Positions 1-46,911 of a stretch of 46,911 bases of DNA are shown here, piece after piece (the first letter of the stretch is position 1; the number at the start of each line of letters is the position of its first letter). This DNA comes from Clostridiales bacterium. GTDB lineage: Bacteria; Bacillota; Clostridia; Oscillospirales; QAMX01. The stretch lies in the NCBI GenBank assembly GCA_012800055.1, contig JAAZKA010000053.1:1-46911 (forward strand), read 5' to 3'. The notes under the pieces are model-generated. The model was not told the DNA's origin and did no database searches. It saw only the letters and a program-made list of their open reading frames with translations. The position numbers and the translations under genes are program-made.

Positions 1-432
1 AATCCACTCCGGCTCGATCGCCCACAGCATATACGACTGGTCTTTTGTCTTCGCCATCGCGAGGGCCGGCGCGTCTTCAAATTCGACGATGCGCGCATAG
101 TGACCGGTCGCGACTGTGCGCGCGCCGATCTCGTCTGCAGTATCAAACAGCATCCGCAGCTTCACCCGACGGTTGCACATGACACATGGGTTCGGGGTCA
201 GCCCCTCCATGTACGCCCGGCAGAACGGTTCGACAACCTCCTGCTCGAACGCCGCGCGGACATTGCGGATGAGCAGCGGGATGCCGAGGGTTCGGGCGGT
301 ATCCATCGCGGCGTCGGGAGAGCCGGAGCCGGTGTCAAGATAGACGCCGGTGACATCGTAGCCCGCGCGGAGAAGTTCCGCCGCAAGGGATGAATCGACC
401 CCGCCGGAGATTCCAAGAATGAGCTTTTCCAT
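1..432 (-). CDS. mnmA: tRNA-specific 2-thiouridylase MnmA, N-terminal part (runs off the window)
   Basis: This enzyme makes the 2-thio group of uridine 34 in tRNA-Lys, -Glu and -Gln, using ATP and a persulfide relay. The first 144 codons are visible. They show the PP-loop SGGVDSS at residues 9-15, the TPNPCVMCNR motif carrying the first catalytic cysteine (about residue 87), TGHYAR, and KDQSYML, which are MnmA signatures. The ATG at 432-430 lies one base beyond the stop codon of the upstream ABC transporter gene (TGA at 436-434), so the gene is translationally coupled to that pair. The C-terminal half with the second catalytic cysteine is outside the window. The identification is firm because of the CxxC-N context; other PP-loop enzymes (ThiI, TilS) lack it. 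Confidence 0.93.
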   Translation of the reverse strand, partial: MEKLILGISGGVDSSLAAELLRAGYDVTGVYLDTGSGSPDAAMDTARTLGIPLLIRNVRAAFEQEVVEPFCRAYMEGLTPNPCVMCNRRVKLRMLFDTADEIGARTVATGHYARIVEFEDAPALAMAKTKDQSYMLWAIEPEWI

Positions 433-433
433 A

Positions 434-2272
434 TCAATCCGTCTCCAGACCATCCTCGCCGAACTGCGAGGTATACATACGGTAGTAGGTCCCTTGTGCC
501 GCCATAAGCGCATCGTGGCGTCCGCGCTCAACAATCTCGCCATTGTCGACGACAAAGATGCAGTCGGCGTCACGGATGGTGCCAAGGCGGTGGGCGATGA
601 CGAAGGTGGTGCGGTCGCGCATGAGCTGTGCCATGATGCGCTGGATACGCAGCTCTGTACGTGTATCGACCGACGACGTGGCCTCGTCGAGGATCAGGAT
701 GGGCGGGTCGGAGAGCACCGCGCGTGCCAGGGCGAGAAGCTGCCGTTGACCGGCAGAGAGGTTGCCGCCGTTGTCCGCAACCTCGGTGTTATAGCCGTCG
801 CGCAGACGCGTGATAAAGCGGTCAGCACCGGCGACACGTGCGGCCTCTTTGACTTCGTCGTCCGTTGCCTCGAGACGTCCGTAGCGGATGTTGTCCATGA
901 TCGTCCCGCCGAACAGGTAGGTCTCCTGCAGGACTACGCCGAAGGTGGAACGAATGCTGTCGCGGGTATAGTCGCGCAGATCGCGTCCGTCGACGGTGAT
1001 CGAGCCGCCGGTAACGTCGTAGAAGCGTGTCAGGAGATTGATGATCGTCGTCTTTCCGGCGCCGGTCGGCCCGACGAACGCCGCGCGTGACTTCGCCGGG
1101 ACCGTAAAGCTCACATGCTTCAATACCGGCGTATCGGGACGGTAGCCGAAGCTCACGTCCGTGAATACCACCTCGCCCGACGGATTCGTAAGCGGGATGG
1201 ACTCCGGACGGTCGGGGATTTCCTCCGCCTCGCTCATTACGTCAAACACGCGCTCCGCTCCGGCAATCGCGGACAGGAAGGTGTTGTACGTATTGGCAAT
1301 CTCATTGAGCGGCCGCACAAACTGCTTGGTCAGCGACACAAACGCCGCGATGGTGCCGAGCGTCACGTAACCTCTGAGCGCGAGGAAGCCGCCGACCGCC
1401 GAGACCAGCACGAAGCCGAAGTTGTTGATGACGTTGAGCAGCGGCATGATCGACGACGACCACACATGCGCCCGTGTTCCGACGTCGCGCAGACGTTCAT
1501 TCTCCTCATCGAACTGCCGCGCGACCTGTTCCTCCTGACCGTACGCGCGCACCGTCTCGATGCCCGTGATGGTTTCCTCGATGTGAGAGTTGAGCATCCC
1601 GAGTGCGAACTGCTGCTTTTTGAACAGCGGTCCGGTGCGCTTGGTGACGACGCGGGTGAGAAAGTAGATCAGCGGCACGGTAAAGAGAACCACACACGCA
1701 AGGATGGGGCTTTTGATGAACATCGCCGCGAGCGTACCGGAGACCGTGAGGATACCGGTGATCAGCTGCAGCGCAGCCTGCCCGACCGAGCCGGAGATTG
1801 TGTCCATGTCGTTGGTAAGACGGCTCATGATGTCGCCGGATTCGTGGCTGTCGAAGAACCACAGCGGCAGCTTCTGGAGCTTCGCGAACATCTCGCGCCG
1901 CAGCCGGTTGACGAACGTCTGGGACAGTCCCGCCATGATGAACTCGCGCAGGAAGATCAGACTGACGTCGGTGAAGTAAACGACCGCGAGGATGATGAGC
2001 GTATTGCGCAGGGCGCCGAAGTTAACCTCGCCGGGATTGACGCCCATCGCGTCAATCGCCGCACCGGACAGCAGCGGGATGATGATGCTCGCGCCGGAGA
2101 TGACGAGCACGATGCCCGAGACCCACAAGAGCCTCCCGCGCAGGCCGGCCATGTACTTCCACAGCATCCCCATTGTCCCTTTGAAGTCGTGGGGTTTCTG
2201 CACGGGCATCCCGCGCCTCGGGCCGCCGCCGCGTCCGATCGACGCGTTCGCGTTGGACTGCATCTTATCCAT
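434..2272 (-). CDS. ABC exporter half-transporter with canonical nucleotide-binding site (heterodimer partner B)
   Basis: This 612-residue type IV ABC exporter subunit has an N-terminal transmembrane domain (about residues 40-335) followed by an ATPase domain. Walker A is GPTGAGKTT, the signature is LSAGQRQ and Walker B ends ILILDEATSSVD with the catalytic glutamate present. The first 35 residues are basic and glycine-rich (GRGGGPRRG) and look cytosolic. It overlaps the upstream partner gene by 8 bases, as expected for a co-translated heterodimer. The family exports lipids, drugs or peptides; the substrate cannot be told from sequence. The intact Walker B, in contrast to the partner, makes this the subunit that carries the consensus catalytic site motifs. 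Confidence 0.93.
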   Translation of the reverse strand: MDKMQSNANASIGRGGGPRRGMPVQKPHDFKGTMGMLWKYMAGLRGRLLWVSGIVLVISGASIIIPLLSGAAIDAMGVNPGEVNFGALRNTLIILAVVYFTDVSLIFLREFIMAGLSQTFVNRLRREMFAKLQKLPLWFFDSHESGDIMSRLTNDMDTISGSVGQAALQLITGILTVSGTLAAMFIKSPILACVVLFTVPLIYFLTRVVTKRTGPLFKKQQFALGMLNSHIEETITGIETVRAYGQEEQVARQFDEENERLRDVGTRAHVWSSSIMPLLNVINNFGFVLVSAVGGFLALRGYVTLGTIAAFVSLTKQFVRPLNEIANTYNTFLSAIAGAERVFDVMSEAEEIPDRPESIPLTNPSGEVVFTDVSFGYRPDTPVLKHVSFTVPAKSRAAFVGPTGAGKTTIINLLTRFYDVTGGSITVDGRDLRDYTRDSIRSTFGVVLQETYLFGGTIMDNIRYGRLEATDDEVKEAARVAGADRFITRLRDGYNTEVADNGGNLSAGQRQLLALARAVLSDPPILILDEATSSVDTRTELRIQRIMAQLMRDRTTFVIAHRLGTIRDADCIFVVDNGEIVERGRHDALMAAQGTYYRMYTSQFGEDGLETD

Positions 2273-4025
2273 GGACGACCGCCTCCGTTCCGCCCGCTGC
2301 GTTCTGCAGCGCGTCCCTGCCGTACTGCGACAGATAGATGTCGCGGTAGACCGCGCAGGTTTTGAGAAGCTCTGCGTGAGTGCCGAAGCCGACGCCCTCG
2401 CCGTCGTCGAGAACCAGGATCTTGTCGCAGTCGCGGATCGAGCTGATTTTCTGCGACACGATCAGACACCCGCAATTCTCCGACACGTCTCTGAGATAAT
2501 TGCGGATGCTCGCCTCGGTGAGCGCGTCGACCGCCGATAAGCAGTCGTCCAGGATGAGGATACGCGGGTTTTTGATCAGCGCGCGGGCGATGGCGACACG
2601 CTGCCGTTGTCCGCCGGAGAGGTTGACGCCCGAGTGCCCGAGCATCGTGTCATAGCCCTCCTTGAAGCTGCGGATGAAGGTGTCCGCGCAGGCGACGCGC
2701 GCGGCCTCCTCGAGTTCCGCGTCGGTGGCGTTCTCACGTCCCCAGCGCAGGTTCTCGCGGATGGTGCCGGTAAAGAGCATCACACGCTGCGGCACGACCG
2801 CAAGGTGTCTGCGCACCTCTTTGGGGTCCGACTGCGTGACGTCCGCGCCGAAGATGCGCACCGTTCCCTCGGTCGGCTCGTAGAATTGCAGCACCAGCGA
2901 AATGAGCGTCGTCTTGCCGGCACCGGTCGCGCCGATGACGCCGACGCGCTCGCCGACGCCGCAGGTGAAGCTGACGTTTCTGAGCGCCGGACGTCCGGTG
3001 GCATTTTTATACGAGAAACCGACGTTTTCGAACACGATCCCCTGCGTTTCGTCGAGCTTCGGCGCGTTGACGGGCACTCTGAGCGACTCGGCGTTCACAA
3101 TCTCGGTGAGCCGCTGTGCCGACGCCTTCGAGCGGACAATGCGCTGGAAGATGTTGGAGAACATGTTCAGCGCGTGCAGTATCTGCGTCATGTACGACAC
3201 AAACGCGATGATCTGGCCGGTGTGCATGATGCCCTCGTTGACATAGATGCCGCCCTCCCAGTAGAGGATGACAATGCCGACGTAGATGACGAACGTGACG
3301 GCGGGGTTGAAGATTGCCATGACGCGGGAAGCGAAGACAGACTTGCGCTTCAAATCCTCGTTCGGGACGTTGAAGCGGTTGACCTCGAATCCGAAACGGT
3401 TGAACGCCTTGACGACGCGGATACCGGAGAGGTACTCGCGGATGACGGTGTTGACGCTGTCGAGTGCGGACTGCACGCGGGAAAAGAGCGGGAAGCCGTA
3501 CTTAATATTGACGGCGATCATGACAAAGATGACGGCGGTGGCGATGATGGGGATGAGCGCAAGGGTCGCGTTGAGCCGCCAGGCCATGATGATGCCGCCG
3601 ATGCAGAGGATGGGCGCTTTGATGCACACGCGCATCAGCCCCATTGTCATATTCTGAAGCTGAGTGATGTCGTTGGTGACGCGCGTCATCAGTGTTCCCG
3701 CACCGAAGCGGTTGAGCTCATCGGGCGTGAGGGACTGAATCTTTTTGTAGAGGTCGGCGCGCATGTAGTAGGCAAACCACTGCGAGCCACGCGTGGAGAG
3801 GACATTGCGTCCGAAAGCTGCACCGGCGTAGAACAGAACCGCCAGCAGCATCACCGCCGATGTCCGCAGCACATAGACCATGTCTCCGTTCGCGACGCCC
3901 ACGTCCAGGATATCGGCCATCAGCGTGGGCTGAATCAGCTCCACCCCCGATTCAACGCACATGCACATAACCGAGAAGATGAAGTAGGGCAGAATCATCC
4001 TGATGTATTTCCAATATAGGCGCAA
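2265..4025 (-). CDS. ABC exporter half-transporter with degenerate Walker B (heterodimer partner A)
   Basis: Fused membrane domain and ATPase, about 586 residues. Walker A is GATGAGKTTL and the signature is LSGGQRQR, but Walker B reads LILDDCLSAVD, with aspartate where the catalytic glutamate normally sits. The same D-D-C substitution marks the degenerate site of heterodimeric exporters such as TM287/288 and BmrCD. I chose the TTG start at 4025 because GGGAGGA at 4039-4033 sits about 8 bases upstream and the product then begins MRLYWKYIRM, the usual exporter start. An in-frame ATG at 4064 has no good ribosome binding site. It overlaps the downstream partner by 8 bases. The substrate is unknown. 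Confidence 0.9.
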   Translation of the reverse strand: MRLYWKYIRMILPYFIFSVMCMCVESGVELIQPTLMADILDVGVANGDMVYVLRTSAVMLLAVLFYAGAAFGRNVLSTRGSQWFAYYMRADLYKKIQSLTPDELNRFGAGTLMTRVTNDITQLQNMTMGLMRVCIKAPILCIGGIIMAWRLNATLALIPIIATAVIFVMIAVNIKYGFPLFSRVQSALDSVNTVIREYLSGIRVVKAFNRFGFEVNRFNVPNEDLKRKSVFASRVMAIFNPAVTFVIYVGIVILYWEGGIYVNEGIMHTGQIIAFVSYMTQILHALNMFSNIFQRIVRSKASAQRLTEIVNAESLRVPVNAPKLDETQGIVFENVGFSYKNATGRPALRNVSFTCGVGERVGVIGATGAGKTTLISLVLQFYEPTEGTVRIFGADVTQSDPKEVRRHLAVVPQRVMLFTGTIRENLRWGRENATDAELEEAARVACADTFIRSFKEGYDTMLGHSGVNLSGGQRQRVAIARALIKNPRILILDDCLSAVDALTEASIRNYLRDVSENCGCLIVSQKISSIRDCDKILVLDDGEGVGFGTHAELLKTCAVYRDIYLSQYGRDALQNAAGGTEAVVHG

Positions 4026-4179
4026 GCGGCATTCCTCCCGTTCTTTCATATTCCCATTGTACATCTCTCTGCGCGAAGGGTATGCAGAGTTTGCGGTTAT
4101 CGGTGTTTTCGGGCAGATGCGCGGTATCGAAGATATCTGCGGCGCATGAGTACATGTCCGTAGCGGAAAATGAACAGCT

Positions 4180-5895
4180 TTATATCCTGCGTTCCTCCGG
4201 TATTTCGACAGTTCCGTCGCACAGATAGATGGGGTTGGTGAGCAGCACGGGGCGACCGTCGGTACGAATCAGCTCCGCGCGGACGACGGTGCACATGCCC
4301 GCGCGGGTGACCTCCAGCGTCTCCGCGAAATCCGCGCCCACCGGACGCTCCGCCGCGCATACGCCGTCGACGATGAACCGCACCGTACCCTCCGTGCCGC
4401 CGCTCACCCGGAACGTCACCGTGAGCGCGTCGATACGAACCGCCTGTCCCATGCGCACTGCGGTGCCCGCGCAGTCCGCGTCATATTCCGCTGTCCCTTG
4501 GAACGCCGCCGGGTCACCAAAGAACATCCGTCCCGCCTTCATCGACGCCGTAAAGCCCGCCTCGGTGCCGTCGCCCCAGATAAAGCCGCAGTAATTGTTG
4601 CCGTCGAACCAGTCCGCCCTACATGTATGCGCATCGGAGTCGCCGTAGCCGGTGACGAACACGCCCGCCATGCCGATCGCGTCCCAGATGCGCAGGTGGT
4701 CGGCCATCGAGAAGCCCGCGCGTCCTTCGACAAAGCCGACCTCTATCAGATCCGCGCCGTAAACGCGTTCGTGCGCCAGACGTTCGGACTCAAAGCGGAT
4801 CACCTGCTCACGCTGCTCGTCGGTCATTTTGAACGCACCGTAGGACGCCATCGGATGGTTCAGCGAAATCAGTCCGCCGTGCGCACGCACATGCGCGACC
4901 GCCTCCGCGCGCGTAACCTTGTAACCGCGCTCCGCGTAGTTGATGATCGGCACCGTCGTCGAGAAGCAGTTCATGTCCCCGCCGATTCCCGAAATCTCTG
5001 CCGCGACAAACGGCGTGATATCAAACCGCGCGCCGAGCTCCCGCGCGAGCTTTGCCTGCTCCCGCCGCGCATCATTCCACGCGTACCGCGCCTCTTTCGA
5101 TACGTCGTCGATATACACCTCGACCGGCTCGCCGCAGCTCTCAAGGGTTATCGAAAACCCGCCGAAGACGTTGTCCATGCCGCCCTCCGCGTGTACCGCC
5201 GGGTTGATGCACAGTTCCCGCCAGCCGTCTCCGGAGCAGGGCAACGCAACCTCGCCGGGCTCCGCACGACCCATCACATAGCTCACCGCAGCCTCGTGCC
5301 AGTCCGGCGGACGCTGCGACAACCATATCCGAAGCGTCAGACGCGCGTGATTGCCAAGCGGTTTCGGGATGCGCACCCACAGCCGCAGCGTCACGACAGA
5401 CGTCAGTGCCGTCTGGTCGCGCTTGCCGCTCGCCGCCCAGTCCGCCGTAACCTTCCGCCACGCGCCGTCCGTACCCGACGCGCTCAGCCGCATGCAGCAG
5501 TTCCCCGTATGCGGCGCGTCTTCGGACAACTCGCCCGCGCAGCCGTCATCCGCCGTGATGCGGAAACCGTCCGTCCAGGGCTTGACGTAGCGGCGGGAAA
5601 TCTGCGCAATCTGCGTCTCATTGAGCTCAAAGCCCGCCTGCTGCGCCACGCCGACCGCGTATGCAAGCCTGGACGCAACATCCTCACCCGGACGCTCATC
5701 GAGCAGTTTGCCTTTCTCGAAGTCATATCCGCACGCCTCGTACTTTTTCGGTCCCATGCGCGTGTCGTGGTCGGTGAACCACATATAGTGGATTCCCAGC
5801 CGATGGGCGTTGTACATCTGCCCCTCCATGCTCGCTTCTCTCTCGTGGATGCTGTGGATGTGCATGGGAATCGCATGATAGGCTAAGTTTTCCAT
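4180..5895 (-). CDS. PHP-domain metallohydrolase (CehA/McbA-like) with a large internal insert
   Basis: 571-residue protein built on a polymerase-and-histidinol-phosphatase (PHP) fold. The N-terminal metal ligands are HIH (residues 12-14) and TDHD (41-44). The remaining ligands come much later: AAEISG near 300, SLNHP near 350 and GDSDAH near 445. Between them (about residues 105-285) is a beta-rich stretch without metal motifs that resembles a carbohydrate-binding jelly roll inserted into the fold. No signal peptide is visible, so it is probably cytosolic. CehA/McbA relatives hydrolyse esters and carbamates, but many family members are uncharacterised. It has a GGGAGGAAG ribosome binding site and overlaps the end of the metallophosphoesterase gene by 13 bases. 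Confidence 0.8.
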   Translation of the reverse strand: MENLAYHAIPMHIHSIHEREASMEGQMYNAHRLGIHYMWFTDHDTRMGPKKYEACGYDFEKGKLLDERPGEDVASRLAYAVGVAQQAGFELNETQIAQISRRYVKPWTDGFRITADDGCAGELSEDAPHTGNCCMRLSASGTDGAWRKVTADWAASGKRDQTALTSVVTLRLWVRIPKPLGNHARLTLRIWLSQRPPDWHEAAVSYVMGRAEPGEVALPCSGDGWRELCINPAVHAEGGMDNVFGGFSITLESCGEPVEVYIDDVSKEARYAWNDARREQAKLARELGARFDITPFVAAEISGIGGDMNCFSTTVPIINYAERGYKVTRAEAVAHVRAHGGLISLNHPMASYGAFKMTDEQREQVIRFESERLAHERVYGADLIEVGFVEGRAGFSMADHLRIWDAIGMAGVFVTGYGDSDAHTCRADWFDGNNYCGFIWGDGTEAGFTASMKAGRMFFGDPAAFQGTAEYDADCAGTAVRMGQAVRIDALTVTFRVSGGTEGTVRFIVDGVCAAERPVGADFAETLEVTRAGMCTVVRAELIRTDGRPVLLTNPIYLCDGTVEIPEERRI

Positions 5896-6422
5896 ACTTC
5901 CTCCCGTATGCGATACAGTTCCGGCTGGTCTATATACTTAACCGTGCACTGGGGCAGTGTGATGACATGTGCGGTGAGGTTTGCGTTGAGATAGAGCCGC
6001 TGCGGGGTATTGTCACGGCGGCGGCGTGTCTCGGCGGTATAGCCGTGGCCGTAGAGCGTGATGCGCGCAGGGCGGGTATAGCTGCCGGGAACATGCGTCA
6101 GGCAGACAGTCACACCCTCGAGCGTGAGGAGTGTATCCGGCGTCACGACTTTTGCCCACGGTGCGCGTCGTGCGATCTCATCGGGAAGGTCATTGTTCCC
6201 CGGGCAGATGTAGGTCTCCCGCGCGCCGGAGCGCTCCATCACCGCGAGGATGACAGAAAGCCCCGCGAGGTATTCCTTCCGCACCGGCAGCCGTCCGACC
6301 TTCACGTCGTCCACCATATCGCCGGTATGGATAAGGATATCCGGACGAACCCGCCGGATGAGCGCGTCGAAATACGGTACCTTCGCGCGCGGCGTGTCGC
6401 TGATGTGCAGCAGCGTCGTCAT
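5883..6422 (-). CDS. Calcineurin-like metallophosphoesterase with altered metal ligands
   Basis: 179-residue protein with the order of motifs of a calcineurin-like phosphoesterase: ISDTP (residues 7-11), GDMVDD (about 34-39), GNND (about 79-82), LTHVPG and YGHGYT. In canonical enzymes (YfcE/MJ0936 type) the first motif is DxH and the last is GHxH. Here the first histidine is proline and the last is tyrosine, so two bimetal ligands appear lost. It may be a weak enzyme, use other ligands, or bind rather than cut. It lies 16 bases after prfA and overlaps the PHP gene, which suggests a common task. The start at 6422 has AGAGAGGTGA upstream. Confidence 0.75.
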   Translation of the reverse strand: MTTLLHISDTPRAKVPYFDALIRRVRPDILIHTGDMVDDVKVGRLPVRKEYLAGLSVILAVMERSGARETYICPGNNDLPDEIARRAPWAKVVTPDTLLTLEGVTVCLTHVPGSYTRPARITLYGHGYTAETRRRRDNTPQRLYLNANLTAHVITLPQCTVKYIDQPELYRIREEVWKT

Positions 6423-6438
6423 ACGGTCACCTCTCTGA

Positions 6439-7509
6439 TCACGCGTTTTCGGTACGCAGACGTTCCGCCTGGTCTGCCATGACGAGCGCGTCGATCAGCT
6501 CATCGAGGTCGCCGGCGAGAATCTGGTCAAGCTTATAGAGCGTCAGGTTGATGCGGTGGTCGGTCACACGGCTCTGTGCGTAGTTATAGGTGCGGATGCG
6601 CTCGGAACGGTCGCCTGAGCCGACCATCACGCGCCGCTTCTGCGCAATCTCGGCGGTCTGCTTCTCGCGTTCCTGCTCGAGGAGCTTCGAACGCAGAATC
6701 TTCATCGCACGGTCGCGGTTTTTATACTGACTGCGTTCCTCCTGGCACTCAACGACCAGACCCGTCGGCAGGTGCGTGATGCGGATGGCGCTTTCGGTCT
6801 TGTTGACGTGCTGACCGCCCGCGCCGGAGCTGCGGTAGGTATCGATCTGCAGCTCGTTCGGTGCGATTTCAAGCTCCACCTCATCGGCCTCCGGCAGCAC
6901 CGCCACCGATGCCGCCGACGTGTGGATGCGTCCGCCCGCCTCCGTCTCCGGTACGCGCTGTACCCGGTGGACACCCGACTCGAACTTGAAACGGGAGTAC
7001 GCGCCGTCGCCGATCACCATGAAGCAGATCTCCTTGATTCCGTTCATCTCGGTGGCGCTTTCGTTTATCACCTCGATCTTATACCGCTTGCTCTCGGCGT
7101 ACATTGAGTACATGCGGTAGAGGACGGCTGCGAACAGCGCGGCCTCCTCCCCGCCGACACCGCCGCGGATCTCCACAATGACGTTGCGGTCATCGTTGGG
7201 ATCACGCGGCAGCAACAGCACCGTCAGTTTCTCCCACAGCACCTCTATATTTTTCTTAGCCTCGTCCAGCTCCTCCTGGGCAAGCTCGCGCATCTCCGCG
7301 TCGAGCGGGCCGTTCAGCAGCTCGAGTGCGCCGTCGGCGTCCTGCTTTACACGCTTCCAGTTGCGGTACGCATCGACTACCGCCGTAAGGTCCTTCTGCT
7401 CCTTGGCAAGTTTCGCCATACGCTCGGGGTCGGAGTAGACCTCCGGCTCCGTCAGCGCCTGCGCCAGTTCGTCCCAACGGCTCTCCAGCGCGTTCAGTTT
7501 TTCTTCCAT
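6439..7509 (-). CDS. prfA: Peptide chain release factor 1
   Basis: Class I release factor that reads UAA and UAG stop codons and triggers peptidyl-tRNA hydrolysis on the ribosome. The 356-residue length is typical. The catalytic GGQ loop is seen in [17 protein letters not shown], and the anticodon-like PxT element is PET in [15 protein letters not shown], which distinguishes RF1 from RF2 (SPF). AAGGAG lies 10 bases before the ATG at 7509. The usual Firmicute partner prmC, which methylates the GGQ glutamine, is not the next gene; a metallophosphoesterase follows at 16 bases. Confidence 0.97.
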
Positions 7510-7546
7510 ATATCGGGTTCTCCTTATTTATTAACTCATTGGCGTA

Positions 7547-8080
7547 TTACCGGAACGCCTTGCTCAGAATGGGGAATGCGACAAAAAACACCGCAATCCC
7601 GGCGGCACTCTGGATGGCGTTCATCAAAAGACCTGCAATCCCGGCCGCGACGCCGTAGAGCACCATGTCGGCGATAAAGTAGCCGGCGATGTTGACCGCG
7701 CCGGCTGCGACAAACGCGGCTCCGAGTATCAGGATGTCCCGCGCGCGGACACTGTCATGTCCTCCGCGCATACGTCTGATGAAGCCGTTTCCGCGGCACA
7801 TCCATGAGACGCAGACGGCCATCAGCGCTTTGATGAGCGCCGTTGCCGGAGCATAGAGCGCGAAGCCCGAAAGGACATCTGCGAGTATTCCGCCGACTGC
7901 GCCCGCGCAAGCTGCATACAGCGGGGGCAGAATCGCCGCCGCCGTGTAGATGAAGCCGTCGCCGAAGTGGATGTACCCGGCGCCGGACATGATGGGAATC
8001 TTCGGGATATAAGTGCCCAGAAAGATCAGCGCCGCGAACAGAGCCGCCTGCGCCATCTGTTTGACCGATGAGGTTTTCAT
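7547..8080 (-). CDS. ECF transporter S component (substrate-binding membrane subunit)
   Basis: 177-residue hydrophobic protein with about six predicted membrane helices. The N-terminal region (AALFAALIFLGTYIP) followed by GAGYIHFGDGFIYTAAAILPP is characteristic of energy-coupling-factor S components of the HmpT/QueT kind, where a G-Y-I-x-x-G-D motif follows the first helix. S components bind a vitamin or precursor and share an ATPase/T module encoded elsewhere. No EcfA or EcfT gene is in the window and no riboswitch is visible upstream, so the substrate is open. It sits between the SanA-like gene and prfA on the same strand with short gaps. Confidence 0.8.
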   Translation of the reverse strand: MKTSSVKQMAQAALFAALIFLGTYIPKIPIMSGAGYIHFGDGFIYTAAAILPPLYAACAGAVGGILADVLSGFALYAPATALIKALMAVCVSWMCRGNGFIRRMRGGHDSVRARDILILGAAFVAAGAVNIAGYFIADMVLYGVAAGIAGLLMNAIQSAAGIAVFFVAFPILSKAFR

Positions 8081-8121
8081 TGCTCTGATGGCTCCTTATG
8101 TGTTATTCCGTATGAGCCTCG

Positions 8122-8904
8122 CTAGCCGAACAGCGCGTGATAACAGATTGCCAGGTATTCCCGGATATAAAGGCTCACCGCGAGACCCGCATTGGGCAGC
8201 GGTGCCGCCAGTGTGCGGACGTTTTCCGCACCGGACTTCTCAAGCTCCCGGATGCAGCGCGGCAGGTGGAACGCATTGGACACCGCGATCACCTGTGCGT
8301 CGGGGACGTTTTCATCGATGAGCGCCATCGCGTAAGCAGCGTTCTCGAAGGTATCCGTGGCGTGCGGCTCAATGAGGATGCGTGCGTTGTCGATGCCATA
8401 GGATACAAGCGTCCTTCGCATTGCCTCGGCCTCGGTGATGCGTTCACCCGGCCCCATGCCGCCCGTCACCACGCACAACGCGCCCGGATGCTCCGCGAGA
8501 TAGCCGTACGCCGTTCGGACGCGCAGCGACAGAAGCTGCGACGGAGTCTCGCCGTTCACGCCCGCGCCGAAGACCACCAATACGGGATGGTTTTCCGTCC
8601 CGTCCGCAGCCGTCCGCGCCGCCATGACGTGAAAACTGATACTCAGCGCAGAAAAGCTCATAAGCCATACCGCGAACAGGATCCAATATGCCCGGACGAT
8701 TCCTTTCGCCCAGCGCTTTCCCGTATGCTCCAGAAACGCTGCCGTAAAAAAGCACAGCGACAATATGAGCACCGCAGCTGTCCCCAAGTCGAAGCGGCCG
8801 ATCAGCACGGTCATCAGCGGAACCGATATCAGCAGCAGACTCGCGAAAAGTGCGGAAAAAACACCGCGTATCTCCCGCCTGTGAGGCATTCCTTTGTCGG
8901 TCAT
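8122..8904 (-). CDS. SanA/YdcF-like DUF218 membrane protein
   Basis: About 260 residues: three predicted membrane helices in the first 95 residues, then a DUF218 domain. Recognisable pieces are VLVVFGAGVNGETPS near the start of the domain, VVTGGMGPGERITEAEAM, a T-F-E-N-A sequence and VSNAFHLPRC, the usual order in SanA/YdcF proteins, which are linked to envelope integrity and bind nucleotides in some cases. The start at 8904 was chosen because GGAGGTG lies 6 bases upstream; an in-frame ATG at 8982 falls inside the promoter. A sigma-A promoter (TTGATT-17-TATAAT) lies directly upstream, so this is probably the first gene of the leftward unit. Confidence 0.82.
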   Translation of the reverse strand: MTDKGMPHRREIRGVFSALFASLLLISVPLMTVLIGRFDLGTAAVLILSLCFFTAAFLEHTGKRWAKGIVRAYWILFAVWLMSFSALSISFHVMAARTAADGTENHPVLVVFGAGVNGETPSQLLSLRVRTAYGYLAEHPGALCVVTGGMGPGERITEAEAMRRTLVSYGIDNARILIEPHATDTFENAAYAMALIDENVPDAQVIAVSNAFHLPRCIRELEKSGAENVRTLAAPLPNAGLAVSLYIREYLAICYHALFG

Positions 8905-8953
8905 TTCCGCACCTCCATCCGTGTTTTGAATCAGAATCGTTAGAATGCTGATT

Positions 8954-8982
8954 ATTATATCACATCCGTTTGAAGGAATCAA
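8954..8982 (-). promoter_or_regulatory. Sigma-A promoter for the leftward SanA-like/ECF/prfA unit
   Basis: On the minus strand TTGATT (8982-8977) and TATAAT (8959-8954) are separated by exactly 17 bases. It points leftward, about 50 bases before the start codon at 8904. Confidence 0.72.
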
Positions 8983-9075
8983 GATTAGAGGCGAGCGGTA
9001 TAATAAAATAAAGACTTTTTATCAGCTGTCGGACAGGTTGGCGGCATAAGAATTTCAGAAATTTCGAAAAAGTTG

Positions 9076-9104
9076 TTGCAACCCGCGCAATTGTTTGGTA
9101 TAAT
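9076..9104 (+). promoter_or_regulatory. Sigma-A promoter for gdpP-rplI-dnaB
   Basis: TTGCAA (9076-9081) and TATAAT (9099-9104) with a 17-base spacer and an extended -10 (TGG directly before TATAAT). It predicts a leader of about 90 bases before gdpP. It is divergent from the promoter at 8954-8982. Confidence 0.75.
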
Positions 9105-9128
9105 TATAAGAACCATCAACAGCATTTG

Positions 9129-9153
9129 CGTCACGTATACCCCTCACGTGGCG
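9129..9153 (+). other. Hairpin in the gdpP leader
   Basis: CGTCACGT (9129-9136) pairs with ACGTGGCG (9146-9153) over 8 base pairs including one G-U, with a 9-base loop. It lies inside the predicted leader and has no T run, so it is not an obvious terminator. A regulatory role is only a guess. Confidence 0.35.
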
Positions 9154-9202
9154 ACATACCGGCTTCGTTACACATTCCGCCATGAGGAGGTCTTAAAAAG
9201 CT

Positions 9203-11197
9203 GTGGATAAGCGATTCATCCGACTCCTTCAACCCGGCACGATGCCGCTGTTCCTGCTGCTGCTGCTTTTCTGCATCCCGGCCTTCTTCGTGGGTTACGG
9301 GATCGGCCCGTGGCTCGGCAGCGCGATGGTCATCGGGACAGGCGTACTGTTCGTCATCTGGCGCCGCGACTCCAAACGCCGCGTACGCGAGTTGATGCGC
9401 TATATGGATACCCTCTCTCTCCAGTTCGATACCGCCTCCCAGAACGCCGTCTTTTCCATCCCCCTCCCCATGGCCGTCGCCAGGATGGATACCGGTGAGC
9501 TGATTTGGTGCAATCACCAGTTCTCCGCGCTCGATGAAAAGCGCGAGTTCTGGTTCAACGCTAAACTCTCCGATCTCTTTCCGGGCTTCCATACTGAGTG
9601 GCTCACCGACGGTAAAACCTTCTACCCCGACCCCGTGCACATCGGGGAGCATGTCTATAAAGTCGCCGGCTGCGTCGTCAAGGCCGAGGATCCATCCGCG
9701 CATGAACCTATCTGCTCCCTCTTTTTCCTCGACATCACCCGCGAGGATGCTCTCGCCGCCGCCCTCACCGCCTCGCGCCCCGTCGTTGCCATCATCCAGA
9801 TCGACAACTACGATGAACTGAACAAGACCGCCTCCGGGAATGACCGTGCCTTCTTCCTCGCGGAGGTCGACACGAAGGTCTCCCAGTGGGCTGAACAGGC
9901 TCACGGCGTCTTTGTCAAGTCCGACCGCGAGAAATTCCTGCTCTTGTTTGAACAGAAAGAGCTGGAAAAGCTCTCGAAGTTCGAGGTGTTCACGCTTGTG
10001 CGTGAAATCAAAAGCCCCGTCGCGTTTCCCGCTACCCTCTCGATCGGTATCGGGAAAGAGGGCTCTACCTTATCCGAAAGCCTCAGATTCGCGCGGCTTG
10101 CTCTCGATATGGCCCTCTCACGCGGCGGAGACCAGGCTGTCATCAAAGACCCCTATAACTACAGTTTCTTCGGCGGCCGTTCCCGTGAAATCGAACAGCG
10201 TACCAAGGTTCGCACGCGCGTCATGGCCAGCGCCATCCGCGATATCATCCGCACCTCCGAAAACGTCATCATCGTCGGCCATGCCTACTCCGACATGGAC
10301 GCCATCGGCGCGGCCATCGGTCTCGCGTGTGCCTGCCGGAAGCTCGAGAAGCCCGCGCGGATCGTCATCAACCTCCAGACGACCACCGCGAAGCCCCTCT
10401 ATAACCGCATCGTTCAGGTTCCCGAATACCGCGACGCGTTTGTCACACCCGACGAAGCCGTCTCCCTCGTTACCGCCGAGACTCTCGTCATCGTCGTCGA
10501 CGTCAACCGCGCCAGCTTCGTCGACGCGCCCGACCTTCTCACCAAAGCCGTTCACGTCGTCGTCATCGACCATCACCGCCGTGTCGCCGACTACATCGAG
10601 AACCCCGCCGTCAGTCTCCAAGAGCCGTACGCGTCCTCCACCTGCGAGCTGGTCGCGGAACTTCTGCAATACATTCTGCAGCCGTCGGACATCCTGCGCG
10701 CCGAGGCCGAAGCCATGCTCTCCGGCATCTCGCTCGATACCAAGAACTTCACGATGAAGACCGGCGTGCGCACGTTTGAGGCCGCCGCGTTCCTGCGCCG
10801 GGCAGGTGCCGATACCATCGCCGTCAAGCAGCTCTTCGCAAACGATATGGACCAGCACCGGCAGCTCTGCGAAATCATCCGCACGGCGGTCAAGTACCGT
10901 GAGATGCTCGCAATCGCATTCTCCACGACCGATATCAGCCGGGAGCTCGGCGGGCAGGCGGCGGACGAGCTTCTCAATATCCAGGATATCGAGGCATCGT
11001 TCGTCATCTTCCGCCACGCGGGCGAAACGCAGATCTCGGCGCGAAGTCTGGGGAAAATCAACGTGCAGCTGATTATGGAGCGCTTGGGCGGGGGCGGAAG
11101 CCTTATGGGAGCCGGCGCGCAGCTGGGAGATAAAAGTGTGTCGGACGTCGCGGACAGTCTGCGCGAGGCGATCGAGAACTACTTCACGCTGGTCTAG
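9203..11197 (+). CDS. gdpP: Cyclic-di-AMP phosphodiesterase GdpP
   Basis: Membrane-bound enzyme that hydrolyses c-di-AMP to pApA and so tunes potassium, osmotic and wall homeostasis. The 664 residues show two N-terminal membrane helices (about 14-52), a PAS-like region, a degenerate GGDEF domain (about 170-300) without the GGDEF motif, and a C-terminal DHH-DHHA1 module. In the last, GHAYSDMDAIGAA (about 358-370), VVDVNR and IDHHRR (about 454-460) give the metal ligands. The start is GTG at 9203, with GAGGAGG about 12 bases upstream. It is followed by rplI and dnaB, the standard order in Firmicutes. Confidence 0.95.
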   Translation: MDKRFIRLLQPGTMPLFLLLLLFCIPAFFVGYGIGPWLGSAMVIGTGVLFVIWRRDSKRRVRELMRYMDTLSLQFDTASQNAVFSIPLPMAVARMDTGELIWCNHQFSALDEKREFWFNAKLSDLFPGFHTEWLTDGKTFYPDPVHIGEHVYKVAGCVVKAEDPSAHEPICSLFFLDITREDALAAALTASRPVVAIIQIDNYDELNKTASGNDRAFFLAEVDTKVSQWAEQAHGVFVKSDREKFLLLFEQKELEKLSKFEVFTLVREIKSPVAFPATLSIGIGKEGSTLSESLRFARLALDMALSRGGDQAVIKDPYNYSFFGGRSREIEQRTKVRTRVMASAIRDIIRTSENVIIVGHAYSDMDAIGAAIGLACACRKLEKPARIVINLQTTTAKPLYNRIVQVPEYRDAFVTPDEAVSLVTAETLVIVVDVNRASFVDAPDLLTKAVHVVVIDHHRRVADYIENPAVSLQEPYASSTCELVAELLQYILQPSDILRAEAEAMLSGISLDTKNFTMKTGVRTFEAAAFLRRAGADTIAVKQLFANDMDQHRQLCEIIRTAVKYREMLAIAFSTTDISRELGGQAADELLNIQDIEASFVIFRHAGETQISARSLGKINVQLIMERLGGGGSLMGAGAQLGDKSVSDVADSLREAIENYFTLV

Positions 11198-11319
11198 GTG
11201 CGCTTCCAAACCCCTTTACAGGAGATTCCCGCGGAAACAGGCGATCTCCCCAAAGGAAACCTGTCTCCCATAGCCAACTCAGCCGCCTTGTTTTCTACAA
11301 CATAGAAAGGACGACCGCC

Positions 11320-11763
11320 ATGAAAGTCATCCTCCAAGCCGACATTGCCGGACAGGGCAAAAAAGGCCAGATTATCACCGTCTCAGACGGTTACGCACGC
11401 AACTACCTCCTGCCCAGAAAGCTCGCCATCAAAGCCGACGCCGACGCGCTCAACGCGATCAAAAACCGTGACCTCGCGCTGCAGCGGAAAAAAGAGATGG
11501 AACGTGAGCAGGCTCGCGTCCTTGCCGGGAAGCTCGCCGGGATGCCCGTACGTGTCAGCAAAAAGGCCGGCGACTCCGGCAAGTTCTTCGGTGCCGTCAC
11601 CGCCAAAGATATCGGCGACGCGTTCCAGGCACAATATGAAACCACCCTCGACCACCGTAAAATCGTCCTCGACGAGCCGATTAAAACATACGGCAGCTAT
11701 GAGCTCAAAATCAAGCTGTTCCCCGAAATCGTCGGGACCCTCTATGTCAACGTGACGGAGTAA
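11320..11763 (+). CDS. rplI: 50S ribosomal protein L9
   Basis: Large-subunit protein that binds 23S rRNA near the L1 stalk and helps keep the reading frame. The 147-residue length is standard. The N-terminal RNA-binding lobe is clear (MKVILQADIAGQGKKGQ, then YARNYLLPRKLA), followed by the long charged helix and the C-terminal domain (SGKFFGAVTAKDI). It lies 122 bases after gdpP and only 3 bases before dnaB, whose ribosome binding site lies inside its last codons. Confidence 0.98.
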   Translation: MKVILQADIAGQGKKGQIITVSDGYARNYLLPRKLAIKADADALNAIKNRDLALQRKKEMEREQARVLAGKLAGMPVRVSKKAGDSGKFFGAVTAKDIGDAFQAQYETTLDHRKIVLDEPIKTYGSYELKIKLFPEIVGTLYVNVTE

Positions 11764-11766
11764 ACT

Positions 11767-13110
<1,344 letters not shown>

Positions 13111-13115
13111 CGCGT

Positions 13116-14483
13116 ATGAGAGGACTTGACCTTGTAGAACAGGCTGCCCGCGATTTCTTCACCCGCGAGCGTCTGCCCATCCGCGCCGCCGTTCTCGGAC
13201 TCTCCGGCGGCGCGGACTCCACCGCGCTGTTGTATGTCCTCCGCGCACTCGATGTCCCCGTCACCGCCGTTCATGTCCACCACGGTATCCGCGGCGACGA
13301 TGCCGACCGTGACGCCGCCTTCTGCAAAGAGCTGTGCCGTACCCTCGGCGTACCGTTCGTGCTGCGCTATGTCGACGTTCCCGGCGACCCGTCACCGGGA
13401 AGCATTGAGGAAAAGGCGCGGCGGCTGCGCTACTGCGCACTGTACCGGGTATGCCGTGAAACCGGTGCGGCGTACCTCGCCGCCGCGCATAACGCCAATG
13501 ACGCACTCGAGACCGCACTGTGGAACCTCACACGCGGCACCGGCGCGGCAGGCCTCGGCATCGCGCCCGTGCGCATTCAGGATGACGTCACCCTCATCCG
13601 TCCGCTTCTGGAAGTGCCGCGTGATACGATCGAGCATTATCTCACCGCGCGCGGGCAGGTATGGGTCACCGACGCCACCAACCTTGCACCCGATGTCACG
13701 CGCAACCGCATCCGTATGACCGTCATCCCCGCGCTGCTCGGCGAAAACCCGCGTGCGCTTGAGCACACCGCCCGTACCTTCCGCACACTGCGGGAGGACG
13801 ATGCCGCGCTTCGGGAGTACGCACGCGCACTTGCCGTTGTTCCCGCGTCTGCAAAGGCTCTGCGCGAGGCTCCCCGTGCCGTCGCCGTCCGCGCCGTGCG
13901 GATGCTCTACGGACGCGAAGACCTCACCGCCGCGCATATCGACGCCGTGCTGCTGCTGTGCGCGTCGTCCGACGGCTCCGGCTGTGTCGACCTGCCCGGC
14001 ATGCGCGTCACGCGGACGTATGACGCGCTCACCTTCGCTCTGTCGCGTGAGGCTGCGCCGGAACTTCCCGAAAGAGCGGTTCTTATCCCCGGTGTGACCG
14101 CGCTTCCCGAGGCTGATTTATGGATACGGGTAAATAAAACGAAAATGTCGGCGCAAAATACGCAGAGTTTTCATAAAATCTATGTTGATTCCTGCGCAAT
14201 TCATGGTATACTTGTTTGCAGAGCCAGAGTGTCGGGAGACCGCTTCAAAGCGTCCGGCTCATCCTGTACAAAAACGCTTCGGCGCATGTTCATCGACGCC
14301 AAGATTCCCGCAGCCCGCAGAGGTCTGATCCCCGTCCTCACGGATGGGAGCGGAAGGATTGCCGCGGTATATGGTTTCGGCGTAGCGGACGGTTTCGCCG
14401 CGCAGCCCGGTGACGATGCACTCGAGGTAAGCTTTGAATCCCGATCCCCGCAGCCCCCGTATGGGAATCCACATAAGCTTTAA
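13116..14483 (+). CDS. tilS: tRNA(Ile)-lysidine synthase
   Basis: Converts C34 of tRNA-Ile(CAU) to lysidine with ATP and lysine, an essential step for reading AUA. 455 residues from the ATG at 13116, preferred over earlier in-frame codons inside dnaB because GGAAGTGA precedes it and the product begins at the usual place. The PP-loop LSGGADS is at residues 29-35, followed by HVHHGIRGDDADRD and AAHNANDALET. The C-terminal TilS domain has KTLRRMFIDAKIPAARR. A short A/T-rich stretch near 14120-14215 inside the gene carries a promoter-like sequence. tilS-hpt-ftsH is a conserved Firmicute order. Confidence 0.95.
   Translation: MRGLDLVEQAARDFFTRERLPIRAAVLGLSGGADSTALLYVLRALDVPVTAVHVHHGIRGDDADRDAAFCKELCRTLGVPFVLRYVDVPGDPSPGSIEEKARRLRYCALYRVCRETGAAYLAAAHNANDALETALWNLTRGTGAAGLGIAPVRIQDDVTLIRPLLEVPRDTIEHYLTARGQVWVTDATNLAPDVTRNRIRMTVIPALLGENPRALEHTARTFRTLREDDAALREYARALAVVPASAKALREAPRAVAVRAVRMLYGREDLTAAHIDAVLLLCASSDGSGCVDLPGMRVTRTYDALTFALSREAAPELPERAVLIPGVTALPEADLWIRVNKTKMSAQNTQSFHKIYVDSCAIHGILVCRARVSGDRFKASGSSCTKTLRRMFIDAKIPAARRGLIPVLTDGSGRIAAVYGFGVADGFAAQPGDDALEVSFESRSPQPPYGNPHKL
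14185..14212 (+). promoter_or_regulatory. Candidate internal promoter for hpt-ftsH within tilS
   Basis: TTGATT (14185-14190) and TATACT (14207-14212) with a 16-base spacer, in an A/T-rich patch that stands out from the GC-rich coding sequence around it. It would give hpt and ftsH transcription independent of the upstream genes. Confidence 0.45.
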
Positions 14484-14498
14484 GGAGAGATCAGCGCA

Positions 14499-15053
14499 AT
14501 GCAAATATATTCGGCCGCCGATGCCCTTCAGGAAATCCTGTTTTCGGAGTCGGAACTCCGCGCGCGCGTAACGGAACTGGGTGAACAGATCCGCCGCGGC
14601 TACCAGGGTATTGACGGACGTATTCTCGTCGTCGGGATGCTCAAAGGCTCGTTCATCTTCCTCGCCGACCTTGTGCGCGCCATCGACCTGCACTGCGAGA
14701 TCGACTTCATGGCTGCGTCATCCTATGGCCACAGCACCGAGTCCTCCGGTCAGATCCGCATCACCCGCGACCTGACCAACATCGAGGGTCAGCATGTGCT
14801 GCTCGTCGAAGATATCGTCGACTCGGGCTTTACGATGGATTACATACTTCGGCTGCTCAAAAGCCGCGAGCCGGCGTCAATCAAGCTCGTGTCGCTGCTG
14901 GATAAACCGTTGCGGCGCAGAGTGCCTGTGAATATCGATTACTGCGGGTTTGAGATCGAGGACAAGTTCGTCGTCGGATACGGGTTGGATTTCGCCGGGA
15001 TGTACCGCAACCTGCCCTTCATCGGCGTGCTCAAACCGGAGTGCTACCAATAA
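14499..15053 (+). CDS. hpt: Hypoxanthine phosphoribosyltransferase
   Basis: Purine salvage enzyme that joins hypoxanthine or guanine to PRPP. 184 residues, typical for HPRT. The PRPP-binding motif is VLLVEDIVDSGFT (residues 100-112), preceded by VVGMLKGSFIFLADL, and the base-binding region near the end reads DKFVVGYGLDFAGMYRNLP. AAGGAG lies 12 bases before the ATG, and the gene follows tilS by 15 bases. It probably also uses the internal promoter in tilS. Confidence 0.96.
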   Translation: MQIYSAADALQEILFSESELRARVTELGEQIRRGYQGIDGRILVVGMLKGSFIFLADLVRAIDLHCEIDFMAASSYGHSTESSGQIRITRDLTNIEGQHVLLVEDIVDSGFTMDYILRLLKSREPASIKLVSLLDKPLRRRVPVNIDYCGFEIEDKFVVGYGLDFAGMYRNLPFIGVLKPECYQ

Positions 15054-15101
15054 GCCAATGGACGCCCCCACCGGCGCTCCCTGCAAAAACGAGGTGTTTA
15101 T

Positions 15102-17174
15102 TTGAAGAAGTCCAGTTTTCGCGGCATCGGGTTTTACATCGTTGTCATCCTGCTGCTTATCGGCACCATCGCGGTGCTCTACAACTCCAACAAGCCCAAG
15201 GAGCTTGCTTATTCCGAGATCATCGCGCTCTTCGAGGGTGAGAAGGTCTCCAGGTTCATCATCGACGACACAGCCATGACGCTTGAGCTGAAGGACGGCT
15301 CGACGCTGTCCTACACCGTGCCGAGCTGGGCGCTGTTCTTCGAGGACGTCGGCGACCTGATCACACAGCAGCGCAAGGACGGCACGATCGAGTGGTACGA
15401 CGTCCGCGCAGCGCAGCCGCTGCCGTGGTGGGTCAGCTTCCTGCCGTACCTGATCATCATCGTTCTGATGGGCGTGTTCTGGTTCTATATGATGAACCGC
15501 GCGGAGGGCGGAGGCGGCGCAAGAGGTGCAATGGCCTTCGGGAAAGCCCGTACCCATCTCGCCGACGATAAGAACAAAAAAACTTTTGCCGATGTCGAGG
15601 GCGCGGATGAGGAAAAAGCCGAGCTTTCGGAGCTGGTCGACTTTCTCAAAGCCCCCAAACGGTTCTCCGACATGGGTGCGCGCATCCCCAAGGGCGTGCT
15701 GCTCGTCGGTCCTCCCGGAACCGGTAAGACCCTCCTGGCCCGTGCGGTTGCGGGAGAAGCGGGCGTGCCGTTTTTCTCGATCTCCGGCTCGGACTTCGTG
15801 GAGCTGTACGTCGGCGTCGGCGCAAGCCGTGTGCGCGACCTGTTTGACCAGGCGAAGAAGGCTCAGCCCGCGATCATCTTCATCGACGAGATCGACGCTG
15901 TCGGACGGCGGCGCGGTGCGGGTCTCGGCGGCGGACACGATGAGCGTGAGCAGACCCTCAACCAGATGCTCGTCGAGATGGACGGCTTCGGTCAGAACGA
16001 GGGCGTCATCATCATCGCCGCGACCAACCGTCCCGATATCCTCGACCCGGCGCTGCTGCGTCCCGGACGTTTCGACCGTCAGGTCTTTGTCGGTCTGCCG
16101 GATGTCAAGGGACGTGAGGCGATCCTCAAACTGCATGCGCGCAACAAGAAGTTCATGGAGGGCGTCAGCTTCACCGCCATTGCCAAGACCACCGCCGGTT
16201 TCACCGGCGCCGACCTCGAGAACCTTCTGAACGAATCGGCGCTGCTCGCCGTACGCCGTCATCTGCCGGGCATCTCGGAAGCCGAGCTGCAGGAAGCGTT
16301 CGTTAAGGTCATCATGGGACCCGAGAAAAAGTCGCGCGTCATATCCGAGAAGGATCGCCGCCTCACCGCGTTCCATGAAGCCGGCCACGCCGTCGTCAAC
16401 AGCTTCCTCCCCACGCAGGACCCCGTCCATCAGATCTCCATCATTCCGCGCGGCCGCGCCGGCGGCTACAACCTCAACCTTCCGCAAACCGACAAGAGCT
16501 ACACCTCACGCAGTGAGATGTTTGAGGACATCGTGGCCTTCCTCGGCGGACGCGTCGCGGAGAAGCTCATGCTCAATGACATCTCCACCGGTGCTTCGGG
16601 CGATATCGAAAGAAGCACCGACATCGCGCGTAAGATGGTGACCAAGTACGGCATGAGTGACGTTCTCGGACCGATACAGTACGGCTCGGGTCACGACGAG
16701 GTGTTCCTCGGCCGCGACTTCACCTCCCAGCGCAACTACTCCGAGGAGGTCGCCGCGGAGATCGACTCCGAGGTGCGCCGCATCATCGGCGAGGCGTACG
16801 ACCGCTGCGAGGAAATCCTGAAGGCGCATATGGATCAGCTCACGCGTGTTGCGGAGTTCCTGCTGAAGCATGAGACGATGGACGGCGATACCTTCCGGCG
16901 CATCATGGCCGGTGACGACATCGCGAACATCGAGTCCGACCTCGACGCCCACAACCGTGAGGTAGAGGCGTCGCGGCAGAAGGTGCTCGACGCGCTGCAG
17001 AAAGCGGAAGCCGAGCGGAAATCCGCCGATACTCCCGCAGGCCCGCCGCCATGGATTCCGCCGAGCGATCCGTCCTATGAGGAATACCTCAAGGAACATC
17101 CCGAAGTGAAACCTCCGAAGGGTGACACGAAGCCTCCGAAGGACAACACGCCGTCCGGGGATAAGAAAGACTGA
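15102..17174 (+). CDS. ftsH: ATP-dependent zinc metalloprotease FtsH
   Basis: Membrane AAA+ protease that removes misassembled membrane and regulatory proteins. 690 residues. A TTG start at 15102 (GAGGTG upstream) gives [10 protein letters not shown] before the first membrane helix (about 8-26). An external domain and a second helix (about 108-130) follow. The AAA module has GPPGTGKT (about 203-210), IIFIDEIDA and an SRH arginine region; the zinc site is HEAGH (about 425-429). The C-terminal tail is proline and lysine rich ([20 protein letters not shown]) and probably disordered. Its stop is 3 bases before the next gene. Confidence 0.97.
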
Positions 17175-17177
17175 CAC

Positions 17178-18191
17178 ATGCAGACCTTACACCTGACCGA
17201 ACATGACGCCGCGCGTGCCGGAGACATCCTCCGGCACGGCGGTCTTGTCGCATTTCCCACCGAAACCGTCTACGGCCTCGGCGCAAATGCTTTTGACGCC
17301 GACGCTGTGAGGCGCATCTTCGAAGCCAAAGGACGCCCCTGCGACAATCCGCTGATTGCCCACATCTGCGACCTTGATACGCTGCCGACGCTCTGGCGCG
17401 AGATTCCGGATACCGCTCGCACCCTCGCGGCGGCATTCTGGCCCGGGCCGCTGACGATGATCCTCCCGCGCACTGCCGCCGTCCCGGATGCTCTGACCGC
17501 AGGGCTGGACACCGTCGCCGTCCGCTTCCCTTCCCATCCGGTGGCGCAGGCGGTCATCCGCGCGGCGGGCGTCCCGATCGCGGCACCGTCGGCGAACCTC
17601 TCCGGACATCCGTCGCCCACTACCTATGAGCATGTGCTGCACGACCTCGGCGGACGCGTCGACGCAATCGTCGAGGGCGGCATGTCGAGCGTAGGCCTTG
17701 AGAGCACCGTCGTCGCGGTCGAAGAACACCGCGTGACCGTTCTGCGCCCCGGCGGGATCTCACCGGAGATGCTCGCGGTTGTGCTCGACGACGCGGAAGT
17801 CATCATCGATCCCGGTGTCACATGTCCCGTGGAAAGCGCGCCCCGGTCTCCCGGGATGAAGTACCGCCACTACGCGCCGCTGGCACCGATGACCGCGTTC
17901 ACCGGTGACCCCGACCGTACCGCTGCCGCCATCCGGGAAAAGATCGGTATGCGTACCGACTGCGCCGCGCTTCTCTTCGATGAGTACGACGCGCCGTGCA
18001 GCGTCGTCCACTACGGCAGGCGTGCGGATTCTCTTGCACAGGCACATCGGCTCTTTGACGCGCTGCGGAAGCTCGACGACCTCGCGCCCACGGAGATATT
18101 CGCCCAGTGCCCGGATGAGACGGGCGTGGGGCTTGCCGTCGCAAACCGGATTAAGCGCGCGGCGGGGTTCCATGTCGTAAACGTCCCCTGA
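17178..18191 (+). CDS. Threonylcarbamoyl-AMP synthase (Sua5/YrdC/YwlC family)
   Basis: Makes threonylcarbamoyl-AMP from threonine, bicarbonate and ATP, the first step of t6A37 formation in ANN-decoding tRNAs. 337 residues, so it is the long Sua5/YwlC type. The YrdC domain has VAFPTETVYGLGANA, KGRPCDNPLIAH and a PSANLSG motif. The C-terminal Sua5 domain begins after the linker SPGMKYRHYAPLAP, a typical Sua5 linker motif. It starts 3 bases after ftsH with no strong ribosome binding site, so translation is probably coupled. Confidence 0.95.
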   Translation: MQTLHLTEHDAARAGDILRHGGLVAFPTETVYGLGANAFDADAVRRIFEAKGRPCDNPLIAHICDLDTLPTLWREIPDTARTLAAAFWPGPLTMILPRTAAVPDALTAGLDTVAVRFPSHPVAQAVIRAAGVPIAAPSANLSGHPSPTTYEHVLHDLGGRVDAIVEGGMSSVGLESTVVAVEEHRVTVLRPGGISPEMLAVVLDDAEVIIDPGVTCPVESAPRSPGMKYRHYAPLAPMTAFTGDPDRTAAAIREKIGMRTDCAALLFDEYDAPCSVVHYGRRADSLAQAHRLFDALRKLDDLAPTEIFAQCPDETGVGLAVANRIKRAAGFHVVNVP

Positions 18192-18214
18192 CATCACGAA
18201 CGGAGGTATTCCAT

Positions 18215-18790
18215 ATGGTCATCGGTCTGACAGGACCCTCCGGCGCGGGAAAAGGTGTTGCGGCGGACGTCTTCGCACACTGCGGCGCGTATGTCATCGA
18301 CTGCGACGCGCTGTACCACGAGATGCTGCTTACCGACGAGCCGCTGCGAAAGGAACTGCGCGCGGCGTTCCCTGACTGTGCGGACGATTCCGGCGGAGTA
18401 GATCGGAGAAGGCTCGCGGGCGTGGTGTTCGCCGACGCAGAGAAGCTGCGGACGCTCAACACCATCGCACACCGTGCGATCAACCGCGCGCTGACCGAGC
18501 TGCTCGCGGCGCATCGGGATGAGAACACCGTGCTCGATGCCCCGACGCTTTTTGAGGCCGGCGCGGACGCGTTATGCGATGTGACCATCGCGGTGCTCGC
18601 ACCTATGGAACTGCGGCGTGAGCGGCTGTATATACGCGACGGGCTCCCACCCGCCGCTATCGATGCGCGCTTTGCCTCGCAGCATGACGACGCGTTTTTC
18701 CGTGCGCACTGTACCTACATCCTTGAGAACAACGGTGACCTCGACGCATTCCGAAAAACCGCCGAAGACCTCTATCACGCGATCACCTGA
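18215..18790 (+). CDS. coaE: Dephospho-CoA kinase
   Basis: Phosphorylates dephospho-CoA to CoA, the last step of CoA synthesis. 191 residues. The P-loop is GPSGAGKG (residues 7-14), a variant of the more common GSTGSGKS, followed by the DCDALYHE acceptor region and the late arginine-containing segment. It is placed 23 bases after the threonylcarbamoyl-AMP synthase gene with GGAGG upstream, and shares its direction. The altered last P-loop residue (G for S/T) is the only oddity. Confidence 0.92.
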   Translation: MVIGLTGPSGAGKGVAADVFAHCGAYVIDCDALYHEMLLTDEPLRKELRAAFPDCADDSGGVDRRRLAGVVFADAEKLRTLNTIAHRAINRALTELLAAHRDENTVLDAPTLFEAGADALCDVTIAVLAPMELRRERLYIRDGLPPAAIDARFASQHDDAFFRAHCTYILENNGDLDAFRKTAEDLYHAIT

Positions 18791-18850
18791 GGCGCGGGGC
18801 TGATGTTTCCGCGCTTTTAAATCATTACCCGAATAATGGAGGAGAATCCG

Positions 18851-20263
18851 ATGAAAGAGCAACGTGCGAAACTGTTCTACACCCCGAAGAACGGCTATGA
18901 CCGTGTGGATGACCAGCAGCGGCGCGGGATCGAGCGCATAGGCGAGGACTACAAGGCATTCCTGAACCACGGCCGTACCGAACGCTGCGCCGTGCAGTAC
19001 ACCGTGCAGCTGGCCGAAAATGCGGGCTTCGTTCCTTACCGCGAGGGTGCGCCGCTCACCGCCGGTGACCGCGTCTATATCGTCAACCGCTCGAAGTCCG
19101 TCATCCTCGCGGTGATCGGCAAGAAATCCCTGTCCGAAGGCATCCGCATCGCAGTGGCGCACATCGACTGCCCGCGCCTGGATCTCAAGCCCATGCCGCT
19201 CAATGAGGAGACCGGCGAGCTGTGTATGCTGCGTACGCACTACTACGGAGGCGTCAAGAAGTACCAGTGGACGGCGATCCCGCTGGCTTTATCCGGCGTC
19301 GTCGCACTCCGTGACGGCAGCGTCGTGGACATCGAGATCGGCACGCATCCCGGTGACCCGGTGCTGACGATCACCGACCTGCTGCCGCATCTTGGGAAGG
19401 ATCAGATGGCGAAGACTGCCGCGGAAGCAGTTACCGGAGAGAATCTGCGCGTGCTGTGCGGATCCGTTCCTGCAGGCGACCCGAAGGAGAAGGATCGCGT
19501 ACGCCTCGCTGTGCTGACGCTCCTGAACGACATGTACGGCATCGTCGAGGAGGACTTCCTCTCCGCCGAGCTGTCGGTGATTCCGGCGTTCCCTGCGTGT
19601 GACGTAGGCCTTGACCGCGCGCTCGTCGGCGGCTACGGTCAGGACGACCGCTCCTGCGCATTCGCGGGGCTCGATGCCATCCTCTCGCTGCAAAATCCCG
19701 AGAAAACCGCGCTGTGCGTCATGGCCGACAAGGAGGAGATCGGCAGCGTCGGCTCGACCGGAATGCAGTCGGGTTTCTTCGACGCGTTCGTCGACAGCCT
19801 CTGCCGCGCACAGAGCGTTCCTTTGACGGTGTGCCTGGGCAACTCCGAGTGCCTGTCCGCTGATGTGAGCGCAGCGTACGACCCGCTCTATGCCGACGCG
19901 TATGAGAAAGCCAATTCCGCGTTCGTCAACTACGGCATGAGCCTTGTGAAGTACGTCGGCTCGCGCGGGAAATCCGGCTCCAATGACGCGAACGCCGAGT
20001 ACCTCGGACGGCTGCGCAGAGCCTTCGACGACGCCGGCGTCATCTGGCACGGCTGTGAGCTGGGAAAGGTCGACCAGGGCGGCGGCGGTACCGTCGCGGG
20101 CTTCATGGCCAACCGCAACATCGAGACGGTTGACATCGGCGTTCCGGTGCTCTCGATGCACTCGCCGTTTGAGGTCGTCTCCAAGCTTGACGTCTATATG
20201 ACTTCGCGCGCCATCTCAGCATTCTACCGCATGGCCGGCGACGAGAACGAGGATACACTGTAA
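18851..20263 (+). CDS. M18 family aminopeptidase
   Basis: Cytosolic zinc aminopeptidase of the aspartyl aminopeptidase family. 470 residues from the ATG at 18851; an ATG at 18836 overlaps the ribosome binding site GGAGGAG and is rejected. Metal and catalytic motifs are AHIDCPRLDLKP (H104, D106), GYGQDDRSCAFAGLDA, MADKEEIGSVGSTGMQS and SMHSPFEVVSK. It is separated from coaE by about 60 bases and ends before a 14-bp hairpin, so it closes the long rightward run that begins at gdpP. Confidence 0.93.
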   Translation: MKEQRAKLFYTPKNGYDRVDDQQRRGIERIGEDYKAFLNHGRTERCAVQYTVQLAENAGFVPYREGAPLTAGDRVYIVNRSKSVILAVIGKKSLSEGIRIAVAHIDCPRLDLKPMPLNEETGELCMLRTHYYGGVKKYQWTAIPLALSGVVALRDGSVVDIEIGTHPGDPVLTITDLLPHLGKDQMAKTAAEAVTGENLRVLCGSVPAGDPKEKDRVRLAVLTLLNDMYGIVEEDFLSAELSVIPAFPACDVGLDRALVGGYGQDDRSCAFAGLDAILSLQNPEKTALCVMADKEEIGSVGSTGMQSGFFDAFVDSLCRAQSVPLTVCLGNSECLSADVSAAYDPLYADAYEKANSAFVNYGMSLVKYVGSRGKSGSNDANAEYLGRLRRAFDDAGVIWHGCELGKVDQGGGGTVAGFMANRNIETVDIGVPVLSMHSPFEVVSKLDVYMTSRAISAFYRMAGDENEDTL

Positions 20264-20270
20264 ATACATT

Positions 20271-20313
20271 TTCAGCAGGTGACGATCCCACCGTGTGACC
20301 GTCACCTGCTGAA
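20271..20313 (+). terminator. Perfect 14-bp hairpin after the M18 peptidase gene
   Basis: Arms 20271-20284 (TTCAGCAGGTGACG) and 20300-20313 are perfect inverse complements around a 15-base loop. The T tail is weak (TCGTTGT), so termination could be modest, but the position 8 bases after the stop fits. Confidence 0.6.
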
Positions 20314-20387
20314 TCGTTGTCCGAATGCAATGGGTATCCTTCCCAAGATTTTGTCGCAATCACCTCTTATATTCGTTTGATTCATTG

Positions 20388-20416
20388 TTTACAGCGGAAG
20401 AGTTCGCGCGTATAAT
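20388..20416 (+). promoter_or_regulatory. Sigma-A promoter for the XRE-cysteine synthase fusion gene
   Basis: TTTACA (20388-20393) and TATAAT (20411-20416) with a 17-base spacer, about 60 bases before the start codon. The fusion gene is therefore probably its own unit rather than a read-through from the peptidase gene. Confidence 0.72.
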
Positions 20417-20476
20417 GAATAACAAGACAATTGCCGCGCGGTTTGTGAATGGCGCGGAGGATGAAGGAGTGTTATC

Positions 20477-21643
20477 GTGCCGGATTATCGCAGGCTGCTG
20501 CGCGAGAAGCGTATTGAAAAGGGGATCAGTCAGTACCAACTGGCGGAGATGTCGGGGATGACACAGTCCCATATCAACAAAATCGAGAACGGCATTGCCA
20601 ACCCGTCCCTGGATATTTTATTCAAACTATGTGAGATTTTGGAAATCCGTCTGTTCCCGGACGAGGTAAAATCCCGTCCGGTTTATACGCCGCGCGTAAC
20701 GTCGATGGTGTGCGAAAGCATTCTCGACGCCATCGGCTACACCCCGATGATCCGACTGAGCCGTATGGGTTCGCCGGACGCCGCGCAGGTCATCGTCAAG
20801 TACGAGGGCCTGAACGTCGGCGGTTCAATCAAGACGCGCACGGCGTACAACATGATTCTCGAAGGTGAGCGCTCGGGGAAGATCACGTCCGAAACAATCA
20901 TCGTCGAGCCGACCTCCGGCAACCAGGGCATCGGTCTGGCGCTCATCGGTGCGGTCCGCGGCTACCGGACAGTGATCATCATGCCCGACTCCGTCAGCGA
21001 AGAACGGCGGCTGCTCGTCTCACACTACGGCGCTGAGGTCGTGCTCATCCACGACGACGGCGACATCGGCGCGTGTATCGCCGAATGCCTGGCGACCGCC
21101 AAACGTATGGCACGCGAGAATCCGCATGTCTATATTCCGCAGCAGTTCACCAATCCCGCGAATCCGATGGTGCACAAGCATCACACGGCGCTCGAGATTC
21201 TCGAGCAGGTCGCGGGCCCGATCGATGGTTTCTGCTCGGGCGTCGGCACCGGCGGCACGATTTCCGGTATCGGAGAGGTGCTGCGCGCGCTGAACCCGGG
21301 GATCGAGATCTGGGCAGTCGAGCCGGAGCATGCGGCCATCCTCGCCGGCGGCAACATCGGCACCCATCTCCAGATGGGCATCGGCGACGGCTTGATCCCC
21401 GACAACCTCAACCGTACCATCTACTCCGACATCTGCATTGTAACCGACGAGGAAGCCATCGCCACTGCGCGCGACCTGGCCCGAAAAGAGGGACTGATGT
21501 GCGGCATCTCCAGCGGCACGAATGTTGCGGCGGCGCTGCGGCTTGCGAGAAAACTCGGGCCCGGCAAGACCGTCGTCACCGTCCTTCCCGACACTGCCGA
21601 ACGTTATTTCTCTACGCCGCTGTTCGAGGACCCCAAAGCATAA
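20477..21643 (+). CDS. XRE helix-turn-helix fused to a cysteine synthase-like PLP enzyme
   Basis: 388 residues in one uninterrupted frame. Residues 1-60 are an XRE/Cro-type DNA-binding domain (RRLLREKRIEKGISQYQLAE, then SHINKIENGIANPSLDILF). Residues about 80-385 are a fold-type II PLP enzyme of the CysK/CysM family: VGGSIKTR carries the PLP lysine (K119), PTSGNQG (146-151) is the substrate loop with Q in place of the usual T, GTGGT (257-261) binds phosphate, and ISSGTN and LPDTAERYFSTPLF follow. The start is GTG at 20477 with GAAGGAG upstream. I infer a transcription factor that senses O-acetylserine or a related ligand, or an enzyme that regulates its own gene. A frameshift artefact is unlikely because both domains are intact. 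Confidence 0.88.
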   Translation: MPDYRRLLREKRIEKGISQYQLAEMSGMTQSHINKIENGIANPSLDILFKLCEILEIRLFPDEVKSRPVYTPRVTSMVCESILDAIGYTPMIRLSRMGSPDAAQVIVKYEGLNVGGSIKTRTAYNMILEGERSGKITSETIIVEPTSGNQGIGLALIGAVRGYRTVIIMPDSVSEERRLLVSHYGAEVVLIHDDGDIGACIAECLATAKRMARENPHVYIPQQFTNPANPMVHKHHTALEILEQVAGPIDGFCSGVGTGGTISGIGEVLRALNPGIEIWAVEPEHAAILAGGNIGTHLQMGIGDGLIPDNLNRTIYSDICIVTDEEAIATARDLARKEGLMCGISSGTNVAAALRLARKLGPGKTVVTVLPDTAERYFSTPLFEDPKA

Positions 21644-21658
21644 GGTACCGTCCTTTTC

Positions 21659-21682
21659 CCGGCGATGTTCTCATCCCGCCGG
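21659..21682 (+). terminator. Weak hairpin after the fusion gene
   Basis: CCGGCG (21659-21664) pairs with CGCCGG (21677-21682) and is followed by TATTTTGATT. Only 6 base pairs, so a partial terminator at best; the nucleoside hydrolase gene could still be co-transcribed. Confidence 0.35.
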
Positions 21683-21714
21683 TATTTTGATTGAATGACA
21701 TCGGAGGTTTTCTT

Positions 21715-22623
21715 ATGGACTACGCCTTACTCAAACGTCTGGAGCATCCCGAAGAGTCGATCGACGTGGTGCTCGATACCGATACGTACAACGAAATCGA
21801 CGATCAGTTCGCGCTGGCCTATTTGCTGCGCTCAGGCGAGAAGCTGCGGACGGTGGGTCTGTGCGCGGCACCGTTTTATAACCAGCGCTCCGACGGTCCT
21901 GCCGACGGAATGGAAAAGAGCTACAGCGAAATCTTAAAGCTGCTCGACCTCGCCGGATGCCCTGATCTGAAGTCGGTGACTTACCGCGGCTCGGCGGGCT
22001 ATCTGCCAGACGAGACAACGCCGGTACGTTCCGACGCGGCAGAGGCGATCGTGAAGCTCGCCCGGGAGCATACGCCGGAGAAACCGCTGTACGTCGTGGC
22101 GATCGGTGCGATTACGAATGTCGCATCAGCAATCCTGCTGGACGCGGGAATTATCGACCGCGTGGTGCTGGTATGGCTTGGCGGAAACGCGTGGGAATGG
22201 CAGGACACGCGGGAGTTCAACATGCGTCAGGACATCGCTGCGGCGCGTGTGGTCTTCGGCTGCGGTGCGGCGCTGGTGCAGCTTCCGTGCATGGGTGTCG
22301 TATCGGCGTTCCACACGTCCGCACCGGAGCTTGACCGCTGGCTGCTGCACAAGAACGCACTGTGCGACTATCTCGTCGAAAACACCGTCGAGTACATGGG
22401 CGGACGGGAGAAGCTGTGGAGCAAGGTCATCTGGGATGTCACGGCGATTGCGTGGCTGCTCGACGGGAACTTTATGATGAGCAAACTCGCCCCTGCGCCG
22501 ATCCCCACATACGACGGCTCCTATGCCTTCGACTATACCCGTCACATGATGCGTGTCGTCACACACATCAGCCGGGACGCCGTACTGCGCGATCTGTTTG
22601 AAAAACTGACGAAACAGAGATAG
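21715..22623 (+). CDS. Nucleoside hydrolase (IUNH family)
   Basis: Hydrolyses the N-glycosidic bond of ribonucleosides, releasing base and ribose. 302 residues from the ATG at 21715, chosen because TCGGAGG lies 7 bases upstream. The calcium-binding DTD-x5-DD motif appears as LDTDTYNEIDDQFALAYLL near residue 20, and a VAIGAITNVASAI segment matches the family. The later part has substitutions (FNMRQD in place of the common FN-x-x-x-DP), so substrate preference may differ. It is followed 11 bases later by a CBM9-like gene. Confidence 0.85.
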   Translation: MDYALLKRLEHPEESIDVVLDTDTYNEIDDQFALAYLLRSGEKLRTVGLCAAPFYNQRSDGPADGMEKSYSEILKLLDLAGCPDLKSVTYRGSAGYLPDETTPVRSDAAEAIVKLAREHTPEKPLYVVAIGAITNVASAILLDAGIIDRVVLVWLGGNAWEWQDTREFNMRQDIAAARVVFGCGAALVQLPCMGVVSAFHTSAPELDRWLLHKNALCDYLVENTVEYMGGREKLWSKVIWDVTAIAWLLDGNFMMSKLAPAPIPTYDGSYAFDYTRHMMRVVTHISRDAVLRDLFEKLTKQR

Positions 22624-22634
22624 GAGAGCGAAAG

Positions 22635-23258
22635 ATGTACATGATCAATAAAACCGCCGACCTCTCGCAGATGAATGAAGGCCGCATCGCGCTGACAACG
22701 TGGGGTGGCGAGTACAAGCCCGACGCCCGCTTCTACATCGGCTGGCAGGATGACCGCTTGATCGTCTATCTGCGTGCATACGAGACAAACCCCGTCGCCG
22801 ACGTCACCGAGCGCAACGGGAACGTCTGCCGCGACTCGTGCCTGGAATTCTTCTTCTCCCCGAGCGCCGACTGCTCAAACGGCTACTTCAACTTCGAGAT
22901 GAACTGCAATCCGACGCTTCTTCTGCACTACGGCCTGACCGCGAACCAAAAAGATCGCGTAATCGTCGACTATCCGCTCGATGCGTTCCGCCTGACCTGT
23001 GCACATGATACGGACGCCTGTTCGTGCGGCGGCGGCGTGTACTGGCAGACGCGCTTCGAGGTGCCGTTCGCGCTGCTGGAGAAGTACATCCCCGGTGTCA
23101 CGCTGAAGTCCGGCGACATCATCCGCGCGAACCTCTACAAGTGCGGCTCGACCCGCCAGGTCAGTCACTACCTGACCTGGGCGCCGTTTGACACCGTCAA
23201 AGTGCCGCGGCCGAACTTCCACGTTCCGGAGATGTTCGGCCGAATGCAGCTTGCGTAA
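22635..23258 (+). CDS. CBM9-like carbohydrate-binding protein
   Basis: 207 residues without signal peptide or catalytic motif. The pattern VCRDSCLEFFFSP, YFNFEMNCN and the final NFHVPEMFGRMQLA is that of family 9-like carbohydrate-binding proteins (CBM9_2). Several such proteins stand alone in Clostridia next to sugar genes; their role is not known. AGGAGAG precedes the start, and the gene is 11 bases from the nucleoside hydrolase, suggesting one transcript that ends at the hairpin at 23288-23321. Confidence 0.72.
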   Translation: MYMINKTADLSQMNEGRIALTTWGGEYKPDARFYIGWQDDRLIVYLRAYETNPVADVTERNGNVCRDSCLEFFFSPSADCSNGYFNFEMNCNPTLLLHYGLTANQKDRVIVDYPLDAFRLTCAHDTDACSCGGGVYWQTRFEVPFALLEKYIPGVTLKSGDIIRANLYKCGSTRQVSHYLTWAPFDTVKVPRPNFHVPEMFGRMQLA

Positions 23259-23287
23259 CGTTTTGTACAGCGAAGATTTCGACATGC

Positions 23288-23321
23288 AACAGCCGCCGAT
23301 TGTGTGATCGGCGGCTGTTTT
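23288..23321 (+). terminator. Rho-independent terminator after the CBM9-like gene
   Basis: Perfect 13-bp stem: AACAGCCGCCGAT (23288-23300) with its complement at 23307-23319, a 6-base loop, and a TTTT tail. It lies between two converging genes. Confidence 0.85.
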
Positions 23322-23339
23322 GTACAAGATGGAGTAATT

Positions 23340-25403
23340 TTATTCTTCTTCTTCCTGCATGGTACCCTTTGCATCCTCGATGACCTTGGCCTGCACCATC
23401 GGCGGGGCATCCTCGTAGCGCTCGAACTGAAGCTCGAAGCTGCCGCGGCCCTGGGAGATCGAGCGCAGGTCGATCGCGTACGACGCCATCTCGGCCATCG
23501 GCACCTCAGCCTCGATCATCTGCAGCCCGTCCTCGGTCGGGTTCATGCCCATCACGCGGCCGCGGCGCTTGTTCAGGTCGGAGATGACATCGCCCATGTT
23601 CGCGTCCGGCACGTAAACCTTCAGCGATCCGATCGGCTCCATGATGACCGGGTTCGCGATCGGCATACCGGCCTTGAACGCCAGACGCGCCGCCATCTTG
23701 AACGACAGCTCGTTGGAGTCGACCTCGTGGTACGAACCGTCGAACAGCGTCGCCTTCAGGTTGACGACCGGATAGCCCGCCAGCACGCCGTGATCCATGC
23801 AGTCGCGCAGACCCTTCTCAACCGCCGGGAAAAAGTTCTTCGGTACGCTGCCGCCGAACACGCGCTCTTCGAACACCATCTCCAGCGAGTCGCACGGCTC
23901 AAACTCAATCTTGACGTGTCCGTACTGCCCGTGGCCGCCGGACTGCTTCTTGTGTTTCCCTTCGACGGAGACCTTCTTGCGGATCTTCTCGCGGTACGGG
24001 ACCTTCGGCGCCGACAGCTCCGGATCCACGCCGAACTTGCTCCTCAGCTTCGAGCACAGCACATCCAGGTGCATGTCGCCTGCGCCGGATACGACATACT
24101 CATGCGTTTCCGGATCGTTGAACGCGATAAAAGTCTGATCCTCGTCGCGCAGCCTCGCCAAACCGGACGCGATCTTTTCCTCGCCGCCCTTTGTCTTCGG
24201 CTTGATCGCCTGCGAGTAGCAGGGTTTCTCAAAGACGATCGGCTGCAGCGTCACGACGTTACCCGGCGTGCACAGCGTGTCGTTGGTCTTGGTGTCGTTG
24301 AGCTTCGCCACCGCGCCCAGATCGCCCAGGCAGATCTCCTCCACCTCGATGTTCTTCTTGCCGCGGATCATATAGATGCGTCCGAGCTTCTCCGTCTCGC
24401 CGGTGCGGGAGTTGATCAGCGACATATCGGAGGTGATCTTGCCGTTCATCACACGGAAGTACGAGAAACGGCCGTACTGGTCGGTTACAGTCTTGAAAAC
24501 GAACGCGGTCGGGGGGCCATCGGGGTCAGCGGCCAGCTCCTCGCCGTCGACGGTAAGCTGCGGAGCGGCATCCAGAGGCGACGGCGCGTAGTCGATGATG
24601 GCCTGCAGCAGCGCAAGGGTTCCGTCGCCGGTCGTCGCGGCGCCGCAGAACACCGGGGCGAGCGTACCGGACTTTATGCCCTGCTTCACGCCCTTGATGA
24701 ACTCATCTTCTGTAAACGGCTCCTCGGCGAAGAACTTCTCCAACAGCTCGTCATCGGTCTCGGCAACGGCTTCGGACAGTTCCATGCGGTAGGTCTCGAG
24801 AGTACCGGCGGCTTCGGCGGGCACCGGTACCTCGGTGAGCTTCATGCCGTCGGCCTTGTACGCCTTGTTGCGTACGACGTCGACAATGCAGGTGATATTC
24901 GTTCCGTTCATCACGGGGAACTGCAGCGGGCACACGGAATTGCCGAACTCGTCTCTGAGCTGCGCGGCGACTTTAGCGAAGTCGGCATGATCCTCGTCGA
25001 GCTTGGAAACATAGAACATCCTCTCGAGCTTGCGGTCGGTGCAGTATTTCCAGGCTTTTTCGGTACCGACGACGACGCCGGACTTGGCGGTGACGACAAT
25101 AAGGCCCGACTCGGAGACGCGCAGAGCCTGCATGACCTCGCCGGCGAAGTCGAAGAATCCGGGAGTATCGATGAAGTTGACTTTGAAGCCTTTATACTCG
25201 ACGGGCGCGAGGGAGGCGCTGATGGAGAATTGACGGCGGATTTCCTCCGGGTCGTAGTCGCAGACAGTATTGCCATCGGAGACCTTGCCGAGCCGGTCGG
25301 TGCCTCGCGTGAGGTAAAGAAGGCTCTCGGCGAGAGACGTCTTACCGTCACCGCCGTGGCCGAGGAGAGTGATGTTTCTGATCTTGTCCGGTGTGTACCC
25401 CAT
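23340..25403 (-). CDS. EF-G-like translational GTPase with altered G motifs
   Basis: About 687 residues with the EF-G domain order (G, II, III, IV, V). The P-loop is GHGGDGKTS rather than GHVDHGKTT, the switch I threonine region reads RRQFSISAS, and G3 is DTPGFFDF: the catalytic histidine of DTPGH is phenylalanine. G4 is SKLDED. This matches the EF-G-like paralogue family (often called fusA2), not canonical EF-G, whose function in translocation is probably not shared. The start at 25403 has AGGAG 7 bases upstream; the ATG two codons earlier sits too close to it. A promoter lies directly upstream. Confidence 0.88.
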   Translation of the reverse strand: MGYTPDKIRNITLLGHGGDGKTSLAESLLYLTRGTDRLGKVSDGNTVCDYDPEEIRRQFSISASLAPVEYKGFKVNFIDTPGFFDFAGEVMQALRVSESGLIVVTAKSGVVVGTEKAWKYCTDRKLERMFYVSKLDEDHADFAKVAAQLRDEFGNSVCPLQFPVMNGTNITCIVDVVRNKAYKADGMKLTEVPVPAEAAGTLETYRMELSEAVAETDDELLEKFFAEEPFTEDEFIKGVKQGIKSGTLAPVFCGAATTGDGTLALLQAIIDYAPSPLDAAPQLTVDGEELAADPDGPPTAFVFKTVTDQYGRFSYFRVMNGKITSDMSLINSRTGETEKLGRIYMIRGKKNIEVEEICLGDLGAVAKLNDTKTNDTLCTPGNVVTLQPIVFEKPCYSQAIKPKTKGGEEKIASGLARLRDEDQTFIAFNDPETHEYVVSGAGDMHLDVLCSKLRSKFGVDPELSAPKVPYREKIRKKVSVEGKHKKQSGGHGQYGHVKIEFEPCDSLEMVFEERVFGGSVPKNFFPAVEKGLRDCMDHGVLAGYPVVNLKATLFDGSYHEVDSNELSFKMAARLAFKAGMPIANPVIMEPIGSLKVYVPDANMGDVISDLNKRRGRVMGMNPTEDGLQMIEAEVPMAEMASYAIDLRSISQGRGSFELQFERYEDAPPMVQAKVIEDAKGTMQEEEE

Positions 25404-25454
25404 GTTCATACTCCTTTAAAGGATGTTAGGTTTTGCGTATACGCATTCTAGAAT

Positions 25455-25483
25455 ATTATAACCCATCCGCTTAGGAATTGCAA
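25455..25483 (-). promoter_or_regulatory. Sigma-A promoter for the EF-G-like gene
   Basis: On the minus strand TTGCAA (25483-25478), 17 bases, TATAAT (25460-25455), about 50 bases before the start codon. Confidence 0.75.
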
Positions 25484-25568
25484 GTACTAAAAAGAAATAA
25501 ATGTGTACTTTTTTGAAACGTTCAAGACGTCCTCTCCCGTGAGGGATGTCTTTCGGGAACACTGCCCT

Positions 25569-25698
25569 CTTTTTCACATCCATAAGGCATCAATACAGCG
25601 GGCACGCACGGTTACGCCACATCCCGGACATGGCGCGCAGTACCCTGCGAGGGTTACTTTTTCACATCCTCGCATTTCTGTCTTCGGATATGAAAAAG
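25569..25698. repeat. Three copies of a 13-base word, two direct and one inverted
   Basis: CTTTTTCACATCC occurs at 25569-25581 and 25657-25669. Its inverse complement with one change (GGATATGAAAAAG) is at 25686-25698, so the second and third copies form a 13-bp hairpin with a 16-base loop. The third copy runs into the transketolase terminator stem. Confidence 0.7.
25574..25675 (-). CDS. Possible small Cys-rich peptide (33 residues), doubtful
   Basis: An ATG at 25675 opens a 33-codon frame ending at 25574 that contains five cysteines, with a CAPCPGCG cluster that resembles half of a zinc knuckle. There is no clear ribosome binding site and no promoter of its own. It lies between the transketolase terminator and the EF-G-like promoter. 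It may be chance. Confidence 0.2.
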   Translation of the reverse strand: MRGCEKVTLAGYCAPCPGCGVTVRARCIDALWM

Positions 25699-25723
25699 GG
25701 CGGTGTGTGAAACCACCGCCCTT
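25696..25723 (-). terminator. Rho-independent terminator of the transketolase unit
   Basis: AAGGGCGGTG (25696-25705) pairs with CACCGCCCTT (25714-25723) over an 8-base loop; on the minus strand the stem is followed by a run of T. It lies 12 bases after the stop of the C-terminal subunit gene. Confidence 0.82.
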
Positions 25724-25734
25724 CGTATATGCAA

Positions 25735-26700
25735 TTACTTTCTGGAAACAGCCTTACGGGTCTTCTCGACAATCTCCGCAGCGGTAAGCTTGAAACGCTC
25801 GCGCAGCCACGGCTCGGTGCCGACTTCGCCAAAGATGTCGGGGATACCGACGCGCTCGACGGGACAGGGGTTCGTCGAGCAGACGACCTCGCATACCGCA
25901 CCGCCCAAACCACCGATGATGTTGTGGTTCTCGCAGGTGACAATGGCGCCGGTCTCGGACGCAGCAGCGGCAATGGCGGCGGCGTCGATGGGCTTCCAGG
26001 TGAAGCTGTCGAACACGCGGGCGTCGATGCCCTCATTGGCGAGTGTCGCCGCTGCCTTGAGTGCTTCGGCAACCAGGATGCCGGACGCGATGATTGTGAC
26101 GTCCTTGCCCGGACGCAGCAGTGCGGCCTTACCGATTTCAAATGTAGAACCCTGCTCATAGACGGAGAACGGATTCTTGCGCATCAGACGGATATAGACG
26201 GTACCGTAGGTATCGATGATCTGCGGGAGGATGTTCTCAAGCTGTACGGGATCGGACGGCTCGACAAGCGTGATGGTCGGGCAGACGCGCAGGATGCCCA
26301 TGTCCTCGAAGGGCATATGGGTCCCGCCGTTATACGCAGCCGTGACACCGGGGTCGGAACCGATGATCTTGACGTTGAGTTTGGAATATGCGCAGGAGAG
26401 GAAGACCTGGTCATACACGCGGCGGGACACGAACGGTCCGAAGGAGTGTACGAACGGAATCTTTCCCACGGCGCTCATGCCGGCGGCGACGCCGATCATA
26501 TTGGCTTCCTGGATACCGCAGTTGATGTAACGGTCGGGGAAAGCCTTGCGGAAGGGCTTGAAGCCGGAGGAGCCGAGTGTATCGGCGTCCATGGCGACGA
26601 TGGCGGGATTGGTTTTGCTTTGCTCGACGAGGGCGGCGCACAGGATATTGCGCATCTCGACGGGCGCTTTCTCAAATTCGGTTTTGACAATAGCGGACAT
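25735..26700 (-). CDS. Transketolase, C-terminal subunit
   Basis: 321 residues covering the pyrimidine-binding and C-terminal domains of transketolase. Visible are AIVAMDADTLGSSGF, the FINCGI-like NCGIQEANMIGVAAGMSAVG with the catalytic glutamate region, VHSFGPFVSRR, a THMPFEDMG segment, and the C-terminal domain ending VEKTRKAVSRK. Together with the upstream gene it makes a complete split transketolase, common in Clostridia and archaea. The gap to the N-terminal subunit gene is 17 bases. It moves two-carbon units between pentose, tetrose and hexose phosphates with thiamine diphosphate. Confidence 0.92.
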   Translation of the reverse strand: MSAIVKTEFEKAPVEMRNILCAALVEQSKTNPAIVAMDADTLGSSGFKPFRKAFPDRYINCGIQEANMIGVAAGMSAVGKIPFVHSFGPFVSRRVYDQVFLSCAYSKLNVKIIGSDPGVTAAYNGGTHMPFEDMGILRVCPTITLVEPSDPVQLENILPQIIDTYGTVYIRLMRKNPFSVYEQGSTFEIGKAALLRPGKDVTIIASGILVAEALKAAATLANEGIDARVFDSFTWKPIDAAAIAAAASETGAIVTCENHNIIGGLGGAVCEVVCSTNPCPVERVGIPDIFGEVGTEPWLRERFKLTAAEIVEKTRKAVSRK

Positions 26701-26717
26701 TTTGTGCTCCCCCTCTC

Positions 26718-27569
26718 TTAAAGCTGCGCCATGAGCGCATCATATTCGGACTGCCAGCGGGCAATATCTCCGTCAAGCTGTCCGGCCTTAAACGCGATGT
26801 GATGGTTCGGGACGACACCCTCAGCTGCCGAGCAGCCGTAACCCTTGATCGTTTCGAGGATGATGACGGAAGGCTTGTCGGTAACGGCTTTCGCAGCGTC
26901 GATGGCGTCGTCGATGGCCTTGACGCAATGGCCGTTGATGACCTGCACGTTGAAGCCGAACGCCTCAAACTTGGCCTTAAGATCGCCCATGTCGCAGACA
27001 TCCTTCGTATTGCCGTCGAGCTGCTGCTTATTCCAGTCGACGAACCAGATGAGGTTATCGATCTTCTTGGCGGAGGCGAACATGGCGCCTTCCCAGACCT
27101 GACCTTCGTTGAGCTCACCGTCGCCGACCATGAGGTAGACACGGTTGTCTTTCCCGTCCATTTTGAAGGCGGCTGCGACGCCGAGAGCGACGGAGACACC
27201 CTGTCCGAGGGAGCCGGTGGTCATGTCAATACCAGGGGTCAGATTGCGGTCGCAGTGGGAAGGAAGACGGGTGCCGCCCTGGTTGAGGGTATTGAGCCAG
27301 GACATCGGGAAGAAGCCTTTGAGCGCGAGAGCAGCGTAAGTGGCAGGGCCGGCGTGACCCTTGGACTGGATGTACCAGTCGCGGCGATCCCAGCGGGGAT
27401 CCTTCGGGTCGTACTTCATCTGCGCGTCGTAGAGAACAGCGAGCGTCTCGACGATGGACATTGCGCCGCCGACGTGGCCGAAGCCGAGGTGGGCAAGCTC
27501 TTTGAGCGTCTCGAGACGGATCTGCGCGGCAAACGCCTTAACGCGGATCAGTTCCTTTTCGTTGAGCAT
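26718..27569 (-). CDS. Transketolase, N-terminal subunit
   Basis: 283 residues from the ATG at 27569 (MLNEKELIRV), preferred over an in-frame ATG near 27659 that overlaps the promoter. It holds the diphosphate-binding domain: HLGFGHVGGAMS, the SKGHAGPATYAALA segment, GSLGQGVSVALG and the thiamine diphosphate motif GDGELNEGQVWEGAMFA followed by VDWNKQQLDG. The ribosome binding site (AAAGGGG) is about 12 bases upstream. A leftward promoter lies at 27660-27688. Confidence 0.93.
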   Translation of the reverse strand: MLNEKELIRVKAFAAQIRLETLKELAHLGFGHVGGAMSIVETLAVLYDAQMKYDPKDPRWDRRDWYIQSKGHAGPATYAALALKGFFPMSWLNTLNQGGTRLPSHCDRNLTPGIDMTTGSLGQGVSVALGVAAAFKMDGKDNRVYLMVGDGELNEGQVWEGAMFASAKKIDNLIWFVDWNKQQLDGNTKDVCDMGDLKAKFEAFGFNVQVINGHCVKAIDDAIDAAKAVTDKPSVIILETIKGYGCSAAEGVVPNHHIAFKAGQLDGDIARWQSEYDALMAQL

Positions 27570-27659
27570 ACTTGTGGTAACACCCCTTTGAGGATTCAGT
27601 ATTCTGGTGACGGAAATCAGAAAATGCGGGAGCCGCGGGGGACTCTGCGCTTTCATCAT

Positions 27660-27688
27660 ATTATATCATTATGGAGCGCGGATTGCAA
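27660..27688 (-). promoter_or_regulatory. Sigma-A promoter for the split transketolase
   Basis: On the minus strand TTGCAA (27688-27683), 17 bases, TATAAT (27665-27660), about 90 bases before the start codon. The same -35 hexamer is used at gdpP and at the EF-G-like gene. Confidence 0.77.
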
Positions 27689-27728
27689 GGGCATTGTGAA
27701 TAAAAAAGCGAAGTAATATCCGCGCGGT

Positions 27729-27775
27729 ATGGGCATGCCCGGGCCCAGAGCTGCAGCTTGCCTCCGGCCGGGAGC
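27729..27775. repeat. Cluster of short perfect palindromes
   Basis: GGGCATGCCC, GGGCCC, AGCTGCAGCT and CCGGCCGG follow one another within about 50 bases after the epimerase gene. On the minus strand GCAGCT and AGCTGC can close over a CCCGGCCGG core. There is no T run, so a weak or factor-dependent terminator is possible. Confidence 0.4.
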
Positions 27776-27805
27776 TGCCGAATACGCCAAGGCAACGGGA
27801 CGCGG

Positions 27806-29218
27806 TTACGAGCGCTCCGGGACGCCGAGTGCCTGGAGGTGATGGCCGATGTGGGATTCGACGGCGGCGGCGTACTCGTCGGCGTATTTGCGCCAGAACG
27901 TGTAGAGGCGGTTATGGAAGCGCGGGTCGGAGAGGATGAGGCCATAGGTGATATGAATGAGCTGACGGGCGTCGTTCTGGGTGAACAGCGCAGGGAGCTC
28001 AGCGTCGGAGAGTGTTGCAAGGTCCGGAATTTTTGTAAGGTCGGTGGTGACATGGTAGTAGGTACTGGCTTCGGCGAAGGCTTCGAGGGCGTAGGCATGG
28101 ATCTCACGGTAAAGGGCGGGGTCATGGACCGCGACAACGCGCATGGCCTCAAGCCAGTTGGTGCCAGCGGTCTTGACGTGGAAAACGCCGTTGGTATTCC
28201 TGCCGACGGACGGAAAGACGCTGAACTTGTCCGAACCGGAGTGGACGCTGATCTTATAACCGAAGTGACGGGCAATGCGGGCATGGTCGTGCATCTCGGC
28301 GTCGAACTGCTGAAGGTCGCCGATGTAGTCTACGCCCTTCTGGAACTCTCCACAGAAACGCGGGGCTATCGTCGCGATTTTCACACCACGGCGGGTCAGC
28401 TCATTGGCGACAAAGAAGTGCTGCAGCGGAGTGGTGGGTGTGGCAGTCTCGTCGATGGATATTTCAAAGTCGGCTTTCGCGCCGCCTTCCTTAAAAAAGC
28501 GGTCGTAGATGGATGCCGCGAAGTCGATGGCTTCTCCATAAATGTAGACGATCTTTGCGAGCTCTTCCTTCGAGAAGGTCAGTTTCAGACCTTCGCCGAC
28601 GTCGAAGGTTTTACTGAGGTAACGTTCCTCGTACTCCGGGCACTCGACGCTGCTGCCGTCTCCCTTAATATGCTCGGAGCAGTCGAGCGTGATCATCGTG
28701 AAGCCGAGGCCGAGCGCGTACTCCACGTCTTCGGGCTTTTTGAGGTGGTCGCCGTCAGCGCCGAAGCCTTTTTCGAAGCCCTCGCGATAGACGGCAAAGG
28801 TAGCTGCGTCGAGGACGTCCTTGTAGGTGCGATGGGTCAGGTTCAGCTCACGGATGCTCTGCTGCGCGAGGACGGGCAGAGCGTCGTACTTCTCGAAGAC
28901 GCGGAGGTGTCCGGGGCCTGCGATTCCGAGGCGGTCACCGACGCCGACGGTACGCGGATAGGAGAGGACGGGTACGGGCGCGGTGAACGGAAAGTTCGCG
29001 CGGAGGAATCCGGCGCTCTTATGGTCGCATTCCGCGACGGTCACACCGCAGCGGGTTTTGCCCTCGAGGGCGGACTTGCCGACGCAGACGAGTACATCGG
29101 CGTCGCCGGCGTTGGCCATAAAGACAGTGGAGTCACCCAGGGCACGCACGGACTTGGGGTAGACGCCGTACTTTGCAAACTCCGTACAGCCGCCGGTTAC
29201 GAAGGGTTTGTAATTCAT
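27806..29218 (-). CDS. Tagaturonate epimerase family protein (UxaE-like)
   Basis: About 470 residues. The whole length resembles the UxaE family, whose Thermotoga member interconverts D-tagaturonate and D-fructuronate in hexuronate breakdown. Characteristic parts are SIDETATPTTPLQHFFVANEL, IAPRFCGEFQKGVDYIGD with acidic and histidine residues that could hold a metal, and KISVHSGSDKFSVFPS. The start at 29218 has GAGGAG 7 bases upstream; a frame extension to 29233 overlaps that site. No uronate isomerase or reductase is in the window, so the pathway assignment rests on family alone. It has its own promoter. Confidence 0.78.
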   Translation of the reverse strand: MNYKPFVTGGCTEFAKYGVYPKSVRALGDSTVFMANAGDADVLVCVGKSALEGKTRCGVTVAECDHKSAGFLRANFPFTAPVPVLSYPRTVGVGDRLGIAGPGHLRVFEKYDALPVLAQQSIRELNLTHRTYKDVLDAATFAVYREGFEKGFGADGDHLKKPEDVEYALGLGFTMITLDCSEHIKGDGSSVECPEYEERYLSKTFDVGEGLKLTFSKEELAKIVYIYGEAIDFAASIYDRFFKEGGAKADFEISIDETATPTTPLQHFFVANELTRRGVKIATIAPRFCGEFQKGVDYIGDLQQFDAEMHDHARIARHFGYKISVHSGSDKFSVFPSVGRNTNGVFHVKTAGTNWLEAMRVVAVHDPALYREIHAYALEAFAEASTYYHVTTDLTKIPDLATLSDAELPALFTQNDARQLIHITYGLILSDPRFHNRLYTFWRKYADEYAAAVESHIGHHLQALGVPERS

Positions 29219-29250
29219 ACGCAATCTCCTCATCGTTATAAGATCGTTTT

Positions 29251-29279
29251 ATTATATCACGAATTACGGAACTTGACAA
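29251..29279 (-). promoter_or_regulatory. Sigma-A promoter for the UxaE-like gene
   Basis: On the minus strand TTGTCA (29279-29274), 17 bases, TATAAT (29256-29251), about 33 bases before the start codon. Confidence 0.75.
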
Positions 29280-29293
29280 GCCCCGGCCAGTAA

Positions 29294-29316
29294 ATTGTGT
29301 TCGCTTATTGTGTTCG
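29294..29316 (-). promoter_or_regulatory. Tandem 10-base repeat upstream of the epimerase promoter (possible operator)
   Basis: ATTGTGTTCG occurs at 29294-29303 and 29307-29316, a 13-base period, about 15 bases upstream of the epimerase -35 box. An inverted relative, CGAACACCAT, lies at 29352-29361. The arrangement fits an activator or repressor site, but no regulator gene is adjacent. Confidence 0.4.
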
Positions 29317-29409
29317 GATGTCAATCATCGGAAAAAATCACCGTGCAGCGGCGAACACCATGACGACCTCGAGCGGCTTCTTTCACTCTTCCATTGTACC
29401 TCAACTTGC

Positions 29410-29438
29410 TTGACAAACACGGCGGGATATGGTATAGT
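29410..29438 (+). promoter_or_regulatory. Strong sigma-A promoter for the small RNA unit
   Basis: Perfect TTGACA (29410-29415), 17 bases, TATAGT (29433-29438) with TGG before it. It is the closest match to consensus in the window. Confidence 0.8.
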
Positions 29439-29444
29439 TAGGAT

Positions 29445-29568
29445 GCTGAGCAACGGATGCCACGGGGGTTTGTTTTGAAGACATACACCCCACGTTAACG
29501 GGCAGCCATACCCTCGGTGTTGTGCTAAGAATTCAGCCGCGACCTTGGACCGGGGGCGGCTATTTTCC
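29445..29568 (+). ncRNA. Candidate structured small RNA (possibly 6S-like)
   Basis: About 125 bases between a near-consensus promoter and a terminator hairpin, with no open frame or ribosome binding site. The ends of the body pair (GCTGA at 29445-29449 with TCAGC at 29533-29537), the next AGC/GCT and AAC/GTT pairs extend this arm, and inner TGCC/GGCA and GGGG/CCCC pairs make a long, bulged rod. The terminator uses AGCCGC (29535-29540) and GCGGCT (29556-29561) followed by ATTTTCC, so it competes with the closing stem. A bulged rod with its own promoter suggests 6S RNA, though it is shorter than usual. A T-box for gltX was considered but the conserved T-box core is not evident. Confidence 0.5.
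29535..29566 (+). terminator. Terminator of the small RNA unit
   Basis: AGCCGC and GCGGCT enclose a GC-rich loop and are followed by TATTTTCC. Confidence 0.6.
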
Positions 29569-29712
29569 TATCGTCCCATTATTCTTCATAGTTTCACTCT
29601 CTTTTTGACAAGGGAACGTTGCCGCCTGCCGAAACACCCACACTTACCGTACAAAAAAGCACCTGCATCTGACCAAACCCAACCTTTAATACGCAAAACC
29701 GGAGGTCACATT

Positions 29713-31350
29713 ATGGATACCGCAGCCCTCGCCGCGCTCCTGTTCTCACACATAACCGCGTCTCCCGCAGATATGGAGGCACGTTTCCCGCGCCGTACTC
29801 TCCCCGACGGCGCACGCGTCACGCGCATCGCACCCTCTCCCACCGGTTTTTTACACATCGGCGCGCTTTTCAGCGCGCTCACCGACGAACGCCTCGCCCA
29901 CCTCTCCGGCGGCGTCTTCTATCTGCGCATCGAGGATACCGACCGCAAGCGCGAGGTGCCCGGCGCCGTCGAGGCTTATATCCGCAACTTTGACCGTTAT
30001 GGCTTGACCTTCGACGAGGGCGTCACCATCGACGGCGATACCGGTTCCTACGGCCCCTATCGCCAGTCCCAACGTACCGAAATCTACCAGACCTTCGCCA
30101 AGTGGCTCGTCGAACAGGGACGTGCCTACCCCTGCTTCTGCACCGAGGATGAGCTGAATGCCATGCGCGAGCAGCAGGAGACCGAAAAGATCACGCCCGG
30201 CTATTACGGCACGTGGGCCGTCTGGAGAGACGCCGACGAGACCGCCGTCCGCGAAAAGCTCGCTGTCGGTGTTCCTTATGTCATACGCTTTAAATCCCTC
30301 GGCGATCCCGAGAGGCGCATCAAGTTCACCGACCAGATCAAGGGCGCGCTTGAATTCCCCGAGAACGACCAGGATATCGTGCTCCTGAAGTCCGACGGCA
30401 TCCCCACCTATCACTTTGCCCACGTCGTCGACGATCACCTGATGGGTACTACCCACGTGGTACGCGGCGAGGAGTGGCTCGCGTCTCTGCCCGTACACCT
30501 CGAAATTTTCCGCGCGATGGGCTGGAAGCCGCCGAAGTTCTGCCATACCGCCACCATCATGAAGCTCGACGGTTCCTCCAAGCGCAAGATCTCCAAGCGC
30601 AAGGATCCCGAGGCCGATCTTGAATGGTATTCCCGCGAGGGTTATCCCCCCGAGAGCGTCCGTGAATACGTCATGACGCTGCTCAACTCCAATTTCGAGG
30701 ACTGGCGCCGTGACCACGCAGCCGAGGACCTCACCGCGTTCCCGTTCTCATTGAATAAGATGAGCGTCTCCGGCGCACTGTTCGATCTGCAGAAGCTCGC
30801 CGACGTCTCGAAGAACGTCGTCTGCCGCATGTCCGCCGCACAGGTCTATCAGAGTGCCGCGGCGTGGGCAAAGGAATACTCTCCCGATTTCCACGCGCTT
30901 CTGACCCGTGACCCTGCCTACTCCACCGCCATCCTCAACATCGGCCGCGAAGACCCCAAGCCCCGGCGCGACTATGGCGTCTGGTCGGAGTTGCCCGCGT
31001 ATATGAGCTTCTTCTTCGACGAAACCTTCACCCCCGGCGGCGAGTATCCCGCGAACCTCACCGCCGATGACCATCGCGCAATACTCACTCGCTTCCTGGA
31101 AACCTACTGCGCGGACGACGATGTCAATGCATGGTTTGATAAGCTCAAGGCGATTGCCGCGGAACTGGGACTCGCGCCGGATACGAAGACCTTCCGCAAG
31201 AATCCCGGCGCCTACCGCGGACATGTCGGCGACGTGAGTATGGTGCTGCGTGTCGCGGTCACCGGCCGGAATAACGCGCCTGACCTCTACAGCGTCATGC
31301 GCATCCTCGGCGCCGAACGAACTCTCGCGCGCGTGAGAGCGGCGTTATGA
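29713..31350 (+). CDS. gltX: Glutamate--tRNA ligase
   Basis: Charges tRNA-Glu (and often tRNA-Gln in bacteria lacking GlnRS). 545 residues from the ATG at 29713, chosen because GGAGG lies 8 bases upstream. The class I motifs are clear: SPTGFLHIG (HIGH region) near residue 47 and KRKISKRKDP (KMSKS region). A 40-residue extension precedes the catalytic domain, as in other long clostridial GltX proteins. Coding is strongly C-ending, like dnaB. A long leader without a promoter of its own separates it from the small RNA terminator, so the promoter may be the one at 29410 by read-through. Confidence 0.96.
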   Translation: MDTAALAALLFSHITASPADMEARFPRRTLPDGARVTRIAPSPTGFLHIGALFSALTDERLAHLSGGVFYLRIEDTDRKREVPGAVEAYIRNFDRYGLTFDEGVTIDGDTGSYGPYRQSQRTEIYQTFAKWLVEQGRAYPCFCTEDELNAMREQQETEKITPGYYGTWAVWRDADETAVREKLAVGVPYVIRFKSLGDPERRIKFTDQIKGALEFPENDQDIVLLKSDGIPTYHFAHVVDDHLMGTTHVVRGEEWLASLPVHLEIFRAMGWKPPKFCHTATIMKLDGSSKRKISKRKDPEADLEWYSREGYPPESVREYVMTLLNSNFEDWRRDHAAEDLTAFPFSLNKMSVSGALFDLQKLADVSKNVVCRMSAAQVYQSAAAWAKEYSPDFHALLTRDPAYSTAILNIGREDPKPRRDYGVWSELPAYMSFFFDETFTPGGEYPANLTADDHRAILTRFLETYCADDDVNAWFDKLKAIAAELGLAPDTKTFRKNPGAYRGHVGDVSMVLRVAVTGRNNAPDLYSVMRILGAERTLARVRAAL

Positions 31351-31470
31351 CGGAACCGACATCCGCACCGGTATTCACTTTGGAACACGCGGCGTACCGG
31401 GCGTGAACGGATATAGGAAAGCCCCTGTGGATAAAGGTTAATCGTGATCAATAACGATCCTGCGATGAGG

Positions 31471-31515
31471 GCAGAAGACGGCGTGACTTTCGGGTCACGC
31501 CGTCTTCTGCGTTTT
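31471..31515 (+). terminator. Rho-independent terminator after gltX
   Basis: Perfect 17-bp stem (31471-31487 with 31494-31510), TTTCGG loop, and a GTTTTC tail. It separates gltX from the converging peptidase gene. Confidence 0.9.
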
Positions 31516-31563
31516 CAATTATCGGCATCAGCTCCGATACCTTGATTTACCGTTTTACAAGCG

Positions 31564-33318
31564 CTAACGCAGTGTGACGTACCCGCAGCGACATAAATCT
31601 TTGTAAAACGCCGCAAACTGCTTCCATAACGGTTCCGACATCTCCGTTCCGCATTCCGCCGCCGTGAGCGTGTATATCTGCCACAGGCTGCGATTCCCGT
31701 CCGTCCAGGAGATCGGTTTATCTAAAGTAAACGGGAACGCCTTTCGGTACGTTTCCGCAAGCTCCGGCGCACCGCTGAGAGTGAACCAGCCCTTTGTCGT
31801 GCGCACGGGAATGATGCCGCTGTCCGACGCCGCGTACGCTGCCGGTTCGGGATACGCAACGCGCTCCGGCTCGAACTTCCCGCCGAGGAAGCGCGCGAGC
31901 GACCGTTCGGCAATATTCCGTACCTCCTGCGCGAGCGCTCCTTCCAGGTTCCGCGAGACACGCGCTGTCAGTGTCTGATAATATGGCAAATCGGAGGGCA
32001 ACGCTTCAGCGAGCTTCAGCAGAAAGGTTCCCAGCAGAATGCAGGAGCGCCGGAGTACGTTCCGGTCAATCGTCTCCGGCGTATCGCCTGAGGTGTGGTA
32101 ACGCAATGCCGGTGAGATGATGTATCCGACGGTCGGGATGCCGAGAGAGGGTTCACCAATGACGTTGTCGCTTCCGCTCCGGAACGGCATGTCCGACCAG
32201 GGAAACGGGTCCTTATCGGCGTACGCGGCAAAGATGTCGCTGATCAGCGTATCCGCAAGTGACGCGTTTCCCAGCGGTGCGTGCCAAAGCTCGCTCTTTG
32301 TTCGCTCGGTGATGTCGCAGCCGATCATATCCCCGACGACGCCGAAAACGGTTCTTTCGGCGATCTCCGGGTGACTCTCGAGAAACGCAGCCGAGCCGGT
32401 ACACTCGTCTCCCATCGCAAAGCGGATCGAGCGCGCCGGACGCGGGAGTGTCCCGGCTTTGATCGCGGCTGTCAGACACGCCGCGATCTCCAAAGAGACG
32501 GCGCAGCCAGACGCGTTGTCATTCGCGCCCGGCTCGTAGAGATGCCCATAAATCAGCAGCTCTCCGGCATCCGGGTCCGTCCCCGGGAGAAGTCCGGATA
32601 CGGTGTACTTGACGCCGTCGTACCGCGTGCAGTCCGTATATGCGTGCAGCGTGACGCTGCCGCGCTCGCGGATACGTTCGCGCAGTCTGTCGGCGTTTTC
32701 CGGTGAGAGAGAAAAGCCGATCAGTCCCGTGCCATCCCTGTTCACTCCGCCAAGCGTGCTGCCGTCCCAGCGGGAGATTCCGCGCATTTCATCCCGGCTG
32801 TCGCGCGTGCCGGGAAACAGCGGGAAGTAGTCCGACAGGATGCCGACCGCGCCGGTGTCCACGGCGAGCCGCGCGACACGTCCCGGTTCCCGCGAGGTCA
32901 GCAGAAACTTACCGCGCAGTGACTCCGCATCCGCCTTCTCCGGCTCCTCGACTTCCACGACCTGCGCGGTGATGCCGTCCTTCGGTGTTGCCGCACTGTA
33001 CATCATCAGCGAACACGGCGTGCGCTCGTAGTCCGCGTAGAGGAAACCGTCGGATGTATCGGTCAATAAGCCGCGTCTCGCGTCCCAGGCGCGCTGGAGA
33101 TGAAAGCCCCCATAGGCGCTCTTGCCGTCGGCGCACAGCGGCAGCAGCTCCACCTGCGTCAGTCCCAGCGAACGCATTTGATCCGCACAATACTCCGCCG
33201 TACGCGCAAACGCGTCGAAGTTGAACAGCCGGTCATGATTGTAAATATTTACCAGATAATCGAAGCAGCGGTCGATATCGACGGCATTCCCGAAAAACGC
33301 GAAATATTTCTCAAACAT
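31564..33318 (-). CDS. M28-like metallopeptidase
   Basis: About 584 residues. The central region carries IYGHLYEPGANDNASGCAVSLE with the first zinc ligands (H, D), FAMGDECTGSAAF with the catalytic acidic residue, GDMIGCDI, and a later RYHTSGDTPETID histidine, which is the M28 order. A PA-like domain lies between residues about 115 and 200. No signal peptide is visible, so it is likely cytosolic, unlike many M28 enzymes. The start at 33318 follows AAAGGAC at 12 bases; an ATG ten codons earlier is possible. It is the last gene of a three-gene unit with the NlpC-like and GH35 genes. Confidence 0.8.
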   Translation of the reverse strand: MFEKYFAFFGNAVDIDRCFDYLVNIYNHDRLFNFDAFARTAEYCADQMRSLGLTQVELLPLCADGKSAYGGFHLQRAWDARRGLLTDTSDGFLYADYERTPCSLMMYSAATPKDGITAQVVEVEEPEKADAESLRGKFLLTSREPGRVARLAVDTGAVGILSDYFPLFPGTRDSRDEMRGISRWDGSTLGGVNRDGTGLIGFSLSPENADRLRERIRERGSVTLHAYTDCTRYDGVKYTVSGLLPGTDPDAGELLIYGHLYEPGANDNASGCAVSLEIAACLTAAIKAGTLPRPARSIRFAMGDECTGSAAFLESHPEIAERTVFGVVGDMIGCDITERTKSELWHAPLGNASLADTLISDIFAAYADKDPFPWSDMPFRSGSDNVIGEPSLGIPTVGYIISPALRYHTSGDTPETIDRNVLRRSCILLGTFLLKLAEALPSDLPYYQTLTARVSRNLEGALAQEVRNIAERSLARFLGGKFEPERVAYPEPAAYAASDSGIIPVRTTKGWFTLSGAPELAETYRKAFPFTLDKPISWTDGNRSLWQIYTLTAAECGTEMSEPLWKQFAAFYKDLCRCGYVTLR

Positions 33319-33405
33319 ACACGATTGCGGTCCTTTCAACGGTATCAAATGGCTGGAGATTCCGGATTGCTGTTTTTGTCAATGCGGGACGGAAACTCGT
33401 CCGAC

Positions 33406-34626
33406 TCACACATGAATCAACAGCGGCGGTGAGGCCATCCGCCCGTACTCGTTCTCACTGTAGAGCTTGAGAAGACACTCTCCTGAATAGCCGGTCGTGA
33501 ATACCGCAGCTCCGGCAGCTTTTTCCGCGTCGGTCAGCAGCCGCTGTTCAAAGGGGACGAAGTTCGGTGTCTGAAGCGATAAATAGATCGGCTGACAAAA
33601 CTCACCGCTGCTGAACCGCAGCTCTACACAGCCGGGTCTTACCGTATACTCCGTGATTTCAGCGGGCTTTATCACCTGCCAATACTCCCGCGCGTTCTGT
33701 GAACTCGCTCTGTAAAAACCCGGAACAAGTCCGAACAGCTTCTTCACCGTTCCGGCCTCCGCAGTAAACGCCGTCACCTTTTCATAATCCCTGCAGAACC
33801 GCTCGACGGTAACCTCGCCCGCGTCCTTCACATAGAGGCTCACGGCCTCCCCGAACCGGTAATTCGCGTCGCAGCCGTACCCGCACATGATCCCGCCCAC
33901 TCTTCGAGGCTCCACACTCTCAGGCGCCGGTACAGAATCGAGCTGCCTGTAACGGTACACCACATAACTCCCGTTGTTTCCTCTGAGCGTCGCATTGAAT
34001 TCCTCGGCGGTATACCGTGTGCGCTTGACCACGGGAGGACAGCCCTCCGTGATCTCAACCGTCGTCACCTTTCCGGAGCCATCGCGCTCAAGGCCGGTGA
34101 TCAGACGGACATGACCGCCTGTCGCCACTCCGCCGCACGACGGATATCCTTCGCTCCGCGTTGTGACCGGCGCATCGCAGAGTGCAAGTCCGTCCGCGTC
34201 CTGAAGCGGTATCGGATAAAACTCCGGCGCGCAGCAAAACTCGTGCGTGGAGCGGTGCATCGGAAGCGCTAACGCGTAGTTTACGAAAGCGCTGCACACA
34301 GTGCCGTAATAAAGATAGGTATTTCTGATTTCCGCGTGGTATGCCGCATCCTCCGGGTTTGACGTATCGCGCGTATAGAGGACGCCGCGCGCGTTGTCAA
34401 GCGCCGACAAGAAGGTGGTCAGACGGATATCCCGTCCGATAAATTTGTCCTCCACTCTGACCGACGAGTACGGCACGCCCCGGACAGGCTTCGTACTCCC
34501 TGTTTCAGGAGCTCTTTGATAATAGCCCTTATTGTTGACTGTAAGCCCGGCTGCCGGCTGCCAGACAAGCTCCGCCAGCTGTGCCGCCCTCGCGAGCGCG
34601 TTCTCAAGTCCGCTGTGTTTGTTCAT
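33406..34626 (-). CDS. NlpC/P60- or CHAP-like protein of unknown function
   Basis: 406 residues. I do not recognise a named family. The segment YYGTVCSAFVNYALALP followed about 50 residues later by GGVATGGHVRLITGLE has the Cys-then-His layout of papain-like amidases (NlpC/P60, CHAP). A C-terminal half with beta-sheet character (residues about 240-400) could be a sandwich domain. It has no signal peptide, so a wall-lytic role from outside is unlikely. It lies between a GH35 gene (65-base gap) and an M28-like gene (about 90-base gap), which suggests joint processing of an imported substrate. Confidence 0.6.
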   Translation of the reverse strand: MNKHSGLENALARAAQLAELVWQPAAGLTVNNKGYYQRAPETGSTKPVRGVPYSSVRVEDKFIGRDIRLTTFLSALDNARGVLYTRDTSNPEDAAYHAEIRNTYLYYGTVCSAFVNYALALPMHRSTHEFCCAPEFYPIPLQDADGLALCDAPVTTRSEGYPSCGGVATGGHVRLITGLERDGSGKVTTVEITEGCPPVVKRTRYTAEEFNATLRGNNGSYVVYRYRQLDSVPAPESVEPRRVGGIMCGYGCDANYRFGEAVSLYVKDAGEVTVERFCRDYEKVTAFTAEAGTVKKLFGLVPGFYRASSQNAREYWQVIKPAEITEYTVRPGCVELRFSSGEFCQPIYLSLQTPNFVPFEQRLLTDAEKAAGAAVFTTGYSGECLLKLYSENEYGRMASPPLLIHV

Positions 34627-34691
34627 GTGTATATCACCTTCCCTGAATATTTTATCGGCTTATCTGCCGGTTTCCTATGCTGCGGCATCCT

Positions 34692-36503
34692 TTATATCGC
34701 ATGTTCCGGCGCAACCGGTGCCGTCAGCCGAAGGATACCGCCAAACTGAGCGGTCAGGCATTCCGGTGCGCCGTGCAGTTCAAATACCTCGAGTGTATTG
34801 TCCTTATCTTTTAAAAGCTCCCCGGGGACATACAGGCTCATCTGCGGCCCCGTGCACCAGTACCGGCCGATGTTAAATCCGTTGATGCGTACAAAGCCCT
34901 TGCCCCAGCCGTTCACCTCAAAGCAGGTGTCCACACCGGCCTGCGCGTCGAACATGCCCCGGTAGAATGTCGGACGGTTCTGACGAATCCCGCTCACGGG
35001 AGTGTATCGCAGCGGCTTGCGAAAGTCCATCGGCAGCGTGCGAATCTCCCAGCCGAATATCCGCCTGCAGCCGAGCAAAACGGCTTCGTTGATGCCCTTC
35101 CGGTCATACAGCTCTCCGAAAGAAATGCGTCCGAAATTCTCCACCAGGATAGACAGCCGGTCACCTTCGCCAAACTCCGACGTGACCGAAGCACTCTCGC
35201 GGTCGCGGAAGTATTTGCCGATGTATTCCCCGTTGCGGTAGATCAGTGCGCGGTCGGCAAGACCCCGGATGTTCACCGTTTCCTGTCCGACACACCGGCC
35301 GTGCAGTGTGGCCGTGTAGAGGATAAATCCGTAGCCCTGCCCGAAGTATTCCATCGGACGCGGAACCGGTGATTCGAAGACGCCGGCGGATACCGTGTCG
35401 AGGTTGTCCAGAAGATCGCAGGCTTCCGTCAGACGAACCGACAGCTCCTGTGTGGGATGGGCGGGTCGTACGTGCGGACGCGGCGCTCTCCCGAAGAATG
35501 TGTCGAGCAGATCACGTGTAAGGAAATACTTCTCCGACGGAATACCGTCCTCGCTGACCATCGCGTCCACATCATAGCTGGTGACCAGCGGCCGGTAGAT
35601 TTGACGGTCATCCCCGGGACGCGGGGAAAACGTCTTACCGTAATTTGCACCGCTGGTGAAGCCGAAGTTCGTGCCGCCGCAGAACATATAGGAGTTCAGG
35701 CAGCCGCCCAGCTCGTACGCCCGGACAAACCCCCGCGCAATCTCCTCCGGCGCGCGATGGAAAAAGGTCTCGTCGTAATGCGCCGCACGGCCGTTCCAAT
35801 ATTCCCCCGCGAAGGGAATTTGATCCGGGCGTGCTTCCCTGGACGCGGCAAAAGCAATCTCCGTCTCGATGCGGTAGTTGACTCCCGCCCAGATACCCGG
35901 GATGCTGCCGTATTTGCTGTACGCAGCTCCGTAGCCGTCCGTCGTGTAGAGCGGTACATCCACGCCCATCGACCGGTATTTGTCCCGCAGATGCGCAAGA
36001 TATGCGGCGTCATTGCCGTAGGAGCCGTACTCGTTCTCGACGCAGACCGCGATGATACAGCCGCCGCGTGTGGACAGATGCGGCAGGAACACTCTCCCGA
36101 CCGCGTCCAGATAGCGATCTACCGTGGCGATGTAGCGGTCGTCCATGCACCTGACTGCCGCCAGCGGATCGCTCAGCAGCCACCACGGCAGCCCGCCGAA
36201 ATCCATCTCGGAGCAGATGTACGGCCCCGGCCGCAGCATGACCTTCAGCCCGTATTCTTGGCACAGGTTCAGGAACGCGTCAAGATCAAGCCGACCCGTG
36301 AAGTCGAAGCAACCCGGCTCCGGCTCATGCTGATTCCAGGGCATATAGGTCTGGATCGCCGTGAGGCCGAAATCCACAGCCAGCTCCAGACGTCTGCGCC
36401 ACCCGCCCGGCAGCGTGCGGAAATAATGAAAATCGCCGCATATCAGCTCGAAGCATTTCCCGTCCAGCTCGAGGCGGTCCCGAAAGACTTTCAGACAGCT
36501 CAT
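34692..36503 (-). CDS. GH35 beta-galactosidase
   Basis: 603 residues. The TIM barrel begins at once (ELICGDFHYFR, TAIQTYMPWNQHEP, LRPGPYICSEMDFGGLPWWLL). The acid/base is in VCVENEYGSYG (E158) and the nucleophile in PFAGEYWNGRA (E234); YMFCGGTNFGFTSGANY is another GH35 hallmark. C-terminal beta domains follow. No signal peptide, so it acts inside on imported beta-galactosides. The start has GGAGGAG 5 bases upstream, and a promoter lies about 35 bases before it. Confidence 0.92.
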   Translation of the reverse strand: MSCLKVFRDRLELDGKCFELICGDFHYFRTLPGGWRRRLELAVDFGLTAIQTYMPWNQHEPEPGCFDFTGRLDLDAFLNLCQEYGLKVMLRPGPYICSEMDFGGLPWWLLSDPLAAVRCMDDRYIATVDRYLDAVGRVFLPHLSTRGGCIIAVCVENEYGSYGNDAAYLAHLRDKYRSMGVDVPLYTTDGYGAAYSKYGSIPGIWAGVNYRIETEIAFAASREARPDQIPFAGEYWNGRAAHYDETFFHRAPEEIARGFVRAYELGGCLNSYMFCGGTNFGFTSGANYGKTFSPRPGDDRQIYRPLVTSYDVDAMVSEDGIPSEKYFLTRDLLDTFFGRAPRPHVRPAHPTQELSVRLTEACDLLDNLDTVSAGVFESPVPRPMEYFGQGYGFILYTATLHGRCVGQETVNIRGLADRALIYRNGEYIGKYFRDRESASVTSEFGEGDRLSILVENFGRISFGELYDRKGINEAVLLGCRRIFGWEIRTLPMDFRKPLRYTPVSGIRQNRPTFYRGMFDAQAGVDTCFEVNGWGKGFVRINGFNIGRYWCTGPQMSLYVPGELLKDKDNTLEVFELHGAPECLTAQFGGILRLTAPVAPEHAI

Positions 36504-36537
36504 ATTGCTCCTCCGTCATCCTGTTTGAGATAAGTTG

Positions 36538-36566
36538 ATTATACCACCCTTCACGCTTTTTGTAAA
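36538..36566 (-). promoter_or_regulatory. Sigma-A promoter for the GH35 unit
   Basis: On the minus strand TTTACA (36566-36561), 17 bases, TATAAT (36543-36538) with TGG before it. Confidence 0.75.
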
Positions 36567-36610
36567 TGCACAATTCTACGCGGTATATACACAAACCTGT
36601 GCGTATCGCG

Positions 36611-36626
36611 GCATATCTGACGGGGC
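36611..36626 (+). repeat. 16-base word shared with the bofA upstream region
   Basis: GCATATCTGACGGGGC occurs exactly here and at 45552-45567. Loosely similar flanks (CAAAC then TGTG) precede both copies. Confidence 0.6.
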
Positions 36627-36768
36627 TGGGGAAGATCGGGCTGTCAAGGTCTTTCTGATATCACAGTTTGACCCGCGTCAGAGTTTCGCGCCGGTGATAA
36701 CGGAGCCGGAACCTGACCTGAGCATGGAACCCGAATATAAAAAGCCGTGAATAATTCATATTTTTGTA

Positions 36769-36797
36769 TTGACAAGCGCAGAAAAATAAGTTATACT
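36769..36797 (+). promoter_or_regulatory. Sigma-A promoter for the Cys-rich membrane protein gene
   Basis: TTGACA (36769-36774), 17 bases, TATACT (36792-36797). A leader of about 75 bases follows. Confidence 0.77.
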
Positions 36798-36880
36798 AAA
36801 ATAGAAATCAATCGGAACGGTCGGGTCGTCCGTTCAAAGGACGGCAGGCACGATGAAAACCACGAAAGGGGTTATACAAT

Positions 36881-37276
36881 ATGAACGGAAAATATATCGC
36901 GAAGAAGCTGGAGGATTTCCGTGCAGTGCATCCACTGGAGCTGCCGTTACGGCGCAATGCGGAGAAACCGATCTCTAAGAAAGCGCTCGTGGCCGTCGGC
37001 GTGACCTGCGCAGTGCTCGCTGCTACAGCAGTCGCGTGCTACTTCTTCCTCAAGAAAAAGGACATCACCGTGAAGCTCTGCTGCGACATTGATGATAAGA
37101 ATGACGGTACCGACGTGTGTGTCAGCGACGATGAAGCGGAGAGCAAACCCGCCGAGGAACCGTGCGACGAGCCGTGTGAATATGCTGAATCTTGCTGCGA
37201 AGAAGAGCCCGAGAAGCCTTGCTGTGAGGAGAAGGCTGAGGAGCCCTGCTGTGAGGAAAAGACCGAGGAAGCGTAA
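36881..37276 (+). CDS. Single-pass membrane protein with a Cys/Glu-rich repeated tail
   Basis: 131 residues of unknown function. A basic N-terminus is followed by one membrane helix (about 34-57, ALVAVGVTCAVLAATAVACYFF) flanked by lysines. The tail (about 60-131) is acidic and cysteine-rich, with repeated CC-E-E-x-x-E-x-P units (EKPCCEEKAEEPCCEEKTEEA) and earlier CDEPCEYAESCC. By the positive-inside rule the helix flanks (KK on both sides) leave topology open. The cysteine pairs could bind metal or form disulfides. AAAGGGG lies 9 bases before the start; it has its own strong promoter and terminator, so it is a monocistronic gene. Confidence 0.75.
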   Translation: MNGKYIAKKLEDFRAVHPLELPLRRNAEKPISKKALVAVGVTCAVLAATAVACYFFLKKKDITVKLCCDIDDKNDGTDVCVSDDEAESKPAEEPCDEPCEYAESCCEEEPEKPCCEEKAEEPCCEEKTEEA

Positions 37277-37297
37277 AACTGCCTGAGCGCATAAGAG

Positions 37298-37334
37298 ATA
37301 CGCCCCGAACGTTTTTCAAGCGTCCGGGGCGTAT
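37298..37334 (+). terminator. Hairpin after the Cys-rich protein gene
   Basis: 14-bp stem with one mismatch (37298-37311 with 37321-37334) around a 9-base loop. The T run lies in the loop rather than after the stem, so strength is uncertain. Confidence 0.6.
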
Positions 37335-37350
37335 ATATCCATTTGGGGGC

Positions 37351-37379
37351 TTTTCAAGCGGCACAAAATATGGTATAAT
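37351..37379 (+). promoter_or_regulatory. Sigma-A promoter for the Gfo/Idh/MocA gene
   Basis: TTTTCA (37351-37356), 17 bases, TATAAT (37374-37379) with TGG before it; the -35 box is weak and the extended -10 may compensate. Confidence 0.65.
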
Positions 37380-37445
37380 GGCGTCAAGCGCGGGTATACT
37401 ATGCCGCGCAATCTGTAAGACCCTGATATAGCGGGAGGTAAGAAC

Positions 37446-38606
37446 ATGCAAAAACTGGCACTGGGTATCATCGGCGCCGGCAACATGGGTTGGGGACATA
37501 CCAACAACATCATGCAGGGGCTTGTACCCGAGGTGGAGCTGAAGGCGGTGTGCGACATCGACGAAGCGAAGCGAAATCGGGTACACGAGGCGCTGCCGAA
37601 GGTTAAGCTGTACGAGACCGCCGAACAATTCTTCGAGAACGCGAAGATCGAGGCCGTCCTCATAGCGACACCGCATTACTCCCATCCGGTCTACGCGATC
37701 GAAGCGTTCAAGCGCGGTCTGAATGTCCTGACCGAAAAGCCGGCAGGCGTCTACACGAAGGCAGTCCGTCAGATGAACGAAGCCGCCGAGAAGAGCGGAA
37801 AAGTCTTCGGTATCATGTACAACCAACGGACAAACCCCGTCTACCAGAAGGTGCGCGAGCTGATTGCGGCCGGTGAGCTGGGCGAGATCAAGCGCACCAA
37901 CTGGATCATCACCAACTGGTACCGGTCTCAGGCGTATTACAACTCCGGCGGCTGGCGTGCGACGTGGTCGGGTGAAGGCGGCGGCGTACTGCTCAACCAG
38001 GACCCGCATCAGCTCGACCTGTGGCAGTGGATGTGCGGGATGCCGACGAAGGTTCGCGCGTTCATGCAGTTCGGCAAGGGCCGCGACATCGAGGTCGAGA
38101 ACGACGTCACCGCGTATGTCGAGTACGCCAACGGCGCGACGGGTCTGTTCGTCACGTCGACGCATGAGACACCCGGGACGAACCGCTTCGAGGTCTCCGG
38201 CGACATGGGCAAGCTCGTCGTGGAAAACGGCAAGCTGACCTTCGACCGCAACCGCGTCAGCGAGCGGGAGTTCAACGCGACGTCGACGAAGGGCGGAATG
38301 CCCGAGCACTGGCTCTGCGAGATTCCGACGGCTCCCGCGCCCAACGGTCATGCGGTCGTCCTGAGCAATTTCGCGAATGCCTGCCTGAAGGGTGACCCAC
38401 TGCTGGCACCGGGAATCGAAGGCATCCGCAGCCTGACAATTTCCAACGCGATGCATCTGTCGGCTTGGACGGACACCACCGTCGATATCGCGACGCTCGA
38501 CGAGGATCTGTACTACGAGCTGCTGCAGAAGCACATCCGCGAGTCGAAATTTGTCAAAGCAGACGTGAGCGCGCCGACCGACGGCGTAATCAAGGCGGTC
38601 TATTAA
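37446..38606 (+). CDS. Gfo/Idh/MocA family oxidoreductase
   Basis: 386-residue NAD(P)-dependent dehydrogenase. The Rossmann motif is GIIGAGNMGWGH (about 8-19); the EKPAG motif (about 98-102) and the catalytic GGGVLLNQDPHQLDLWQW follow. Members oxidise sugars, inositols or sugar acids; the substrate is not evident. It stands alone between the Cys-rich gene and the SLOG gene. GGGAGG lies 8 bases upstream of the ATG. Confidence 0.9.
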   Translation: MQKLALGIIGAGNMGWGHTNNIMQGLVPEVELKAVCDIDEAKRNRVHEALPKVKLYETAEQFFENAKIEAVLIATPHYSHPVYAIEAFKRGLNVLTEKPAGVYTKAVRQMNEAAEKSGKVFGIMYNQRTNPVYQKVRELIAAGELGEIKRTNWIITNWYRSQAYYNSGGWRATWSGEGGGVLLNQDPHQLDLWQWMCGMPTKVRAFMQFGKGRDIEVENDVTAYVEYANGATGLFVTSTHETPGTNRFEVSGDMGKLVVENGKLTFDRNRVSEREFNATSTKGGMPEHWLCEIPTAPAPNGHAVVLSNFANACLKGDPLLAPGIEGIRSLTISNAMHLSAWTDTTVDIATLDEDLYYELLQKHIRESKFVKADVSAPTDGVIKAVY

Positions 38607-38614
38607 GTAAAAAC

Positions 38615-38645
38615 CCCGCCGCCCGCATAAAATCCGGACGGCGGG
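38615..38645 (+). terminator. Hairpin after the Gfo/Idh/MocA gene
   Basis: CCCGCCG (38615-38621) pairs with CGGCGGG (38639-38645); no T run follows, so termination may be incomplete before the SLOG operon. Confidence 0.4.
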
Positions 38646-38670
38646 TTCTCCACCCGAACGGAGGTCTTGT

Positions 38671-39258
38671 ATGGACGAACGCGCAGTCACCTGCTGCTTC
38701 ACAGGTCACCGTCCGGAGAAGCTGCCTTTCGCGCCCGGACGCAATGAGACAACCTACCGCTTCTTCATGTCGATGGAGGAAGCCGTACAGCGCGCGATCC
38801 TGCGCGGGTATACACACTTCATCACGGGGATGGCGGAGGGGTTCGACCTGTGGGCAGCGGATATGGTGGTACGGTTTCGGCGGGTATACCCGGAGCTGAC
38901 GCTGGAGGCGGCGATCCCGTACCCCGGACAGGCGCGGTCGTGGACGTACGACAGCCGGGACTACTACGGGGAAATCCTCAAGGTGTGCGACAAGACGACT
39001 TACGTATCCTCCTCGTACACGAAGGACTGTATGTACAAGCGGAACCGATACATGGTGGATCATGCGTCTCTGGTGATCACGGCGTTTACGGGAGGTGCGG
39101 GAGGAACGGCGTATACGCTGGACTACGCGCAGAAAAACGGCGTGGAAGTTATAAATATTTTTGATTTTTTTGAAAAATACACGCCTCAAGGCCTTGTCAA
39201 ACAGGAAAATGAGGCGTATGATAAAGAAGATAACCTTTATGGAGGTGAGCCGCAGTGA
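38671..39258 (+). CDS. SLOG-domain protein (DUF1273/YpsA-like)
   Basis: 195 residues. The N-terminal CCFTGHRPEKLPF, the FITGMAEGFDLWAADMV segment and ITAFTGGAGGTAYTLDYA match DUF1273 (YpsA-like) members of the SLOG superfamily, which bind nucleotide-derived ligands. Bacillus YpsA has been linked to cell division; a role here is unproven. The gene overlaps the next start by 4 bases (GTGA at 39255-39258), and its last codons hold the GGAGGTGAG ribosome binding site of the Asp23 gene, so the two are translationally coupled. Confidence 0.85.
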   Translation: MDERAVTCCFTGHRPEKLPFAPGRNETTYRFFMSMEEAVQRAILRGYTHFITGMAEGFDLWAADMVVRFRRVYPELTLEAAIPYPGQARSWTYDSRDYYGEILKVCDKTTYVSSSYTKDCMYKRNRYMVDHASLVITAFTGGAGGTAYTLDYAQKNGVEVINIFDFFEKYTPQGLVKQENEAYDKEDNLYGGEPQ

Positions 39259-39602
39259 TTATCAGGAATGAACGCGGCAGTATTCGGATCTCGCAGGACG
39301 TCATCGCGGGAATCGTAAGCGAATGCGCAAACAACTGCTTTGGGATCCGTGGGATGGCGTATACGAACAGAACGGACGGTCTGGTGCATCTGTTGCGCCG
39401 TGACGCGTGGCGCAAAGGCGTACGCGTCACGATGACGGAAACGGGCGTGGACATCGAGCTGCACATCATCGTGCGGCATGGGATCAACATCGCTGCAACA
39501 GCGAACTCCATCATCAGCGAGATTCGGTACAAGGTGGAGAAGCTCGCCGACGTCGCGGTCGGCACCGTAACGATCTGCGTCGACGGGATCATGACAGACT
39601 GA
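39255..39602 (+). CDS. Asp23/Gls24 family protein (YloU-like)
   Basis: 115 residues, GTG start at 39255. SIRISQDVIAGIVSECANNCFGIRGMA and the V-D-I-E-L-H-I-I-V strand are typical of the Asp23 family. In Firmicutes this protein (YloU) sits directly before yloV/fakA, exactly as here. Function in the family is poorly defined; envelope stress and lipid links are suggested by context. Confidence 0.9.
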   Translation: MIIRNERGSIRISQDVIAGIVSECANNCFGIRGMAYTNRTDGLVHLLRRDAWRKGVRVTMTETGVDIELHIIVRHGINIAATANSIISEIRYKVEKLADVAVGTVTICVDGIMTD

Positions 39603-39616
39603 AAGTGGGGAACACA

Positions 39617-41314
39617 TTGAACGCGAGGATAGACGGACAGCTTTTTCGCAGGATCGTGCGGGAGGCTGCGCTTGTGATAGAGGAAAACAAGCAGAAACTC
39701 AACGATCTGAATGTGTTCCCGGTGCCGGACGGCGACACGGGGACGAACATGAGCCTGACGCTGAACGCGGCGTCGAAGGCGCTGGAGAACCGGAACGACG
39801 CGGATGTCGGGACGATCGCGGACGCGGCAGCGATGGCGCTGCTGCGCGGAGCGCGCGGAAACTCAGGCGTCATCCTGTCGCTGTTGTTCCGCGGAATCGC
39901 CAAGACGCTCAAAGGCAGCGCGGACGTCGGCGGGATACAGTTCGCGAATGCGCTGATGGCCGGTACGGACGCGGCGTACCGCGCGGTGATGAAACCGACG
40001 GAAGGCACAATCCTGACGGTATCGAAGGTTGCGGCAGGTGCGGCGCAGATGAAGGCCGAGACGACCGACAACTGCTTCGAGATCATCATCGCGGCGTATG
40101 AAGCGGGCAAGACGGCGTTATCCGAGACAACGAAGCAGAACCCGGTACTCGCGCGCGCGGGCGTGGTTGACGCGGGCGGCGCAGGCTGGGTCATGGTGTT
40201 GTCGACAATGATGCGTGTTCTGCGCGGCGACCCGACAACGGCTCCGGCATCAGGCGCTGCGTCGGCACAGTATGCTCCCGCACAGACGGCTCCGGCAAGC
40301 GCGCAAGCGATATTCTCGGCCGACGAAATCACGTTCGCGTACTGCACGGAGTTCATCGTCGACCGCAAGGGCTCGCGCGAGCCGATGGAGCTGCGGGCAT
40401 ATCTCGAAGGCATCGGCGACTGCGTAGTCGTGGTGGACGACGAGGAGATCATCAAGGTTCACGTCCACACAAACGACCCGGGGCTGGCGATTCAGGAAGC
40501 GCTGACATTCGGAAGTCTCGACCGCGTGAAGATTGAGAACATGCGGCTGCAGCACACGGAAGTGATGGGGCTGCCGGGAATGCCGGAGGAATCCATGACG
40601 TTCCCGGAGGTCACGCAGCTTTCGTCGCCGGCAGAGCCGGCGGAAGAGCCGCAGGTTCCGGTGGGCTTTGTGGCAGTCGTCTCGGGTGAGGGGCTGTGCA
40701 ATGTATTCCGTGACCTGGGCGTCCACCGGCTGGTCGAAGGCGGTCAGACAATGAACCCGTCGACGATGGACATCCTGGAGGCCATTGAGACGGTACCGTC
40801 GGACGTGGTATTTGTGCTGCCGAACAACAAAAACATCATCATGGCGGCGCAGCAGGCGATCCCTCTGACGGAGAAAACGCTGTATGTGCTGCCGACGGTG
40901 TCGATTCCGCAGGGGATTACGGCGATGCTGACATACGATCCGGAGCTTCTGCCGGAAGAGAACCGGGCGGCGATGGAAGCGGCGTTCGCGGCGACGCATA
41001 CGGCGCAGCTCACTTATGCGGCGCGCGACTCCAACTTTGACGGACAAATAATCCGGGAAGGCGACTATCTGTCGCTGCTGGACGGAAAGATGGTGGACGT
41101 GAGCCACACGGAGGAACGTGCGGTGGAGCGTCTGGTAGGCAGCGTCGGGAATTTGCCGGAGCTTGCGTACATCACGATCTTCTACGGTGAGGGCGTGACG
41201 GAGGAGCGTGCGGACGCGGTGCGGGCGAGTCTCGCGCGGGTATGCCCGAACGCGGAACTGACGGTTCTCTACGGAGGTCAGCCGATCTACTATTACATCA
41301 TCTCAGCGGAATGA
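39617..41314 (+). CDS. fakA: Fatty acid kinase catalytic subunit FakA (YloV)
   Basis: Phosphorylates FakB-bound fatty acids so that exogenous chains enter phospholipid synthesis. About 565 residues from TTG at 39617 (GTGGGG upstream). The DhaL-like kinase domain has FPVPDGDTGTNMSLTL (D38, D40 bind magnesium-ATP) and RGARGNSGVILS; the middle domain and a DegV-like C-terminal region (FVLPNNKNIIMAA) complete FakA. Longer readings of the same frame extend into the Asp23 gene and are rejected. Codons end in G far more than in gdpP-dnaB. No fakB is in the window. Confidence 0.92.
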   Translation: MNARIDGQLFRRIVREAALVIEENKQKLNDLNVFPVPDGDTGTNMSLTLNAASKALENRNDADVGTIADAAAMALLRGARGNSGVILSLLFRGIAKTLKGSADVGGIQFANALMAGTDAAYRAVMKPTEGTILTVSKVAAGAAQMKAETTDNCFEIIIAAYEAGKTALSETTKQNPVLARAGVVDAGGAGWVMVLSTMMRVLRGDPTTAPASGAASAQYAPAQTAPASAQAIFSADEITFAYCTEFIVDRKGSREPMELRAYLEGIGDCVVVVDDEEIIKVHVHTNDPGLAIQEALTFGSLDRVKIENMRLQHTEVMGLPGMPEESMTFPEVTQLSSPAEPAEEPQVPVGFVAVVSGEGLCNVFRDLGVHRLVEGGQTMNPSTMDILEAIETVPSDVVFVLPNNKNIIMAAQQAIPLTEKTLYVLPTVSIPQGITAMLTYDPELLPEENRAAMEAAFAATHTAQLTYAARDSNFDGQIIREGDYLSLLDGKMVDVSHTEERAVERLVGSVGNLPELAYITIFYGEGVTEERADAVRASLARVCPNAELTVLYGGQPIYYYIISAE

Positions 41315-41320
41315 ACGATC

Positions 41321-41363
41321 AAGCCCCTGTTTCCCGATAAAAACGGGAAACAGGGGCTTTTTA
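41321..41363 (+). terminator. Rho-independent terminator after fakA
   Basis: Perfect 16-bp stem (41321-41336 with 41344-41359), a 7-base loop, then TTTTT. It lies between converging genes. Confidence 0.92.
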
Positions 41364-41369
41364 TATGCT

Positions 41370-42011
41370 TTACGCGTAACTCTCGCCCTCAGCGTCGAGA
41401 ATATCGACGCGGGTGTATTCGGCATAGGCGATCTTGCACGGGGTATACTCGTCGAGCGCACGGGTGAGGTACTCCGGGTTGAGATTGTCGCTGCCGGCAG
41501 CCAATACGCAATCGATCAGCACGCCGTCGGGCAGCGCGGATACCTCCAGCGAGCGGATGAACGTGCAGATATCGACCTCGCTCTCGCCGCGCTTGGTTTT
41601 CTTCATCATCCGCACCGGACGGGAGAAGAGCGCGCGCGTATCGTCGACGGAGAAGCCCTCACCGTGGATGCCGATTCGGCAGCGTACAGCGGCGATGTCC
41701 CCGACCGGACGCGTGCGCAGGTAGACATACTGCGGGACAATCCCCTCGGGGAGCGCTGCCGTCATCCGTGTGAGAAAGTCGTCGGGCAGGCGGTCAAGCT
41801 CGACGTTGAAGTCGAGCAGCTCGCAGCGCGACGAAAAACCTGTCGGCAAAGGCAGCACGACGCTGAGGTACGGATGCGGGTTGAAGCCCTGCGAAAACGA
41901 CAATGGCACCTCCGCTCTTGCGAACGCACGGCGGAAGACACGCATCAGGTCGAGATGCGAAATATAGCGTGCAGGACCTTCCTTGCGGTACTGCATCCGC
42001 AGCTTAAGCAT
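41370..42011 (-). CDS. TIGR03936 family protein (DUF2344), partner of a radical SAM enzyme
   Basis: 213 residues. YRKEGPARYISHLDLMRVF and SFSQGFNPHPYLSVVLPLP are the hallmark of this family, which is nearly always encoded next to a B12-binding radical SAM protein. Start at 42011 (ATG) because GGGAGG lies 8 bases upstream; GTG at 42020 is an alternative. It overlaps the upstream radical SAM gene by 8 bases. A tRNA or ribosomal RNA modification role is inferred from context only. Confidence 0.88.
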   Translation of the reverse strand: MLKLRMQYRKEGPARYISHLDLMRVFRRAFARAEVPLSFSQGFNPHPYLSVVLPLPTGFSSRCELLDFNVELDRLPDDFLTRMTAALPEGIVPQYVYLRTRPVGDIAAVRCRIGIHGEGFSVDDTRALFSRPVRMMKKTKRGESEVDICTFIRSLEVSALPDGVLIDCVLAAGSDNLNPEYLTRALDEYTPCKIAYAEYTRVDILDAEGESYA

Positions 42012-43836
42012 GGCACGCACCTCCCATCAGCAGACTGACTGCGCCGCAGCCGGTACACTGTGTCCGGCAGTCGGGTGTCGTGATGCCTGCCTTCGCCTGT
42101 TCGTACTCCCGCCACAGATACGCCTTCGTCACACCGCAGGACAGATGCTCCCACGGCAGCACCTCGTCGCGTGTCCGCTCACGGTTTGCGTACCATGTCG
42201 GATCGATGCCCGTTTCCGCGAACGCCTCACGCCACAGGTCGATGCGGAAATACTCATTCCACGCGTCGAACTTACAGCCCTTCCTCCATGCGCTCACAAG
42301 TGCCGCACCAAGCCGCCGGTCGCCTCTCGCAAACACGCCTTCAAGGAAACTGACGTCCGGTTCGTGCCAGTTGTACGTGACGTTCTTGATCTTCATCTGC
42401 TCACGCAGCAGCATATACTTTCTCCGGAACTCCGCGGGTGTATCCTGCGCCGCCCACTGGAACGGTGTGTGCGGTTTCGGGACAAACCCTGCGACCGATA
42501 CGCTGATCTTGACGCCGCGCGCACGGTTGGGTGTACAGCGCCGCCAGATCCAGCCGATCTTCTTCGACAGATCGGGGATTCCGGCGAGGTCGTCGTCGGT
42601 CTCGGTGGGCAGACCCGCCATGAAGTACAGCTTGACCGATCCCGCGCCGCCGGTGAACGCGATCTCGCAGGCGTGCATGATGTCGTCCTCGAGGATGTTC
42701 TTGTTGATAACGTCGCGGAGCCTTTGGGTACCGGCTTCAGGAGCAAAGGTCAGACCGGTCTGCCGCACCTGCCGAAGCTGCTCGAACAGCTCGGGGGTAA
42801 AGCTGTCGGCACGCTGAGAGGGGAGGGCAAGGCTGATCTTCCGCTCCTTACAAAACTCCGACAGCGCATCGCAGATTTCACGGATGCCGGTATGGTCGCT
42901 GGTGGACAGCGACGTCAGCGATATTTCCTCATAACCGGTCTGGATGGCGAGCGTCTTGGCCTGACGGATGATGGTTTCAGGCTTGCGCTCGCGGACGGGA
43001 CGCCAGGTATAGCCGGCTTGACAGAACCGGCAGCCGCGGATACAGCCGCGCATCACCTCGACCATCACGCGGTCATGGACGACCTCGGTGGACGGCACGA
43101 CAAAGTAATCGGGAAAGTAGGATTTATCAAAATCCCGGACAATGCGCTTGGTGACGACAGGCGTTACACCGTCAAGCGGAGTGATTGCGGCGATCCGGCC
43201 ATCCTCGCGGTAGGTGACGTTGTAAAACAGCGGGACATAGACACCCGGGATATCGGCCGCTTTTCTGAGGAAGTCATGTTTGGACCATCCGTTGTCGCGT
43301 GCTTCGACGTAGAGGCGGTACAGCTCGAGGTTGACCTCCTCACCCTCACCTATGATGAAGACATCGATGAAGTCAACGAGCGGCTCGGGGTTATAGGTAC
43401 ACGGTCCGCCGGCGACGACGAGGTTGTGAAGGCCCTCGCGGTCTTTGCAATACAGCGGAATCCCGGCAAGGTCGAGCATATTGAGGACATTCGAATAGCA
43501 AAGCTCATACTGAAGCGTAAAGGCAATGATGTCGAAGTCGCGCACGAAGTCTTTGGACTCGAGCGCGTAGAGCGGCAGACCCGTCCGGCGCATCTCGGCC
43601 TCCATATCAGGCCAAGGGGTGAAGACGCGTTCGCAGCGAATCCAGTCCTCGGCATTCCACAGGCTGTAGAGGAGCTTCAGGCCGAGGTGGGACATGCCGA
43701 TTTCGTATGTATCGGGAAAGCAGAAGGCGATGCTGAGCAAGACGTCGGCTTTATTCTTGATGACGGCGGCATATTCTCCGCCGGAGTAGCGCGCGGGCTT
43801 GCGGACATTCGGGAGGATTGTTTTTAACGTATCCAT
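42004..43836 (-). CDS. B12-binding-type radical SAM protein (TIGR03960 family)
   Basis: 610 residues. The N-terminal half resembles a cobalamin-binding-like domain (SIAFCFPDTYEIGMSHLGL), then comes the radical SAM core with MRGCIRGCRFCQAG (CX3CX2C, about residue 262-273) that holds the 4Fe-4S cluster. A C-terminal CRTQCTGCG cysteine cluster may bind an extra cluster. Partner of the following TIGR03936 gene, overlapping it by 8 bases. Substrate unknown. AAGGATCG precedes the start. Confidence 0.9.
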   Translation of the reverse strand: MDTLKTILPNVRKPARYSGGEYAAVIKNKADVLLSIAFCFPDTYEIGMSHLGLKLLYSLWNAEDWIRCERVFTPWPDMEAEMRRTGLPLYALESKDFVRDFDIIAFTLQYELCYSNVLNMLDLAGIPLYCKDREGLHNLVVAGGPCTYNPEPLVDFIDVFIIGEGEEVNLELYRLYVEARDNGWSKHDFLRKAADIPGVYVPLFYNVTYREDGRIAAITPLDGVTPVVTKRIVRDFDKSYFPDYFVVPSTEVVHDRVMVEVMRGCIRGCRFCQAGYTWRPVRERKPETIIRQAKTLAIQTGYEEISLTSLSTSDHTGIREICDALSEFCKERKISLALPSQRADSFTPELFEQLRQVRQTGLTFAPEAGTQRLRDVINKNILEDDIMHACEIAFTGGAGSVKLYFMAGLPTETDDDLAGIPDLSKKIGWIWRRCTPNRARGVKISVSVAGFVPKPHTPFQWAAQDTPAEFRRKYMLLREQMKIKNVTYNWHEPDVSFLEGVFARGDRRLGAALVSAWRKGCKFDAWNEYFRIDLWREAFAETGIDPTWYANRERTRDEVLPWEHLSCGVTKAYLWREYEQAKAGITTPDCRTQCTGCGAVSLLMGGACHA

Positions 43837-43886
43837 ACGGTCGATCCTTTACGGTATTCACGGCGCTCAAGCGCCGCTATAGAGAT

Positions 43887-43915
43887 ATTATACCGCATTT
43901 TGACTGTAATGTACA
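43887..43915 (-). promoter_or_regulatory. Candidate promoter for the radical SAM unit
   Basis: On the minus strand TGTACA (43915-43910), 17 bases, TATAAT (43892-43887); the -35 box is a weak match. Confidence 0.6.
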
Positions 43916-44020
43916 GACCAAAAGTGAAAACAATCATCGAAAGTGTGATTCCGGCACCTCCGCGCGATACACTTATCTCGGTCTGCACGATAAAACGCGA
44001 TGACCTGACCGATGAGGACG

Positions 44021-44050
44021 CTGCCTGTGTTTCACGTGAAACACAGGCAG
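44021..44050. other. parS site 1 (ParB/Spo0J centromere)
   Basis: Exact 16-base parS consensus TGTTTCACGTGAAACA at 44028-44043, embedded in a perfect 30-base palindrome (44021-44050). ParB binds it to load SMC and organise the origin region. Confidence 0.95.
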
Positions 44051-44118
44051 ATGCGCGATCCCATCACTCCGGCTCCGAAAAAACCTGGCCGGCTATGGTA
44101 TTTTTTGAACACATATGG

Positions 44119-44124
44119 TATAAT
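44119..44124 (+). promoter_or_regulatory. Extended -10 promoter for the acetyltransferase gene
   Basis: TGGTATAAT with no good -35 at 17 bases. It lies 32 bases before the ATG. Confidence 0.5.
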
Positions 44125-44155
44125 GGGGCATGCTGTTTTTTGGGGAGGCATTTAT

Positions 44156-45265
44156 ATGGAGCTGAGAATCACACCGAGAGACGCGGCATTGGGTGAACGC
44201 AGCGAACGCGCAGAGATCTACGCGGACGACGGTACGCGCATGTCCTGGGCGGGCATTCGTACGGTGCGGACGCGGTTTGCGGACAGGTGGATTTCGGGGG
44301 TCTGTTTCGGCGGTGTCGGGACGGCTCCGGAGTACCGGCGCAGCGGGTATGTCCGGCGTATCTTCGACGACGCATTCGCACGGTCGGAGAAAGAAGCGTG
44401 GACGGTGGCGCTGCTGCACCCGTTCTCGTTCAGCTACTATCGCAAGTTCGGGTTTGAGCGGGTATGCGACCATCTGATCGTTACGCTGCCGATGACGGCG
44501 CTGTCGCATATCCCGCGGGTATCGGAGTGTAAACCGCTGACGGAGGCCCGGCTGCCGGACGTGCTGAGGATTTTCGAAGACTTTGCGAAGTACCGGAACT
44601 TAACGATCGCCCGCACGGACGCAAGCCGCTGGGATCTGTCGGGAAAGTCGCTGTGTTACATATGGTACCGTGACGGTGAGCCGCGCGCGTACGTGAGTTA
44701 CACGACGGCGAAGAAATACATCGAGAACCACATGGGCGAAGGTGTGCTGAACGTGACGGAGCTGGCCTTTGTCGATCGGGAATCGTTGTGGGCGATTTTG
44801 GGTTTTTTACGGATGTACGAGGGTGAGTTGGAAACGGTGCGGTTCAACAATGTGGCAGCGGTACCGGAGCTGGAGCTGACACTCAGAGAGTACCTTGCGG
44901 AGAAACTGGAGCTGGTGCCGGATGTCGCGGCGCGGGTGCTGGACACGGCGGCGCTGCTGGACGCAAACACGTACCCAAAGGTGCGCGGGATGTTCACGGT
45001 ACGGGTGAACGACACGCTGCCGAAGGTGCGCGGCGTCTGGCGAGTGCGTTACGGCGGAGGCGGACACACGGTCGAACGGCTGCCGGACGCAGCCGCGTGC
45101 GACCTGGAAATGGACGCGGCGGCATTCACTCAGACCGTCTACGGCTACAACGCGCTGACCGCAGAACTTGCACGGTACATGGAGCATGTCACGCTCTATA
45201 CCGACGCGGAGGATTTTTTCCGCGCATTCCCCAAGCGCATCTGCGGTATCTTCGAGCACTTTTGA
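44156..45265 (+). CDS. Eis-like GNAT acetyltransferase
   Basis: 369 residues from the ATG at 44156, which has GGGGAGG 7 bases upstream; the frame extends upstream through parS but that part is rejected. The acetyl-CoA-binding sequence VGTAPEYRRSGYVRRIFDDAF (about 55-75) and LHPFSFSYYRKFGFE fit the Eis family, with a second GNAT lobe and a C-terminal sterol-carrier-like domain that ends in a free phenylalanine carboxylate. Eis relatives acetylate amines, including aminoglycosides; the true substrate is unknown. Coding is G-ending, unlike dnaB. The gene lies between two parS sites. Confidence 0.85.
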   Translation: MELRITPRDAALGERSERAEIYADDGTRMSWAGIRTVRTRFADRWISGVCFGGVGTAPEYRRSGYVRRIFDDAFARSEKEAWTVALLHPFSFSYYRKFGFERVCDHLIVTLPMTALSHIPRVSECKPLTEARLPDVLRIFEDFAKYRNLTIARTDASRWDLSGKSLCYIWYRDGEPRAYVSYTTAKKYIENHMGEGVLNVTELAFVDRESLWAILGFLRMYEGELETVRFNNVAAVPELELTLREYLAEKLELVPDVAARVLDTAALLDANTYPKVRGMFTVRVNDTLPKVRGVWRVRYGGGGHTVERLPDAAACDLEMDAAAFTQTVYGYNALTAELARYMEHVTLYTDAEDFFRAFPKRICGIFEHF

Positions 45266-45390
45266 TGAACGCATTTATATCCCATCCTTTTCACACCGTT
45301 TGCCCGGACGTACTCTCCCGCGTATGCGGCGCCATTCCCGACGGCATCGGGATCGGTTCGATGGTCAGAGCGTCCCGCCGTCACTCCGGA

Positions 45391-45406
45391 TGTTTCACGT
45401 GAAACA
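45391..45406. other. parS site 2 (ParB/Spo0J centromere)
   Basis: Second exact copy of TGTTTCACGTGAAACA, about 1.36 kb from the first. Its outer flanks are less symmetric than at site 1. Confidence 0.95.
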
Positions 45407-45551
45407 CAGGATAGACCGGCGTAATACTCGCATGCTATATGTGCTTCTGCACGCGGGAGCGCGATTTGCTGCCGCCGGATAGCTTTCAGATACGCCCCAA
45501 AAGAGAAGCTCGCGCGCAGGCACGGTTGTGGGATGGTCAAACATGTGATGC

Positions 45552-45567
45552 GCATATCTGACGGGGC
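45552..45567 (+). repeat. 16-base word shared with 36611-36626
   Basis: Exact GCATATCTGACGGGGC, here followed by a GGGCATGCCC palindrome that also occurs near 27730. Confidence 0.6.
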
Positions 45568-45584
45568 ATGCCCGTTTGGCAGGC

Positions 45585-45613
45585 TTGCGAGGGACGGGAA
45601 AGTGTGATATAAT
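45585..45613 (+). promoter_or_regulatory. Promoter for bofA
   Basis: TTGCGA (45585-45590), 17 bases, TATAAT (45608-45613), 25 bases before the start codon. Confidence 0.65.
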
Positions 45614-45637
45614 GATACCCGGTCGGGAGGGATTCGT

Positions 45638-45910
45638 ATGGCCGCGTTTCTGGACGAATATCTGTTCTATATCCTTATAGGACTGGCGGTGCTGCTGGCG
45701 ATTCGCATCTTCACGCTGCCGATCAAATTCTTCTTTCGGCTTCTGTGGAACACGTTTGTGGGATTTCTGCTGCTTCTTCTGTTCAACATGCTGGGGGGAT
45801 TGATCGGGCTGACGATCGGCATCAACGCGGTGACGGCATTGATTGCCGGAGTGCTCGGAATACCGGGTGTGATCCTGATGCTGTTGGTGAAATGGCTGTA
45901 TCTTCAGTAG
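45638..45910 (+). CDS. bofA: BofA-like integral membrane protein
   Basis: 90 residues with two or three membrane helices. The C-terminal GINAVTALIAGVLGIPGVILMLLVKWL is the BofA signature. In Bacillus, BofA restrains SpoIVFB and so delays pro-sigma-K processing in the mother cell; related proteins occur throughout sporulating Clostridia. GGGAGG lies 8 bases upstream. Its presence is the best sign here of a spore-forming lineage, though BofA-like genes also persist in asporogenous ones. Confidence 0.85.
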   Translation: MAAFLDEYLFYILIGLAVLLAIRIFTLPIKFFFRLLWNTFVGFLLLLLFNMLGGLIGLTIGINAVTALIAGVLGIPGVILMLLVKWLYLQ

Positions 45911-45919
45911 ATAAAAAAG

Positions 45920-45950
45920 AACCGGGGAGCTTTCGCTCCCCGGTTTGTTG
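45920..45950. terminator. Bidirectional terminator between bofA and the cyclophilin gene
   Basis: Perfect 11-bp stem (45920-45930 with 45935-45945) and TTTC loop. Rightward it is followed by TTGTTG; on the minus strand it is followed by a run of six T, so it is stronger for the leftward gene. Confidence 0.88.
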
Positions 45951-45954
45951 TATC

Positions 45955-46581
45955 TTATTTGTTGCCGGTGATACGGATGGTCTTGATGACGATCGGCTCA
46001 TCGGGGACGGTATCGACCTTGGTATCGGGGGCGTTGGACAACTCCTCAATATAGCCCATGCCGTCGGTGATCTTGGCGAACGCGGCATAGCTGCCGTCGT
46101 AGCTATAGTAGGTCTTGCACATAATGAAGAACTGAGCGTCGGCGGAGTCGAGGTCATCGCTCCAGCGCGCCATGGACATGGTGCCGCGGACATGCTGCAG
46201 GCGGTTGTTCCAGCCGTTATCGGAGAATTCGCCGCGAATACTGTATTCATTGCGGTAGGTGCCGTCGCCGTTTTTATCGCCGCCCTGGATCATGGTACCG
46301 TCGACGACGCGGTGGATGGTCAGCCCATCGTAGTAGCCCTCGGAACACAGTTTTATGAAGTTTCCGCAGGTGATGGGCGCGTTATAGTAGTCCATCTCGC
46401 CGTAAACGATCCTCCCGCTGGCGAACTCGATCTCGAAATGGATGGGCTTGTTGAGGTTATAGGCAGATGTATAGGCGTCAAATTCGCTTGCGTTTTTGAC
46501 GATCTTGCGCTTCGCGGAGCAGCCGGATAGAAGCATTACAAACGCCAGAAGCAAAAGTACCGCGCGGTATGGAGCTTTCAT
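45955..46581 (-). CDS. Cyclophilin-type peptidyl-prolyl isomerase lipoprotein
   Basis: About 208 residues from the ATG at 46581, which gives a lipoprotein signal peptide (MKAPYRAVLLLLAFVMLLSGCS, given here only as landmarks: K/R start, hydrophobic core, LSGC lipobox). The mature part is a cyclophilin domain: NFIKLCSEGYYDGLTIHRVV, MIQGGDKNGDGT, GTMSMAR and AQFFIMCK. It would help fold exported proteins on the outer face of the membrane. An in-frame ATG at 46617 with AAAGGAG upstream is an alternative start. It follows the acyl carrier protein gene by a short gap. Confidence 0.88.
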   Translation of the reverse strand: MKAPYRAVLLLLAFVMLLSGCSAKRKIVKNASEFDAYTSAYNLNKPIHFEIEFASGRIVYGEMDYYNAPITCGNFIKLCSEGYYDGLTIHRVVDGTMIQGGDKNGDGTYRNEYSIRGEFSDNGWNNRLQHVRGTMSMARWSDDLDSADAQFFIMCKTYYSYDGSYAAFAKITDGMGYIEELSNAPDTKVDTVPDEPIVIKTIRITGNK

Positions 46582-46657
46582 AGGCGAAAAATCTCTCCCT
46601 CTTTTTTTAATAACCATACCACACATTCTCCTTTGATTCAAGCGCTAAATTGTAAAC

Positions 46658-46885
46658 TCAGGAGTTTGTTTCGATGAATGACACGATATCTCCGACGGTG
46701 TGGAACTCCTGAGCCTGATCGTCTTCTATGGTCATCCCGAATTCGTCTTCGAGTGTCATCAGCAGCGTAACGACGTCGAGGGAATCGGCGCCGAGATCCT
46801 CGAAGATATCAGAGGACGATGAAATCTTATCCTCGTCAATCCCGAGCTGGTAGGAGAGCATTTGTACAACTTTGTCGTAAATCAT
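46658..46885 (-). CDS. acpP: Acyl carrier protein
   Basis: 75 residues. The phosphopantetheine attachment serine is S35 in DLGADSLDVVTLLM. It carries growing acyl chains in fatty acid synthesis. AAAGGG lies 8 bases before the start. No other fatty acid synthesis gene is next to it on the visible side; the upstream neighbour is outside the window. A secondary-metabolism carrier protein is possible but the sequence is close to the housekeeping form. Confidence 0.93.
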   Translation of the reverse strand: MIYDKVVQMLSYQLGIDEDKISSSSDIFEDLGADSLDVVTLLMTLEDEFGMTIEDDQAQEFHTVGDIVSFIETNS

Positions 46886-46911
46886 GGAAACGACCCTTTC
46901 AAATGTAAGTG

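Follow-up and report, generated by a model that had tools for sequence, protein, structure and literature searches.

The gap ahead of gltX, the glutamate-tRNA ligase gene, in the stretch of 46,911 nt analysed here in its entirety (the window) probably harbours a lone and diverged gene for an antitoxin RNA (+ strand, about 29445-29567), left over from a convergent type I toxin-antitoxin module whose toxin has decayed. The case is made from comparison of sequences: the 3' end of the predicted RNA is related to that of a widespread family of antitoxin RNAs, each of which typically faces a very small membrane toxin, and the strand opposite retains the family's stop codon. For the window, this replaces the guess of a 6S RNA or of a switch controlling gltX with an identity that can be tested.

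The element and its surroundings

A sequence-only reading of the window had picked out a TTGACA-17-TATAGT promoter, a body of about 90 nt with no open frame and a GC-rich hairpin with a T tail, and all of these are present (Table 1). The −35 box occupies 29410-29415 and the −10 box 29433-29438, with 17 nt between them, 11 of 12 bases in agreement with consensus and a TG ahead of the latter that makes it an extended −10. No + strand ORF of at least 60 aa is confined to 29440-29540, and the frames in the body that can be made out by eye are of 11 and 13 codons only. The terminator hairpin pairs AGCCGC (29535-29540) with GCGGCT (29556-29561), is followed by ATTTTCC and has an energy of −14.4 kcal/mol when folded alone; with a T run of only 4, it was passed over by a strict scan for terminators. 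What is predicted here is still best described as an orphan small-RNA gene that has a promoter and a terminator to itself and occurs as a single copy in the genome.

Table 1. Coordinates of the features discussed, as positions in the window
Feature	Position	Strand	Basis
Sigma-70 type promoter TTGACA-17-TATAGT with extended −10 TG	29410..29438	+	Sequence; family antitoxin RNAs are also preceded by near-consensus promoters
RNA 5' domain, predicted +1 at about 29445	29445..29511	+	Sequence; not recognisably related to the family 5' hairpin
3' module, judged homologous to antitoxin RNAs of type I systems; contains the (bidirectional) terminator hairpin 29535-29561 with its T tail	29512..29567	+	
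9-codon ORF MKNNGTIGK, ATG at 29589, TAG 29562-29560 after Lys	29560..29589	-	Sequence; family stop position
CGGCAGGCGG, core motif CGGYAGGCGG of family toxin-mRNA leaders; candidate leader remnant	29622..29631	-	
gltX, glutamate--tRNA ligase; adjacent gene, considered separate from the element	29713..31350	+	TIGR00464, 316 bits

The element occupies the gap between gltX and a divergent gene (27806-29233, - strand) whose plasmid-borne relatives are annotated as belonging to the tagaturonate epimerase family. In the gap before that gene, which has a promoter-like site at 29279-29251, the sequence ATTGTGTTCG occurs twice in direct repeat with a 13-nt period and once inverted as GCGAACACCAT (29294-29316 and 29351-29361), and these repeats look like a putative operator for a uronate regulator. 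Behind gltX there is a perfect 18-bp terminator hairpin (31471-31510); glnS follows gltX in relatives, not here.

Of the known RNA families in Rfam 15, T-box leaders included, none matches anywhere in the window at gathering score, so that a T-box ahead of this aminoacyl-tRNA synthetase gene can be set aside along with the other candidates that such a search covers; relaxing the cut-off to E 10 adds nothing but a snoRNA match that lies away from the element and is put down to chance. (In a distant clostridial genome a stretch that by eye is T-box-like, GGTGGTACCACGG, precedes gltX at about 3600-4000 of locus L084, and is unlike the window.) DNA comparison with relatives gave coding chance matches only, phage and plasmid records gave no match, and the four matches of a window 17-mer in viral contigs are chance ones in unrelated sequence.

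A family of convergent toxin-antitoxin modules

The window sequence by itself served to build a covariance model (R1), with which 394 genomes from the order and 391 from the class (~780) were searched. Within the order, at E <= 0.01, there were six matches besides the window, namely five independent loci and one duplicate, all of them from one family of antitoxin RNAs; the far more numerous ordinary terminators gave none. Four of the five distinct loci are faced by a short ORF on the other strand, with one hydrophobic stretch, a lysine end and its stop codon in the terminator stem, and the fifth (L150) adjoins a second copy that faces a toxin. The class genomes contributed one match, L317, from another family of the class. 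It too is a complete module of the kind described, in which a toxin frame (...YEILSVILTLGILIVSIIALCIKAKK) faces the RNA and the antitoxin is present a second time.

A further model, R2, was built from the R1 matches with the window left out (as it also was from a third model, R3), and has matches at E <= 1e-4 in 99 of the 394 order genomes, several of which hold 8-10 copies. A facing toxin with its stop codon at constant offset is present at 29 of the 30 best loci and, by the same test, at 58 of 72 further members, some of the other 14 having a diverged frame. The toxins are membrane proteins of 20-33 aa, encoded on the opposite strand with the stop codon in the shared terminator. In the RNA the conserved parts are a 5' hairpin, GGGTGCTRCCG-RYAGA-CGGTTAGCCCC, situated just after the promoter, and a 3' module in which a UAA-rich stretch lies ahead of a terminator of the form [A/G]-CCGC-n(~16)-GGGCGG. 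Nine of 11 terminator pairs have changes on both sides; the alignment behind these counts also took in some matches to the opposite strand, the terminator being bidirectional, and had been made to fit the structure, which biases the counts in its favour.

More than 20 IMG/VR viral contigs carry members (L284-L312, from antitoxin-motif and leader-motif searches), and the family therefore travels with phages or prophages. Tandem arrays are to be seen in the L183-L283 set (e.g. L235, L248 and L233), and at L233, L317 and L286 two antitoxin RNA genes follow one another on the same strand, at L233 with no toxin between them. Some copies face no toxin (L225, L233 and L235). Are RNA antitoxins kept for protection? 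Toxin-less copies let one ask. Abundant as the family is, its RNA belongs to no Rfam 15 family at the ten loci that were compared, and its toxins are hardly detected by Pfam and NCBIfam, so that genome annotation will miss it.

Is the window's RNA a member?

With R2 and R3 the element scores 32.8 and 31.2 bits, respectively; it is far ahead of any other place in the window and ranks first in the genome. All 72 confirmed members have an R3 score of 41 bits or more, as against 31.2 for the window, and among ordinary terminators of family genomes scores go up to 32.8 bits with R3 and likewise attain the window's level with R2; tests that consider sequence without structure were therefore used. 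Scored against a profile made from the final 58 nt of family members, which did not include the window, the element obtains 21.7 bits, while 405 ordinary terminators score at most 2.9 and 72 held-out members from 11.6 upwards with a median of 32. In a harder control, with terminators that the models had preselected in some 46 Mb of sequence from family genomes, one (L171) reached 21.9 bits and the next 15.7 and less. Local alignment of 29512-29566 with L317 scores 53, compared to a maximum of 35 in 2000 shuffles, and common to both is CCTCGGT...AGCCGCGACCTTGG...GGGGCGGC. On the strength of the 58-nt profile, the class-wide R1 search and this alignment, the 3' module, i.e. the last ~55 nt with the facing stop codon included, is taken as homologous to the family antitoxin RNAs.

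Other family features are unevenly represented. The terminator with a UAA-rich stretch ahead of it is there, L171 being the window's equal on the 58-nt profile that captures this part, and so is a promoter close to consensus, expected some 90 nt ahead of the terminator, the window's RNA being 30-40 nt longer. The family's 5' hairpin profile has no match in the window; a weak one-arm match, TAGGATGCTGAGCAACGG at 29439-29456, lies at the very 5' end (p 0.075), and an apparent ~50-nt insertion in the 5' hairpin was not significant. A facing single-helix toxin of 18-33 aa is lacking.

These results bear on whether the element might instead be an unrelated orphan sRNA, or even a spurious promoter and terminator, with a hairpin that is antitoxin-like by chance. 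The covariance-model scores of generic terminators, the standing of L171 and the unmatched 5' domain are what such a reading would lead one to expect; it is at odds with the exclusive matching of antitoxin RNAs by both window-only searches, with a 55-nt alignment to L317 that is far beyond shuffles and with the presence of the opposite-strand stop codon in its proper place, and we consider it unlikely.

The facing strand

The TAG that closes the 9-codon frame sits exactly at the family toxin stop position, which is that of 29 of 30 family toxins. The frame has no membrane segment or hydrophobic stretch, and it is read as a candidate toxin remnant. Some 60 nt beyond the terminator, on the strand expected for a toxin leader, is the leader core motif, which has a single copy in the window where 0.51 would be expected on both strands of 46.9 kb; being short and chosen after inspection, it is a supporting detail only, and a longer 46-position leader profile has no match at the window. 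The genome, which is 89% complete, yielded neither a Hol_Tox gene (a toxin type returned to below) nor a second antitoxin or other copy of the module. Repeats shared by the window's RNA and the leader region amount to only a 10-nt pair, elsewhere, and a crude test with RNA-RNA duplex energies gave no complementarity signal at the window and none for intact pairs either, so its power is low.

Folding and the relationship to gltX

The sequence-only reading had also spoken of a structured RNA, and the terminator hairpin bears this out, but the overall fold is no more stable than that of shuffled sequence: its energy is −45.1, versus −41.8 +/- 3.8 for shuffles (z −0.88), with 37 of 200 shuffles equally good, and 35 of 330 windows of the same GC in the contig fold as well as the element does. 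The structural claim therefore rests on the terminator. Similarly, the overlap that had been described between terminator arm and closing stem is there, in that the stem GCTGA/TCAGC shares bases with the 5' arm of the terminator and two folds can be computed. One, with a competing hairpin of 29511-29524 and 29538-29556, has −43.5 kcal/mol at full length; closing stem plus terminator has about −41.5. Such computed alternatives are not evidence of a switch.

They are relevant to another explanation, that gltX is transcribed from the promoter at 29410, with the hairpin 29535-29561 acting as an attenuator governed by the competing fold with 29511-29524. Between terminator and gltX there is no other promoter-like + strand site, so read-through into gltX is conceivable, and a T tail of only 4 together with two mutually exclusive folds of nearly equal energy would suit attenuation. 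The attenuation proposal is nonetheless weakened by the comparative results, and also by a fold no better than that of shuffled sequence and by the lack of a match to T-box or any other known leader. A similar leader before gltX is absent in 20 family genomes, and nothing similar was found in 80 further gltX loci; the comparison of homologous intergenic regions that had been proposed as a check accordingly disclosed no relative of the element upstream of gltX in the other genomes examined. In relatives gltX comes closely behind a promoter of its own, after a short leader, or else follows other genes, and the RNAs to which the 3' module belongs face small toxin genes and have no link to gltX. 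A role as gltX leader is thus improbable in our estimation. That the element is 6S RNA, as also suggested earlier and as its rod-like predicted fold and a size in the low range might encourage one to think, is scarcely conceivable, RF00013 having no match here and finding the genome's 6S gene at 50.5 bits on contig C115.

Proposed origin and mechanism

The mechanism envisaged for intact modules comes from about 100 loci and from analogy with Fst and RatA. Antitoxin RNA and toxin mRNA would be transcribed convergently with one bidirectional terminator in common, and the complementary 3' ends of the two RNAs would pair, as probably would their 5' hairpin loops, with the pairing either blocking translation of the toxin mRNA or triggering its degradation, as in Fst/RNA II and TxpA/RatA. 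In the window the toxin gene would have shrunk to a short frame with no membrane helix and the antitoxin RNA been left to diverge. Whereas the homology of the 3' ~55 nt and the lack of a toxin frame are computed, for the solitary antitoxin RNA we infer transcription, pairing and any present function; it may have no target left in its genome, or may act only on related toxins brought by mobile elements. A stronger version, in which an RNA that has a strong promoter and a lengthened 5' domain is at work as a solitary antitoxin that silences toxins of phages and mobile elements, in effect an RNA anti-addiction module, is conceivable and has rather little probability.

Comparison with known toxin-antitoxin systems

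Some of the family toxins have weak matches to Hol_Tox (PF16935, putative holin-like toxin; E 0.01 and 0.4) and share with it a length of 20-33 aa, one membrane helix and a Lys-rich end; all the matches are below the curated cut-off and most of the family toxins tested have none. The closest layout is that of Fst/par (RNA I and RNA II of pAD1), with its convergent promoters, small hydrophobic toxin and shared bidirectional factor-independent terminator (PMC7472228). The family has the same arrangement, including a bidirectional terminator common to toxin mRNA and antitoxin RNA (PMC7472228), with no sequence likeness found in Rfam or Pfam. The par RNAs cross direct repeats (PMC7472228), while both family RNAs carry look-alike 5' hairpins, and the window differs from par in having no intact toxin.

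In TxpA/RatA of Bacillus subtilis the antitoxin is a cis-encoded antisense RNA with 3' overlap (PMC3531473). The family resembles it in layout, and RNase III degradation, as there, is by analogy a plausible model for the family (PMC3531473); the RatA overlap is of about 120 nt (PMC3531473), and the family has no Rfam match to RatA. BsrG appeared in the Rfam search of family loci at chance level only (20.5 bits, E 0.5). The type I modules of Clostridioides difficile have been described as having no homology to other known type I toxins (PMC6563280). They and the present family can be likened by layout, both consisting of convergent, overlapping genes for a small toxin and an antitoxin RNA in Clostridia (PMC6563280).
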